Of a stretch of 42,598 bases of DNA, positions 1 to 42,598 are shown piece by piece. The notes beneath the pieces were generated by a model. The model did no database searches. It saw only the letters and a program-made list of their open reading frames with translations, and was not told the origin of the DNA. Each line of letters opens with the position of its first letter. Positions within the stretch are counted from its first letter, which is position 1. Source of the DNA: Bacteroidia bacterium. GTDB lineage: Bacteria; Bacteroidota; Bacteroidia; SpSt-205. A program made the translations under genes and the position numbers. The stretch lies in the NCBI GenBank assembly GCA_026414975.1, contig JAOAHZ010000014.1, forward strand, positions 1 through 42,598, written 5' to 3'.

Positions 1-1056
1 CCTACGAACTACACATGGTATGCTAATGGCAGCTGTACCGGCTCACCTATCGCCAGTGGGGCTACGGCAAATCAGATAGTGGTTCGGCCAAATAGTAATA
101 CCACCTACTGTGTGCGTGTGCAGTATGGGGGCGGCTGCCCTGATGCGACAGCTACCACCAACGTTACTGTGAACCGAGCACCTACCGCTTGCTTTAGCGT
201 CAGTCCGGCTTCCTTCTGTGCTGGCGAGAATGTTACTCTCAATCCCTCCTGCTCGCAGTATGTGCGGTCCTGTGGTGGGTCATGCTTGGTAGCTTGTGAT
301 GTGAATGCAGACTGTTGGCCTTTTACATGTCAGAGTGCAGCCTGTGGTCACTTCTCCTATTGGCTTTTAGACCTTCCGCCGTACTTTCAGGCGAATGGAC
401 CTGGGGCAAGTTCGCTCAATCCTTTGAATGTTACTTTCCCCGCTACGGGAGAATACACGGTGAGCTTCACCTTGTGTGACCCATTTCAGCAGTGCTGCCA
501 TACTACAAATCAACGTTTTACGGTAACCTGTGTGCTTTCTGCCTTAGATGTACAGCTCAGAGCTCGGCGGCAGGATCGTAGCAGTGTAGCCTTGAGCTGG
601 GCGGTGAATGAGCGGCATCCCGAGCAGCGCTTTCACGTCATGCGACACACGGCGGATGGCTGGCAGACCATCCACTTAGCGGAAGGCGATATTTACAGCT
701 ACACCGATAGGGGCCTTCTACCAGGGCGATACATCTATCAGGTATCGCAGAGTCTGCCTACGGGAGGGGTGCTTCTGAGTAATCCAGCGGAGGTGGTTCT
801 TCTGCCAGATGGCACGCATGTTCTTGTAGAGCAGCGTGTGCGTGCTGTGGGAGAGGCGGCCCCTATCCTGTGGAGCTTACCCCGAGGTGGTCTGGGGCTG
901 AGCTTGTACGATGCGGCGGGACGCCTGCTACATGCTGTTTCTCGGGTAGAAGCTGAGGGCAGCTATGAGCTACCCAGTCCACCAGCGGCGGGTTTTTATT
1001 TCCTGCGCATAGAGGCGGGCGGAGAGGCTCAAGTCTTGCGACTTGTATGGCAGTAG
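1..1056 (+). CDS. Secreted protein with PKD-like region and T9SS C-terminal sorting domain (5' partial)
   Basis: The reading frame is open from the first base, so the N-terminus lies outside the window. The visible 351 residues begin with a cysteine-rich stretch resembling PKD or Ig-like repeats (phrases such as TACFSVSPASFCAGENVTL and a later FPATGEYTVSFTLCD strand). A fibronectin-III-like segment follows (VALSWAVNE...YSYTDRGLLPGRYIYQV). The last ~75 residues have the T9SS type A sorting-domain pattern: SLYDAAGRLL, then an AAGFYFLRIEAGG block and a short hydrophobic tail. In Bacteroidota such domains direct export by the type IX secretion system to the cell surface. Cysteine pairs suggest disulfides. 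The function of the exported part is unknown; adhesion or surface coating is only a guess. Confidence 0.85.
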   Translation, partial: PTNYTWYANGSCTGSPIASGATANQIVVRPNSNTTYCVRVQYGGGCPDATATTNVTVNRAPTACFSVSPASFCAGENVTLNPSCSQYVRSCGGSCLVACDVNADCWPFTCQSAACGHFSYWLLDLPPYFQANGPGASSLNPLNVTFPATGEYTVSFTLCDPFQQCCHTTNQRFTVTCVLSALDVQLRARRQDRSSVALSWAVNERHPEQRFHVMRHTADGWQTIHLAEGDIYSYTDRGLLPGRYIYQVSQSLPTGGVLLSNPAEVVLLPDGTHVLVEQRVRAVGEAAPILWSLPRGGLGLSLYDAAGRLLHAVSRVEAEGSYELPSPPAAGFYFLRIEAGGEAQVLRLVWQ

Positions 1057-1160
1057 GGGCGGTCATGGGACTATAATGGAGGCGAAGAGCTGGCTTCCCC
1101 TCAGGAAGTGAAGTACCACTTGGTTGGATAGGCTCTTCTTAGGGTTTCCGCTCTTGCCCC

Positions 1161-1168
1161 TAACTTAG
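1161..1168 (+). promoter_or_regulatory. Decayed -7 box (TAACTTAG)
   Basis: This differs at one position from TAnnTTTG and lies 4 nt before the GTG of the ATPase pseudogene, the same spacing as intact boxes elsewhere in the window. Reading it as a promoter that decayed with its gene is inference. Confidence 0.4.
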
Positions 1169-1172
1169 CTCG

Positions 1173-3156
1173 GTGGATAGTCTTCTAAGGTCAGCCCATG
1201 CGCTTCCTGTACAGGAGGTGGAGCGGCTCCTTGGGACTACGCCTCATGGGATTTCCATGGAGGAAGCTCAGCGTCGCTTAGAGCGTTTCGGTCCCAATCA
1301 AATCCAAAAGCCTAAGCCCCCTTCCATCGTCGGGATTTTTTTACACCAGTTTGCCAGTCCCTTTATCTACCTCCTCATGGTAGCGGCGTTGGTGGCGCTT
1401 TTACTGGGGGACCTCATAGATGCTGCGGTGATTGCTGGGGTTCTGGTTATCAACGCGGTGGTTGGTTTCTTTCAAGAGTATAATGCCGAGCGAGCGGTAT
1501 AGGCGCTTCGTTCTCTGACCGCACCTCAAGCTAATGTCCTCCGAGAAGGACGGGAAATGCGCATTCCGGCCGAACAACTGGTACCAGGAGATGGGGTGCT
1601 CTTAGAGTTTGGGGTGCGAGTGCCGGCTGATTTGAGGCTATATGAGACCATAGTATTGCAGGTGGATGAGTCTCTGCTTACGGGCGAATCGTTTCCGGTC
1701 TATAAGAATGTGGAGCCCCTTCCGGCAGAGAAGCCTTTGAGCGATAGGCATAATATGGTCTTTGCTGGTACTACCGTTACCTCTGGGCGAGGGCGAGGCT
1801 ATGTAGTAGCTTCGGGCCCTTACACAGAGCTCGGACGGATTGTGCAGAGTTTATCTGAAGCTGATTCAGCGGAAATACCCCTTGTTCGGCGGATGGAGCG
1901 GCTAAGCGAGATTCATTGGTCTTGTGATTTTAGGGAGCGTTGGGGTCATTTTGGGGGTGGCACTTCTTTTAGGGTATTCCGTCATGGAGGTGTTCAAAGT
2001 GGGAGTAGGGATAGCGGTGGCGGCTATTCCAGAGGGGCTCCCTATCGTGCTAACCGTTACGCTGGCTCGTCGCCGTGCGCTCGTGCGACGACTATCGGCG
2101 ATAGAAACTATAGGTAGCGCCACCGTCGTCGGCTCTGATAAGACAGGCACTCTTACAGAAAATCGGATGACCGTTCAGTCTTTTTGGGCTGCTGAGGGTT
2201 TCTGGGGAGTTGCAGATTATAGAGCTTCTTCGGATTCCTTCCTTCGCCATTTGGCGCTGTCTATTGGTATTTATGCAAATGAAGCGGAGATTGCGGACGA
2301 AAGTAGCCGGGAGGGTTTGAGGGGGGATCCGACTGAGACAGCCCTGTTATGGGCTGCCTGCGAAGCTGGTTTATCGCCACGGGAGTTGAGAGAGGCTCAG
2401 AAAGAGGTGAAGTGAATTCCTTTTGAGCCGGAGTTAGCCTACTCGGCGAGCTTTCGTCAGCAGGCTGATTTTAGGTATGTTAAGGGGGCTCCTGAATGCG
2501 TCCTGTCTTTCTGCGATACCATGCTCCCTCCGACTGGACTGAGGCCGCTGCGCCCAGCTGAAGTTTTGGAGGCGGCGGCTCTCTTAGCGGAGAAGGGCAT
2601 GCGGGTGTTAGGGCTGGCTTACAAACCCGACCTCATCTCCATACCTTCTGAACCGTTTGAGCCCCGAGAACTGACTTTTGTTGGGCTGGTGGGCCTGATG
2701 GACCCTCCTAGGCCGGGTGTGCGGGAAGCTATTGCCGATTGCTATGAAGCAGGTATCCGTGTTCTCATGATTACAGGGGATCATCCCGTTACAGCTCAAG
2801 CTATTGGGGTACAGATTGGGATCACTACCTCGGAGGTTCTAACGGGAGAAAAAATGGCTTCACTATCGCCGGAGGAGCTGGCAGAGAAGGTGCGGCGGGT
2901 GAATATCTACGCTCGGGTGACGCCGCATCAGAAGCTGCAGGTCGTCCAAGCGCTTCGGGATCAGGGGGAAATCGTTGCGGTAACAGGCGATGGCGTCAAT
3001 GATGCTCCTGCTCTTAAGGCGGCCCATGTAGGTATCGCCATGGGAAAGGAAGGAACGGATGTAGCTCGTGAGGCAGCTGATATTGTGTTGGCTGCTGCTT
3101 CGTCTGTAATAGGGGTCGGGGAGTTGCATAAGTGGCTTCGGCGTAAGAAAGTGTGA
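1173..3156 (+). pseudogene. Cation-transporting P-type ATPase (Ca2+/PMR1-like, type II), disrupted
   Basis: The pieces together give a type II P-type ATPase: N-terminal cation ATPase domain (GISMEEAQRRLERFGPNQI), actuator-loop LTGES (about 1677-1691), membrane motif AAIPEGLP, phosphorylation motif [10 protein letters not shown] (about 2136-2165), and hinge TGDGVNDAPALKAAHVGIA (about 2984-3040). The frame is broken by an in-frame TAG at 1500-1502 (NAERAV*ALRSL, where family members usually have Glu), a one-base insertion near 1911 (removing it gives [12 protein letters not shown]), and an in-frame TGA at 2413-2415 (before IPFEPE). It then stops at 3156 just after DVAREAADIVL, so all C-terminal transmembrane helices (M5-M10) are missing. 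It cannot make a functional pump. Start GTG 1173 is preceded by a decayed box. Two different nonsense codons, a frameshift and a truncation together argue against sequencing error. Confidence 0.9.
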
Positions 3157-3250
3157 GTGGAGCTGTGGTTGTTGGCGATGGCATGAGGGGTTAGGGCTTG
3201 AGAGTGGGATGAAGGGGAGGATTTATGAGTGGCGGTGCGTTAGGTTGGGG

Positions 3251-3291
3251 TGGGGGGTGCGGCAGCGCCGAAGGCGCTGCCGCACCCCCCA
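3251..3291. repeat. Palindromic element copy 1 (19-bp perfect arms, GAA loop)
   Basis: Perfect inverted repeat with 19-bp arms (3251-3269 and 3273-3291) around a GAA loop. The centre is CAGCGCCGAAGGCGCTG and the outer arms are G6/C6 runs. The same centre and G6/C6 arms recur at 23225-23273. It lies in the 261-nt gap between the ATPase pseudogene and the convergent TamB-like gene. The ~94 nt on its left are strikingly C-poor and G-rich on the + strand; the right side is C/T-rich. No T-run follows either arm, so it is not a classical intrinsic terminator. It may be a bidirectional transcription barrier or a small mobile palindrome. Confidence 0.8.
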
Positions 3292-3417
3292 ACTTCTGAT
3301 CATCTACATAAAATCAGCGATGGTCGCATCAGGAGTGAATCCCAACCGGATTGACCACTTCCTTAGCTTCCCTTCTCCGAAACTTACTTTCTTCCTCCTA
3401 AATCGGCTCTCGTCTCT

Positions 3418-6400
3418 TTAGGGCGTACTGGGGGAAGGTAAAGAACGGCGACGTCTTTCGGGCAAATAAAAGCTCTTGCGGAGTCGGAGTCCTGCGCCTT
3501 GACTGGTAGCCCCTGCCGCCCCCCACATGAAAGTCTGCCGACTGAACCCCTCCGCCTCTAACTGCCACTGCGTCGGTTGGGTAACTCGCTTCGGAAAGAG
3601 GCGATACCGAGCCGATAGATTCCCTAAAGCGGCTGTATTCTGCCCAGGTCCTATTAAGACTCCGTCCCGTTCCAGCGTGAATCGCTGTCCCAGTGACAGA
3701 CGCAGGCGGGCGGAGAGTTCATTCCATTCTCCCAGCGCAAAAGAAACGCCGACTTGACTTCCAAGCGTATAGCCTACCCAGTTGGCTAACTGGGCGGAAA
3801 GGAACTCGGCCAAAGTAGAGCTTACCCCCGAGCTAACTTGCTGGGTGCCTACCCCTTGCTCTAACGGAACGAAAGTGCCTAAGACAAGCAAAGCAAACAC
3901 TTGCCGATTCCGTTCCTGTTCATCAGTAGCCAGCCGTTGAAGGAATAGATTCACCATCGGTGTCGGGCTGCCAGAAAGCGAAGGAATATCTATTTCAAAC
4001 TTCATGGTAGGCGAGAGAAGGGCGCCGCGCACAAAAATCTTAAGCTCCACAGGGAGTGTGTAGGTAAAGCTCGTATCTATCATCCGAAGGGAAGTAAAAG
4101 TTCTATAGGTCGCAGTGAGGTCCATCTGTCCTTGGTATAGGTCTCCATCCCATGTAATACGACTGCCAGGTTCTAAGAGGAGCTTCTTAGAAGCTATACC
4201 TTGGAGATTGACGCGGTATTCGCCGCCTTGTACTTCGTAGGACCCGGCTAAGCTGGTCTGACCGCTACGATTGATAGAAAGAAGCAAGTTGGCGGAGCCT
4301 TGCGCGGTAATCTCATCGCCCGTCCGCTCATCAAAGAGCAATCGAAACCTTGTTTCAGGCAGAGAGCGAATAGCTACCCTTACATCTACCCCAACTGGAG
4401 CTGTGAGTTGAGGAAAGCTCTGGAATGTATCTACAGGTTTGAGAAAGCGCACATGTTCTGCTCCTGTGCTTCGCTCATAGGTTCGTAAGGGAAGGGTGAT
4501 GTCTGTGCTATTAGAGAAAACGACCTCTCCGCGTACATTAGGCTGATTCCAAGGACCGGTGATGGAAAAGCTCCCCTGTTCAAGGTCCGCTCGTCCATAG
4601 ATGTAAGCCTCAGTCGTAGCTGAAGAAGCCGCAAGCAAGAAAGGCTTGTCTCTGACCTGAAGACTAAGGTTCAAGTAGGGAGAGCTCCACTGGCGTAGAG
4701 CGATATAGCCTGTGATCTGGCTGCGTTTCATTCGGCTTTCCCTTAGTTCTACACCGGGAAAGATTATCGTATCTCCTCTCAAACGGAGGACACCTTCTAC
4801 AGTGTATAAAACATGTGTGATGGGCATGTAAAAGGTGAGCTTATTACAAAAGACTTCTCCAAAAATCAAAGGCCTTTCTGGCTTACCCCGAATAATCACC
4901 CTTTGGGAAACGAACAACCCTCTCAGATTCTGGATGTAATCATTTAGAAAAGGATTCAGCCATTCCGCCGGTATTCTCAGAGAGCGCAGTTCTGCATAGA
5001 GAGGGTTTATGGTATCTTTCAGAACATACACGCCGCGTGCTTGAACAAACGAAACATCCCCTTGTCGCAGGGCGATCTGAAAAGGTATAGAATCGCCGTA
5101 GGATTCTCCCGAGGCTTGAATGCTCGGGTAAGCTTGTCCCTCGTACTGGAGAGAATCAATGTCTAAGGCAAACTGGGGCCCCCCCTCATATTCGTGCCAA
5201 TACAAGGAGAGCTGTCCCTCTAAGGGAGCATGAATGCCTAATAGGATTGCACCCAAGGCAATAGGGAAATGATGAATAGACAAGCTTAGTTTGCCATTCA
5301 ACCGGGATAGCCTAAAGCGAGTTTCCTGTCCAGCCAAGGATAGTTCGTTTAGGCTCCAGTCTCCATTTTGTAGGTCGATTAGAATGGGTGCTATCTCTAT
5401 AAAGCTCCAACGATACCTTCCCAAAGTCAGAGAGGAGGTGCGGGGTTCTATTTGGAGGAGCAATGTATCCGCTGTGCGATGCCATGAAAATCTCAGCTCC
5501 GTGGTATCGATTCGTTCGGCGAGTAACCCTTCTAAAGCCCCAGTGCCTTCTCTCCACGTGCCAATCAAATGTAAATGAAGAGCCTCGTACGCAAGGTAGG
5601 CTTGTCCTTCCGTGGAGCCAAGTTCTACTTGAAGGGAGTCTCCCGATAGATATAGGGTGAGATGAGGGGAAAAAATCTGAATATCCTCCAAGCGCAGGGT
5701 GTCGCTTATCAGATGGATCACACCCTTTGGAGCGGAGCTGTCCGCCTCTACCTTGAAATAAGAGCGTAGATTATGTAGGAAAATCCGCTGGGACAATCCG
5801 AGCAGATGGAACCACTTGGGGTCCTGTATAAGAACTTCTCCGCGCAGGCTCCACCGAGAGAGAAGGCTATCAGAAAAACTGGTATCACCTCTTATCCACC
5901 TATGGAACCAGAGGGGTAGCGCATGCATCCATGTTCCATCGGCCGTACAAAAAATAGATAAGGCTTCGCCTTGTGCCCTGCAAGTTTTGCCGTTTTGTAT
6001 GCCTAAGTTGAGATTACCCAAAGAATAGCTCGTATCAGCCCATCGCCAGAGAATATTTGATAAGCAGAGCGTAGCTTGTCCTTCTTCCCAAGGAAAACCT
6101 CTACCTTTCAAAGTAAAGGTACCGTTTAGCCACCCTTGACTACCCCAGCTTTGGGCAGCCACGCTCGCAAAGGTGCCTTCGCCCTCGTAAGAGCCGATGT
6201 CATCAATAGGCATGCTTCCTCGGTATCTCAGATTCCCATAAGGGGTCTCTAAAGCAAAAAAGCCTGAGGCCTGAATAGCCTGGACTTGACTTCGGGTCTC
6301 TAAATGCCAGGGTCTGGCCTCTTTGTCTAAAGCGGATAGATTGGCGGTCACGTCAACCTTCAGGTCTCGGACTGAGAAGCCTTGTCCAGTCAGAGTAGTT

Positions 6401-7767
6401 GTCCCAGATACCGCTTGTACGGGCGTCTCTACAAACAGGGTAGAAGGGTTCCACTGCGCTAACTGTACCTTCAAATCATAGCGCCACACGGTGTCTCGTT
6501 CCATGTAAAGGGAGAAAGAAAGCTCTGGGGTCTCTATATCGGCGGTATACCGGCTCAGTCGTCCCGTATGAGAACCTCGTATCCTCCACGCGTGTGAGGT
6601 TTGGATAATATCGGGTAAATGTACGATGTCGGGGAGGGCATTATGCACGCTACTGAGCGACAGGACGGCTTCTTGGATGGTGAGCTTCCATTCCATAGCT
6701 GCAGGTCGGGCATAATGAACGATTTCGCCGACTCCCTCAATGAATTCGTTCGGTGAGGGGGAGAGCCATAACCTTTCCGCATGAAAATGGTATAAATCTC
6801 CCCGCAAGCGTAGATTTATGTCCCATTTGCCTCGCAGAGGGAGCGAATCGCCGACGAAGGTTGCGATGTCCGCCCAATCTATTTGTCCTTGGAGCTGGGC
6901 GTAAAAGAGTTTCGTTTCCGTATCCCTGAAGAGTTTATCGAAGCCTTCGTAAGGAAACCGAGCTCGTCCTGTGATAGTAGTGCGCTCCAATCTAATGTAA
7001 AAATGAGGGATGATGGTGCTATCGGGATAACCTTGTAGGGTCAGCTCAAGGGAAGGTAACTTTGTTTGAGAGTTGCGTTCAAATAGACTGAGCCTTTTGA
7101 GCTGAGCGAAGAGATAACGGTTAGCTCGCCACTCCACTGCGCTTTCCAGCTCTAAGGAGTCTATGAAAAGGTGTTCATAACGCAGCCAGCCGTAACGGGG
7201 GATAAGCTGGTTCTCTTTCGCTGTAGAATCAATCCAGCGAAACCGCCCACCCCTCAGTGTCAGCGAAGCAAGACTTACTTCCCAGCGAGTCTCTTTCGGA
7301 GGTGTCGTATCGGAAGAGGAGAAAAGCCGATCTACATTGGTGAGTCCAGAGGCTTTTTCGGTGTAGATATACACTTCTGGGTTTTGCAGGTTCAGAGAGG
7401 AGAAGGGGATATGCAGCCTTCCATTCCAGAATCCACGCCAGAAGGCTGAGGGGTACCAAGCTAATCGCAGTTCTTGTACGCGAATAAACGGGTGACAGGC
7501 TTTGTCGTATAGCACGAAACCTTCCAAAGAAAGGTGGGCAAGCCCTGATATCCTCAGTCGTTGTAGCTCCACCTCGGTCTCCAAGGCATCCGAAAGAAGA
7601 CCTATAGCCCACTGTCGCATCAGAGCCTGTCCTCGGTCTGAGGAGAGAAAGAGATGAAGACCTAAGATAAAGCCCAGCCAAAGAAGTAAGATACTCCCTC
7701 CTGCCCAGAGAAAAAACCCGCTAAGCCACCTTAGGACTCGTGCCCAGAGCCGGAGTCGAACCGGCAC
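3418..7767 (-). CDS. TamB/AsmA-like translocation and assembly module protein
   Basis: A protein of about 1,450 residues with an Arg-rich N-terminus, one membrane anchor (FFLWAGGSILLLWLGFILGL), a very long beta-rich repetitive middle, and a C-terminal TamB (DUF490) domain. Recognisable C-terminal features are IDIPSLSGSPTPMVNLFLQRL, then RNRQVFALLVLGTFVP and an AEFLSAQLANWVGYTLGSQ stretch. Family members span the periplasm and move lipids or help outer-membrane protein assembly. The start is a problem. The frame runs through tRNA-Leu, and no ATG, GTG or TTG occurs between the tRNA 3' end (7741) and the membrane anchor. I chose GTG 7767, preceded by GGGGGAG five bases upstream, both inside the tRNA. 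The alternative is ATG 7818 in the acceptor/D region. Either way mature tRNA and TamB mRNA share sequence. Confidence 0.85.
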   Translation of the reverse strand: MPVRLRLWARVLRWLSGFFLWAGGSILLLWLGFILGLHLFLSSDRGQALMRQWAIGLLSDALETEVELQRLRISGLAHLSLEGFVLYDKACHPFIRVQELRLAWYPSAFWRGFWNGRLHIPFSSLNLQNPEVYIYTEKASGLTNVDRLFSSSDTTPPKETRWEVSLASLTLRGGRFRWIDSTAKENQLIPRYGWLRYEHLFIDSLELESAVEWRANRYLFAQLKRLSLFERNSQTKLPSLELTLQGYPDSTIIPHFYIRLERTTITGRARFPYEGFDKLFRDTETKLFYAQLQGQIDWADIATFVGDSLPLRGKWDINLRLRGDLYHFHAERLWLSPSPNEFIEGVGEIVHYARPAAMEWKLTIQEAVLSLSSVHNALPDIVHLPDIIQTSHAWRIRGSHTGRLSRYTADIETPELSFSLYMERDTVWRYDLKVQLAQWNPSTLFVETPVQAVSGTTTLTGQGFSVRDLKVDVTANLSALDKEARPWHLETRSQVQAIQASGFFALETPYGNLRYRGSMPIDDIGSYEGEGTFASVAAQSWGSQGWLNGTFTLKGRGFPWEEGQATLCLSNILWRWADTSYSLGNLNLGIQNGKTCRAQGEALSIFCTADGTWMHALPLWFHRWIRGDTSFSDSLLSRWSLRGEVLIQDPKWFHLLGLSQRIFLHNLRSYFKVEADSSAPKGVIHLISDTLRLEDIQIFSPHLTLYLSGDSLQVELGSTEGQAYLAYEALHLHLIGTWREGTGALEGLLAERIDTTELRFSWHRTADTLLLQIEPRTSSLTLGRYRWSFIEIAPILIDLQNGDWSLNELSLAGQETRFRLSRLNGKLSLSIHHFPIALGAILLGIHAPLEGQLSLYWHEYEGGPQFALDIDSLQYEGQAYPSIQASGESYGDSIPFQIALRQGDVSFVQARGVYVLKDTINPLYAELRSLRIPAEWLNPFLNDYIQNLRGLFVSQRVIIRGKPERPLIFGEVFCNKLTFYMPITHVLYTVEGVLRLRGDTIIFPGVELRESRMKRSQITGYIALRQWSSPYLNLSLQVRDKPFLLAASSATTEAYIYGRADLEQGSFSITGPWNQPNVRGEVVFSNSTDITLPLRTYERSTGAEHVRFLKPVDTFQSFPQLTAPVGVDVRVAIRSLPETRFRLLFDERTGDEITAQGSANLLLSINRSGQTSLAGSYEVQGGEYRVNLQGIASKKLLLEPGSRITWDGDLYQGQMDLTATYRTFTSLRMIDTSFTYTLPVELKIFVRGALLSPTMKFEIDIPSLSGSPTPMVNLFLQRLATDEQERNRQVFALLVLGTFVPLEQGVGTQQVSSGVSSTLAEFLSAQLANWVGYTLGSQVGVSFALGEWNELSARLRLSLGQRFTLERDGVLIGPGQNTAALGNLSARYRLFPKRVTQPTQWQLEAEGFSRQTFMWGAAGATSQGAGLRLRKSFYLPERRRRSLPSPSTP

Positions 7768-7824
7768 GGGGTCTCCCCCACCAGTTTTTGAGACTGGCGC
7801 GTCTACCTGTTCCGCCATCTGGGC
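7741..7824 (-). tRNA. tRNA-Leu (anticodon CAA)
   Basis: Reading the minus strand gives a complete cloverleaf: acceptor GCCCAGA paired with TCTGGGC, discriminator A at 7741, D-arm with AGG, and anticodon stem CCAGT/ACTGG around loop CTCAAAA (anticodon CAA, reads UUG). There is a long variable arm (GGGGG..CCCC), as expected of a class II tRNA, and a T-arm GCCGG-TTCGACT-CCGGC. CCA is not encoded. A TACCTTTG box ends 9 nt before the 5' end. Its 3' part overlaps the putative start of the TamB-like gene on the same strand. Confidence 0.95.
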
Positions 7825-7833
7825 CTCTTTGAA

Positions 7834-7841
7834 CAAAGGTA
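7834..7841 (-). promoter_or_regulatory. -7 box TACCTTTG for tRNA-Leu (and perhaps the TamB-like gene)
   Basis: Exact TAnnTTTG match on the minus strand, 9 nt upstream of the mature tRNA-Leu 5' end. It probably also drives read-through into the TamB-like gene, since no separate box is visible between them. Confidence 0.75.
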
Positions 7842-7909
7842 TGATTTTCTGCTGCCACGAGGGGCCTGTGCTTCAAGAGTTGGTCTTAGGATAGCTTAGG
7901 GTGATAGGA

Positions 7910-8995
7910 TCACGCCACGGTAATCCGCTTCTCCAGATAGACTGCTTGGACCGCTCGGATGATGTTGATTCCTTCTTCCATCGGACGCTGAAAAGCCTTA
8001 CGTCCAAGTATTAGCCCCATTCCCCCAGCTCGCTTGTTGATAACGGCTGTGCGTACTGCTTCTCCCAAATCAGTCTGCCCTGCAGAGGCTCCTCCAGAGT
8101 TGATGAGCCCCACTCGCCCCATGTAGTTATTGACGACTTGATAACGACATAGGTCAATCGGGTGGTCAGTGGTCAGCTTTTCGTAGACCTTACTGCTCGT
8201 CTTGCCAAACTTAAGCGCCGTGTAGCCTCCATTATTTTCAGGTAGTTTTTGTTTGATGATATCTGCCTGTAGGGTAGCACCCAGATGGTTGGCCTGACCT
8301 GTTAGATCAGCGGAGAGGTGGTAGTCTTTATCGGCGTTGAAGGCCTTATTCCGCAGGTAGGTCCAAAGGATCGTAACCATACCCAGTTCATGGGCATAAG
8401 CGAAGGCTTCGGCTATCTCTTGAATCTGGCGGCTGGATTCTTCCGAACCAAAGTAGATGGTGGCACCGATAGCTACGGCTCCCATGTCCCAAGCTTGCTT
8501 CACCGATCCAAATAGGATTTGGTCGTATTTGTTCGGGTAAGTGAGCAGTTCATTGTGATTGATTTTGACGATGAAGGGGATTTTATGAGCGTATTTTCGG
8601 GCTACGCTACCCAGTACGCCGAAAGTGGAAGCCACAGCATTGCAGCCTGCCTCTAAGGCCAGTCGCACGATATTTTCGGGGTCAAAGTAAATCGGGTTGG
8701 GGGCGAAGGAAGCGCCACCGGAGTGTTCTACGCCTTGGTCTACAGGCAAGATAGATAGATAGCCTGTTCCCGCTAAGGTGCCGTGAGAGAAAAGAGCCTG
8801 CATATTTCGCAGGACCTGAGGGTGGCGATCGCTGGCGCTCCAGACGCGATCTACAAAGTCTGGCCCAGGTAGATGGAGGTGCTCCTTAGGTACCGTTTGA
8901 CAGGTATGGTTTAGCAGGCTTTCCGCTTCGTCGCCCAATAAAGCGACTATATCATCATACGACCGTACACTCTGAATCGCTGCTACTGTCGCCAT
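7910..8995 (-). CDS. fbaB: Class I fructose-bisphosphate aldolase (DhnA/FbaB type)
   Basis: 361 residues, the usual length for this family. It should cleave fructose 1,6-bisphosphate to dihydroxyacetone phosphate and glyceraldehyde 3-phosphate through a Schiff-base lysine in the cytoplasm. Recognisable blocks are [15 protein letters not shown] near residue 95, [46 protein letters not shown] and the phosphate-binding end [18 protein letters not shown] 8995 was chosen because it begins MATVAAIQS and lies 7 nt after the metK stop; the longer frame would overlap metK. Gene order metK-fbaB on one strand and the absence of a box suggest co-transcription. It is metal-independent, unlike class II enzymes. 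Confidence 0.93.
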
Positions 8996-9002
8996 AGATA
9001 TG

Positions 9003-10301
9003 TTAGTTGGGTAGAGTTTCCTTGACGGCAAAAGCCTCCCTTAGACGCTCCACTTGATCTAACTTTTCCCAAGGAAAAGTTTCTGCAGTGCGCTTTTGAT
9101 GGATGTATTGCTCTTGAGGTCCATCAGGTGTTTGGTCTATGTGGAGGTAAACATGTTCGTAGTTTATTGGGTGAGGTTTCCGTCCTAAGTGCCCATAGGC
9201 AGCTGTAGGGCGGTAGATGGGGGCTTGTAGTTTGAGGTGCTCTATGATAGCACTTGGACGCAAGTCAAATAGCTCGGAGAGCCGGCTGGCGATCTCGCTA
9301 TCAGATAAGGGTACACGAGCCGAGCCATAAGTATTCACATAGAGAGCGACGGGACGAGCGATACCGATAGCGTAGGCGACTTGAATAAGGACTTCGTCGG
9401 CGATGCCAGCGGCTACGAGATTTTTGGCTATGTACCGAGCCATGTAGGCTGCGCTGCGATCAACTTTGGTAGGGTCCTTTCCAGAGAAGGCTCCACCTCC
9501 ATGTGGGGCTCTGCCGCCATAGGTATCCACGATTATTTTGCGTCCCGTCAGGCCTGTGTCAGCATGAGGGCCGCCTAAAACAAACCTTCCGGTGGGATTG
9601 ACAAATAAACGCGTGTTTTCATCCACCATTTCAGCTGGCAAGACCCGAGGAAGGAGCAGCGTGCGCACATCGGTTTCAATGCGCTTTTGCATTGTTCTCC
9701 AGTCTTCGGCAAACTCTTCATGCTGGGTGGATAGAACAATTGTATGCACTCGTAAAGGACGACCATCATCGGCGTATTCAATCGTTACCTGACATTTTGC
9801 ATCAGGCCGTAAGTAGGGCATGAGGGAGGGTTCATGCTTTCGGATATGAGCAAGCTCTCTTAGGATGCGATGGGCATAGGCGATAGGCATAGGCATATAC
9901 TCCTCGGTTTCCCGGCAAGCGTAGCCAAACATCATGCCTTGGTCTCCTGCGCCTAAATCAGGGTCTAATCCTTGACCTCGATTCACGCCGAGAGCTATAT
10001 CAGGGGATTGACGATGGATTGTTACAATCACGCCGCAGCTGTCCGCATCAAATCGGAGCTCAGACCGATTATACCCTATGTCACGAATGGTAGCTCGGGC
10101 TATCTCCTCATAGTCCACCCGTGCCGTAGTGGTGATTTCACCTGCAAGGACGACAAGCCCCGTGGTAACTAAGGTTTCGCAGGCTACGCGGCCGTAAGGG
10201 TCCTGCGCTAAGATAGCATCTAAAATGGAGTCCGATATCTGATCCGCCACCTTATCGGGGTGCCCTTCTGAGACGGACTCGGAGGTGAAGAGGTACGACA
10301 C
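9003..10301 (-). CDS. metK: S-adenosylmethionine synthetase
   Basis: 432 residues. It makes S-adenosylmethionine from ATP and methionine as a cytoplasmic homotetramer. All three family signatures are present: N-terminal [20 protein letters not shown] with the ATP-binding His, central [12 protein letters not shown] (about residue 120), and the P-loop-like [22 protein letters not shown] 10301 was chosen over the longer ATG start because it yields the family's usual N-terminus SYLFTSES and lies 5 nt after a TATATTTG box. The C-terminal tail is somewhat longer than in enterobacterial enzymes (after [12 protein letters not shown]), which I believe is common in Bacteroidota. fbaB follows 7 nt downstream. 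Confidence 0.95.
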
Positions 10302-10306
10302 GGCCA

Positions 10307-10314
10307 CAAATATA
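10307..10314 (-). promoter_or_regulatory. -7 box TATATTTG for metK
   Basis: Exact TAnnTTTG match on the minus strand, 5 nt before the chosen GTG start of metK. It is back-to-back with the weaker rightward box at 10329-10336. Confidence 0.7.
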
Positions 10315-10328
10315 TGGACAAAGCGGGG

Positions 10329-10336
10329 CATTTTTG
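10329..10336 (+). promoter_or_regulatory. Degenerate -7 box CATTTTTG
   Basis: One mismatch to TAnnTTTG, 4 nt before ATG 10341; divergent from the metK box with 14 nt between. Confidence 0.45.
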
Positions 10337-10340
10337 AGGT

Positions 10341-10991
10341 ATGCGAACCTTAGTTATCGGATCGGCCAGCCGTATACAAGCTCTGTTGCGAGGGGTAGGG
10401 GGGCGCTGGCAACCCGATATCTGGACCTATCCAGCGCGAGTCTCCCCCGGATGGAACTACTATGACATTATCATAGACTTGGAGGCGGACGAACGTCCCT
10501 CCCCTGCGTTTTCTGTGTCCTCTCGGGCCTTTTGGGTGTTTGCAAGCACAAAGAAAACCTTACGTAGCCTATTGCCCCACCCTAAGTGGGCAGAACGCTG
10601 CGTGGGCGCTAACCTCCTTCCAGGATTCTGCGAAAGAGACTTAGTGGAAGCAAGTGCCTTATCTGATGTCGCTTGGAAGTATTTTTCGGCATGGGAGCCG
10701 CAAAGTGTTAGAGTTCCAGACACTGTCGGTCTCGTCAGCGCCCGCTTGTTGTCTCTCCTTCTAAATGAAGCCCTCCTTCTGGCCGGTGAAGCCGCCTTGT
10801 CTATAGAGACCTTAGACCTCGCTGTAAAGCTGGGACTCAACTATCCCCACACCCTCTCAGAATGGGGAAACATAATCGGCTGGCATCACGTCTTGGACAT
10901 CTTGGAAGCTCTGCAAGCGGATTATAGTGCGGCCACTTATCCTATAGCCCCTCTTTTGCGCGACCTAGCCAGCCATGCAAGAAGGACCTGA
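10341..10991 (+). CDS. 3-hydroxyacyl-CoA dehydrogenase-like protein, probably catalytically inactive
   Basis: 216 residues. The C-terminal ~95 residues match the 3-hydroxyacyl-CoA dehydrogenase C-terminal domain ([18 protein letters not shown]... [18 protein letters not shown]... [10 protein letters not shown]), which forms the dimer and substrate cap. The N-terminal half keeps only a vestigial Rossmann start ([12 protein letters not shown], without GxGxxG) and has no HFFNP catalytic block. It lies 24 nt upstream of an intact dehydrogenase (11016), so a regulatory or structural partner role is plausible. That role is inference; a paralogue in slow decay is the alternative. A clean ORF favours expression. 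Confidence 0.75.
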
Positions 10992-11003
10992 AGGGACTTC
11001 CTT

Positions 11004-11011
11004 TACCTTTG
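11004..11011 (+). promoter_or_regulatory. -7 box TACCTTTG
   Basis: Exact TAnnTTTG match 4 nt before ATG 11016; lets the intact dehydrogenase be transcribed separately from its upstream neighbour. Confidence 0.65.
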
Positions 11012-11015
11012 AGGC

Positions 11016-11813
11016 ATGAGGGTATTCATTATCGGTGCCGGAACCATGGGTAGAGGTATCGCCGAGGTCTTTGCTTCCCAAGAGGCCCACGTCTGGCTAT
11101 ACGATCCCTATGAAACCGCTTTGAGACAAGCTCAAGCTTTGGTAGATAAATACCCCAATCATATAGCCTTGACCTCTACGCTCCCCGATACTCTACCTCA
11201 TTCAGTGGTATTGGAAGCCGTACCCGAGGAAATGGAACTCAAGCGCCAAGTGCTGCTCCAACTCAGCGAGCGAATCGGCTCAGATACCATAGTCACCACC
11301 AATACCTCAGCTTTATCGGTTCATGGACTGGCCCAGGGACTACCTTATCGGGAACGATTTCTGGGTTGGCACTTCTTCAATCCTGCGCCTCGCATGCCCT
11401 TAGTGGAGGTGATCCCTACTCAGATGACTGCCCCTGAAGTTACGGAGCAAAGCCTCTCCCTGTTGCGTTCCATCGGCAAGGTCCCTGTGATTGCGCCTGA
11501 TCTACCAGGCTTTATTGTCAATCGCATAGCTCGCCCATACTATGTGGAAGCTCTGCGCTTAGCTGAACGGGGGGATATCAGTCCCAAAGTCATAGACAAG
11601 CTCATGGAAGGATTAGGGTTTCGGATGGGACCCTTCAGACTGATGGACTTGATCGGTATAGATGTGAATCATGCCGTAACCCAGCGGGTTTGGGAAGGGC
11701 TTTTTTATCCTATACGATTTCGCCCTTCATGGCTTCAGGCTCAAAAGATCGCTGCAGGCCGTACGGGGCGCAAAGTCGGACGAGGATTTTACGAGTACGA
11801 TAAACGAGACTGA
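11016..11813 (+). CDS. 3-hydroxyacyl-CoA dehydrogenase (PaaH/Hbd type)
   Basis: 265 residues, slightly shorter than the ~285 typical of 3-hydroxybutyryl-CoA dehydrogenases. It should interconvert (S)-3-hydroxyacyl-CoA and 3-oxoacyl-CoA with NAD(H) in beta-oxidation or a related pathway. The N-terminal nucleotide fold has FIIGAGTMGRGIAEVFA, with an acidic residue (LYDP) at the end of strand 2 favouring NAD. The catalytic region is FLGWHFFNPAPRMPLVEVIP, followed by DLPGFIVNRIARP and the helical domain MEGLGFRMGPFRLMDLIGID. The start ATG follows its own TACCTTTG box. It ends convergently with the sugar-nucleotide operon. Confidence 0.92.
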   Translation: MRVFIIGAGTMGRGIAEVFASQEAHVWLYDPYETALRQAQALVDKYPNHIALTSTLPDTLPHSVVLEAVPEEMELKRQVLLQLSERIGSDTIVTTNTSALSVHGLAQGLPYRERFLGWHFFNPAPRMPLVEVIPTQMTAPEVTEQSLSLLRSIGKVPVIAPDLPGFIVNRIARPYYVEALRLAERGDISPKVIDKLMEGLGFRMGPFRLMDLIGIDVNHAVTQRVWEGLFYPIRFRPSWLQAQKIAAGRTGRKVGRGFYEYDKRD

Positions 11814-11938
11814 GCATCCGACTTGTACTAGCTACATACAGGCATCTATTTAGAGCCTGGTCCGCTGCGATTCCTTAGTATCTATTTTGCCCACGCCGCT
11901 CAAAACAGGAGGAGCTGTTACTCGGGGCTCTTTGTATT
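11814..11938. other. Convergent intergenic gap
   Basis: A 125-nt gap between a rightward and a leftward gene. I see no hairpin with a T-run and no gene. Confidence 0.5.
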
Positions 11939-12811
11939 TCAGGCGGCTGCCTCGCGAATCACTCGCATAAGATACTGTCCATAAGGCGTTTGGGCGTGCG
12001 GTTGAGCTAAGCGCTGAAGCTGCTCCAGAGAAATAAACCCTTTCCGAAAAGCCACTTCTTCTATGCAGCCGATTTTGAGTCCCTGCCGCTCTTCTATCAC
12101 TTGAACAAAAAGACTTGCCTCTAAAAGGCTACGGGGCGTTCCCGTATCTAGCCAAGCAAAGCCCCGAGGCATAATTCGCACCCGTAGCTTATTGCGCTCC
12201 AGGTAGAGTTTGTTTAGGTCTGTGATTTCCAACTCACCCCGATTGGAAGGGCGCAGCGTGCTCGCTAAGGCGGGGGCTTCCCCATCATAGAAGTATAAGC
12301 CCGGTATGGCGTATGAAGAGCGAGGCTGCGACGGTTTCTCCTCTATGCTAAGGACGCGACCACTTTTATCAAACTCTACTACCCCATACCGCTGGGGGTC
12401 ATGTACCGGATAGGCAAAAATCAAAGCTCCCTCCGTAACGCGACATGTATCCAAAAAAGCCTGCATACCACTGCCATAGAAGAGATTGTCGCCCAGAATA
12501 AGCGCACACGACTCTCCATTTAGAAAATCCTCTGCTAAGATGAGCGCTTGGGCGATTCCCTCCGGTCGCTCTTGGACTTTATATTGGATATTCAGGCCTA
12601 ATGCGCTACCATCCCCGAAGAGCTTTTCAAAGTGTGGGATATCCTTAGGGGTGCTGATGATGAGAATGTCTCGAATCCCCGCTAACATTAAGGTACTGAG
12701 CGGATAATATACCATGGGCTTGTCGTATACGGGGAGGAGCTGCTTCGTAATCACTTGCGTCATAGGGTGAAGGCGAGTACCCGCTCCGCCGGCTAAAAGA
12801 ATACCTTTCAT
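11939..12811 (-). CDS. rmlA: Glucose-1-phosphate thymidylyltransferase
   Basis: 290 residues, the full family length. It makes dTDP-glucose from dTTP and glucose 1-phosphate, the first step to dTDP-rhamnose and related deoxysugars. The N-terminus has the nucleotide-binding signature [17 protein letters not shown], with KQLLPVYDKPMVYYPLS next. LILGDNLFYGSGM carries the Mg-binding Asp, followed by FAYPVHDPQRYGVVEFD, SIEEKPSQPRSSYAIPGLYF and RGFAWLDTGTP. The ATG overlaps the rmlC stop by 4 nt (ATGA), so it is the last gene of the three-gene operon. Confidence 0.96.
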   Translation of the reverse strand: MKGILLAGGAGTRLHPMTQVITKQLLPVYDKPMVYYPLSTLMLAGIRDILIISTPKDIPHFEKLFGDGSALGLNIQYKVQERPEGIAQALILAEDFLNGESCALILGDNLFYGSGMQAFLDTCRVTEGALIFAYPVHDPQRYGVVEFDKSGRVLSIEEKPSQPRSSYAIPGLYFYDGEAPALASTLRPSNRGELEITDLNKLYLERNKLRVRIMPRGFAWLDTGTPRSLLEASLFVQVIEERQGLKIGCIEEVAFRKGFISLEQLQRLAQPHAQTPYGQYLMRVIREAAA

Positions 12812-13374
12812 AGCGCTCCAAAAGGGTTGTGCTGCTCATCCAGTAAAGGTAACGCAGCGTCTTTTTCGGAGAGAATAGGACTACCTTTCAGCCCCCAGTC
12901 TATGCTAAGTTGGGGGTCGTTCCACCGAATGCCTGCATCTAAGCTGGGCTCATAATAAGCCGAGCACTTGTACAGTACGAGTGCTTCCTCAGAGAGCACA
13001 TAAAAGCCATGGGCGAAGCCCACTGGCACATAAAGCCAAGTCAGCTGAGAAGCATCAGCGGCTATTTCAATGGCGTACCATTGCTTGTAGGTCGGGGAGC
13101 TGGGACGCAAATCTACAATAACATCACGGATTTGACCCAATAAGACGGTTACAAGCTTGGCTTGAGAGAGAGGAGGCTTTTGGAAATGAAGCCCGCGCAG
13201 GACTCCCCGCACCGAGTAAGAGAGGTTGTCTTGAACGAAAGTGGGAAGCTGGAGGCTCTCCTGAAAAGAGCTGCGAAAAAGTTCGGCGAAAAAACCTCTC
13301 CCGTCTCTGACCTTGCGTAAATGAATCAGAAGAGCTCCCTGGAGAGGCAAAGGATGTACCTCGTATCCCATCAT
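12808..13374 (-). CDS. rmlC: dTDP-4-dehydrorhamnose 3,5-epimerase
   Basis: 188 residues, a cupin-fold epimerase of dTDP-4-keto-6-deoxyglucose. Visible family blocks are [37 protein letters not shown] with the catalytic His, [18 protein letters not shown], and [15 protein letters not shown] with the active-site Tyr/His region. The start ATG 13374 overlaps the upstream stop (ATGATGG); the longer frame into the upstream gene is unlikely, and ATG 13371 is an equally possible start. No rmlB or rmlD is visible, so those steps must be encoded elsewhere, or the operon serves another deoxysugar. Confidence 0.94.
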
Positions 13375-14321
13375 ACCGACGATAACTTCTGACGAAAATA
13401 GGCGATGCTTCGCTTGAGACCTTCTTTGCGAGACACACAGGGTTCCCATCCAAGCAGTTCTTGGGCTAAGCTGATGTCAGGGCGTCGCACCTTCGGGTCA
13501 TCTTCGGGGAGAGGACAGAAGGTGATTTGGCTCTGGGAGTCCGGTATGAGGTCCAAGATTTCTTTGGCGAACTCTAAGATGCTGACTTCTTCGGGATTAC
13601 CGAGGTTGACGGGATAGGGGTAGTCTGAATGGATGAGGAGACGAAAGATGCCCTCAACTAAATCCTCTACATAGCAGAAGCTGCGAGTCTGAGAACCATC
13701 TCCATAAACGGTGAGGGGTTCGCCGCGCAGAGCCTGCCCAATAAAGTTGGGTAAAACGCGCCCATCATCTAAGCGCATGCGGGGACCGTAAGTGTTGAAG
13801 ATGCGCACGATTCGGATGGAGATGCCGTGGCTTCGGTGGTAAGCCATAGCCATCGCCTCCATGAAGCGTTTAGCCTCATCATAAACGCCGCGCACTCCGA
13901 TGGGATTTACATTGCCCCAGTAGCTCTCTTTTTGAGGATGTTCTAAGGGGTCTCCGTACACCTCTGAGGTAGAAGCCAATAGGATGGTGGCGCCTTTGGC
14001 CCGAGCCAGGCCCAAGCACTTATGGGTGCCGATAGCTCCGACCTTCAAAGTCTGAATCGGCATGCGCAGATAGTCGGCTGGACTGGCAGGCGAGGCGAAG
14101 TGTAAGATGTAGTTCAGTTCACCGGGAACATGAATGAAGTTAGTTATGTCATAGTGCATAAAAGTAAAACGAGGCCGCCCGAATAGGTGGGCTATGTTAT
14201 CTAAGCTGCCAGTGGAGAGATTATCGAGGCCGATGACTTCAAATCCTTCTTCCCAGAATCGGTCGCATAGGTGAGAGCCGATGAAGCCAGCTGCGCCGGT
14301 GATGAGGATGCGCCTTGGCAT
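13371..14321 (-). CDS. NAD-dependent epimerase/decarboxylase, UDP-glucuronate decarboxylase (UXS)-like
   Basis: 316 residues, an extended short-chain dehydrogenase. The N-terminus has the NAD motif [28 protein letters not shown] and the catalytic YxxxK ([13 protein letters not shown]) follow, then [13 protein letters not shown] and [16 protein letters not shown]. The pattern, especially [16 protein letters not shown] and [13 protein letters not shown], fits UDP-glucuronate decarboxylases making UDP-xylose. A related epimerase or dehydratase cannot be excluded. ATG 14321 was chosen because it lies 3 nt after TACCTTTG; the in-frame TTG upstream lies inside that box. First gene of the operon with rmlC and rmlA. 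Confidence 0.88.
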
Positions 14322-14324
14322 GCG

Positions 14325-14332
14325 CAAAGGTA
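14325..14332 (-). promoter_or_regulatory. -7 box TACCTTTG for the UXS-like operon
   Basis: Exact match on the minus strand, only 3 nt before ATG 14321, and 9 nt from the divergent rpmH box. The -35-side sequence of each promoter must lie in the other's initial region. Confidence 0.75.
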
Positions 14333-14341
14333 CCGAAGCTG

Positions 14342-14349
14342 TACCTTTG
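14342..14349 (+). promoter_or_regulatory. -7 box TACCTTTG for rpmH
   Basis: Exact match, 4 nt before the L34 ATG, which is independently fixed by the conserved L34 N-terminus. It forms an inverted pair with 14325-14332. Confidence 0.8.
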
Positions 14350-14353
14350 CCTT

Positions 14354-14518
14354 ATGCCGAAGCGAACCTATCAGCCCAGCCGAATCAAGCGACTACGAAC
14401 TCATGGCTTTCGGGCGCGCATGCGTACCCGATGGGGGCGCGCCGTACTTGCTCGCCGTCGTGCTAAAGGGCGCCGCGTCCTCACTGTTAGTTCTACCATC
14501 GCTGGAAAGCCCTATTAG
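14354..14518 (+). CDS. rpmH: 50S ribosomal protein L34
   Basis: 54 residues starting [20 protein letters not shown], the invariant L34 opening, followed by [19 protein letters not shown]. It is extremely basic, and its C-terminal tail ([12 protein letters not shown]) is a little longer than in E. coli, as in some Bacteroidota. It is a structural component of the large ribosomal subunit. Conserved order rpmH-rnpA-yidD follows. The start lies 4 nt after its promoter box, leaving almost no leader. Confidence 0.97.
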
Positions 14519-14912
14519 CAAGTACAACCTTCCTCGCGCCGAGCGCCTCCGGGGGCGTAAGACTTTCCAGCTTCTCTTTCACCTCGCTCAGGTATGGGAG
14601 GCGGCGGCACTGCGTCTCTATGGGGTTGCTTTTCTCATCAATCTACAGCATCCAAGTTTGCGTGTAGCCTTTTCGGTGCCTAAAAGGGTCTGTCGTAAAG
14701 CCGCTCATCGCCATCGGATTCGCCGTCGTCTGCGTGAAGCCTATAGATTAGAGAAAGCCTCTTTCTTGGACACCCTGCCATATGGGGAAGTCTGGCTTCT
14801 GTGGCAGTGGCGCACGCCAGAGGTCCCTTCAGTCAGCTACCTTCGCTCCCAGATGCAAAGCCTGTATAAGAGATTCCAGCTAGCGTGTTACGCTTCCTCT
14901 TCATCGGATTGA
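14460..14912 (+). CDS. rnpA: Ribonuclease P protein component
   Basis: The protein subunit of RNase P, which cuts tRNA 5' leaders with the RNA subunit. The RNR signature is clear: [41 protein letters not shown] near the N-terminus is the usual substrate-cleft segment. The start is uncertain. GTG 14460 (150 residues) overlaps rpmH by 59 nt; a start near 14514, where only ATT is available and overlaps the rpmH stop as ATTAG, would give 132 residues, nearer the family length. It overlaps yidD by 28 nt, indicating tight coupling. Confidence 0.9.
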
Positions 14913-15100
14913 TACGGGCGTATCAAGTTCTTCTGTCGCCTTATTTGCCTCCAGCTTGCAGGTATACCCCTACCTGTTCTGAGTATGCTATTCAAGCTCT
15001 GCGCAAACATGGGTTGTGGCGAGGTTTATGGTTGGCACTCAATCGATTGAGGCGCTGTCATCCTTGGGGTGGGTCTGGCTATGACCCCGTGCCCGATTAA
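14885..15100 (+). CDS. yidD: Membrane protein insertion efficiency factor YidD
   Basis: 71 residues with the family core [32 protein letters not shown] and [12 protein letters not shown]. YidD is a small membrane-associated amphipathic protein that helps YidC-dependent insertion. Its GTG start lies inside the end of rnpA, the usual overlap of this cluster. yidC itself does not follow here. The stop codon TAA (15098-15100) is also the TAA of the next gene's TAACTTTG box. Confidence 0.93.
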
Positions 15101-15105
15101 CTTTG
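15098..15105 (+). promoter_or_regulatory. -7 box TAACTTTG, overlapping the yidD stop codon
   Basis: Exact TAnnTTTG match whose first three bases are the yidD stop codon; 4 nt before GTG 15110. Confidence 0.7.
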
Positions 15106-15109
15106 CAGA

Positions 15110-16276
15110 GTGGTATGGATTTTTCTATCACCTGATTTTCCTCCGAACTACCACCTGTTTCCCTGGCATTTTCGCCAAGGCGGTGGGGTTTCAGCGGGGA
15201 TAAGCGCTGTTCCTGCTTCATCTCTCCCGCCTCATGTCTCTCAGGCCCTTTCATGGTATGAAAGTGTGGGCGACTTGCATGACACGGAAGCTGTAATAGT
15301 CGCTGCTCGCCGCATAGCTGAACGGTTTGGTACACCACACGGGGTGGATTCCTTTAATGAGTATTGGCTTCCCTTAGAGGCGGCTGTACGCGAAACCCTT
15401 CAGATTCCTGGTCCGAAACCCGCTGATTTGCCTGCTTTTCAGCAGAAAAGCCTCATGAAAGCCTTCTTTCAGAAAGCGGGCATAGACCCCATACCGGGCC
15501 AGGTGGCTCAAGACCTTCTGGATGTAGAGCGTTTCGTCGCTACGCATAAGCTGCCGATCATTGCTAAGCCCGACAAAGGGGTCGGAGCTAGCGCAACCTT
15601 CAAAATCGCTTCTCCGCAGGACTTATCTCATTTCCAGAAAGCGTTTCGTTCAGGCTATCTCTTAGAAAAGTATATCACTGGCACTATCCAGACCTATGAT
15701 GGACTGGTAGATCGGAGTGGGCGAATTGTGTTCGCTGGGTCATTAGAGTACAGCCGAGGTGTCGCTGAGGTAGTCAGCGAAGACACGGATATTTTCTACT
15801 GGGTTCAGCGTGAGATTCCGCCTGATCTCGCCAAAATCGGTCCTCGCATTGTAGAGGCTTATAACCTAAGGGCACAGTTTTTTCACTTTGAGTTCATTCG
15901 GTCCTCTGAAGATGGGCGACTATACCCTTTGGAGGTCAATATGCGTCCTCCTGGTTATCCGACGCTGGATTTATTTAATTTCGCTTACGACATAGATTTA
16001 TATCGTCTCTGGGCTGAGGTTATATGGAGCTATCCGGTGGAAGCCCCGACCCAAGCTTCATACTATGCTTGTTATATCGCTCGTAAGCAGCAGATAGGCT
16101 ACCTGCATACTCATGAGGAGGTGCTTCGGCGATTAGATTCACGATTGATTTATCACGCCCCTACCAACCCTTTATTTAGGGCAGCGATGGGGGATTATCA
16201 CTATGTCATTCGCACGCCGGATAGGGAGGAAATGTTAGAGTTAGCTTACTTTGCGCAAAAACGTCTCACCCTATGA
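15110..16276 (+). CDS. ATP-grasp domain protein (carboxylate-amine ligase-like)
   Basis: 388 residues. The central part is an ATP-grasp fold: KLPIIAKPDKGVGASATFKI (ATP-binding lysine and glycine loop), then GYLLEKYITGTIQTYDGLVD, and FFHFEFIRSSEDGRLYPLEVNMRPPGYPTLD with the E..N metal-binding pair. Such enzymes join a carboxylate to an amine via an acyl phosphate. The substrate cannot be named. The N-terminal ~120 residues are the usual pre-ATP-grasp domain. GTG 15110 follows TAACTTTG by 4 nt. It overlaps the esterase gene by 4 nt (ATGA), so the two act as a translationally coupled pair, perhaps ligation and hydrolysis of one compound (inference). Confidence 0.85.
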   Translation: MVWIFLSPDFPPNYHLFPWHFRQGGGVSAGISAVPASSLPPHVSQALSWYESVGDLHDTEAVIVAARRIAERFGTPHGVDSFNEYWLPLEAAVRETLQIPGPKPADLPAFQQKSLMKAFFQKAGIDPIPGQVAQDLLDVERFVATHKLPIIAKPDKGVGASATFKIASPQDLSHFQKAFRSGYLLEKYITGTIQTYDGLVDRSGRIVFAGSLEYSRGVAEVVSEDTDIFYWVQREIPPDLAKIGPRIVEAYNLRAQFFHFEFIRSSEDGRLYPLEVNMRPPGYPTLDLFNFAYDIDLYRLWAEVIWSYPVEAPTQASYYACYIARKQQIGYLHTHEEVLRRLDSRLIYHAPTNPLFRAAMGDYHYVIRTPDREEMLELAYFAQKRLTL

Positions 16277-17010
16277 CCATAACGCATCACCGATGGTGGG
16301 TAGCCGACTTAGGGCGTGAGATGGGCATCAATCGGTATGGATCATCAGGGATACCTTTTCTGGCCTTTCCTGCTCAGGAGGGCGACCATAGAAACTTGGA
16401 GAGTTTTGGGCTCATAGAGAGCATTGCCCCGTTCATAGAAGCGGGGAAAGTTCAGGTTTTTACGGTGGATAGTTACGACGCTGAAAGTTGGACGAGTCAA
16501 ACTCTATCTCCATGGGAACGGGGTCAGCGTTATGAGGCTTATGCTCGCTACATTATGAGGGAAGTTCTACCCTTTATTCGGACTTTCAGCCTTGAGCTTC
16601 CATGGACTATGGGCGTCAGTATGGGAGCATATCATGCAGCCAACTTTCTCTTTCGGTTTCCTCATGATTTTGCTGGGACGATCGCACTCAGTGGGGTGTA
16701 TGAGCTGTCTGAATTTCTGGGTTCTTATGGTGATGAGACGGTTTATCTGAATAGTCCTCTTTGGTTTCTGCCTAATCTAAATGACCCCTACTACTTAGAT
16801 GAGCTGAGGCGAAAAAAGATTATCATCTGTGTAGGGCAAGGTGCATGGGAAGAACCGATGCTTACCCATACTCGGCAGTTAGCCTCCATCTTGTCTCAAA
16901 AAGGCATTCCAGCTCAAGTGGAAATCTGGGGTCCAGACGTGTATCACGACTGGCCTTGGTGGAAGCAGCAGCTTTCTTATTTCATGGAACGAGAGCTTGG
17001 GGGCTCTTAA
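16273..17010 (+). CDS. Alpha/beta-hydrolase, putative esterase (esterase D-like)
   Basis: 245 residues. The nucleophile elbow is WTMGVSMGAYHAANFLFRFP (GxSxG), in the form typical of putative esterases of the EstD/antigen-85 type. A likely catalytic His is near the C-terminus (GPDVYHDWPWWKQQL) and candidate acids lie in the NSPLWFLPNLND region. There is no signal peptide, so it is cytoplasmic. It is coupled by a 4-nt overlap to the ATP-grasp gene. The natural substrate is unknown; the pairing suggests it acts on, or in, the product of the ligase. Confidence 0.85.
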   Translation: MTITHHRWWVADLGREMGINRYGSSGIPFLAFPAQEGDHRNLESFGLIESIAPFIEAGKVQVFTVDSYDAESWTSQTLSPWERGQRYEAYARYIMREVLPFIRTFSLELPWTMGVSMGAYHAANFLFRFPHDFAGTIALSGVYELSEFLGSYGDETVYLNSPLWFLPNLNDPYYLDELRRKKIIICVGQGAWEEPMLTHTRQLASILSQKGIPAQVEIWGPDVYHDWPWWKQQLSYFMERELGGS

Positions 17011-17058
17011 ACTCTCGTACCGTTTCACGGAAGGGAGCCACTCCGAGCCTTTTTAGGT

Positions 17059-18510
17059 TCAACCTTTTGTATCGCTTGGTGAAAGCTTAACCTCTTCTTC
17101 CTCACGATGTGCGAGGGCAGCTTCTTTTCTTAGGAGAAACTCCTTCCAAAAAAGCACCCCATTAGCGAAGCAGAACTTGTGAGCCAACTCTTGCGGTGAG
17201 AGTTCCGTATCTGCAAATAGCTCGTATTCTCGCTCAAAAAATCGCTCCAACTCGGGGAAGAGTATCGTTGGATACTCCAAAGTAGTCGGCACGGCATCAA
17301 TCGGGTCTATAAATCCATCAAAATCGCTTCCGATACAAAGGGTGCTGAAGGCTTCCTGGGGGGGAATGCCTGCCTCTACCAGGGTGGTGTAAATGTGTCG
17401 TACCTGCTGAAAGAGCGGTTCTAAGGGCTGTACTTCTCCAGAACGAACAGCTTGGAGTAACTTTTCTCCAGCTAAGATTCTCTCGTCCATGATGAGGCCA
17501 ATAAGGCCTCGGCTTTGGGCGATAGCGATTAAGTCTTCATCGTGTAGGTTGATATCCCATGGGTTGAAGCTATTGCTTTTGAGACGATACCGAGGACGAT
17601 CTGCACGAGGGCTGCGTAAGCGTAAAGAATGACCTGATGCAGCTACGTGGGAGGCTATCACAGGCATCTTGAAGTCACTCGCAATCTCATACACTTGACG
17701 ACGGGTGGTATGGTCGCAGTGTTTGACGTCTATAAGGATGTATCGCCGATAGGCTTCTTCTACGAAATGCGTGCCAAATGCAGTGAGTCCCCGATACTTT
17801 CCTACTTGGCGCAAACTACGGATAGGGTTAGGGAGGATTCGGAGGGCGCCACGCTGTTCTATAGCTTTCGCTGGTGTGCCTAAATGGTTATACACCATGT
17901 GCAGCAGAGTGATCATTTGAATCCCCCGTTCAGCTGCCCAGTCCAACCGCTGCCGAATCACGCCCCTATCCAAGGGGGTAAAGCCTTCATAAGTGAATCC
18001 TCGTATGTTTGGAAACTTATAGTCCCGATACTCAAAACCTAACGCATGAGCCCCTTCTATGCTCAGAATAACCGCTATTTTATGAGGGGATTTTAGGGCA
18101 TTCTCAATATCTTCCGCACGGCGCACAATCGTAATCTCTCCAGGCCCATCTGGCTGTCGTCCGTAGGCCATGAGAAGGTTATACTCTTGCTGTAGAATGG
18201 TAAAGGGATTACGCTGAAGGACCTGCCTCACCCGTTCCAGTCGCATACGGAAGACCAAGGCATACATAACGGGGCGTGTAGTGAGCGCAGCTATTAGGTA
18301 TCTCTCTATTGGGTGCAGAGCTAAGGTAACGACACGCGTGCCAGAGCGCAAGAGCTTGGTGAAATCACTACAGGTGATTCGGGGCGTGCGGCGGACTCGC
18401 TCCTCAGGGGTTGTTTGGTCATAATCTTCCCAAGGGGAATCCACTGCGCTCAGCATATAGGGCTTGAGCGTACTATGGACGTGTAGGTCAAAAAATAGCG
18501 GCTGCTTCAT
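17059..18510 (-). CDS. Membrane-dipeptidase-like metallohydrolase (peptidase M19 family)
   Basis: 483 residues of a TIM-barrel amidohydrolase. The metal-binding sites are visible in order: FDLHVHST (HxH, residues ~8-12), ILSIEGAHALG (bridging Glu), YILIDVKHCDHTT, PVIASHVAASGHS, and CIGSDFDGFIDP (Asp). This order fits renal dipeptidase-like M19 enzymes, which hydrolyse dipeptides and some beta-lactam-like bonds. It is longer than classical M19 (~400) because of insertions between residues 60 and 140. No signal peptide is evident. It overlaps the amidohydrolase gene by 4 nt, so both are in one operon with the barrel protein. Confidence 0.85.
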   Translation of the reverse strand: MKQPLFFDLHVHSTLKPYMLSAVDSPWEDYDQTTPEERVRRTPRITCSDFTKLLRSGTRVVTLALHPIERYLIAALTTRPVMYALVFRMRLERVRQVLQRNPFTILQQEYNLLMAYGRQPDGPGEITIVRRAEDIENALKSPHKIAVILSIEGAHALGFEYRDYKFPNIRGFTYEGFTPLDRGVIRQRLDWAAERGIQMITLLHMVYNHLGTPAKAIEQRGALRILPNPIRSLRQVGKYRGLTAFGTHFVEEAYRRYILIDVKHCDHTTRRQVYEIASDFKMPVIASHVAASGHSLRLRSPRADRPRYRLKSNSFNPWDINLHDEDLIAIAQSRGLIGLIMDERILAGEKLLQAVRSGEVQPLEPLFQQVRHIYTTLVEAGIPPQEAFSTLCIGSDFDGFIDPIDAVPTTLEYPTILFPELERFFEREYELFADTELSPQELAHKFCFANGVLFWKEFLLRKEAALAHREEEEVKLSPSDTKG

Positions 18511-19697
18511 CGGTATTTCTGGTATAGGGCTTCTTGTGGATTGTCAGAGAGGTCAACTTCTTGTCCCTCTATCCAAGCGCGCAGAATGCGAGAGCGGGGT
18601 ATGTCCAATACATCCCCCTCGCACAGGATAAGGGAAGCTTTATAGCCAACAGCTATCAGTCCTACTTTACTCAGCCCTAACCACTGAGCAGGGAGGCTGG
18701 TTATCATAGCTAAGGCCTTTTCGGGCGAAACGCCATAGGCGACGGCTGTACCGGCTTGATAAGACAGATTGCGCTGATTCCAAAAGCTATCATGGCAAAG
18801 TATGACAGTGAGCCCTCTGTCTAATAGCGCCTTGGGCAGAGTGTAGAAGTAGTCTATCGGAGCGTCTTCATTGGGAGGAAGGCGATGTGTGCGTCTTAGG
18901 ATCACAGGGACTTGATGGGCTTGCAAGAGGGGAGCCACTTGGAGAGCTTCAGCCCCTCCTATAATCGCTAAGCGGAAGCCGTATTTGGTAGATAGACGAA
19001 TAGCTGCTTCTATATCCTCTGCCATCTCAGCGTGAAAGGCGACAGGCTTTTCTCTACGGATAAAGGGGCATAAAGCGGCAAAGCCGAGGTTTAGCTGACT
19101 GGAGTCTCCCTTACACCACCGTTGGGCATTTTCCAAGTAGGCTTCGAGCTGCTTCCAGCTCTCTTGAGCTTTTTCGCGAGACTTCTTCTGTTCTTCAGGA
19201 GAAGCGTAGACCGAGGGGTGCAGAGAAGGGGGATACACATGTAAGACGGCATCAGGGAGGATTACCGCCTCTTCTCGGGTACGTCCAGTGAGGCGCATGA
19301 CCGCCGAGCGCCCTGCAATAATCCCTCCTTGTGGAGTTGATTCAACATAAAGGATTCCGTTAGCCCGCAAGGTAGGTAGGACCCGAGAGTCTATATTAAA
19401 GGCGGTGTAAGCCTGGGCCTCTGGGGTAAAATCACCCACTTCGGCGTTATCCCGCGTAGCTCGCACTGCTTCTATTTCTATAAGTCCCGTGGGGGTACCT
19501 ATGGCGATGAGAGCGGGATAGAGATGCTTGCCTTGGGTTTCCTGAAGGACTTTGTATTCTGGCTTTGCATTTATGGTAGGGGCAATAGCGGCAATAGTAT
19601 CTCCTTGCAGAAGTACATCAGCTTGGGCAGCGGGGCTCCCATCTCCTCGGTGTATCCATACCCCTCTCAAGAGTATTTGTAGCCAGATCCCCCACAT
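18507..19697 (-). CDS. Amidohydrolase-family protein (imidazolonepropionase-like), possibly without full metal site
   Basis: 396 residues. The composite beta-sandwich start and end (LLQGDTIAAIAP... GYKASLILCEGDVLD... RAWIEGQEVDL) and the EIEAVRATRDNAEVGDFTPE / FNIDSRVLPTLRANGIL blocks match the COG1228-type amidohydrolases often found in tandem in Bacteroidota. The segment where catalytic members carry HxH reads HLYPALIAIGTPTGL here, so the first two metal ligands are missing. It could be a non-catalytic partner or use a different site. Operon: starts 3 nt after the barrel-protein stop and overlaps the M19-like gene by 4 nt. Confidence 0.78.
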   Translation of the reverse strand: MWGIWLQILLRGVWIHRGDGSPAAQADVLLQGDTIAAIAPTINAKPEYKVLQETQGKHLYPALIAIGTPTGLIEIEAVRATRDNAEVGDFTPEAQAYTAFNIDSRVLPTLRANGILYVESTPQGGIIAGRSAVMRLTGRTREEAVILPDAVLHVYPPSLHPSVYASPEEQKKSREKAQESWKQLEAYLENAQRWCKGDSSQLNLGFAALCPFIRREKPVAFHAEMAEDIEAAIRLSTKYGFRLAIIGGAEALQVAPLLQAHQVPVILRRTHRLPPNEDAPIDYFYTLPKALLDRGLTVILCHDSFWNQRNLSYQAGTAVAYGVSPEKALAMITSLPAQWLGLSKVGLIAVGYKASLILCEGDVLDIPRSRILRAWIEGQEVDLSDNPQEALYQKYR

Positions 19698-19700
19698 CCC

Positions 19701-20246
19701 TCAGTATCCAAAGCTTACTCTTGCGCCGATCTGCCAGCTGAATGCAGGCTCAAATTTATCTATAACTTCATTTCGAAGGCGTGCTGAGGCGAAGAGTTCA
19801 AAGTGCCGTACAACATTGAAAAGAGTTCCTAGACCTGCATACAAGTCTGGTACTATTACGGATTTGGTAGTAGTTCCTCCATTCCCATCCGGTTGGGTGA
19901 GCGAAGCGTAGTAGTAGGCCCTGGCTCCTAAATCTAAGTAAGGAAGAAACCAGTAGATGCCACAATCGCGAGTCAACCAGTTTCCGAGGAGGCCTTGGTT
20001 CATCCCCATTCCTATCACATAACCCTTCTGAAGACCGCTAAGGTGGGGGGCCTTAGATTGTCCTGCTCCCCCTGCTATCTCCACGAAGGTGAAATCGGAG
20101 TACCCAAGAGGAAGGCGAAATGAGGCGCCTACGAGGTGAGGTCCATAAGTGCCACCGACCCCGAAGCGTCCAAAGCCTCCGACCCCTTTTTGAGCCAAAC
20201 TTCTTTGACTAACTAAGATAGCCGCCAATATGGCAACGCGTAACAT
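19701..20246 (-). CDS. Small outer-membrane beta-barrel protein
   Basis: 181 residues. It has a signal peptide (MLRVAILAAILVSQRSLAQ, cut after AQ) followed by alternating aromatic/Gly-rich beta strands (GVGGFGRFGVGGTYGPHLVGA, YVIGMGMNQ, YLDLGARAYYYAS, PDLYAGLGTLFN) and a terminal strand ending WQIGARVSFGY, the aromatic C-terminus recognised by BAM. I do not recognise a named family. First gene of the operon with the amidohydrolase and dipeptidase, so it might admit their substrates or simply share regulation (inference). ATG 20246 lies 4 nt after TACATTTG. Confidence 0.8.
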   Translation of the reverse strand: MLRVAILAAILVSQRSLAQKGVGGFGRFGVGGTYGPHLVGASFRLPLGYSDFTFVEIAGGAGQSKAPHLSGLQKGYVIGMGMNQGLLGNWLTRDCGIYWFLPYLDLGARAYYYASLTQPDGNGGTTTKSVIVPDLYAGLGTLFNVVRHFELFASARLRNEVIDKFEPAFSWQIGARVSFGY

Positions 20247-20250
20247 GCTT

Positions 20251-20258
20251 CAAATGTA
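20251..20258 (-). promoter_or_regulatory. -7 box TACATTTG
   Basis: Exact match on the minus strand, 4 nt before ATG 20246. Confidence 0.65.
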
Positions 20259-20280
20259 CAAAGTTCCCTTCAGCCTTAAT

Positions 20281-20320
20281 GAAAAAGAGGCGGGTGGACT
20301 GACCTGGTCTACCCGCCTCG
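20281..20320 (-). terminator. Intrinsic terminator after the T9SS cargo gene
   Basis: Read on the minus strand, a GAGGCGGGT/ACCCGCCTC stem (extended to 13 pairs with one G-T) and a 7-nt loop are followed directly by TTTTT. It lies 29 nt past the stop of the 20349-21245 gene and before the next leftward promoter. Confidence 0.85.
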
Positions 20321-20348
20321 ACTACGAGAGGACTTGTAGAAAATACGC

Positions 20349-21245
20349 TTACTCTAATACTACGAGCTGCTGGGTATAAGTTAGATGTCCCTCTTCTTGG
20401 AGGGATACTAAGTATACGCCTGCAGGCAAACGCAAGGCGTGAGCGTGAGAGCCTGGTTCATACAGACCTGCATGCCGATAAACCTCTCTACCGTCCAAAG
20501 CTACAGCCCGAATGGTCAAGTGCGTGAGTTTGTTGAGCTCAAAGCGAATGTTGGTTTCCCCGAAGGAAGGATTTGGAGTGAGCTTGAATGAAATCGACGA
20601 GGGGGACCGTCCGGCGAGAGAGCTGGGAATATTGGGTGTCACGACAACAGCGTATCTGAATATCGTATCCACTCGCCCTAGAGTACCGTTGATATTAGCG
20701 GTGTCCTTATTCGCTCCGTCTCCTAAAACTGAGACGAATGCTCGTACTTTGACTCGCAGCGTGTCGGAGCCTGTTTGGGCACCTCCCTTTATGCAGACCC
20801 TAGCACAACCGATGGGTGGCGTTTGTCCCGCTGTACCCCCTGGGTTTTGGTATACAACAAAGTTAGCGGTTTTTCCTGGGTCGCTGGGATCGTAGTTTTT
20901 ATGCCGATGCAGTTGATTAAACTGAATCCCCCCGTTATCAGGATTGCTGGCATCGTATTTGAAGGGCTGTCCATTTTGGAGAGTGATCAGCCCCCTGTCC
21001 AACCTAAGGCTATCTACCCAGATAGCGTAGTTGGGATAAACGGTCAAATTCCCAAACTGTACGCCGTCGGGGAAAGTAAAATAAATAACCAGAGTGGTAT
21101 CTGTATTTGGTCGGACATACAGGGCCGGAGGATTGAACCCGAAAGGCCTAGGGCTGCGACTGTCATCAGGCGTGCAAGCTGTGCACTGACCGTGAAGTCG
21201 GATTAGCGACAAGGTCGCTGCCAAGATTAGAATGGAGTGTTTCAT
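20349..21245 (-). CDS. Secreted protein with T9SS C-terminal sorting domain
   Basis: 298 residues. It has a signal peptide (MKHSILILAATLSLIRLHGQ), then a beta-rich domain with cysteine pairs (CTACTPDD; CARVCIKGG). A typical T9SS type A tail covers the last ~80 residues: KLTPNPSFGETNIRFEL, LDGREVYRHAG, LPAGVYLVSLQEEG and LTYTQQLVVLE. The protein is expected to be exported and anchored on, or released from, the cell surface. The middle domain is not recognised. It has its own TATATTTG box and a clear intrinsic terminator, so it is monocistronic. Confidence 0.85.
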   Translation of the reverse strand: MKHSILILAATLSLIRLHGQCTACTPDDSRSPRPFGFNPPALYVRPNTDTTLVIYFTFPDGVQFGNLTVYPNYAIWVDSLRLDRGLITLQNGQPFKYDASNPDNGGIQFNQLHRHKNYDPSDPGKTANFVVYQNPGGTAGQTPPIGCARVCIKGGAQTGSDTLRVKVRAFVSVLGDGANKDTANINGTLGRVDTIFRYAVVVTPNIPSSLAGRSPSSISFKLTPNPSFGETNIRFELNKLTHLTIRAVALDGREVYRHAGLYEPGSHAHALRLPAGVYLVSLQEEGHLTYTQQLVVLE

Positions 21246-21252
21246 ACCGGTA

Positions 21253-21260
21253 CAAATATA
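21253..21260 (-). promoter_or_regulatory. -7 box TATATTTG
   Basis: Exact match on the minus strand, 7 nt before ATG 21245; divergent from the box at 21291. Confidence 0.65.
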
Positions 21261-21290
21261 CGCGCTTTCTCAAGAATGCAAACCGAGACT

Positions 21291-21298
21291 TACCTTTG
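21291..21298 (+). promoter_or_regulatory. -7 box TACCTTTG
   Basis: Exact match 4 nt before ATG 21303, which fixes the start of the acyltransferase gene rather than the earlier in-frame codon at 21237. Confidence 0.7.
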
Positions 21299-21302
21299 CC
21301 GC

Positions 21303-23132
21303 ATGGGACGGTACGAGCGTCCCCTTTTAGAGCTAAGCGAGCTTCTTCAGACTCCGTGGCAGCGGGTTGTGTATCGTTTGGCAGGTCCTTGGGTGGAGAA
21401 AATGCTTGGCATAGAGAGACTCAATCGGTTTTACGCTTTGTGTGAGGAAAGTGGTCGTACGCCTGGTGAATTTGCCCGTCGGGTTCTGGAACTCATAGGC
21501 GTGCAGTATGCGTTACCTTCTCCTTCTCAAATAGCAACTTTGCGCAGCTATTGCGGTCCCCTTGTGGTAGTCTGCAACCATCCTTTCGGTGGGATTGAGG
21601 CTATTTTTCTCGTGCTGTTCCTGAGCGAGATACGCTCCGATTTTCGCATCCTGGCTAACTTCTTTTTGGAGCGGGTTGAGGAGGTGAAAGACACTTTACT
21701 ACTGGTGGACCCCTTCGGTGGAAGCGCAGCCAAGCAATTCAATCTTCAGCCCGTCAAGCAGGCTATTCAATATCTCAAGGAGGGTGGGCTCTTAGGTATT
21801 TTTCCTTCAGGAGAGGTGGCAAGTCTCAATTTACGTACGGGGAAAATAAGAGAACCTGAATGGAACCCCTTGGTGGGGCGGCTTATTCAGCAAAGTCAAG
21901 CCGCTGCTTTGCCGCTTTACTTTCACGGCACGAATAGCTTATTATTTCATTTAGCGGGGGCTATTAATCCACGTCTACGAACCGGCCTCCTCATCCGAGA
22001 GTTTGTAAGTCCAGCCGCCCGCAAAGTCCATTACCGAGTGGGCAAACTCCTATCGCCTGAAAAGCTCCAATCTCTCGGATCAGCGGATCGCATAACGGCT
22101 TACCTTCGCAGCAAGACGTATCTCTTGGGAGAAAGCGTAGAGAGTCGGCGTCGGCGTCTGAACCTAAGACGCATACGGCAGCTACTCCCCCGTAATGCTG
22201 CAGAATCCAAAAGTATTGCCCCTCCTCTTCCTCCTGATCAAGTCTCAGCAGAACTGGAGAAACTCCCCGTATCCCAGCGGCTTCTTACCCAAGGAGAATG
22301 GTCAGTGTACTTCTTCAGAGGAAGTCAGCAGCCTCTCCTCTTGGAGGAGTTGGGACGATTGCGAGAGCTTACCTTCCGGGCTGTAGGTGAAGGTACAGGC
22401 AAACCTAAAGATATAGATGCCTTCGACTACTGGTACGACCATCTCATTTTGTACAATGAGTCTGACCGCACTATAGCCGGAGCTTACCGGATAGGACGCT
22501 GTGATGAGATTCTCCAAACCCGAGGGCTGCGTGGTTTGTATACCTATTCGCTGTTCCATATGAAGCGCCGCCTCTTTCAGGAACTTTCGCCTGCTTTAGA
22601 GTTAGGTCGCGCCTTCATTCAAGAGAAGTATCAGCGCTCGTTTGCCTCGCTTTACCTCCTCTGGCGCGGCATTGGGCAATATATTCTTACCTATCCTCAC
22701 TACCGCTATCTCATTGGTCCTGTCAGCGTCAGTGCTCAGTTTCCTGACTTATCTAAAGCCCTCCTTGCCGCATTCTTAGAAGACAAGTACGGCGACGCAG
22801 ACCTCATGAAGTCTGCTCGAGGACGTAATCCCTATACAGTGCCGAAGCAGTATCGTCAGTATTATTACACAGTATCTGTTCAGAGCCTCACTGATGTTCA
22901 AGAGCTCATAGAGGAGTTAGAGGGAAGCCATCTAAAAGTGCCTATTCTTATCAAGCACTATCTCAAAATGGGAGCTCGCATTGTAGCATTCAACATTGAT
23001 CAAGCCTTTAATGATGCGATGGATATACTGATGGTTACGGACCTCCTCACAGCTCCTCCTGCGCTAATGGTAAAGTACATGGGAGAGGAAGGGTATGAGC
23101 AGTACATGGCTTATCATCAGGCTGTGCTCTGA
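21303..23132 (+). CDS. Two-domain acyltransferase, OlsF-like (aminolipid synthesis)
   Basis: 609 residues made of two acyltransferase domains. The N-terminal half is a PlsC/OlsA-type O-acyltransferase: VVVCNHPFGGIEAIFL is the NHx4 catalytic motif (Glu where many have Asp), with GLLGIFPSGEVAS as the glycerol-phosphate-type FPxG block. The C-terminal half (from about residue 350) resembles OlsB-type GNAT N-acyltransferases: AGAYRIGRCDEI, LELGRAFIQEKYQRSFASLY, LLWRGIGQYI and YRYLIGPVSVS. In Serratia and Flavobacterium the fused protein OlsF makes ornithine lipids from ornithine and acyl-ACP; in other Bacteroidota separate homologues make glycine lipids. The amino acid used here cannot be told from sequence. 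Confidence 0.85.
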   Translation: MGRYERPLLELSELLQTPWQRVVYRLAGPWVEKMLGIERLNRFYALCEESGRTPGEFARRVLELIGVQYALPSPSQIATLRSYCGPLVVVCNHPFGGIEAIFLVLFLSEIRSDFRILANFFLERVEEVKDTLLLVDPFGGSAAKQFNLQPVKQAIQYLKEGGLLGIFPSGEVASLNLRTGKIREPEWNPLVGRLIQQSQAAALPLYFHGTNSLLFHLAGAINPRLRTGLLIREFVSPAARKVHYRVGKLLSPEKLQSLGSADRITAYLRSKTYLLGESVESRRRRLNLRRIRQLLPRNAAESKSIAPPLPPDQVSAELEKLPVSQRLLTQGEWSVYFFRGSQQPLLLEELGRLRELTFRAVGEGTGKPKDIDAFDYWYDHLILYNESDRTIAGAYRIGRCDEILQTRGLRGLYTYSLFHMKRRLFQELSPALELGRAFIQEKYQRSFASLYLLWRGIGQYILTYPHYRYLIGPVSVSAQFPDLSKALLAAFLEDKYGDADLMKSARGRNPYTVPKQYRQYYYTVSVQSLTDVQELIEELEGSHLKVPILIKHYLKMGARIVAFNIDQAFNDAMDILMVTDLLTAPPALMVKYMGEEGYEQYMAYHQAVL

Positions 23133-23224
23133 TAGGGTGATGTTTTACTTGTAGGATGATTTGAGGGGGGTGGGTTTGTCTAAGGAATAGCTTGGTGAGA
23201 GTAGGTGGGGTGTTGGGGGTATTT

Positions 23225-23273
23225 TTTAGTTGGGGGGCGCCAGCGCCGAAGGCGCTGGCGCCCCCCAACTAAA
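23225..23273. repeat. Palindromic element copy 2 (23-bp perfect arms, GAA loop)
   Basis: Perfect inverted repeat with 23-bp arms (23225-23247 and 23251-23273) around GAA, sharing the centre CAGCGCCGAAGGCGCTG and G6/C6 arms with copy 1 at 3251-3291. As there, it sits between convergent transcription units (the OlsF-like gene and tRNA-Ser), and the ~90 nt on its left are nearly C-free (about 3 C). A six-T run lies on its left edge; the right edge is AAAC. The gap 23133-23400 holds nothing else except the possible minus-strand box at 23332. Confidence 0.85.
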
Positions 23274-23331
23274 CCCTCAGCCGGAGTCTAAGTCTCAGTC
23301 ATGAGAAGCGCAAGAGCCCGCTTCCAACCTC

Positions 23332-23339
23332 CAAATTTA
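23332..23339 (-). promoter_or_regulatory. Possible -7 box TAAATTTG without a clear gene
   Basis: Exact TAnnTTTG match on the minus strand, downstream of tRNA-Ser and pointing into palindrome copy 2 about 60 nt away. It could drive a short RNA ending in the hairpin; a chance match is equally possible. Confidence 0.3.
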
Positions 23340-23400
23340 CCCAATCCTAAAAGCACGCGCCGAAGCCTTTTACCCGACGGAAGCGTATCGGTAAAAAGAG

Positions 23401-23491
23401 CGGTGAGGGCGGGATTCGAACCCGCGATACGGACTTTCATCCGTATAACAGTTTAGCAAACTGTCCCCTTCGGCCACTCGGGCACCTCACC
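23401..23491 (-). tRNA. tRNA-Ser (anticodon GCU)
   Basis: Minus-strand cloverleaf: acceptor GGTGAGG with CCTCACC, discriminator G at 23401, and anticodon stem ACAGT/ACTGT around TTGCTAA (anticodon GCT). It has the long variable arm TACGGATGAAAGTCCGTA typical of serine tRNAs, and T-arm GCGGG-TTCGAAT-CCCGC. CCA is not encoded. A TACCTTTG box ends 8 nt upstream. Confidence 0.96.
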
Positions 23492-23499
23492 GGGTTTGT

Positions 23500-23507
23500 C
23501 AAAGGTA
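23500..23507 (-). promoter_or_regulatory. -7 box TACCTTTG for tRNA-Ser
   Basis: Exact match on the minus strand, 8 nt before the mature tRNA 5' end, with a TTGG 17 nt further upstream as a possible -33 element. Confidence 0.75.
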
Positions 23508-23538
23508 TGGGATTCCTTTCATATCCAAGCCACCCCCC

Positions 23539-24243
23539 TCATCGGAGTATCCATCCTACAGAAAAACCCATCAGAAAGATGGGGCGGCCACCTCGTCTCA
23601 GAATGAAATCTCCTACAGGGGTAAAACGATAGGAGTTAGGGGGAGCCAAAGGATTCCATTTATGGATGGTGTAACGGATAGCTAAACCCGTATACAAATC
23701 AAAGGCTATCCGAGAACCCAACTGGGCTTGATATCCGAGAAGGAATCCTCCCACAAATGCTTGAATGCTTCGTTCATAGAGTGTGCCTACTGCGAGGGGG
23801 TTGGAGGAGGGAGGATAGATGCCACTTGTGTCTATGTAGCCTAAGTTTTGATGATAGTACTGATAGCCTCCCAGCAAGCCAATATATCCGCCTGTGAGGG
23901 TATAAGTCGGTCGCTCTGGTGGCTTATCAGAGACGAAGTATTCCCGCCACTGAAAACGGGCTTTGAACCCCGTTTGCTGAAACTCTTCAGCTCTCGTTCC
24001 CACCCCGATGTCATCTCCTAAGTGCCCAAATACCCAGCCTCCCTCTACTTGAATGCTATTCTGACGGCTTGTGGGTACTTCTAAGCCCAGATGAAGGGTA
24101 TATTGGAAGGGGTCAATCATCGGAAGAGGAAAAAACTTAATCACTGGTCTTCGAAGCTGGATAATGCGATCATCCACTTCCTGAGCGGTTCCGATTACCA
24201 GAAGTCCCGTCGTTCCGAGCAGTCTAAGCAGCCATGATTTCAT
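23539..24243 (-). CDS. Hypothetical outer-membrane beta-barrel protein
   Basis: 234 residues from ATG 24243, which begins a signal peptide MKSWLLRLLGTTGLLVIGTAQ; the 73 in-frame residues upstream are Ser/Lys-rich and look non-coding. The mature part shows barrel-like amphipathic strands (YTLHLGLEV, IQVEGGWVFGHLGDDIG, LTGGYIGLLGGYQYYHQ, QAFVGGFLLGYQAQLG, IAFDLYTGLAIRYTIH), ending PIFLMGFSVGWILR. It resembles general DUF3575-type barrels but I do not assign a family. A near-consensus box TTTCTTTG lies 5 nt before the start. Confidence 0.7.
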   Translation of the reverse strand: MKSWLLRLLGTTGLLVIGTAQEVDDRIIQLRRPVIKFFPLPMIDPFQYTLHLGLEVPTSRQNSIQVEGGWVFGHLGDDIGVGTRAEEFQQTGFKARFQWREYFVSDKPPERPTYTLTGGYIGLLGGYQYYHQNLGYIDTSGIYPPSSNPLAVGTLYERSIQAFVGGFLLGYQAQLGSRIAFDLYTGLAIRYTIHKWNPLAPPNSYRFTPVGDFILRRGGRPIFLMGFSVGWILR

Positions 24244-24248
24244 TCTTA

Positions 24249-24256
24249 CAAAGAAA
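24249..24256 (-). promoter_or_regulatory. Degenerate -7 box TTTCTTTG
   Basis: One mismatch to TAnnTTTG on the minus strand, 5 nt before ATG 24243. Confidence 0.4.
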
Positions 24257-24332
24257 AGAATGCTGGCACAAACATTCGCTGCTTCTCTAAGGGCGGTGGA
24301 AGTATCTTTTTTCGGTCGCTTAGAAAAATAGC

Positions 24333-25385
24333 TTAGTGCTTTAGAAAAGAATGACCTACTTTTGGAAAGAGTTGGATGGGGGTCGGGCCCTGTTTTAGGC
24401 TCAATAGATGGATAAGACCGATTCCGACCCCGACTAATGCGAGCGTTCCTAATAGAAGCCATGATTTGACAGGCAAATAAAGGGTTATCACCATAGTCCC
24501 AACCGATAGCAGGAGCTGGGTTAGGGCTAATCCGATGGCGATAGAGCGGGCTGGTAAGCCCAACTGTCCTAAGCGATGCGTGAGGTGATCTGTTCCCCCA
24601 GTAAATGGGCTGCGTTTAGCTCGGATACGCATGACAATCACCCAGAATGCATCCCCCGCAAGCAGAGCAAAGAGCGATACAATCAAGAGGAGCTTTGTCC
24701 AGGTATCCCATGAGGAGAGGAAAGGAGCATTCCATGCTTCTGCGCCCCAATAGGCCAGAATAAAACCCAAGAATTGGCTGCCATTATCTCCCATATATAG
24801 GTAAGAAGGGTGGAAGTTTCTCATGAGGAAAGCTCCTATTGCTCCTATCAGTCCTGAGTAAAGAAGGTAGTGAGGTGTGTGAGGCAGCAGCCAGAAGGTA
24901 TTGAGCAGGAGCACGAGGCTTAGGCTGCCGGCAATACCGTCCATGTTGTCCATCATATTGAATGCGTTCATGACGGCTGCATACCAAAAAATCGTAAAAA
25001 TCACAGAGATAACCGTAACTGGTGAAACGGATAGAAGGGGACTTCCAAGAATGATAGCTATACTACCTGCTGAAAGCTGGCCCAGTAGTTTAGCGTAGGG
25101 GACAGATACATAGGCATCATCAGCTAATCCAGTGAGAAAGGCCACAACCCCTCCGGCCAGCAGGGCTCGGCTCACCTGTACCTCCATTGGCTTCCAAGCG
25201 GCGATGCCTAAGCAGACGATAAAAAATGCTATTCCGCCAATAATGGGCTTCTTTCGGCTGTCCCACCGGCGCTGATTAGGAATCCCTTGGCTGAGAGCTC
25301 CTAAGCGCCGAGCAAATCGGAGAAAAATTTCATTCCACACCCATGCAGAAAGGAAACCGACAAAAGCAGTAGCTATAGCTGCCAT
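24333..25385 (-). CDS. Undecaprenyl-phosphate sugar-1-phosphate transferase (WecA/MraY superfamily)
   Basis: 350 residues with about ten hydrophobic helices. It transfers a sugar-1-phosphate (often GlcNAc-1-P) from a UDP-sugar to undecaprenyl phosphate, starting surface glycan synthesis. Superfamily motifs are present: RKKPIIGGIAFF (first cytoplasmic loop), LTGLADDAYVSVPYAKLLGQ (DDxx), MNAFNMMDNMDGIAGS (NxxxxxDxxDGL-type Mg site), HPSYLYMGDNGSQFLGF, and TGGTDHLTHRL (the HxH-like loop). These details fit the WecA/TagO branch better than MraY. The box TATCTTTG is 24 nt upstream, giving one of the few visible leaders in the window. Confidence 0.88.
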   Translation of the reverse strand: MAAIATAFVGFLSAWVWNEIFLRFARRLGALSQGIPNQRRWDSRKKPIIGGIAFFIVCLGIAAWKPMEVQVSRALLAGGVVAFLTGLADDAYVSVPYAKLLGQLSAGSIAIILGSPLLSVSPVTVISVIFTIFWYAAVMNAFNMMDNMDGIAGSLSLVLLLNTFWLLPHTPHYLLYSGLIGAIGAFLMRNFHPSYLYMGDNGSQFLGFILAYWGAEAWNAPFLSSWDTWTKLLLIVSLFALLAGDAFWVIVMRIRAKRSPFTGGTDHLTHRLGQLGLPARSIAIGLALTQLLLSVGTMVITLYLPVKSWLLLGTLALVGVGIGLIHLLSLKQGPTPIQLFPKVGHSFLKH

Positions 25386-25408
25386 ATCTACATATGCGCC
25401 GCGCTAAA

Positions 25409-25416
25409 CAAAGATA
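25409..25416 (-). promoter_or_regulatory. -7 box TATCTTTG for the WecA-like gene
   Basis: Exact match on the minus strand, 23 nt before ATG 25385, so a leader of ~20 nt. It faces away from the gcvT box with exactly 9 nt between, as in the UXS/rpmH pair. Confidence 0.6.
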
Positions 25417-25425
25417 CAGGCTTCG

Positions 25426-25433
25426 TACCTTTG
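25426..25433 (+). promoter_or_regulatory. -7 box TACCTTTG for gcvT
   Basis: Exact match 3 nt before GTG 25437. The earlier in-frame TTG (25431) is the end of the box itself, so it should not be taken as the start. Confidence 0.7.
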
Positions 25434-25436
25434 CTC

Positions 25437-26552
25437 GTGCTCAAGTCTACTCCTCTACGAGAGAAGCATGTCCAGCTTGGAGCTACGATGACGCCTTTTG
25501 GAGGTTGGGATATGCCTCTGCGCTATAAAAGCGAACTAAGCGAGCACCAAGCCACGCGAGCTCAAGCTGGACTGTTTGACCTCTCTCATATGGGAGAATT
25601 TTTAGTGCGGGGGCCAGCTTCAGCCTCTTGGCTCAACTCCATCCTCACCCAGGACATCTACAAACTCCCGCCGGGCAAAGCTCAGTATAACTTTTTGCTC
25701 CGACCTGACGGCGGCATTATAGATGATCTCATTGTGTATCGGATTGAGTCTGATCTTTTTATGCTCGTCGTCAATGCAGCTACGACAGAAAAAGACTGGG
25801 GTTGGCTTCAGGAAAACTTGCCCAGGGAGGGTGTTTCTATACAAAATATTTCTGACGAGACGGTGCTCCTGGCATTGTCTGGTCCAGCGAGTGAAGCGAT
25901 TTTGTGCTCTCTCACCTCGCTTCCCATCGGTGAGATGCCTTACTACACTTGTACGAAAGGTGAAGTGGCCGGTATCTCTAATGTCCTCATCGCTACGACA
26001 GGCTATACGGGCGAATGGACTTATGAGCTTTTTGTGCGACGAGACCAAGGAGCGCTTTTGTGGGATGTACTGCTATCGAATGAGATGGTTTCTCCGGCAG
26101 GCTTAGCAGCTCGGAACACCCTCCGTTTAGAAATGGGCTATCTCTTGTATGGAACCGATATAGACGAGCAAGTTACCCCCTTAGAGGCTGGGGCAAGCTG
26201 GGCTGTCAAGCTGGATAAGGGGGAGTTTATTGGGCGAGCAGCTCTTCTACGACAAAAAGAAAGGGGGATAAACCGCCGGCTCTATGGCCTTCTAAGCGAC
26301 TCATCTCGCGTGATACCCCGTAATAATACCCCTTTATTCAACGAGTCGGGACAAGAAATAGGACGGATTACATCGGGTTCTATTGGCCCTTCCGTAGGCA
26401 AGGGGATTGCCTTGGGGTATTTGCCTTCTGATTATAAAGTTGGCATGACAGTGTATATGGCTCTGCGCGGTCAGATGGTGCCGCTGACGATTGAAAAACC
26501 ACCCTTTGTGCGGGATACATCTCTCACTCGCCGACAAAAAGCTCGCGTATGA
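25437..26552 (+). CDS. gcvT: Glycine cleavage system aminomethyltransferase (T-protein)
   Basis: 371 residues, full length. With tetrahydrofolate it releases ammonia from the aminomethyl arm carried by the H-protein and forms methylene-THF. Family blocks are TPLREKHVQLGATMTPFGGWDMPL, LFDLSHMGEFLVRG, KAQYNFLLRPDGGIIDDLIVYR (with the conserved catalytic-region Asp), GYTGEWTYELFV, ARNTLRLEMGYLLYGTDI and RRLYGL...GRITSGS. GTG 25437 is preceded by TACCTTTG. The gene overlaps comB by 4 nt; genes for the P-, H- and L-proteins are not in the window. Confidence 0.95.
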   Translation: MLKSTPLREKHVQLGATMTPFGGWDMPLRYKSELSEHQATRAQAGLFDLSHMGEFLVRGPASASWLNSILTQDIYKLPPGKAQYNFLLRPDGGIIDDLIVYRIESDLFMLVVNAATTEKDWGWLQENLPREGVSIQNISDETVLLALSGPASEAILCSLTSLPIGEMPYYTCTKGEVAGISNVLIATTGYTGEWTYELFVRRDQGALLWDVLLSNEMVSPAGLAARNTLRLEMGYLLYGTDIDEQVTPLEAGASWAVKLDKGEFIGRAALLRQKERGINRRLYGLLSDSSRVIPRNNTPLFNESGQEIGRITSGSIGPSVGKGIALGYLPSDYKVGMTVYMALRGQMVPLTIEKPPFVRDTSLTRRQKARV

Positions 26553-27277
26553 GGCTACGACCCCTAGTTCGGGTATGTCTGTCTACGGCACTGATTCCTC
26601 AGTTTCGGGTGGAAGACTACATCACGGTGGTGATAGATATTTTGCGGGCGACGACGAGCTTTGCCGTAGCTTTGGATAGAGGGGCCAGTGAGATTCGTCC
26701 TGTCCGATCCCTTCGAGAGTGCCGTCTCCTGAAGCGGCAAGGCTATTACACGGCTGCTGAACGAGGAGGAGCAAGGGTGCCTGGATTCGATTTTGGAAAC
26801 TCTCCCTATGACTTTTTAGAAGCCGATCTTCAAGGCAAAAAACTAGCTTTTACCACAACTAATGGCACTCGGGCTCTTTGGGCCGTTCGCCACGCTAAAA
26901 AGGTGGTAACCGGGGCTTTTGTGAATATGTCCGCTCTCCTGCAGTGGCTGCGCCAGCAGGAAGAACCAGTCCTTCTTGTATGCTCAGGCTGGAAAGATCA
27001 GGTAAATTTAGAAGACACACTCTTTGCAGGGGCGGTAGCTACGGAGCTGGAAGGTGATTTTCGGGTAAATGACGATGCGACCCTAATCGCAATGAGCCTC
27101 TACCAGATGGCAGACCATCGCAAGAAATACTATTTGGAGCATTCGGCTCACTTTGAGCGATTGGTGGAGTTGGGTATGCAGAACGATGTCAAGTATTCTC
27201 TTCGGCGCGATCTTCATTCGGTCCTGCCGCTTTATAGGGAGGGGCGTTTGGTGAATGCCCTCTCTATTCCAGTTTGA
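26549..27277 (+). CDS. comB: 2-phosphosulfolactate phosphatase (ComB) family protein
   Basis: 242 residues. In methanogens ComB dephosphorylates 2-phosphosulfolactate on the way to coenzyme M. Family features are YITVVIDILRATTSFAVALD (metal-binding Asp), ERGGARVPGFDFGNSP, KLAFTTTNGTRAL, LVCSGWKDQVNLEDTLFAGA and NDDATLIAM. Bacterial homologues are widespread and their role is not settled; sulfolactate-linked metabolism is one idea. It sits between gcvT and the RlmI-like methyltransferase with 4-nt and 1-nt-type overlaps, so it is co-translated with housekeeping genes rather than with any other coenzyme M gene. Confidence 0.88.
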   Translation: MRLRPLVRVCLSTALIPQFRVEDYITVVIDILRATTSFAVALDRGASEIRPVRSLRECRLLKRQGYYTAAERGGARVPGFDFGNSPYDFLEADLQGKKLAFTTTNGTRALWAVRHAKKVVTGAFVNMSALLQWLRQQEEPVLLVCSGWKDQVNLEDTLFAGAVATELEGDFRVNDDATLIAMSLYQMADHRKKYYLEHSAHFERLVELGMQNDVKYSLRRDLHSVLPLYREGRLVNALSIPV

Positions 27278-28443
27278 TGGGTAAGATACAACGCGTGCGA
27301 CTGCGCCCTGGCAAAGCTGAGAAGATTCGCCAGCAGCGTCATCCATGGCTGTTTTCAGGGGCTTTTGTTCCCGAAGCCATAGCGGAATCAGGGGACCTAG
27401 TATGCGTGTGCGATGAACATGGGCAGCCCATTGCTTATGGCCACTGGGACGCTGAGGCACCTATCCGTTGTCGGGTCTTCGCTTGGAATAACGCTAAGCT
27501 CCAGATCAATGAAAATTTTTGGCAAGCCCGCTTAAGCCGAGCTTTAGCTCTTCGACGGTCTCTTCCTGACCTTCATATCACTAACAGCTATCGCCTTGTC
27601 AATAGCGAGGGCGACCACCTTCCCGGGGTTATCATAGATATCTACGACCAGGTAGCTGTTTTACAGCTTCGCACACCTGGGGCGGAACGCTTGAGGCCAA
27701 CCCTTGTTCGCTTTCTTGCGGACCAGATGCCTGTCAAGGGTATCTATCAGCGTCGCGAATCCCCGGAAGCCTCCCAATGGATATGGGGCGAGCGCTTATC
27801 CGAAGTTCTCCTAACGGAGTACGGCTTAACCTTCAAGGTCTCCATAGAAAAAGGGCAAAAGACGGGGTTCTTTTTGGACCAGCGTCATAATCGTCAGCTT
27901 CTGCGCTTCTATAGCCGAGGGCGACGGGTGGCCAATCTGTTTGCCTATACGGGCGGCTTTACGATATACGCTGCGGCTGGAGGAGCTAAGGAGATATTAT
28001 CCGTGGAGATTATGCCTGAGCCAGCGGCTCTCATTTCGGAAAACCTTCGGCTGAATGGTCTTTCTGAGGTATCTCATACATTGTGGGTGGAGGATGCATT
28101 TGATGCGCTTCAGCGCATGGAGAGAGGCTATTGGGACATTATTGTTCTGGACCCTCCCGCCTTTACACATCATCAGGAGGCGGTACCTCAGGCGTTGCGA
28201 GGGTATAGAGAAATTAACCGGCGAGCCTTACGCCTTTTGCCTCCTGGTGGGCTTCTTTTTACTTTCTCCTGTTCAGGTCATATTACGCCCCAACTATTTC
28301 GAGACATGCTTTTCGGGGTGGCAGCTGAGGCTGACCGCCCTGTTCAAATACTTCATTTTCTCCATGCTCCCCCTGATCACCCGATAGACCTTTTTCATCC
28401 TCAAGGGGAATACCTCAAAGGCTTCGTGCTGCGCGTGGAGTGA
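27277..28443 (+). CDS. Class I SAM-dependent rRNA methyltransferase (RlmI family)
   Basis: 388 residues. The N-terminal PUA-like RNA-binding domain (KIQRVRLRPGKAEKIRQQRHPWLFSGAF) is followed by a central EEHEE-like part (NSEGDHLPGVIIDIY) and a Rossmann methyltransferase: GQKTGFFLDQRHNRQLL, VANLFAYTGGFTIYAAAGGA (SAM motif I), and IIVLDPPAFTHH (DPPxF motif IV). It fits the 23S rRNA m5C1962 methyltransferase RlmI group, which lies in the cytoplasm. ATG 27277 overlaps the comB stop (TGATG); the upstream TTG is less likely. Last gene of the gcvT operon. Confidence 0.9.
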   Translation: MGKIQRVRLRPGKAEKIRQQRHPWLFSGAFVPEAIAESGDLVCVCDEHGQPIAYGHWDAEAPIRCRVFAWNNAKLQINENFWQARLSRALALRRSLPDLHITNSYRLVNSEGDHLPGVIIDIYDQVAVLQLRTPGAERLRPTLVRFLADQMPVKGIYQRRESPEASQWIWGERLSEVLLTEYGLTFKVSIEKGQKTGFFLDQRHNRQLLRFYSRGRRVANLFAYTGGFTIYAAAGGAKEILSVEIMPEPAALISENLRLNGLSEVSHTLWVEDAFDALQRMERGYWDIIVLDPPAFTHHQEAVPQALRGYREINRRALRLLPPGGLLFTFSCSGHITPQLFRDMLFGVAAEADRPVQILHFLHAPPDHPIDLFHPQGEYLKGFVLRVE

Positions 28444-28463
28444 GGGCTACAGGGTGATTTCCG

Positions 28464-28471
28464 TATATTTG
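28464..28471 (+). promoter_or_regulatory. -7 box TATATTTG for rpsU-tsaD
   Basis: Exact match 6 nt before ATG 28478, whose position is independently supported by the conserved S21 N-terminus. Confidence 0.75.
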
Positions 28472-28477
28472 CGCCCT

Positions 28478-28672
28478 ATGATAATCATAGAGCCGCAGGA
28501 AGGAGAAAACTTAGAGAAAATGCTGCGTCGGTATAAGCGGAAGTTTGATCGGCTGGGTATCGCTCGCGAAGTGCGCAATCGCATGTACTACATCCCTAAA
28601 TCTGTACAGCGCCGAGAGCGGATTAAGCGGGCGGCCTACCGCCAAAAGCTCCAGCAGCTCCAGCAGGGATAG
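28478..28672 (+). CDS. rpsU: 30S ribosomal protein S21
   Basis: 64 residues with the S21 core EPQEGENLEKMLRRYKRKFD, then EVRNRMYYIPKSVQRRERIKRAAYRQ. It is a small basic protein of the 30S platform near the 16S rRNA 3' end. S21 and weak use of Shine-Dalgarno sequences are linked in Bacteroidota. The start follows TATATTTG by 6 nt, so little leader is expected. tsaD begins with the very next base after its stop, showing coupling. Confidence 0.95.
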   Translation: MIIIEPQEGENLEKMLRRYKRKFDRLGIAREVRNRMYYIPKSVQRRERIKRAAYRQKLQQLQQG

Positions 28673-29635
28673 GTGATTTTGGCGATTGAAACCTCCTGCG
28701 ATGACACCGCCGCTTGCTTGTACGATGGCGAGCGAGTGGTCGCTCATATGGTTTATCGGCAGCCCGTACATGCTTCAGTTGGAGGGGTCATCCCTGAGTG
28801 GGCTTCCCGCGAGCACGAAGTAAAGCTACCTGCAGCGGTCCAAGCGGTCCTCCGACAAGCCGACCTAAGTTGGGAAAACCTACAGGGAGTAGCTGCTGCC
28901 CAAGGACCTGGGCTAATAGGCTCTCTTCTCATTGGTTCTACTTTCGCTCGGGCCCTATCAGCGGCATGGAACATTCCTTTTATCGGCGTCCACCATTTAG
29001 AAGCCCATGTCGCCTCGTTAGAGCTGAATGAGCAACCTCTTCATTATCCCATCATAGTACTCGTTGCCACGGGCGGACATACCCATCTCTATCGGGTCTT
29101 ACATCCCCTGCATATGGAGCTACTTGGACGCACGACGGATGATGCGGTCGGAGAAGCTTTTGATAAAGTGGCGGCTTCGCTGGGACTCCCTTATCCAGGC
29201 GGACCTGAGATAGAACGGCTTGCTCTTGAGGGAGACCCGTTGAAGCTCTCCTTTCCGTTTCCCCAGACTCAGAAGCCTTGGGATTTCAGCTTTAGTGGCC
29301 TAAAGACCGCTTTTCTTTATGCTCGCCAGCGTTACCCTACTATCAGCATAGAAGACTTGTGCGCAAGCTGGCAGCATAGCGTATCCAACTACCTCATTCA
29401 CAAGCTCCTTCGTGCTGCCGAAGCCTTTCAAATCAAGCGTATAGGGTTGGTCGGGGGGGTCGCCGCCAATCAATACCTTCGTCAAGCCTTGCAAAGTCAG
29501 GCTGAAGGCTATGAGCTTTATCTTTCTCCTCCCGAGTACTGCATGGATAATGCAGCTATGATAGCGGTTGCCGCCTGGCATCGCTACATTAATGGTCTTT
29601 ACTCTCCTCTGACGGAGACGCCTTTCTCTCGTTAG
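28673..29635 (+). CDS. tsaD: tRNA N6-threonylcarbamoyladenosine transferase TsaD
   Basis: 320 residues. It transfers the threonylcarbamoyl group onto A37 of ANN-decoding tRNAs with TsaB and TsaE. ASKHA-fold motifs are visible: ILAIETSCDDTAACLYDG, GPGLIGSLLIGSTFARAL, HHLEAHVASL (metal-binding HxxxH), VLVATGGHTHLY, DDAVGEAFDKVAASLGLPYP, FSFSGLKTAF, GLVGGVAANQYLR and CMDNAAMIA. The GTG start immediately follows the rpsU TAG. Length is near the usual ~335. Confidence 0.96.
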   Translation: MILAIETSCDDTAACLYDGERVVAHMVYRQPVHASVGGVIPEWASREHEVKLPAAVQAVLRQADLSWENLQGVAAAQGPGLIGSLLIGSTFARALSAAWNIPFIGVHHLEAHVASLELNEQPLHYPIIVLVATGGHTHLYRVLHPLHMELLGRTTDDAVGEAFDKVAASLGLPYPGGPEIERLALEGDPLKLSFPFPQTQKPWDFSFSGLKTAFLYARQRYPTISIEDLCASWQHSVSNYLIHKLLRAAEAFQIKRIGLVGGVAANQYLRQALQSQAEGYELYLSPPEYCMDNAAMIAVAAWHRYINGLYSPLTETPFSR

Positions 29636-29810
29636 TCAGACTCAGGGCACGGTATCGTGTGGAGAGCCCATACGAACTTAGCTTAGATGGCAGAGGGTGT
29701 CGGAATCCTCTCTACCATAAGCCTAAACTTCGCTTCAGAAGCGAGCCAGGGGTATCCATGAACCCCCAGACCTGCTGGGCTTTATCCTCTCCTCTTATTT
29801 TTCAGGGAGA
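29636..29810. other. Convergent intergenic gap
   Basis: A 175-nt gap between tsaD and the leftward EamA gene. I see only a weak 5-bp hairpin (AGAGG/CCTCT near 29690-29715), with no convincing terminator or gene. Confidence 0.5.
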
Positions 29811-30722
29811 TTACCGACGGAAAATAAGCATACCACCTGTTGTGAGAATGGCCGCTATCGTAAGCTGCCACGTAAGGGGCTCTTGACCCAAAGCGGCTGC
29901 CAACACAGCTGTACCTATGGGCTGGAAGCTGATGTATAGGGCTGTTTGAGTTGGACTCAGATAGCGGAGCCCTGCATTTAGGAGGAGGTAAGCGGCTACA
30001 GACATGCCAAGAATCAGATAACCCAAACTCAGCCAAGCTATCGTGGATGCTACTTCCCCTTGGCGGAGAAGCCCTACCACTAAGGTAGGCGTGTGTAAGA
30101 TGGCACCGAGTATCATGACCGCAGTCGTTACGCCCAAGGCTCCAATGCGAGCGATCATAGGAGGAGAGTAGTTGAGATACCACGCCCAGAATCCTACCGC
30201 TGCCAAGATGAGAAGCCAGCCCCATCCATGCTCGCTGTGGAGGAGGTTGTGCCACAGGGCCAAAACGACCCCTGCATAGGCGGTCAAAAGTCCGATTATC
30301 TTGGGCCAGCGAATCTCCTCCCGACGAAAAACCCATACTCCTAACCAGAAGACGACAGACGGCGTCAGAGCGTAAATAAGAGCCGTAGTAGCTGCGGTCG
30401 TGTAGCGCAAACCCCAGTTGAAGAGCAGTTGATTCAGAAGAACCCCTAAAGCCGCCAATATCCACAAGCGGCGCCTCCACGCAGCGGGCATATCGGACCA
30501 ACCAAACTGAATCCAGTTCTTCTGATAAAAGAAGGGTAACATGGCTAAGTATATCAGCGCGCTACCCCAAGCGCGTACGCCTGTCAGGAAAAGCGGATCA
30601 AAGGATTGAGCTGCATGGCGTCCTATCACATATCCCCCGCAGATGATAGCGGTCTGACCTACCAGAGCCAGGTGTCCTATCCATGTGCGGGTAGGACTTC
30701 TACTCAAGAGAGTCGGTTGCAT
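29811..30722 (-). CDS. EamA-family (DMT superfamily) transporter
   Basis: 303 residues with ten predicted hydrophobic helices in two EamA repeats. Repeat 1 covers roughly residues 15-140 (ALVGQTAIICGGYVIGRHAA ... TTAATTALIYALTPSVVFWLGV). Repeat 2 covers 165-300 (GWGWLLILAAVGFWAWYLNY ... LSPTQTALYISFQPIGTAVLAA). Members export small metabolites such as amino acids or import them; the substrate is not predictable. It overlaps the upstream nuclease gene by 19 nt on the same strand, so it is the last gene of that operon. Confidence 0.88.
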   Translation of the reverse strand: MQPTLLSRSPTRTWIGHLALVGQTAIICGGYVIGRHAAQSFDPLFLTGVRAWGSALIYLAMLPFFYQKNWIQFGWSDMPAAWRRRLWILAALGVLLNQLLFNWGLRYTTAATTALIYALTPSVVFWLGVWVFRREEIRWPKIIGLLTAYAGVVLALWHNLLHSEHGWGWLLILAAVGFWAWYLNYSPPMIARIGALGVTTAVMILGAILHTPTLVVGLLRQGEVASTIAWLSLGYLILGMSVAAYLLLNAGLRYLSPTQTALYISFQPIGTAVLAAALGQEPLTWQLTIAAILTTGGMLIFRR

Positions 30723-33298
30723 AGCAAAGCAAAGTCACAAGACCTACATACGGAAAGCAGATTAGTCATAGGAAAATGTTCCGATCCACTGCTATGGAGG
30801 AAATAATCTCTGAGCTTTTGCACGCAGGTAGCAAGCAGCTCTCTTTGGGACTCTATGTCGTCTGGATTGTAGGCTTCGTGAGGGGGCTTGCCGTTGAGGT
30901 CAGCTTGCTTACTGGGGCGCCACCAAAGTGAGACTAATGCTGCGTGATCAAGGGTTTGATTGGTCTGCTTGAGGAGCCAGACATACAGAAAAAGCTGAAA
31001 CAGCTCCTCTCGATACCCCTCAGGGGGGGTATACGACTGGAAAGGGCCGAGCCGCTGGAGCCCCTCTTCTATGCACGAAAGGAACTTTTGGAACTTTGTT
31101 GGGTCTTTGCGCACCGAAGGCTTGAAGTCTATGAGCAAAGAGAGGGTTCGTCCTTGTGGATTATCAGGGGAGGGAGGTAAAGTGGCTTCTACCAGAAGGT
31201 CCAGCCGTCCTATCAACATGAAGTCTGGGCTTTGTATATCTTCTTCTACTTTTTTGAGATTGAGACGCAGGTTGGGGTATAGCCGGAGATGCTTCCAGTA
31301 GAGTGGCCTTGGAGAGGGTAAATTTTTGGAATCTGACCCGTTCAGCCCCAATAAGTCAATCAAAGTATGAAGGAGAGGCTGGCCTACTTCAGCCATGAAA
31401 GGACGCAGCAAGTGATGACGCTTGTGCCATAATCCTTCTTTTTTGTACAAGGCGGCTATTCTGTAGTACAGCCGTCGGCGGCTCAATGCATATCCTAACT
31501 GCCTCAAGCGCAGAGACCTTCTATGAATGCGAGGAGTATTAGGTAAAGGCCGCTTTTTTATGCCTCTTAGAGCTTCGCTAATCAGACGATGAAGGAGCTG
31601 GCCTAACTGAGCGGCTTGATTAGGAGGGCGCTTTCTCAGCACCTTTTCCCAATAAGCCCGACGCGGGCACACTAAAATCTGACTCAACCATGCCGGCGAA
31701 AGCTCTTGGGAAAGGTCTAAGGGTTTTTGGGGAGAAAGCGGTTTAGACGGCGTAGAAGAAGTTGTATCCGAGAAGACGCAGCGGGGTTCTTCAAAATGAG
31801 CCTGCATCTCAAATAACCTACCGTATCTCAGAAACTCTTCTATGGGAGAGGCAAACTCTGGATGACTGCGGCGGTAGAGATACACCTGACGGCTGCCCCA
31901 CAATAGGATTACCATGAGGCGCCATGCTATGCGCTCATGTTCAGCGGGTGAAGAAAACTGACGCCGCAGGGAAGGTATCCAGAAACTTGGCCGATTCCAT
32001 TTTCCTAAGGGGTCTGAGGGAGGTTCTACCATAAAAAGGGCATCATACCGTCCTCCTGCGAGCTGAGATAACCTTCCGATGTAAAGGCGCTCCTGACCCG
32101 AAAAGGAGACCTCGTGAGGAGCCTCACTTTGAAGGAGCTTTAGAAGAAAGCGCCATGCGTCTTCGGATGTAGGGGATGAGTGGCGCTGAACAGTCTCGTA
32201 TAGGAGCTTAGCCCAAGTCTCGGATGGGCTCTCAGAGGCCTCTTCTTGAGCCTCTATGGCCGGCCACTCGGACACTTCGCCTCTCAGACCTCGTATGAGG
32301 TGAGTCTGTAAAACCTGACCTATGCGAGTATGTTCCAGCAGAGAAGGCGGGGCGGGAGATACTTTTTCGCCGAGGTGGTACCGATGCTTCAAAAGGAAAC
32401 GCAGCAAGGCTGCCGTTTCACCCTCGCACCAAACAGCGATGCGAGCTTCCGGGTCGCTACTCAGTAGCTCGTAAAGTCGCTCTGCAGCTCCTTCCACAAC
32501 CTCTAACAAAGTGGGATAAAAATGAAAATGAACCACTCTGACACAGTTCTCAAAGCTAAAGGCCCGACTTGGTGAGTCCTCGGCATCCCATAGCTCGGGG
32601 AGAAATTTATGGAGAGGACTAAGGTCCCAGCCCCATACCTCAGCTCCCCTGGTAGAAGCGATACGCAAAAGCTCCCGTATCGCTGTATAGGTGCTGTAGA
32701 GGTGCAGAAAGATGACCCCTTCCCATTGAAAACTCCGCTCTTTCAGGCGATGGAGAGCTTCTTCGGAGAAAATCAGACCCCTGCTTTGGAGCGTATCGCG
32801 GTAAGTTTGGATAAAAGCCGAAAAATCTCTCCAAAATTTCGCAGTATGGGATGGATTCTTGTGAGGAAAAGGCAAAATCCTCAACCAGCTGGGGGCTTCC
32901 TCGGACTGAAAGAGCCGGAAAGTGGCTTGAATGAGGCGATGGTCAGACAGGGCTTTCCAGTAGGTTTGAGCCTGTTGGATCGAAGAGGTTCCGCGCAGGA
33001 CCTCTTCCCAGTCGCGTCCGAGTCGCTGAGCTGCTTCCCATAGTTCAGGTAGGCTGCCCTTTGTCTCAAGGCTCAGAGCTTTCAAGCTACTTTCATACAC
33101 CCTTAGAAGGTCTATGGGGTTGGGCTTACGGTGTCCGAGCTGACTAACAGCCCAGGTGTAGATGTCTGTAAAGTTCTCGTATCCTGTCTCAGCCCGTAGG
33201 ACTTGAGCTATGTAGGGGTCAGCTACGACAAATACTCGACCACTTCGTTTACCGGCAGAGATAGATTCATGCAGCTCCGCCGGTAGAAGCCCCTTCAT
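30704..33298 (-). CDS. PD-(D/E)XK nuclease-family protein, AddB-like
   Basis: 864 residues. The C-terminal third is a RecB-type nuclease: LSPAWLSQILVCPRRAYWEKVL, QLGQLLHRLISEA, IGRLDLLVEA (GRxD), LLIDFKPS (the DxK-type catalytic motif), ELFQLFLYVWLLKQ (QxxxY-like), and a final CRSCDFALLC. The four cysteines (one in CPRR, three at the end) match the iron-sulfur staple of AddB and Cas4-like nucleases. The N-terminal two thirds resemble an inactivated helicase scaffold without Walker A, as in AddB. It probably works with an AddA-like helicase encoded elsewhere in double-strand break repair. It overlaps the coiled-coil gene upstream by 4 nt. Confidence 0.83.
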   Translation of the reverse strand: MKGLLPAELHESISAGKRSGRVFVVADPYIAQVLRAETGYENFTDIYTWAVSQLGHRKPNPIDLLRVYESSLKALSLETKGSLPELWEAAQRLGRDWEEVLRGTSSIQQAQTYWKALSDHRLIQATFRLFQSEEAPSWLRILPFPHKNPSHTAKFWRDFSAFIQTYRDTLQSRGLIFSEEALHRLKERSFQWEGVIFLHLYSTYTAIRELLRIASTRGAEVWGWDLSPLHKFLPELWDAEDSPSRAFSFENCVRVVHFHFYPTLLEVVEGAAERLYELLSSDPEARIAVWCEGETAALLRFLLKHRYHLGEKVSPAPPSLLEHTRIGQVLQTHLIRGLRGEVSEWPAIEAQEEASESPSETWAKLLYETVQRHSSPTSEDAWRFLLKLLQSEAPHEVSFSGQERLYIGRLSQLAGGRYDALFMVEPPSDPLGKWNRPSFWIPSLRRQFSSPAEHERIAWRLMVILLWGSRQVYLYRRSHPEFASPIEEFLRYGRLFEMQAHFEEPRCVFSDTTSSTPSKPLSPQKPLDLSQELSPAWLSQILVCPRRAYWEKVLRKRPPNQAAQLGQLLHRLISEALRGIKKRPLPNTPRIHRRSLRLRQLGYALSRRRLYYRIAALYKKEGLWHKRHHLLRPFMAEVGQPLLHTLIDLLGLNGSDSKNLPSPRPLYWKHLRLYPNLRLNLKKVEEDIQSPDFMLIGRLDLLVEATLPPSPDNPQGRTLSLLIDFKPSVRKDPTKFQKFLSCIEEGLQRLGPFQSYTPPEGYREELFQLFLYVWLLKQTNQTLDHAALVSLWWRPSKQADLNGKPPHEAYNPDDIESQRELLATCVQKLRDYFLHSSGSEHFPMTNLLSVCRSCDFALLCNRLS

Positions 33299-34203
33299 TT
33301 CACCTGAAACTGGCCCCGTCCGATCTCCACCCCTTCACAATAAACTATCACTTGATAGGTGCCCCGATAGAGCTCTTGGTCTTCGGGACGGTCGTAGGTT
33401 GCACATACCTCTTGGGCTGATCGAGTGTAGTTGAACGCAGCCTTAGTGGAGAATGGCTGCTCGGTATCCATGACAGTGAAATATCCACTGGATTGAGCGA
33501 AGTTTGTAATAACCTTATTCGTCGGGTCTGAAATAACGACATAGGCTGTGCGAGTACCCGGCTCTGCCACTTCGTTTTCTAACACCGTAAAGCAAATACG
33601 AAGGCGCTGAATGCGGCGTGCCCGAAACTCTGTATCCCAGTCTTCCTTTCCATTTTCTCTCAAAGTCGCAAACCGAAAGTTTATGGCTTTCAGGAATGAA
33701 GCTGCTTTCACCTTGACTTCTAACCGCTCCTTTTCTTCAAGGACTTGCCGAGCTTCAGACTCTTTTTGCTGCACCTGCTTTTCTAACTCAGCGGTGCGAG
33801 CCCGCAGCCGCTCATTCTCTTCTTCTAACTGACGGATGCGCTCTTGATACTTTTGAATGTAATACGCCATCTGTTCGGTTTTGTAGCGCATTTCTTCAGC
33901 CTGACGGGCAGAGATTCTCCCCTGTTCTTCATAGCGACGAATCTGGGCTTTGGCTCGCTCTAGTTCTCGGGATAGCTCTTCCACCTTACGACTCTTCTCA
34001 GAAAGCTCTACATCCTTTCGCTCTAACTCTTGTTGCATCGCTAAGATACGCTGGTCTAAAGCCTGCAGATTGTTTTCAAGTTCCAGCTTTTCGCTTTCTA
34101 AAGCTATATTTTGCTTCTGGGTTTTGCGCAGTTGCCAGTAGAGCACGCCAGCGGTGATAGAGAGTATGGCGATGATAATCCCAGCAATGAGTCCTTGTCG
34201 CAC
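33295..34203 (-). CDS. Membrane-anchored coiled-coil protein of unknown function
   Basis: 302 residues. An N-terminal membrane helix (LIAGIIIAILSITAGVLYWQL) precedes about 140 residues of charged heptads (residues ~25-165, rich in Glu/Lys/Arg, e.g. ELERKDVELSEKSRKVEELS). A compact beta-rich C-terminal domain follows (RRIQRLRICFTVLENEVAEP ... YRGTYQVIVYCEGVEIGRGQ). The topology would place the coiled coil in the periplasm. I do not recognise a named family, though similar proteins occur in Bacteroidota. GTG 34203 is 4 nt after TAACTTTG, and it leads the operon with the AddB-like gene. Confidence 0.8.
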   Translation of the reverse strand: MRQGLIAGIIIAILSITAGVLYWQLRKTQKQNIALESEKLELENNLQALDQRILAMQQELERKDVELSEKSRKVEELSRELERAKAQIRRYEEQGRISARQAEEMRYKTEQMAYYIQKYQERIRQLEEENERLRARTAELEKQVQQKESEARQVLEEKERLEVKVKAASFLKAINFRFATLRENGKEDWDTEFRARRIQRLRICFTVLENEVAEPGTRTAYVVISDPTNKVITNFAQSSGYFTVMDTEQPFSTKAAFNYTRSAQEVCATYDRPEDQELYRGTYQVIVYCEGVEIGRGQFQVK

Positions 34204-34207
34204 AGCG

Positions 34208-34215
34208 CAAAGTTA
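34208..34215 (-). promoter_or_regulatory. -7 box TAACTTTG
   Basis: Exact match on the minus strand, 4 nt before GTG 34203; leads the three-gene coiled-coil/nuclease/EamA operon. Confidence 0.7.
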
Positions 34216-34248
34216 GGGATTCAAGGTAAGGATTGGGTTTTTTGTTAG

Positions 34249-34791
34249 ATGAGACATATGAGCGTAGCTATCCTGTCGGCTACCCATCGCCCTGAGAGTT
34301 ATACTCGGAGAGTGGCCCTCTATATAGCCCGAGAGATAGAGCAAAAAGGGGAGACTTACCACTTCATAGACTTTCAGACGCTTCCGAGAGACTTTCTATT
34401 CTCTGACCTTTTCGGAGAGCGAACGGATTTGTTTCACTCTATCATAGAGACTTTGAATGCCTGCTCTACTTGGGTATGGGTCGTGCCGGAGTACAATGGG
34501 AGTTTTCCAGGCATAGTGAAGGTTTTTATAGATGCTTTACCTCGGGAGACCTTACAGGGACGACTCGCTGGATTGGTGGGCGTATCGGATGGGCGTTTTG
34601 GAAACTTACGAGGTCTAGAACACCTAACAGGTATTCTGAACTACTGCGGCATGACGGTAGTCCCTTTCAAAGCCCATCTCATGCATATTCGGTCTCACTG
34701 GGATGAGACTCAGGGCATGCTCTTGCCTAAGTATCAGGAGGAGATTAGCCGGTTTCTGCGAGTGCTTCTGACTCAGGCACAGCCAGCTTAG
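34249..34791 (+). CDS. NAD(P)H-dependent FMN reductase family protein
   Basis: 180 residues with a flavodoxin-like fold. The phosphate-binding loop is AILSATHRPESYTRRVA, followed by WVWVVPEYNGSFPGIVKVFIDALP, the family hallmark PEYNGSxPG near residue 85. VGVSDGRFGNLRGLEHLTGIL is the next loop. These enzymes reduce FMN, quinones, azo or metal compounds with NAD(P)H; the natural substrate is not clear. ATG 34249 is used because a weak T-rich box lies 4 nt before it; ATG 34258 is possible. Divergent from the coiled-coil operon. Confidence 0.88.
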   Translation: MRHMSVAILSATHRPESYTRRVALYIAREIEQKGETYHFIDFQTLPRDFLFSDLFGERTDLFHSIIETLNACSTWVWVVPEYNGSFPGIVKVFIDALPRETLQGRLAGLVGVSDGRFGNLRGLEHLTGILNYCGMTVVPFKAHLMHIRSHWDETQGMLLPKYQEEISRFLRVLLTQAQPA

Positions 34792-34882
34792 AGGTCAAAG
34801 GGAAAGCTCACTCGGAGTATAGGCCGATTAGACATGATAGGAAACCAGTCATCCTCTTTTAGTCGCTCATCTATCTCTGTAT

Positions 34883-34890
34883 TAGATTTG
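34883..34890 (+). promoter_or_regulatory. -7 box TAGATTTG
   Basis: Exact TAnnTTTG match 4 nt before GTG 34895. Confidence 0.6.
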
Positions 34891-34894
34891 CTGA

Positions 34895-35467
34895 GTGCGT
34901 AGCTATCGTGTACTCCTTCTGCGAAAATTTCCCGAAAATCCTACGCTTGGCTTTTACCGACACCCAAAGCTTCCAAGTTCTCTTTTAGGGCGAACCCTTG
35001 TTCGTTTTCTCCATGTAACTTCTCCAGCCGATGTGGTAGCTTTTTACTATCACGAAAAAATCTTGCACAGTTACGAGGTGCTTTTTACGGACACCCACGT
35101 CTACGACAAAAAAGCCTACTATCCCTTGGAGGATATACGAGGCGTTCAGCGAAAGGACAAACGAATCCTTTTAGAGATCAATCAACTGGGACGGCTTATA
35201 TCCCATACCATACCTCTTGGCACCCCCCTTGCAGCCGAACTGATGGAGCGAGTGTTTGAACTGATCATCCGAGCTCCGAAAGAGGACGCTATTGAAAAAG
35301 TCATACAAATGCGAGCTGCTCTCAACGCAGCCAGTATCCAGTGGCTTGAACTACGAGATGAAGTTATGCGCACCATAGACTTGCTTCATGAGAAGTATCA
35401 AGAAGGTAAACTTTCCCTCTTAGAGTACGAGATGCTGCGAGAGGACCTGCTGCGGCGATTGACATGA
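34895..35467 (+). CDS. Hypothetical protein, PH-like N-terminal part and helical tail
   Basis: 190 residues, not recognised. Residues ~55-125 look like a small beta barrel resembling bacterial PH or DUF-type lipid-binding folds (YEVLFTDTHVYDKKAYYPLEDIRGVQRKDKRILLEIN). Residues ~128-190 are helical and acidic and end in KYQEGKLSLLEYEMLREDLL, reminiscent of SHOCT-like C-terminal tails that help oligomerisation. No signal peptide or membrane segment. The PH and SHOCT readings are by pattern only. It has its own box. Confidence 0.7.
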   Translation: MRSYRVLLLRKFPENPTLGFYRHPKLPSSLLGRTLVRFLHVTSPADVVAFYYHEKILHSYEVLFTDTHVYDKKAYYPLEDIRGVQRKDKRILLEINQLGRLISHTIPLGTPLAAELMERVFELIIRAPKEDAIEKVIQMRAALNAASIQWLELRDEVMRTIDLLHEKYQEGKLSLLEYEMLREDLLRRLT

Positions 35468-35684
35468 GATGGAGTCGGCTTTCCCTCGCTTGAACTCGAT
35501 CAGGCTGGTGGGCTCAAGGCCTGGGGCCCATTCTTGAGGTGAAATTGCTATTTCAAAAACCCTACATGGCAGTAGAGTTTTCGAAGAACATCTTTTGCCA
35601 GCTTCAAGGCTTGACAAAAAGGGGACTTCACATCCATTTCTCGTGCATTTCCGACTCTGCTAAGTGATAGGGGCTTGTCTAAAG

Positions 35685-36350
35685 TTAGCGCATGACTACG
35701 AAAGCCCCCCAGTAGTAGGGATGGGGACGCTTCTGCCGAAAGGTCTTCAAAGGTGCGATTGAATACCTCGTCTACTCTTTCTGCTCGCTTTCGCTTTGTC
35801 CAGTTCCGATAGAAGCTGAGCATGAGGTCTTGGGTAGCTTGGTCGTCTATTTGCCACAGTGTCGTGATGACCCACTGAGCCCCTGCTTCCAGGAGGGCCT
35901 GCTGTAGTCCATAGAGCCCTTCGCCTCGCACTTCGCCTAAGCCAGTTTCACAGGCGGAGAGGACTACGAGTTCGGTGTCAATGAGATTAAGCTTAAAGGC
36001 TTCCTGTGCTGTAAGACGTCCATCATCAATGCCGAATGGTGGGAGGAGGCTATCCCATACCGCCGCCTGTGCCAAGAGAAGTCCTCCTGCCAGTAGCGGA
36101 TTCTTTCCTCCCCCTGCGAAGTAGCCGTGCAGGGCTTCAGTAGGTTTATTGATACTGCCCCATGCCTCAGCGCCTCTGAGATAAACCTGCAGGCTTAGGG
36201 TGTCAGGCATCGGCTGGGTGCGCAAAAGCGAGTCGTAGAGGAGAGGGCAGTGGTGTATCTTCCCCGTCGTCTAAGAAGGCTATCCGCCGTCTGCAACAGC
36301 GACTGGGCGGGAAGAAAGGATAGAAACAGAACGAAAATCCACATTCTCAT
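35685..36350 (-). pseudogene. Secreted TPR-CHAT protein, internally deleted and frameshifted
   Basis: The original start is ATG 36350 (4 nt after TACTTTTG), giving a signal peptide MRMWIFVLFLSFLPAQS and [17 protein letters not shown] one-base loss near 36245 shifts the frame; restoring it gives a TPR-like segment ([37 protein letters not shown]). Near 36120 most of the protein is missing: the text jumps from this TPR into [16 protein letters not shown] of the CHAT domain. [20 protein letters not shown] is intact. A second frameshift near 35745 precedes [12 protein letters not shown] (ending at 35685), which matches the end of the intact homologue at 41166. The His and Cys remain but VAT of HVATHG is lost. 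Not functional. The reading frame 35548-36225 is only the surviving central piece. Confidence 0.88.
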
Positions 36351-36354
36351 GAGC

Positions 36355-36362
36355 CAAAAGTA
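36355..36362 (-). promoter_or_regulatory. -7 box TACTTTTG for the CHAT pseudogene
   Basis: Exact TAnnTTTG match on the minus strand, 4 nt before ATG 36350. Only 6 nt separate it from the rightward box of the tandem array. Confidence 0.6.
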
Positions 36363-36368
36363 AAGGGT

Positions 36369-36376
36369 TATCTTTG
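36369..36376 (+). promoter_or_regulatory. -7 box TATCTTTG for tandem copy 1
   Basis: Exact match 5 nt before ATG 36382; divergent from the CHAT pseudogene box. Confidence 0.7.
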
Positions 36377-36381
36377 CTGGG

Positions 36382-36828
36382 ATGAGGGGTGCAGTGCTGC
36401 TGGTGATGGGATGGGTTTGGGCGCAAGAGCCAGCTAATCAGCCCGTGCCTTACACGCTGGCGGATAGGGATAGACTGATACGGGTAGAAACCGAACTCAC
36501 CGCCTTCAAAGAGCAGTATCGACAAGAAATGGCCAGTCTGCGGGGAGAAATAAATGAGCTTCGCAATCAACTCTCTCGCATGGAAAGTCGCTCTGATACT
36601 CAGTTCTATGCCCTGCTCAGTTCAATCGGGGTTCTCATCGCTTCGGTCATAAGCCTGATAGGTTTCATCCTCTGGGATAGACGAAAAGCCTTAGAGCCCG
36701 TGGAGCGAGAAATAAGCCAACTGCGCCAAGACACCGCTCGGCTCACCCGCTTAGTCCAATCGCTGCGAGAGTACGCCCGTACGCATCCTGACCTTGCGGA
36801 GATACTGCGGCGGTACGAGCTGGTGTGA
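36382..36828 (+). CDS. Tandem coiled-coil membrane protein, copy 1
   Basis: 148 residues, unrecognised family. The layout is: signal-like N-terminus (MRGAVLLVMGWVWAQ, cut after AQ), linker EPANQPVPYTLADRDRLIRV, and a coiled coil (FKEQYRQEMASLRGEINELR, NQLSRMESRSD). Next come a membrane helix (LLSSIGVLIASVISLIGFIL) ending in WDRRKAL, a second coiled coil, and the tail SLREYARTHPDLAEILRRYE, almost identical in all four copies. The first coiled coil should be periplasmic and the tail cytoplasmic if the signal is cleaved. First of four tandem copies, divergent from a secreted CHAT gene remnant. Confidence 0.8.
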   Translation: MRGAVLLVMGWVWAQEPANQPVPYTLADRDRLIRVETELTAFKEQYRQEMASLRGEINELRNQLSRMESRSDTQFYALLSSIGVLIASVISLIGFILWDRRKALEPVEREISQLRQDTARLTRLVQSLREYARTHPDLAEILRRYELV

Positions 36829-36839
36829 GGTTTTTTGAG

Positions 36840-36847
36840 TATCTTTG
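36840..36847 (+). promoter_or_regulatory. -7 box TATCTTTG for tandem copy 2
   Basis: Exact match 5 nt before GTG 36853, inside the short spacer after copy 1. Confidence 0.6.
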
Positions 36848-36852
36848 ATAAA

Positions 36853-37299
36853 GTGAGAGGGGCAGCACTCCTACTGAGCCTGCTGCTATGGGCGCAGGAA
36901 GCAGCTAACCAGCCCGTGCCCTACACGCTGGCAGATAGAGATAGGCTGATACGAGTAGAAGAGCGCCTGACGAGTTTAGAGAAAGAAGTTGAGGGTATTC
37001 AAGCTCACCTCGCTCGCATGGAGACCCGACATGACTCAGACATGGCAGAGCTACGCTCCCAGCTCGCTCGCATGGAAAGTCGAAACGACACGCAATTCTA
37101 CACCCTGCTGACGATACTGATGGGGTTCATAGCATTTCTTCTGTGGGATAGGCGGAAAGCCTTAGCCCCTATGGAGAGTAAGGTTGCGGAGCTCCAAAAA
37201 GACTCTGATAAACTCACCCGCTTAGTCCAATCGCTGCGAGAATATGCCCGTACGCATCCCGACCTTGCAGAGATACTGCGGCGGTACGAGCTGGTGTGA
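36853..37299 (+). CDS. Tandem coiled-coil membrane protein, copy 2
   Basis: 148 residues from GTG 36853, chosen because it aligns with MRGA of copies 1 and 4 and follows the box by 5 nt; the in-frame TTG 36835 would add MSIFDK and cover the box. Same layout as copy 1. It carries an extra ~18-residue stretch in the first coiled coil, where LARMET/SR recurs (HLARMETRHDSDMAELRSQ then LARMESRND), a local duplication. The membrane helix is of the LLTILMGFIAFLLWD type, shared with copy 4. Linker reads EAANQPVPYTLADRDRL. Confidence 0.78.
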   Translation: MRGAALLLSLLLWAQEAANQPVPYTLADRDRLIRVEERLTSLEKEVEGIQAHLARMETRHDSDMAELRSQLARMESRNDTQFYTLLTILMGFIAFLLWDRRKALAPMESKVAELQKDSDKLTRLVQSLREYARTHPDLAEILRRYELV

Positions 37300-37310
37300 G
37301 GTTTTTTGAG

Positions 37311-37318
37311 TATTTTTG
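37311..37318 (+). promoter_or_regulatory. -7 box TATTTTTG for tandem copy 3
   Basis: Exact TAnnTTTG match 5 nt before GTG 37324, in the spacer after copy 2. Confidence 0.55.
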
Positions 37319-37323
37319 GTAAA

Positions 37324-37737
37324 GTGAGAGGGGCCGTACTCCTACTGGGCCTGCTGCTATGGGCGCAAGAGCCAGCTAATCAGCCCGTGCCCTACACGCT
37401 GGCTGATAGAGATAGATTGATACGAGTGGAGGAGCGCCTGAGGAGTTTAGAGAAAGAAGTCGAGGGCATTCAGGCTCAACTCGCTCGCATGGAAAGCCGT
37501 TCCGATGCCCAGTTTTACACATTGCTGAGCTTGATTGGACTCATGTTAGCCTCTATCGCAGGGCTGATTGGATTTATTCTCTGGGACAGAAGAAAAGCAT
37601 TAGAACCTGTACAAAAAGAAGTAAATGAGCTCCGCAAAGATTCAAGCAAACTCAGCCGCTTAGTTCAATCGCTGCGAGAGTATGCCCGCACCCACCCAGA
37701 CCTCGCAGAAATACTGCGGCAATATGAGCTAGTGTAA
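37324..37737 (+). CDS. Tandem coiled-coil membrane protein, copy 3
   Basis: 137 residues from GTG 37324 (MRGAVLLLGLLLWAQ). First coiled coil EERLRSLEKEVEGIQAQLAR; membrane part LLSLIGLMLASIAGLIGFIL resembles copy 1 rather than copies 2 and 4. The second coiled coil (VQKEVNELRKDSSKLSRL) is more diverged, and the tail ends ILRQYELV. The mixed pattern suggests exchange between copies. Confidence 0.78.
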   Translation: MRGAVLLLGLLLWAQEPANQPVPYTLADRDRLIRVEERLRSLEKEVEGIQAQLARMESRSDAQFYTLLSLIGLMLASIAGLIGFILWDRRKALEPVQKEVNELRKDSSKLSRLVQSLREYARTHPDLAEILRQYELV

Positions 37738-37747
37738 GTTTTTTAAG

Positions 37748-37755
37748 TATCTTTG
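37748..37755 (+). promoter_or_regulatory. -7 box TATCTTTG for tandem copy 4
   Basis: Exact match 5 nt before GTG 37761. Confidence 0.6.
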
Positions 37756-37760
37756 ATAAA

Positions 37761-38153
37761 GTGAGAGGGGCAGCACTCCTACTGAGCCTGCTGCTATGGG
37801 CGCAGGAGCCAGCTAACCAGCCCGTGCCCTACACGCTGGCGGATAGGGATAGGCTGATACGAGTAGAAGAGCGCTTGACGAGTTTAGAGAAAGAAGTTGA
37901 GGGTATTCAAGCTCAGCTTGCCCGCATGGAGAGCCGAAACGACACGCAATTCTACACCCTGCTGACGATACTGGTGGGGTTCATAGCATTTCTTCTGTGG
38001 GATAGGCGGAAAGCCTTAGCCCCTATGGAAGCCAAAGTGGCAGAGCTTCAGAAGGACGGCGATAAGTTGAGTCGTTTAGTCCAATCGCTGCGAGAGTATG
38101 CCCGTACGCATCCTGACCTGGCAGAGATACTGCGGCGGTATGAGCTGGTGTGA
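37761..38153 (+). CDS. Tandem coiled-coil membrane protein, copy 4
   Basis: 130 residues, the shortest copy. Signal MRGAALLLSLLLWAQ, linker EPANQPVPYTLADRDRL, one coiled-coil unit (LTSLEKEVEGIQAQLARMES), membrane helix LLTILVGFIAFLLWDRRKAL, second coiled coil (APMEAKVAELQKDGDKL) and the conserved tail. It closely matches copy 2 but lacks the 18-residue duplication. After it the array ends, and the M28 peptidase gene converges 81 nt away with no visible terminator. Confidence 0.78.
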   Translation: MRGAALLLSLLLWAQEPANQPVPYTLADRDRLIRVEERLTSLEKEVEGIQAQLARMESRNDTQFYTLLTILVGFIAFLLWDRRKALAPMEAKVAELQKDGDKLSRLVQSLREYARTHPDLAEILRRYELV

Positions 38154-38234
38154 TACCTGCCTGATAGAAATAGATACTGGCGCCCTTCGCTTTCATAAGA
38201 TTTTTTGCGTACTTGAACTAACTCCTAGTTTTAC

Positions 38235-39143
38235 TCATTCCAAGTAACAGGCTCTCAGGTAGTCAAACACACGGTAAATCCCCTCATAGTTTAGCTTATC
38301 AGGCGTATCTGAAATACGATGGTAGTCATCGTGGTAGCCAGTAGTAATCAAGAAACATGGAAGCCCCATTTCCACAAATGCAAAACAATCCGAAAATCGT
38401 AGGTCGGATTCCTCCAACTTAGGAGTGAGCGAATATAAGGTTTGTCTTGATGTACTTCGCATGGTGCAGGGTATATTGTGAGAAGGAGGATGGTAGATGT
38501 AAAGTTTTGAAGACTCTGGGGACATCCGCCCTACCATGTCTAAAACTACTACCGCCAATGTTTTTTTATCGTAACGCTTCTCCCTTAGGAACTTTGCAGC
38601 TTGCTGACTTCCCCAGAGACCTGGCTCATGGGCTGAAATCAGAGCGAAGAGATATGAATTCCTTCTTAGATTACGGGCGAGAGATGCCGCAATCTCTATA
38701 ATCAAGCTCACCCCGCTGGCGTTGTCATCGGCGCCTGGATGAACCGAGTGTCGGCCTATTGAACGGGAGCGAATACCGCCCCACCCTAAGTGGTCATAAT
38801 GAGCAATAAGCACGATAAAGCTATCTACCTCCCCAGGGAGAATACCATAGACATTGTAGGACTTTCGCCAGAGGCTATCCTCATCCATAAATGCAAATGT
38901 GTCTATGATCGGAGGTCTCTGGATAGCTGAGGTCATCCATTCAGCTACTAACCTGACAGTAATTCGCTCGGAGACAGTGCCTGCCCGTCTTCCTTCCAAA
39001 CTATCTGCACAGAGAATGCGGATTCGTTCCTCAAGGGAGGGCAAAGACTTTTGGGCTGAGAGATGGCTGCCAGCTAAAAAGATAAGAAGGGGGAGAAGTG
39101 CTGCTCTCCCCCTTCCTAATAGGTTTTGAGATGTCCTTTCCAC
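38235..39143 (-). CDS. Secreted zinc aminopeptidase-like protein (peptidase M28 family)
   Basis: 302 residues. A signal-like hydrophobic segment (AALLPLLIFLAGSHLSAQ) lies near the N-terminus. M28 zinc ligands are visible in order: LIAHYDHLGW (His, Asp), HPGADDNASGVSLI (bridging Asp), ISAHEPGLWGSQQAA (catalytic/ligand Glu region; usually EExGLxGS, here HEPGLWGS with one Glu), VLDMVGRM (Asp), and TTGYHDDYHRISDTPD (His). The HEP substitution at the usual EE pair is unusual, because one of those glutamates acts as catalytic base. GTG 39143 directly follows the stop of the tail-fibre-like gene, so they are coupled. Confidence 0.85.
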   Translation of the reverse strand: MERTSQNLLGRGRAALLPLLIFLAGSHLSAQKSLPSLEERIRILCADSLEGRRAGTVSERITVRLVAEWMTSAIQRPPIIDTFAFMDEDSLWRKSYNVYGILPGEVDSFIVLIAHYDHLGWGGIRSRSIGRHSVHPGADDNASGVSLIIEIAASLARNLRRNSYLFALISAHEPGLWGSQQAAKFLREKRYDKKTLAVVVLDMVGRMSPESSKLYIYHPPSHNIPCTMRSTSRQTLYSLTPKLEESDLRFSDCFAFVEMGLPCFLITTGYHDDYHRISDTPDKLNYEGIYRVFDYLRACYLE

Positions 39144-40796
39144 TCAGCGGTTGCGACTGGGACTGATACGCATCATAGGAGTAGACTCTTGCTTGTCTGC
39201 ATTTGGATTCAACTTTTTAGGCATACCGCCCACGCCGTCAGGAATAGGATCAAATCGCAGTTTGCGTCCATCCCACCACATAGGCAGGGCGCTTCTATCT
39301 TGGATATTTTCATTGAACATGAAACCTCTTAGTTTTTCATCAAAGTCCGCTTGTAGGAGCTGCTCAGGGAAACCATAGGTTCTCGCATCTCTGCGCTGAG
39401 CAAAAGCCATCCATGCAAAAGGCACTTCCGAACTACCCCCATTCAGCTCTTCTACGGTAAATCCTTCTTTAGTCACCTGCGAAACATAAATCCCTCGGCA
39501 GGGGCCTTGCGGTGTGACGATGACTAGGGGCACCTCTCCTAGTAAGGATTGGAAATCTTTATCAAACCGTATCTCAGCCTTTCCTCCCTGAAGCGTACCG
39601 CGCCCTACGGTATAGACCTGTAGCTGAGGCGAGGTAGTCGCATAGACAGGTTTGCGACCCTCGGGGGTAGAAACGATTTCCGCTGTATAACCTGCTACCA
39701 CGGCAGGCCCGAGGGTATAACTGCCCAATAGCTCACCGCAGGCTAAGGTCCCTATGACCTCACTGCGCGACCAGCTGCCTACCACCCCTCCATAAAACCC
39801 TCCCCCTGCTCCTTCTAAACCTATGGCCTGATTATACCCCGTTCCGCTGTTATAGCCACTGCTACCATACACTCCACTGTGCGCTCCTCCCGAGGTTCTA
39901 TATCCCAACGCTCCCCATACACGATAAGCAGAATTATCCTCATGAGAGCCCAGTACCCCTCCGGTGCGTGTCCCAGCCGTAGTAGAGCTGGAGAGTACCC
40001 ACACAGCCCCATGCACCCCAAATGTGTAGCGGTCTGCAGTCGTCCCCGCTATCGTGAATGAGGAAAACCCACCTGTGGTCTGGGTAGTTGGATTGCCAGA
40101 GTTGGGAGGACCGTAGTAACCGATGCCTGCTGGGGGAGCATTTGTGGCGCCACCTATACGACCCGTTACGATACCCTTTCCTGTCCCAGTCGTGGTAGGA
40201 CCCTGGTGCGTGATGATAGCGCCGCTTCCGTTGCCTGTACCCAGATAGGTAGCATCTACCGCAGAGAATGCCGTAGTATTTCCTGGTTCAACAGAAGCAA
40301 ATACGGCGCCCCCATTATGTGACGCATAAGCATTTATAGCCCATGGAGCTGAGGATAAGCTGTATATTGAAAACTTATCCGTAGCATCCGGTGCAGCCGC
40401 CCCATCTGCATTCCATATGTTATTCGGAGCAGCAGCCTGCTCTGCCAGGGTGGTATTACACACCGACGTCGGTGTAGTGGAGGTGAATTTGATGAACCGA
40501 TTGAGAGTGGGAGAGGTGCAGATGGGATTAGGTGCCCATACTGGATTGCTGCCTGGGCCCATGGACATGAGGATGGAGCCCGCTGCACCGTTTGCAAGCC
40601 ATACTGGCGCTACGCCTGGTCCTTGTGAGAGGAGAAGATTTCCCACGCCACCCGCATCATTTCCGGGCATAAAAGCATTGTCTAAGCGGAGATTGCCTGC
40701 CACGTGGAGGCGTTGAGACGGCGTAGAGGTACCTATGCCCACATTCTGCGCCCAGATGAGGGCGGTGAAGCAAGCCATGTACATTAGCGTATGCAT
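39144..40796 (-). CDS. Tail-fibre-like surface protein (VGIGT-type repeats)
   Basis: 550 residues with a signal peptide (MHTLMYMACFTALIWAQ) and the opening NVGIGTSTPSQRLHVAGNLR, common in Bacteroidota surface proteins that resemble phage tail fibres. Two related segments follow (NLLLSQGPGVAPVWLANGAA and SILMSMGPGSNPVWAPN), then a long Gly/Ser/Thr-rich beta region (residues ~130-350) with few charged residues. A different C-terminal domain (residues ~380-510; EIRFDKDFQSLLGEVPLVIV, WMAFAQRRDARTYG) is the region that in such proteins may act like an intramolecular chaperone; that role is inference. Probably a trimeric surface fibre. Confidence 0.75.
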   Translation of the reverse strand: MHTLMYMACFTALIWAQNVGIGTSTPSQRLHVAGNLRLDNAFMPGNDAGGVGNLLLSQGPGVAPVWLANGAAGSILMSMGPGSNPVWAPNPICTSPTLNRFIKFTSTTPTSVCNTTLAEQAAAPNNIWNADGAAAPDATDKFSIYSLSSAPWAINAYASHNGGAVFASVEPGNTTAFSAVDATYLGTGNGSGAIITHQGPTTTGTGKGIVTGRIGGATNAPPAGIGYYGPPNSGNPTTQTTGGFSSFTIAGTTADRYTFGVHGAVWVLSSSTTAGTRTGGVLGSHEDNSAYRVWGALGYRTSGGAHSGVYGSSGYNSGTGYNQAIGLEGAGGGFYGGVVGSWSRSEVIGTLACGELLGSYTLGPAVVAGYTAEIVSTPEGRKPVYATTSPQLQVYTVGRGTLQGGKAEIRFDKDFQSLLGEVPLVIVTPQGPCRGIYVSQVTKEGFTVEELNGGSSEVPFAWMAFAQRRDARTYGFPEQLLQADFDEKLRGFMFNENIQDRSALPMWWDGRKLRFDPIPDGVGGMPKKLNPNADKQESTPMMRISPSRNR

Positions 40797-40800
40797 ACTG

Positions 40801-40808
40801 CAAAGTTA
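40801..40808 (-). promoter_or_regulatory. -7 box TAACTTTG
   Basis: Exact match on the minus strand, 4 nt before ATG 40796; CTTG lies about 21 nt upstream as a possible -33 element. Confidence 0.7.
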
Positions 40809-41165
40809 GGAATATTTACTTCGCATATGCAAGCGCCTTTGACTGAGTATGAGTCAAAATAAACGAAGTCTCTTTGTGGGAGAGCATTGAGAAGGGGAGA
40901 GGAGTTAGACTCTATTCTGAGGCAGAGCTCGTAAGAGAGGGTAAACTTAAGAGAGCTGAAACAATGCATGCTTGCCGTGGCTTCTTGAAAGACTTGTCCT
41001 GTTTCTGGTCGGGAGGTGTGCATTTACCAGGTGAATAAGAAGTAGCCGAGCGACAAGAAGATGCAGAAGAATTACCTGGCTGGCCTAAGCTCTTGTGTAA
41101 ATGTATCGAATTGCTCTCTCAGTATGACGGGGACTTTGCGACAGTATGGGTCTGGTTAAGCCTAC
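40809..41165. other. Intergenic stretch without recognised feature
   Basis: About 360 nt between the CHAT gene end and the tail-fibre-like gene start. It must hold the upstream part of the latter's promoter. I find no credible ORF, RNA gene or intrinsic terminator here. Confidence 0.5.
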
Positions 41166-42598
41166 TTACCGCATCACCACGAACGCCCCCCAGTAGTAGG
41201 GCTCTGGGTGCTTCGCCCGAAAAGCCCGTAGCGTCCGATTGAAAACTTCATCCCCCCCCTCCCGCCGCTTCCGCTTCACCCAGCTCTGGTAAAAGCTCAG
41301 CATCAGCTCCCGCGTCGCCTCATCATCTATCTGCCAGAGCGTCGTAATAACCCGCTGCGCCCCAGCCTCCAGAAAGGCTCGCTGAAGTCCATACAGCCCT
41401 TCCCCCCGCACTTCCCCCAAACCCGTCTCACACGCCGAAAGCACCACCAGCTCCGTCCCAATCAGATTGAGATTAGAGGCTTCCTGCGCCGTAAGCCGCC
41501 CATCGTCCCTCCCCAGCGGCGGAAATAAACTATCCCACACCGCTGCCTGTGCCAGCAAAAGCCCCCCTGCCAGCAAGGGATTCTTCCCGCCCCCCACAAA
41601 GTACCCATGCGTCGCTACATGTAGCAGTTGAGGGGATTGTAAGTGCTTCATGAAGCCCTCCGTCGCTGCCTTACCTATTACAACTTCTACTCCCAAAAGC
41701 TGCGCTATGCCCCTGGCCTCTATCTCAGCGCCCGGTAAAGGCGGAATGCCCCCCTCAAACAGCCGATAACTCCTTGTGCGTAGCTCCGCCGCACTATCGG
41801 GAAGCGCTCCAAAATCGGGATTCCCCACCACCACAGGCTTCCGCACAGCAAAACGACCACGCCGCAGCAATAGCCGCCGACTGCTGGCGATATACCGCAC
41901 CTCATACCGATCCGCCACAAACTGCCGCCTTTGCGCATCGTATAAAGTAGCCACATTCACCAGATAGTACACCCCATCGGGCGAGAAATACACCACCTTC
42001 ACCTTCGCAGGCAGGAGAGAGTCCAAAAAGCCCCACAAGAGCCGATACGATGCCCCCGAAACTACCGAACCCGGCGAGCGCAGAATTTCATAGGCATTTC
42101 TCACCCGGTGCTCCCACAGCGTGTCCACATACCGCACATGCAGATAAAGCCGGTGCTTTCTCCCCTCTGGCAGAAGCAAGTAGAACAGATACAGCACTGA
42201 GTCTTCTTTCTCAGCGGGCGCCCGCACTACTTCTATCAGGGCTTCCTCTGGGCGGAACGGGGGCATTAGCGGCTCAGCTGCTGGGTCAGGCAGAAAGTCC
42301 CTCAGCGCAGGCAGCCGCAGTACAATCTCTCTCTCCGCTTCTTGAAGCCGCTTCCACAGCGAGTCGGCAGCTGCATAGTCCTCTTGAAGGGTGAAGAAGG
42401 CGTACTGGTCAGCCAGATGCTTCCACTGACGATAGCGAGCTCGGAGTACCGTATCTCGGCTGGTCTCCACCAGATGCTTCATGGCTTCGGTAGAGGAAAG
42501 GAGGATGCCTTTGAAGCTGCGAGCCGCTCGGTAGCCCAGCTCTGTAATTTCAGGATGCTCTCGGCGCTCCGCTACATAGCGCTGAAAGTCTAAAAGGT
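41166..42598 (-). CDS. CHAT-domain (caspase-like) protein, N-terminus outside window
   Basis: The frame is open to the last base, so at least 477 residues and probably an upstream TPR region and signal peptide lie beyond the edge. The visible part starts helical (RREHPEITELGYRAARSFKG, then DSLWKRLQEAEREIVLRLPAL), followed by the CHAT domain (EEALIEVVRA ... YVDTLWEHRVRNAYEILRSP). VVYFSPDGVYYLVN and VVGNPDFGALP are typical CHAT blocks. The catalytic dyad is present: His in HVATHGYF (codon ~41607) and Cys in LSACETGLG (codon ~41430). It ends TLWQIDDEATRELMLSFYQSW and [10 protein letters not shown]. It is the intact relative of the pseudogene at 35685-36350. Substrate unknown; likely secreted if it shares the pseudogene's signal peptide (inference). 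Confidence 0.9.
   Translation of the reverse strand, partial: LLDFQRYVAERREHPEITELGYRAARSFKGILLSSTEAMKHLVETSRDTVLRARYRQWKHLADQYAFFTLQEDYAAADSLWKRLQEAEREIVLRLPALRDFLPDPAAEPLMPPFRPEEALIEVVRAPAEKEDSVLYLFYLLLPEGRKHRLYLHVRYVDTLWEHRVRNAYEILRSPGSVVSGASYRLLWGFLDSLLPAKVKVVYFSPDGVYYLVNVATLYDAQRRQFVADRYEVRYIASSRRLLLRRGRFAVRKPVVVGNPDFGALPDSAAELRTRSYRLFEGGIPPLPGAEIEARGIAQLLGVEVVIGKAATEGFMKHLQSPQLLHVATHGYFVGGGKNPLLAGGLLLAQAAVWDSLFPPLGRDDGRLTAQEASNLNLIGTELVVLSACETGLGEVRGEGLYGLQRAFLEAGAQRVITTLWQIDDEATRELMLSFYQSWVKRKRREGGDEVFNRTLRAFRAKHPEPYYWGAFVVMR

Follow-up and report, generated by a model that had tools for sequence, protein, structure and literature searches.

Where does translation of a protein begin when its reading frame runs without interruption through a tRNA gene? 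The question is raised by a 42,598-nt stretch of DNA from an uncultured group of Bacteroidia (the window), in which the frame of a tamB-like gene (minus strand, stop at 3418) is open across an entire tRNA-Leu(CAA) gene on the same strand. This confirmed what a sequence-only reading of the DNA had claimed. Counted from TTG 7836, the frame comprises 1472 aa, and its residues 1040 to 1456 match the TamB domain (2.7e-32; 112.9 bits versus a Pfam cutoff of 22.4). The tRNA scores as a full tRNA with both ARAGORN and RF00005. ARAGORN called it at 7824..7740 (minus), and both the acceptor stem and the Rfam match (7741-7824) place the discriminator at 7741. It is a single-copy gene by pattern in 12/12 genomes of the family and, in the genome of the window, by anticodon as well.

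Table 1. Coordinates of features at the tRNA-Leu(CAA)/tamB locus, given as positions in the window
Feature	Position	Strand	Basis or remark
DeoC/LacD-family aldolase gene, upstream neighbor	7910..9031	minus	PF01791, 2e-65
Putative promoter box TACCTTTG, Bacteroidota -7 type (TAnnTTTG)	7834..7841	minus	ends 9 nt 5' of the tRNA
tRNA-Leu(CAA)	7741..7824	minus	ARAGORN; RF00005, 58.3 bits
Candidate TamB start ATG, tRNA nt 7-9	7816..7818	minus	in frame at 10/10 fused loci
Candidate TamB start GTG, tRNA nt 58-60, variable arm/T-stem junction	7765..7767	minus	in frame at 10/10 fused loci
Post-tRNA codons 1-11 (RVLRWLSGFFL), apparently translated linker and start of the anchor	7708..7740	minus	contains no start codon
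Hydrophobic N-terminal anchor of TamB, approximate	7642..7728	minus	translation inspected by eye
tamB-like CDS, 1449 aa counted from GTG 7767 (1466 aa from ATG 7818)	3418..7767	minus	PF04357

From the tRNA through the end of the anchor, ATG 7818 and GTG 7767 are the only in-frame ATG, GTG, or TTG codons, and the first one 3' of the tRNA is codon 41, ATG 7620, beyond the hydrophobic anchor. GTG and TTG codons do occur 3' of the tRNA out of frame (e.g., TTG 7681); none of them reads TamB. The earlier statement that no ATG, GTG, or TTG lies between the tRNA and the anchor is thus true in the TamB frame, where the first ATG after the tRNA is indeed past the anchor, and the positions it gave for the two tRNA-internal codons and for the GGGGGAG stretch proved correct.

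We searched 60 related genomes with the TamB protein. The family set (n = 12) consisted of the genome of the window, 10 others of the same genus, and one of another genus (G011). A tamB gene lies directly 3' of tRNA-Leu(CAA) in 10/10 of the other same-genus genomes and in G011, and its frame is fused in frame with the tRNA in the genome of the window and in nine of these ten. The in-frame fusion is thus conserved among relatives, a point that the sequence-only reading had proposed to check. Identity of the TamB proteins to that of the window is 39 to 60%, which argues that the fused layout is not due to recent copying. Codons 1 to 11 after the tRNA contain no ATG, GTG, or TTG at any of the ten fused loci; in some relatives, an in-frame GTG or TTG appears at codons 12 to 25, within the anchor. 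These sequences leave no ATG, GTG, or TTG at which the ten fused loci could start between the tRNA and the anchor.

Relatives with an intervening start codon had been named as the finding that would speak against the overlap, and only two have one. In G007, a sister lineage, an ATG lies about 20 nt past the discriminator in a different frame, and in G011, the sister genus, a TTG lies 1 nt past it. The tamB gene of G007 (L034) is broken across several frames in the assembly, probably by sequencing errors. In a tree of the C-terminal part of TamB, G007 and then G011 fall outside the ten, which group together with moderate support (86/81). By parsimony on this tree, one change accounts for the fused character, and the ten genomes, sharing one origin of the trait, are not independent trials.

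The segment between the tRNA and the anchor has the properties of coding sequence. The distance from the discriminator to a conserved E-T-D/E-V motif of TamB is 153 or 156 nt at 10/10 fused loci. Over the first 12 codons of these loci, second positions vary least (0.44 versus 0.66 and 0.70). Read in frame 0, the linker has no stops and positive BLOSUM similarity; the two remaining frames contain 8 and 3 stops and score negatively for similarity. The encoded residues are Arg rich and then hydrophobic, as expected ahead of a membrane anchor, and a hydrophobic N-terminal stretch, a candidate inner-membrane anchor, is visible by eye at 10/10 fused loci. In frame 0, then, the linker is coding-like and looks translated. 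A start-free run over the first 11 codons in ten sequences arose in 0/20,000 shuffles, and under a model that held amino acids and codon usage constant a start-free linker had a probability of 0.0014; both values overstate the case, because the genomes were treated as independent and are kin.

The surroundings of the locus suggest how mRNAs of this lineage begin. A TAnnTTTG box lies upstream of tRNA-Leu(CAA) at 12/12 family loci. In Bacteroidota, this box sits about 7 nt upstream of transcription starts. We measured its distance to gene starts in a 400-kb sample of the genome of the window (L251-L270), calling starts mechanically, with the first start codon favored, by an identical procedure in all genomes; one control genome was used for promoter distance and two for tRNA gaps. 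In 33 cases the box ended 4 nt ahead of a candidate start codon, versus 2 in control G047, and in 13 cases it ended 5 nt ahead of one, versus 2 (46 versus 4 for both distances). A reversed motif gave 2 cases at 4 nt versus the 33 for TAnnTTTG. Among divergent genes, 27/82 had a box 3 to 7 nt before the start, versus 4/90 in the control. With transcription beginning about 7 nt past the box and start codons lying 4 nt past it, leaderless mRNAs are expected, and the motif distance suggests that they are widespread in the family. Within the window itself, four tandem related small genes (36382-38153) have signal-peptide-like starts (M/VRGA.LL...WAQE.ANQ), and each start codon is preceded at 5 nt by a TATnTTTG box of its own.

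Other genes of this genome begin right after tRNAs. At about 12 of its tRNAs, a same-strand gene begins 1 to 8 nt past the discriminator (loci L063, L106, L068, L076, L102, L077, L079, L074, L107, L057, and L067, with matching loci in the related genome G005). By sequence inspection, these genes include dxr, tig, rplY, prs, fbp, secE, ligA, and an OsmC-like gene. Most of the pairs recur in G005 with a similar gap, and several recur in G011. We found no tRNA-to-start gap below 8 nt in the two control Bacteroidia, where the minima were 17 nt (G047) and, from an incomplete sample, 8 nt (G059). An encoded C74 was rejected as the cause of the short gaps, since C74 is present in all genomes compared, controls included. 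Promoter boxes of tRNAs in the genome of the window mostly end 4 to 11 nt upstream of the tRNA, so each such tRNA would form the leader of the next gene. A peak of boxes 4 nt before starts, together with genes 1 to 8 nt after tRNAs, is a new context for the locus, beyond the view of the sequence-only reading; the control Bacteroidia have neither that peak nor gaps below 8 nt.

These surroundings also offer an alternative to a start inside the tRNA. The tamB mRNA might begin just past the discriminator, after 3' cleavage of the tRNA, and be translated from a non-AUG codon in its 5'-terminal region, much as other genes of the family begin 1 to 4 nt after a tRNA; the tamB frame begins exactly at the first base past the discriminator. 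The abutting genes, however, retain ATG, GTG, or TTG at that site, unlike tamB, whose first codons there are CGA, CGG, CAG, CTG, or CTA. No near-cognate start codon is common to the ten fused loci at any place in post-tRNA codons 1 to 14. We therefore consider a start of this kind unlikely. A search for an internal promoter found no TAnnTTTG box in the tRNA or the following 120 nt.

It is less probable still that TamB starts within or past the anchor (at ATG 7620 in the window), with the open frame through the tRNA being incidental. The in-frame GTG or TTG codons inside the anchor of several relatives would permit such a start. In the genome of the window, though, the first candidate lies past the anchor, the linker ahead of it looks translated, and ten genomes preserve both the reading frame and the length.

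A start 5' of the tRNA can be put aside almost entirely. TTG 7836 is in frame, yet it falls within the promoter box, ahead of the point where transcription is predicted to begin. Most relatives have no start codon in that region, and G003 and G006 have in-frame stops 3 to 4 codons 5' of the tRNA-internal ATG, which rule out a start from the tRNA leader. Equally improbable is an assembly or sequencing error that deleted a normal start: the genomes are mostly metagenome assemblies and the tamB gene of G007 has frame breaks, but an artifact as the origin of the fusion is contradicted by ten separate assemblies that agree on the arrangement, including one that consists of a single 2.27-Mb contig.

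In G003 and G006, where a stop closely precedes the tRNA, the start must be either inside the tRNA or non-canonical. We infer that TamB starts at one of the two tRNA-internal codons, ATG at nt 7 or GTG at nt 58, and the choice between these was weighed on several grounds. The sequence-only reading had offered both, GTG 7767 first, with GGGGGAG from the variable arm upstream of it. A choice of GTG with this Shine-Dalgarno-like arm is uncertain, and ATG 7818 is at least as plausible, given its nearness to the predicted 5' end and the apparently largely leaderless nature of the lineage. Of the four genomes modeled, three would have the ATG 8 to 11 nt from the predicted 5' end of the transcript, and G005 would have it 17 nt away. 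For the GTG, the sequence upstream is purine rich, GGGGGAG in the window and GGAGG in most relatives. The 16S rRNA of G005 ends in CCTCCTTT, keeping the anti-Shine-Dalgarno end; given this and the purine-rich variable arm, GTG nt 58 may be a start of the Shine-Dalgarno type.

Conservation and structure do little to separate the two codons. The tRNA is conserved for its own sake, and both would be kept whether used or not. Among tRNA-Leu(CAA) genes across the class, A7 is a minority state that is not unique to this group, and genes outside it can carry ATG or GTG at nt 7 as well; the tRNA sequence therefore does not decide between ATG and GTG. Nor can the frame, since they are 51 nt apart. Folding of the full precursor predicted both codons to be partly paired, and folding of partial transcripts was equivocal. 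A comparable layout occurs elsewhere in the genome of the window (L108), where a 177-aa frame is open through tRNA-Leu(CAG), with GTG at tRNA nt 7 and 58 and the first start past the tRNA 23 nt downstream. This arrangement was not seen in G005.

The best overall explanation, to which we give a probability of roughly 0.7, is that tRNA-Leu(CAA) and tamB form one unit in which the TamB start lies inside the tRNA and each transcript yields either tRNA or TamB. The two genes would be transcribed together from the TAnnTTTG promoter, with RNA synthesis beginning a few nucleotides before the tRNA. Cleavage at the tRNA 3' end would remove the TamB start from the tamB message. A precursor on which a ribosome engages ahead of tRNA folding and cleavage would yield TamB, and a matured transcript would yield tRNA-Leu and a tamB remnant without a start. 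Since demand is high for the tRNA but presumably low for TamB, a small fraction of escaping precursor could suffice. The sequence-only reading had likewise placed the start inside the tRNA and held that one transcript could not give both products. Genus-wide conservation supports this core reading well. Transcription start sites, leaderless translation, the start used, and the either/or outcome are all features that we infer from sequence. That such a race has a regulatory role, coupling envelope assembly to tRNA maturation as the sequence-only reading had suggested, is speculation.

The locus can be placed in a wider scheme. Some genes of the family would be transcribed from the start codon itself, and others, those abutting tRNAs, would become leaderless after tRNA 3' cleavage. 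The tamB gene would derive from the tRNA-abutting layout, the TTG 1 nt past the discriminator persisting in G011, and a single shift of its start into the tRNA would have taken place in the common ancestor of the ten sampled species. Start codons after the tRNA may since have been avoided, maintaining the competition. We propose only tentatively, at slightly under even odds, that a set of leaderless mRNAs is made from transcripts whose removable leaders are tRNAs and that in one clade, with the tamB start inside the tRNA, maturation competes with protein synthesis. If true, a conserved stretch of bacterial RNA would serve both as an apparently unique tRNA and as a protein start, the choice being made per transcript. 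Such proteins would also be truncated or misplaced in annotation by any gene caller that disallows overlap with tRNAs.

TamB of this clade resembles other TamB/DUF490 proteins (PF04357) in its C-terminal TamB domain, its length of about 1,450 aa, and an N-terminal segment that looks hydrophobic, and it differs from them in that its start codon is apparently supplied by a tRNA gene. Like them, it may act in outer-membrane assembly or lipid transport. Of the 37 Bacteroidetes/Chlorobi genomes that Zheng et al. (2011) surveyed with a Pribnow-type search, only 1 had leaderless genes (2.4% of genes; PMC3160421). As in bacterial leaderless genes described there and in mycobacteria (PMC4633059), the promoter box here lies a few nucleotides before the start codon. 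In contrast to the Pribnow-type element of that survey, the box here is TAnnTTTG, and tRNAs may act as removable leaders. The part of the literature covered gave no bacterial example of translation beginning within a tRNA or of leaderless mRNAs punctuated by tRNAs. In bacterial operons that join a tRNA to an mRNA, such as trpT-secE and thrT-tufB, there is ordinarily space for a leader 3' of the tRNA. The present locus is like them in that a tRNA and a protein gene would be cotranscribed, and unlike them in having no leader space, whereas the controls show gaps of at least 8 nt. In animal mitochondria, tRNAs punctuate the transcript: protein genes abut or overlap same-strand tRNAs, and tRNA excision yields near-leaderless mRNAs. 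The tRNA-abutting genes and the boxes 4 nt before starts suggest that, much as in mitochondria, tRNA excision makes leaderless mRNAs in this bacterial family. What differs is the setting, a bacterial chromosome in which promoters stand immediately ahead of the tRNAs, and the depth of the tamB start, which would lie far into the tRNA, 26 or 77 nt short of its last base.

Follow-up and report, generated by a model that had tools for sequence, protein, structure and literature searches.

The stopping of two converging transcripts without a U-tract is poorly mapped outside model species, and several described systems can be set beside the element analysed here. U-less hairpin terminators of mycobacteria and other bacteria have been called 'I-shaped'; they have the same stable stem without a U-tract, while the palindromes described below differ in their conserved arms, their symmetric skewed flanks and the separate U-tract class that coexists with them. 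The REP/BIME palindromes of enterobacteria are likewise dispersed near gene ends without U-tracts; however, the genus studied here lacks a Y1 transposase, and the REP-type hairpins of E. coli, sampled over 250 kb, carry no skew. Rho termination of the E. coli gal type, in which an upstream hairpin becomes the trimmed 3′ end, resembles our case in a U-tract-independent hairpin that is followed by C-rich, G-poor RNA; Rho is present here too, and the final 3′ end would again lie at the hairpin. Unlike the gal type, the palindrome here is symmetric for both strands, belongs to a recurring sequence family and is approached through G-rich sequence, and the action of Rho on it is one that we infer. 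The bidirectional intrinsic terminators of Bacillus cereus, as far as the excerpted text of PMC5381666 describes them, also provide one hairpin for two converging genes and show compensatory changes in the stem, whereas the palindromes here have no A-tract or U-tract and possess near-perfect arms of about 17 bp, a triloop and skewed flanks. The palindrome and its flanks are best read as a variation on a known termination architecture.

The window, that is, the whole stretch of DNA analysed, comprises 42,598 nucleotides of contig JAOAHZ010000014.1 from a Bacteroidia bacterium. The features on which the argument rests are as follows (skew is GC skew).

3251 to 3291, no strand: copy 1 of the palindrome family, with perfect arms of 19 bp around a GAA loop and flanks skewed at +0.76 and -0.29
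21237 to 23132, + strand: gene of 631 aa with GNAT acetyltransferase (PF13444) and acyltransferase (PF19576) domains, converging on the palindrome at 23225-23273
23133 to 23224, + strand: approach flank, which is the 3′ UTR of the 631-aa gene; G 43%, C 3%, skew +0.86
23225 to 23273, no strand: perfect palindrome with 23-bp arms around a GAA loop; proposed to form the hairpin that closes both convergent transcripts at their 3′ ends
23274 to 23399, - strand: approach flank on the tRNA-Ser side, serving as exit flank on the + strand (skew -0.31, taken across 90 nt)
23400 to 23491, - strand: tRNA-Ser (GCT), converging on the same palindrome from the opposite side
23539 to 24462, - strand: ORF of 307 aa upstream of tRNA-Ser on the same strand, no Pfam match

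The arms of the palindrome (23225-23247 and 23251-23273, 23 nt each) are 100% complementary with GAA between them, just as the original prediction had described, and the RNA of either strand folds with -50.3 kcal/mol (z about -11). Chance alone would not be expected to produce a perfect 23-bp triloop hairpin in 43 kb. The sequence leaving the stem is CCCTCAGCC on the + strand and AAATACCCCC on the - strand, and neither has a T-run directly after the stem. As in intrinsic terminators, the RNA hairpin is GC-rich and lies close to the 3′ end of a gene; the U-tract that should directly follow it is absent on both strands, and the claim that this is not an ordinary U-tract intrinsic terminator was borne out; like bidirectional terminators, the palindrome lies between convergent genes. 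At gathering score, Rfam matched only two tRNAs in the window and left the palindrome unmatched, and it likewise returned only tRNAs at five loci of the palindrome family. Copy 1 has the same core with different outer arms and sits between the convergent ORFs 2521-3156 (+) and 3418-7836 (-). Gene calls were made with a home-made hexamer model, in which errors are possible in places; it called a spurious gene 14 nt to the right of 23225-23273, where the real neighbour is tRNA-Ser.

Further family members, on whose existence the original prediction depended, were found: the core AGCGCCGAAGGCGCT has 13 matches in the 2.2-Mb genome to which the window belongs (G000, hereafter the home genome) and a reversed-pattern control has 0. 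Of the 10 remaining genomes of the genus, 3 contain the core; in a set of 60 related genomes to which the home genome belongs, 5 contain it, namely 4 of the 11 of the genus and one of another genus, in which the match is a 7-bp arm inside an ORF. An exact 27-nt string of arm plus loop matched two MAGs labelled Bacteroidia bacterium, SKYG57 and SKYB95, from an isolate series that we take to be of hot-spring origin. When 198 genomes were drawn from the class, the 27-nt version of the arm motif occurred in 3, all of this genus (which contributed 6 of the 198), and in 0 of the 192 from other genera. As far as sampled, the family is dispersed and confined to one genus of Bacteroidia MAGs. Searching with an unconstrained loop gave 23 copies of GCCAGCGCCNNNGGCGCTGGC in the home genome, with presence in 8 of the 11 genomes that represent the genus, and 4 copies of GGCAGCGCCNNNGGCGCTGCC, with presence in 4 of 11; both patterns are palindromic, so every place is listed on both strands. 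Many contigs of relatives end inside or near a palindrome (L015, L018, L019, L022, L024-L026, L029-L032, L182), which suggests that palindromes break the assemblies of these MAGs, and family counts in fragmented genomes are thus lower bounds. At L003 (1461-1525), L020, L023 and L193, two or three different palindromes, mostly with triloops, stand side by side, for example a GGCGGCAGCC-type stem adjoining an AGCGCC-type one. In the congeners G002 and G004 (L021, L032, L171, L190), palindromes extend as T-run, stem, A-run, a polarity opposite to the A-run, stem, T-run of a bidirectional intrinsic terminator.

To place the family among other hairpins, every hairpin was scored in 843 kb of the home genome and in 400, 200 and 200 kb of three congeners, and two classes were distinguished. 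The first has stems with a median of 12 pairs and loops of 3-7, followed by T-runs, and accounts for 20 hairpins at gene ends; the second has U-less GC stems with a median of 17 pairs that mostly begin in a G-run and almost always carry a triloop, and a stricter rule fixes it at 23 palindromes. In the 843 kb, 11 of the 15 U-less GC palindromes lie between convergent genes. Counting gaps of 40 nt or more, the share with such a palindrome is 11 of 59 for convergent gaps, 3 of 142 for tandem ones and 1 of 65 for divergent ones (Fisher p 2e-5; this and the other p-values are optimistic, since copies share ancestry and three palindromes of congener G005 have common flanks). The neighbours of the 13 GAA copies are convergent in 9 cases, tandem in 3 and divergent in 1 (several analyses combined). 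Most convergent gaps of the home genome contain no palindrome element, which counts against reading the element as a two-way end. At gene ends without a palindrome, one script found U-tract terminators in 5 of 116 cases in the home genome and in 18 of 96 in G005; the U-less class may have replaced U-tract terminators in the home genome.

The earlier observation that outer arms differ between copies while pairing stays perfect holds in each of the 13 core copies: their perfect arms span 15-23 bp, and the copy at 23225-23273 has the longest. Among the GCCAGCGCCNNNGGCGCTGGC copies loops vary and inner arms are fixed; a GNA triloop is present in 41 of the 67 copies found by the search with an unconstrained loop (hand count), which are related by descent, so that binomial figures on these triloops are inflated. 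Arms are perfect in 21 of 23 U-less palindromes versus 13 of 20 U-tract hairpins (Fisher p 0.06), a surplus that is only suggestive. Given this excess and the varying loops around fixed inner arms, copying from arm to arm is at least as likely as selection on the RNA. Template switching is known for quasipalindromes, and since a GC stem of 17-23 bp works without perfect pairing, arm copying of this kind would be a natural source of the perfection. The prediction had held the pairing to be selected or copied; the perfect pairing stands, and either process may be its source.

The strongest clue to mechanism, which the original prediction did not contain, is the mirror-image composition of the flanks. 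Read inward, about 100 nt on each side of a palindrome are G-rich and C-poor, so that the RNA leaving it is C-rich and G-poor. At our locus, 23133-23224 read on the - strand is the exit flank of the opposing transcript and its proposed Rho loading region; it is strikingly C-rich and G-poor, beginning ACCCCCAACACCCCACCTACTCTCACC. Inward G-richness was found here in 42 of 44 flanks of 22 palindromes (mean 0.36), a count that omits one palindrome with adjacent Ns as well as the home-genome hairpin C46:90289, which has a AGGGGTCTC arm and no skew and was removed by hand from the U-less set (it is also absent from the Rho-descriptor scores, the gene-start comparison and the class counts). For copies of other species, mostly outside the hairpin samples, 46 of 49 flanks were positive (mean 0.33), with a minimum of 60 nt set for flanks and of 10 for arms. 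The pooled inward composition of 31 3′-UTRs is A 0.23, C 0.16, G 0.35 and T 0.26. Among hairpins at gene ends, the mean skew is -0.05 for the U-tract class (n 20) and +0.34 for strong U-less hairpins (n 24; p 1.2e-7), a comparison that keeps both C46:90289 and the N-adjacent palindrome and in which C56:32334, U-less in the descriptor, gene-start and class counts, is U-tract on one side. Skews are 0.02 and 0.10 in the two halves of hairpin-free convergent gaps and average 0.009 in coding sequence. A script of the same type, run on 250 kb of E. coli K-12, gave 0.06 for 26 U-tract hairpins and 0.03 for 41 others, which include REP-type hairpins.

The skew stays about level to 100-120 nt from the palindrome and then declines. 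It extends into coding DNA within 100 nt (0.335), reaching 0.58 at third codon positions against a background of -0.03. It is equally strong before gene starts, on the exit side of tandem sites (0.37, n 9) and at divergent sites (0.40, n 2), as after gene ends (0.35), and a cause at the level of DNA therefore stays alive. The two divergent sites, L009 (genes confirmed by Pfam) and C54:7012, offer no evident transcript that would end at them. Skew on the tandem exit side is expected under a Rho model and divergent skew is not; the G-richness on the approach side of tandem sites would be needless for one-way termination and counts against the two-way-end reading. Because 5′ flanks are skewed too, a simple 3′-UTR effect was ruled out as the source. 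G-quadruplexes were also rejected (36 G-runs of 4 or more and 5 C-runs in 3067 nt, with about 30 expected from the G content alone), as were palindrome arms in decay, since the two flanks of one site resemble each other no more (8.95) than flanks of different sites do (9.71). A search for a Chi-like or other flank motif gave no k-mer above a modest excess. The family and order outgroups, of which only 105 kb and 63 kb were covered, have one strong hairpin each, neither with mirror-image skew. Searches of the open-licence literature turned up no title or abstract on palindromes that lie at the ends of convergent genes and have mirror-image GC skew.

According to the excerpted text of PMC6407284, RNA that loads Rho has at least 70-80 nt, more C than G and spaced cytosines, and the length of the skewed flanks, about 100-120 nt, is similar to this need. 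A descriptor scripted after RhoTermPredict, as that excerpt presents it (78-nt segment, C/G threshold, regularly spaced C), found rut-like segments with C/G of 2 or more on 36 of 46 exit sides and 1 of 46 approach sides, against 3 of 21 after U-tract terminators, 12 of 98 in hairpin-free convergent gaps and 150 of 1164 in antisense coding sequence (12-14%). C/G exceeds 1 in 42 of 46 exit flanks, so that Rho-type exits are found at family level, and for 23225-23273 itself the flank skews are the evidence. All 11 genomes of the genus encode Rho (TIGR00767). For E. coli, the excerpted text of PMC9927376 reports that RNAs ended by Rho are trimmed back to a stem-loop.

On either strand, polymerase would first make about 100 nt of G-rich, C-poor RNA that should not load Rho, so that the message would stay uncut before its end; the approach would in this way shield the untranslated stretch. 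The very stable hairpin would be transcribed next, followed by C-rich, G-poor RNA on which Rho could load and free polymerases that have passed the palindrome and would otherwise continue deep into the opposing gene. Trimming by 3′-to-5′ exonucleases as far as the hairpin would leave a stable 3′ end, a cap for both RNAs. Since structure and composition are their own reverse complement, one element could serve both converging genes. We give about an even chance to this symmetric two-way transcription-end element, in which the hairpin caps both RNAs and Rho stops passing polymerases; it is likely that Rho, rather than the stem alone, is the stopper, and the loading, trimming and blocking at these palindromes are what we infer. 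Bidirectional transcript ends with 3′ protection, which combine two of the options named in the original prediction, fit best with the placement (11 of 15 convergent) and the rut-like exits. Only tentatively would we go further and propose a genus-specific two-way insulator whose signal is mirror-image composition and not a motif, with a G-rich, Rho-immune approach and a C-rich, Rho-loading exit on both strands that reach into silent sites of adjacent coding sequence, and with a hairpin family that spreads and stays perfect by arm copying.

The comparison of gene ends across relatives bears on this role. After the right-hand gene of L010, a hairpin lies 18-33 nt beyond the stop codon at all 8 loci of relatives for which there is sequence, T-runs follow it in 7 of the 8 by our reading, and the home genome has a U-less palindrome at +26; judged by sequence, this gene end supports independently a putative role at transcript ends. 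The 631-aa gene was found in 10 of 10 relatives with no palindrome after any of them, and their downstream sequences differ from that of the home genome, so that the missing palindromes carry no information. At the L003 gene end, flank sequence was available for 9 relatives, and only in G005 does it contain a palindrome, of different sequence; the G005 match stops at the gene end and the neighbour is not homologous. At the L012 gene end, 0 of 9 relatives have one.

Several observations could instead follow from an element acting at the level of DNA, a hairpin or cruciform that is corrected and copied by template switching, with skew from strand-biased mutation or repair (or from a DNA-binding role), a secondary effect on transcription, and convergent gaps serving as harmless insertion sites. 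C(GNA)G triloops are very stable DNA mini-hairpins and make up the 41 of 67 copies counted above, the arms are nearly always perfect (21 of 23), inner arms are fixed beneath variable loops, exact arms recur throughout the genus, and the skew ignores gene direction and enters coding DNA. The base change is the wrong one, however: cytosine deamination, including the transcription-coupled kind that we rejected, would yield T, and instead G replaces C with little gain of T. The strong preference of U-less strong palindromes for gene ends and the defined length of about 100 nt, which fits Rho loading, also speak against it, and we regard this account as possible but unlikely.

That the hairpin alone halts polymerase in both directions, with skew merely keeping the flanks unstructured so that it folds, agrees with the very stable fold (-50.3 kcal/mol) and with the replacement of a U-tract terminator by a palindrome at L010, but leaves unexplained why the genus keeps U-tracts on other hairpins and why those lack skew; we consider it quite improbable. 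A REP-like palindrome moved by a tyrosine transposase would match the dispersed, multi-copy, intergenic occurrence, yet the REP-associated Y1 transposase (PF01797) is found in 0 of 11 genomes, with a positive control in E. coli, and no flank sequence is common to the copies, so that this option is highly improbable. Of the original interpretation, the two-way end, the non-U-tract character and the family stand, a mobile palindrome of REP type is disfavoured, and arm copying is at least as likely as selection.

Rho sites are normally hard to read because they leave no sharp mark. If the two-way transcription-end reading is right, Rho-dependent two-way ends could be read in this lineage from sequence alone, as a palindrome with a flip of skew, and would offer a clean case in which the needs of termination reshape the final 100 nt of adjacent genes; a mutational origin would instead make the skew a rare footprint that strand-biased mutation leaves around palindromes. 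Elsewhere in the window, a separate hairpin, GCAAAGGTACCGAAGCTGTACCTTTGC, lies without skew in a divergent gap at 14324-14360 and is possibly an operator, and 36382-38153 holds four tandem copies of a unit of about 420-470 nt, seen as consecutive ORFs of 130-154 aa.
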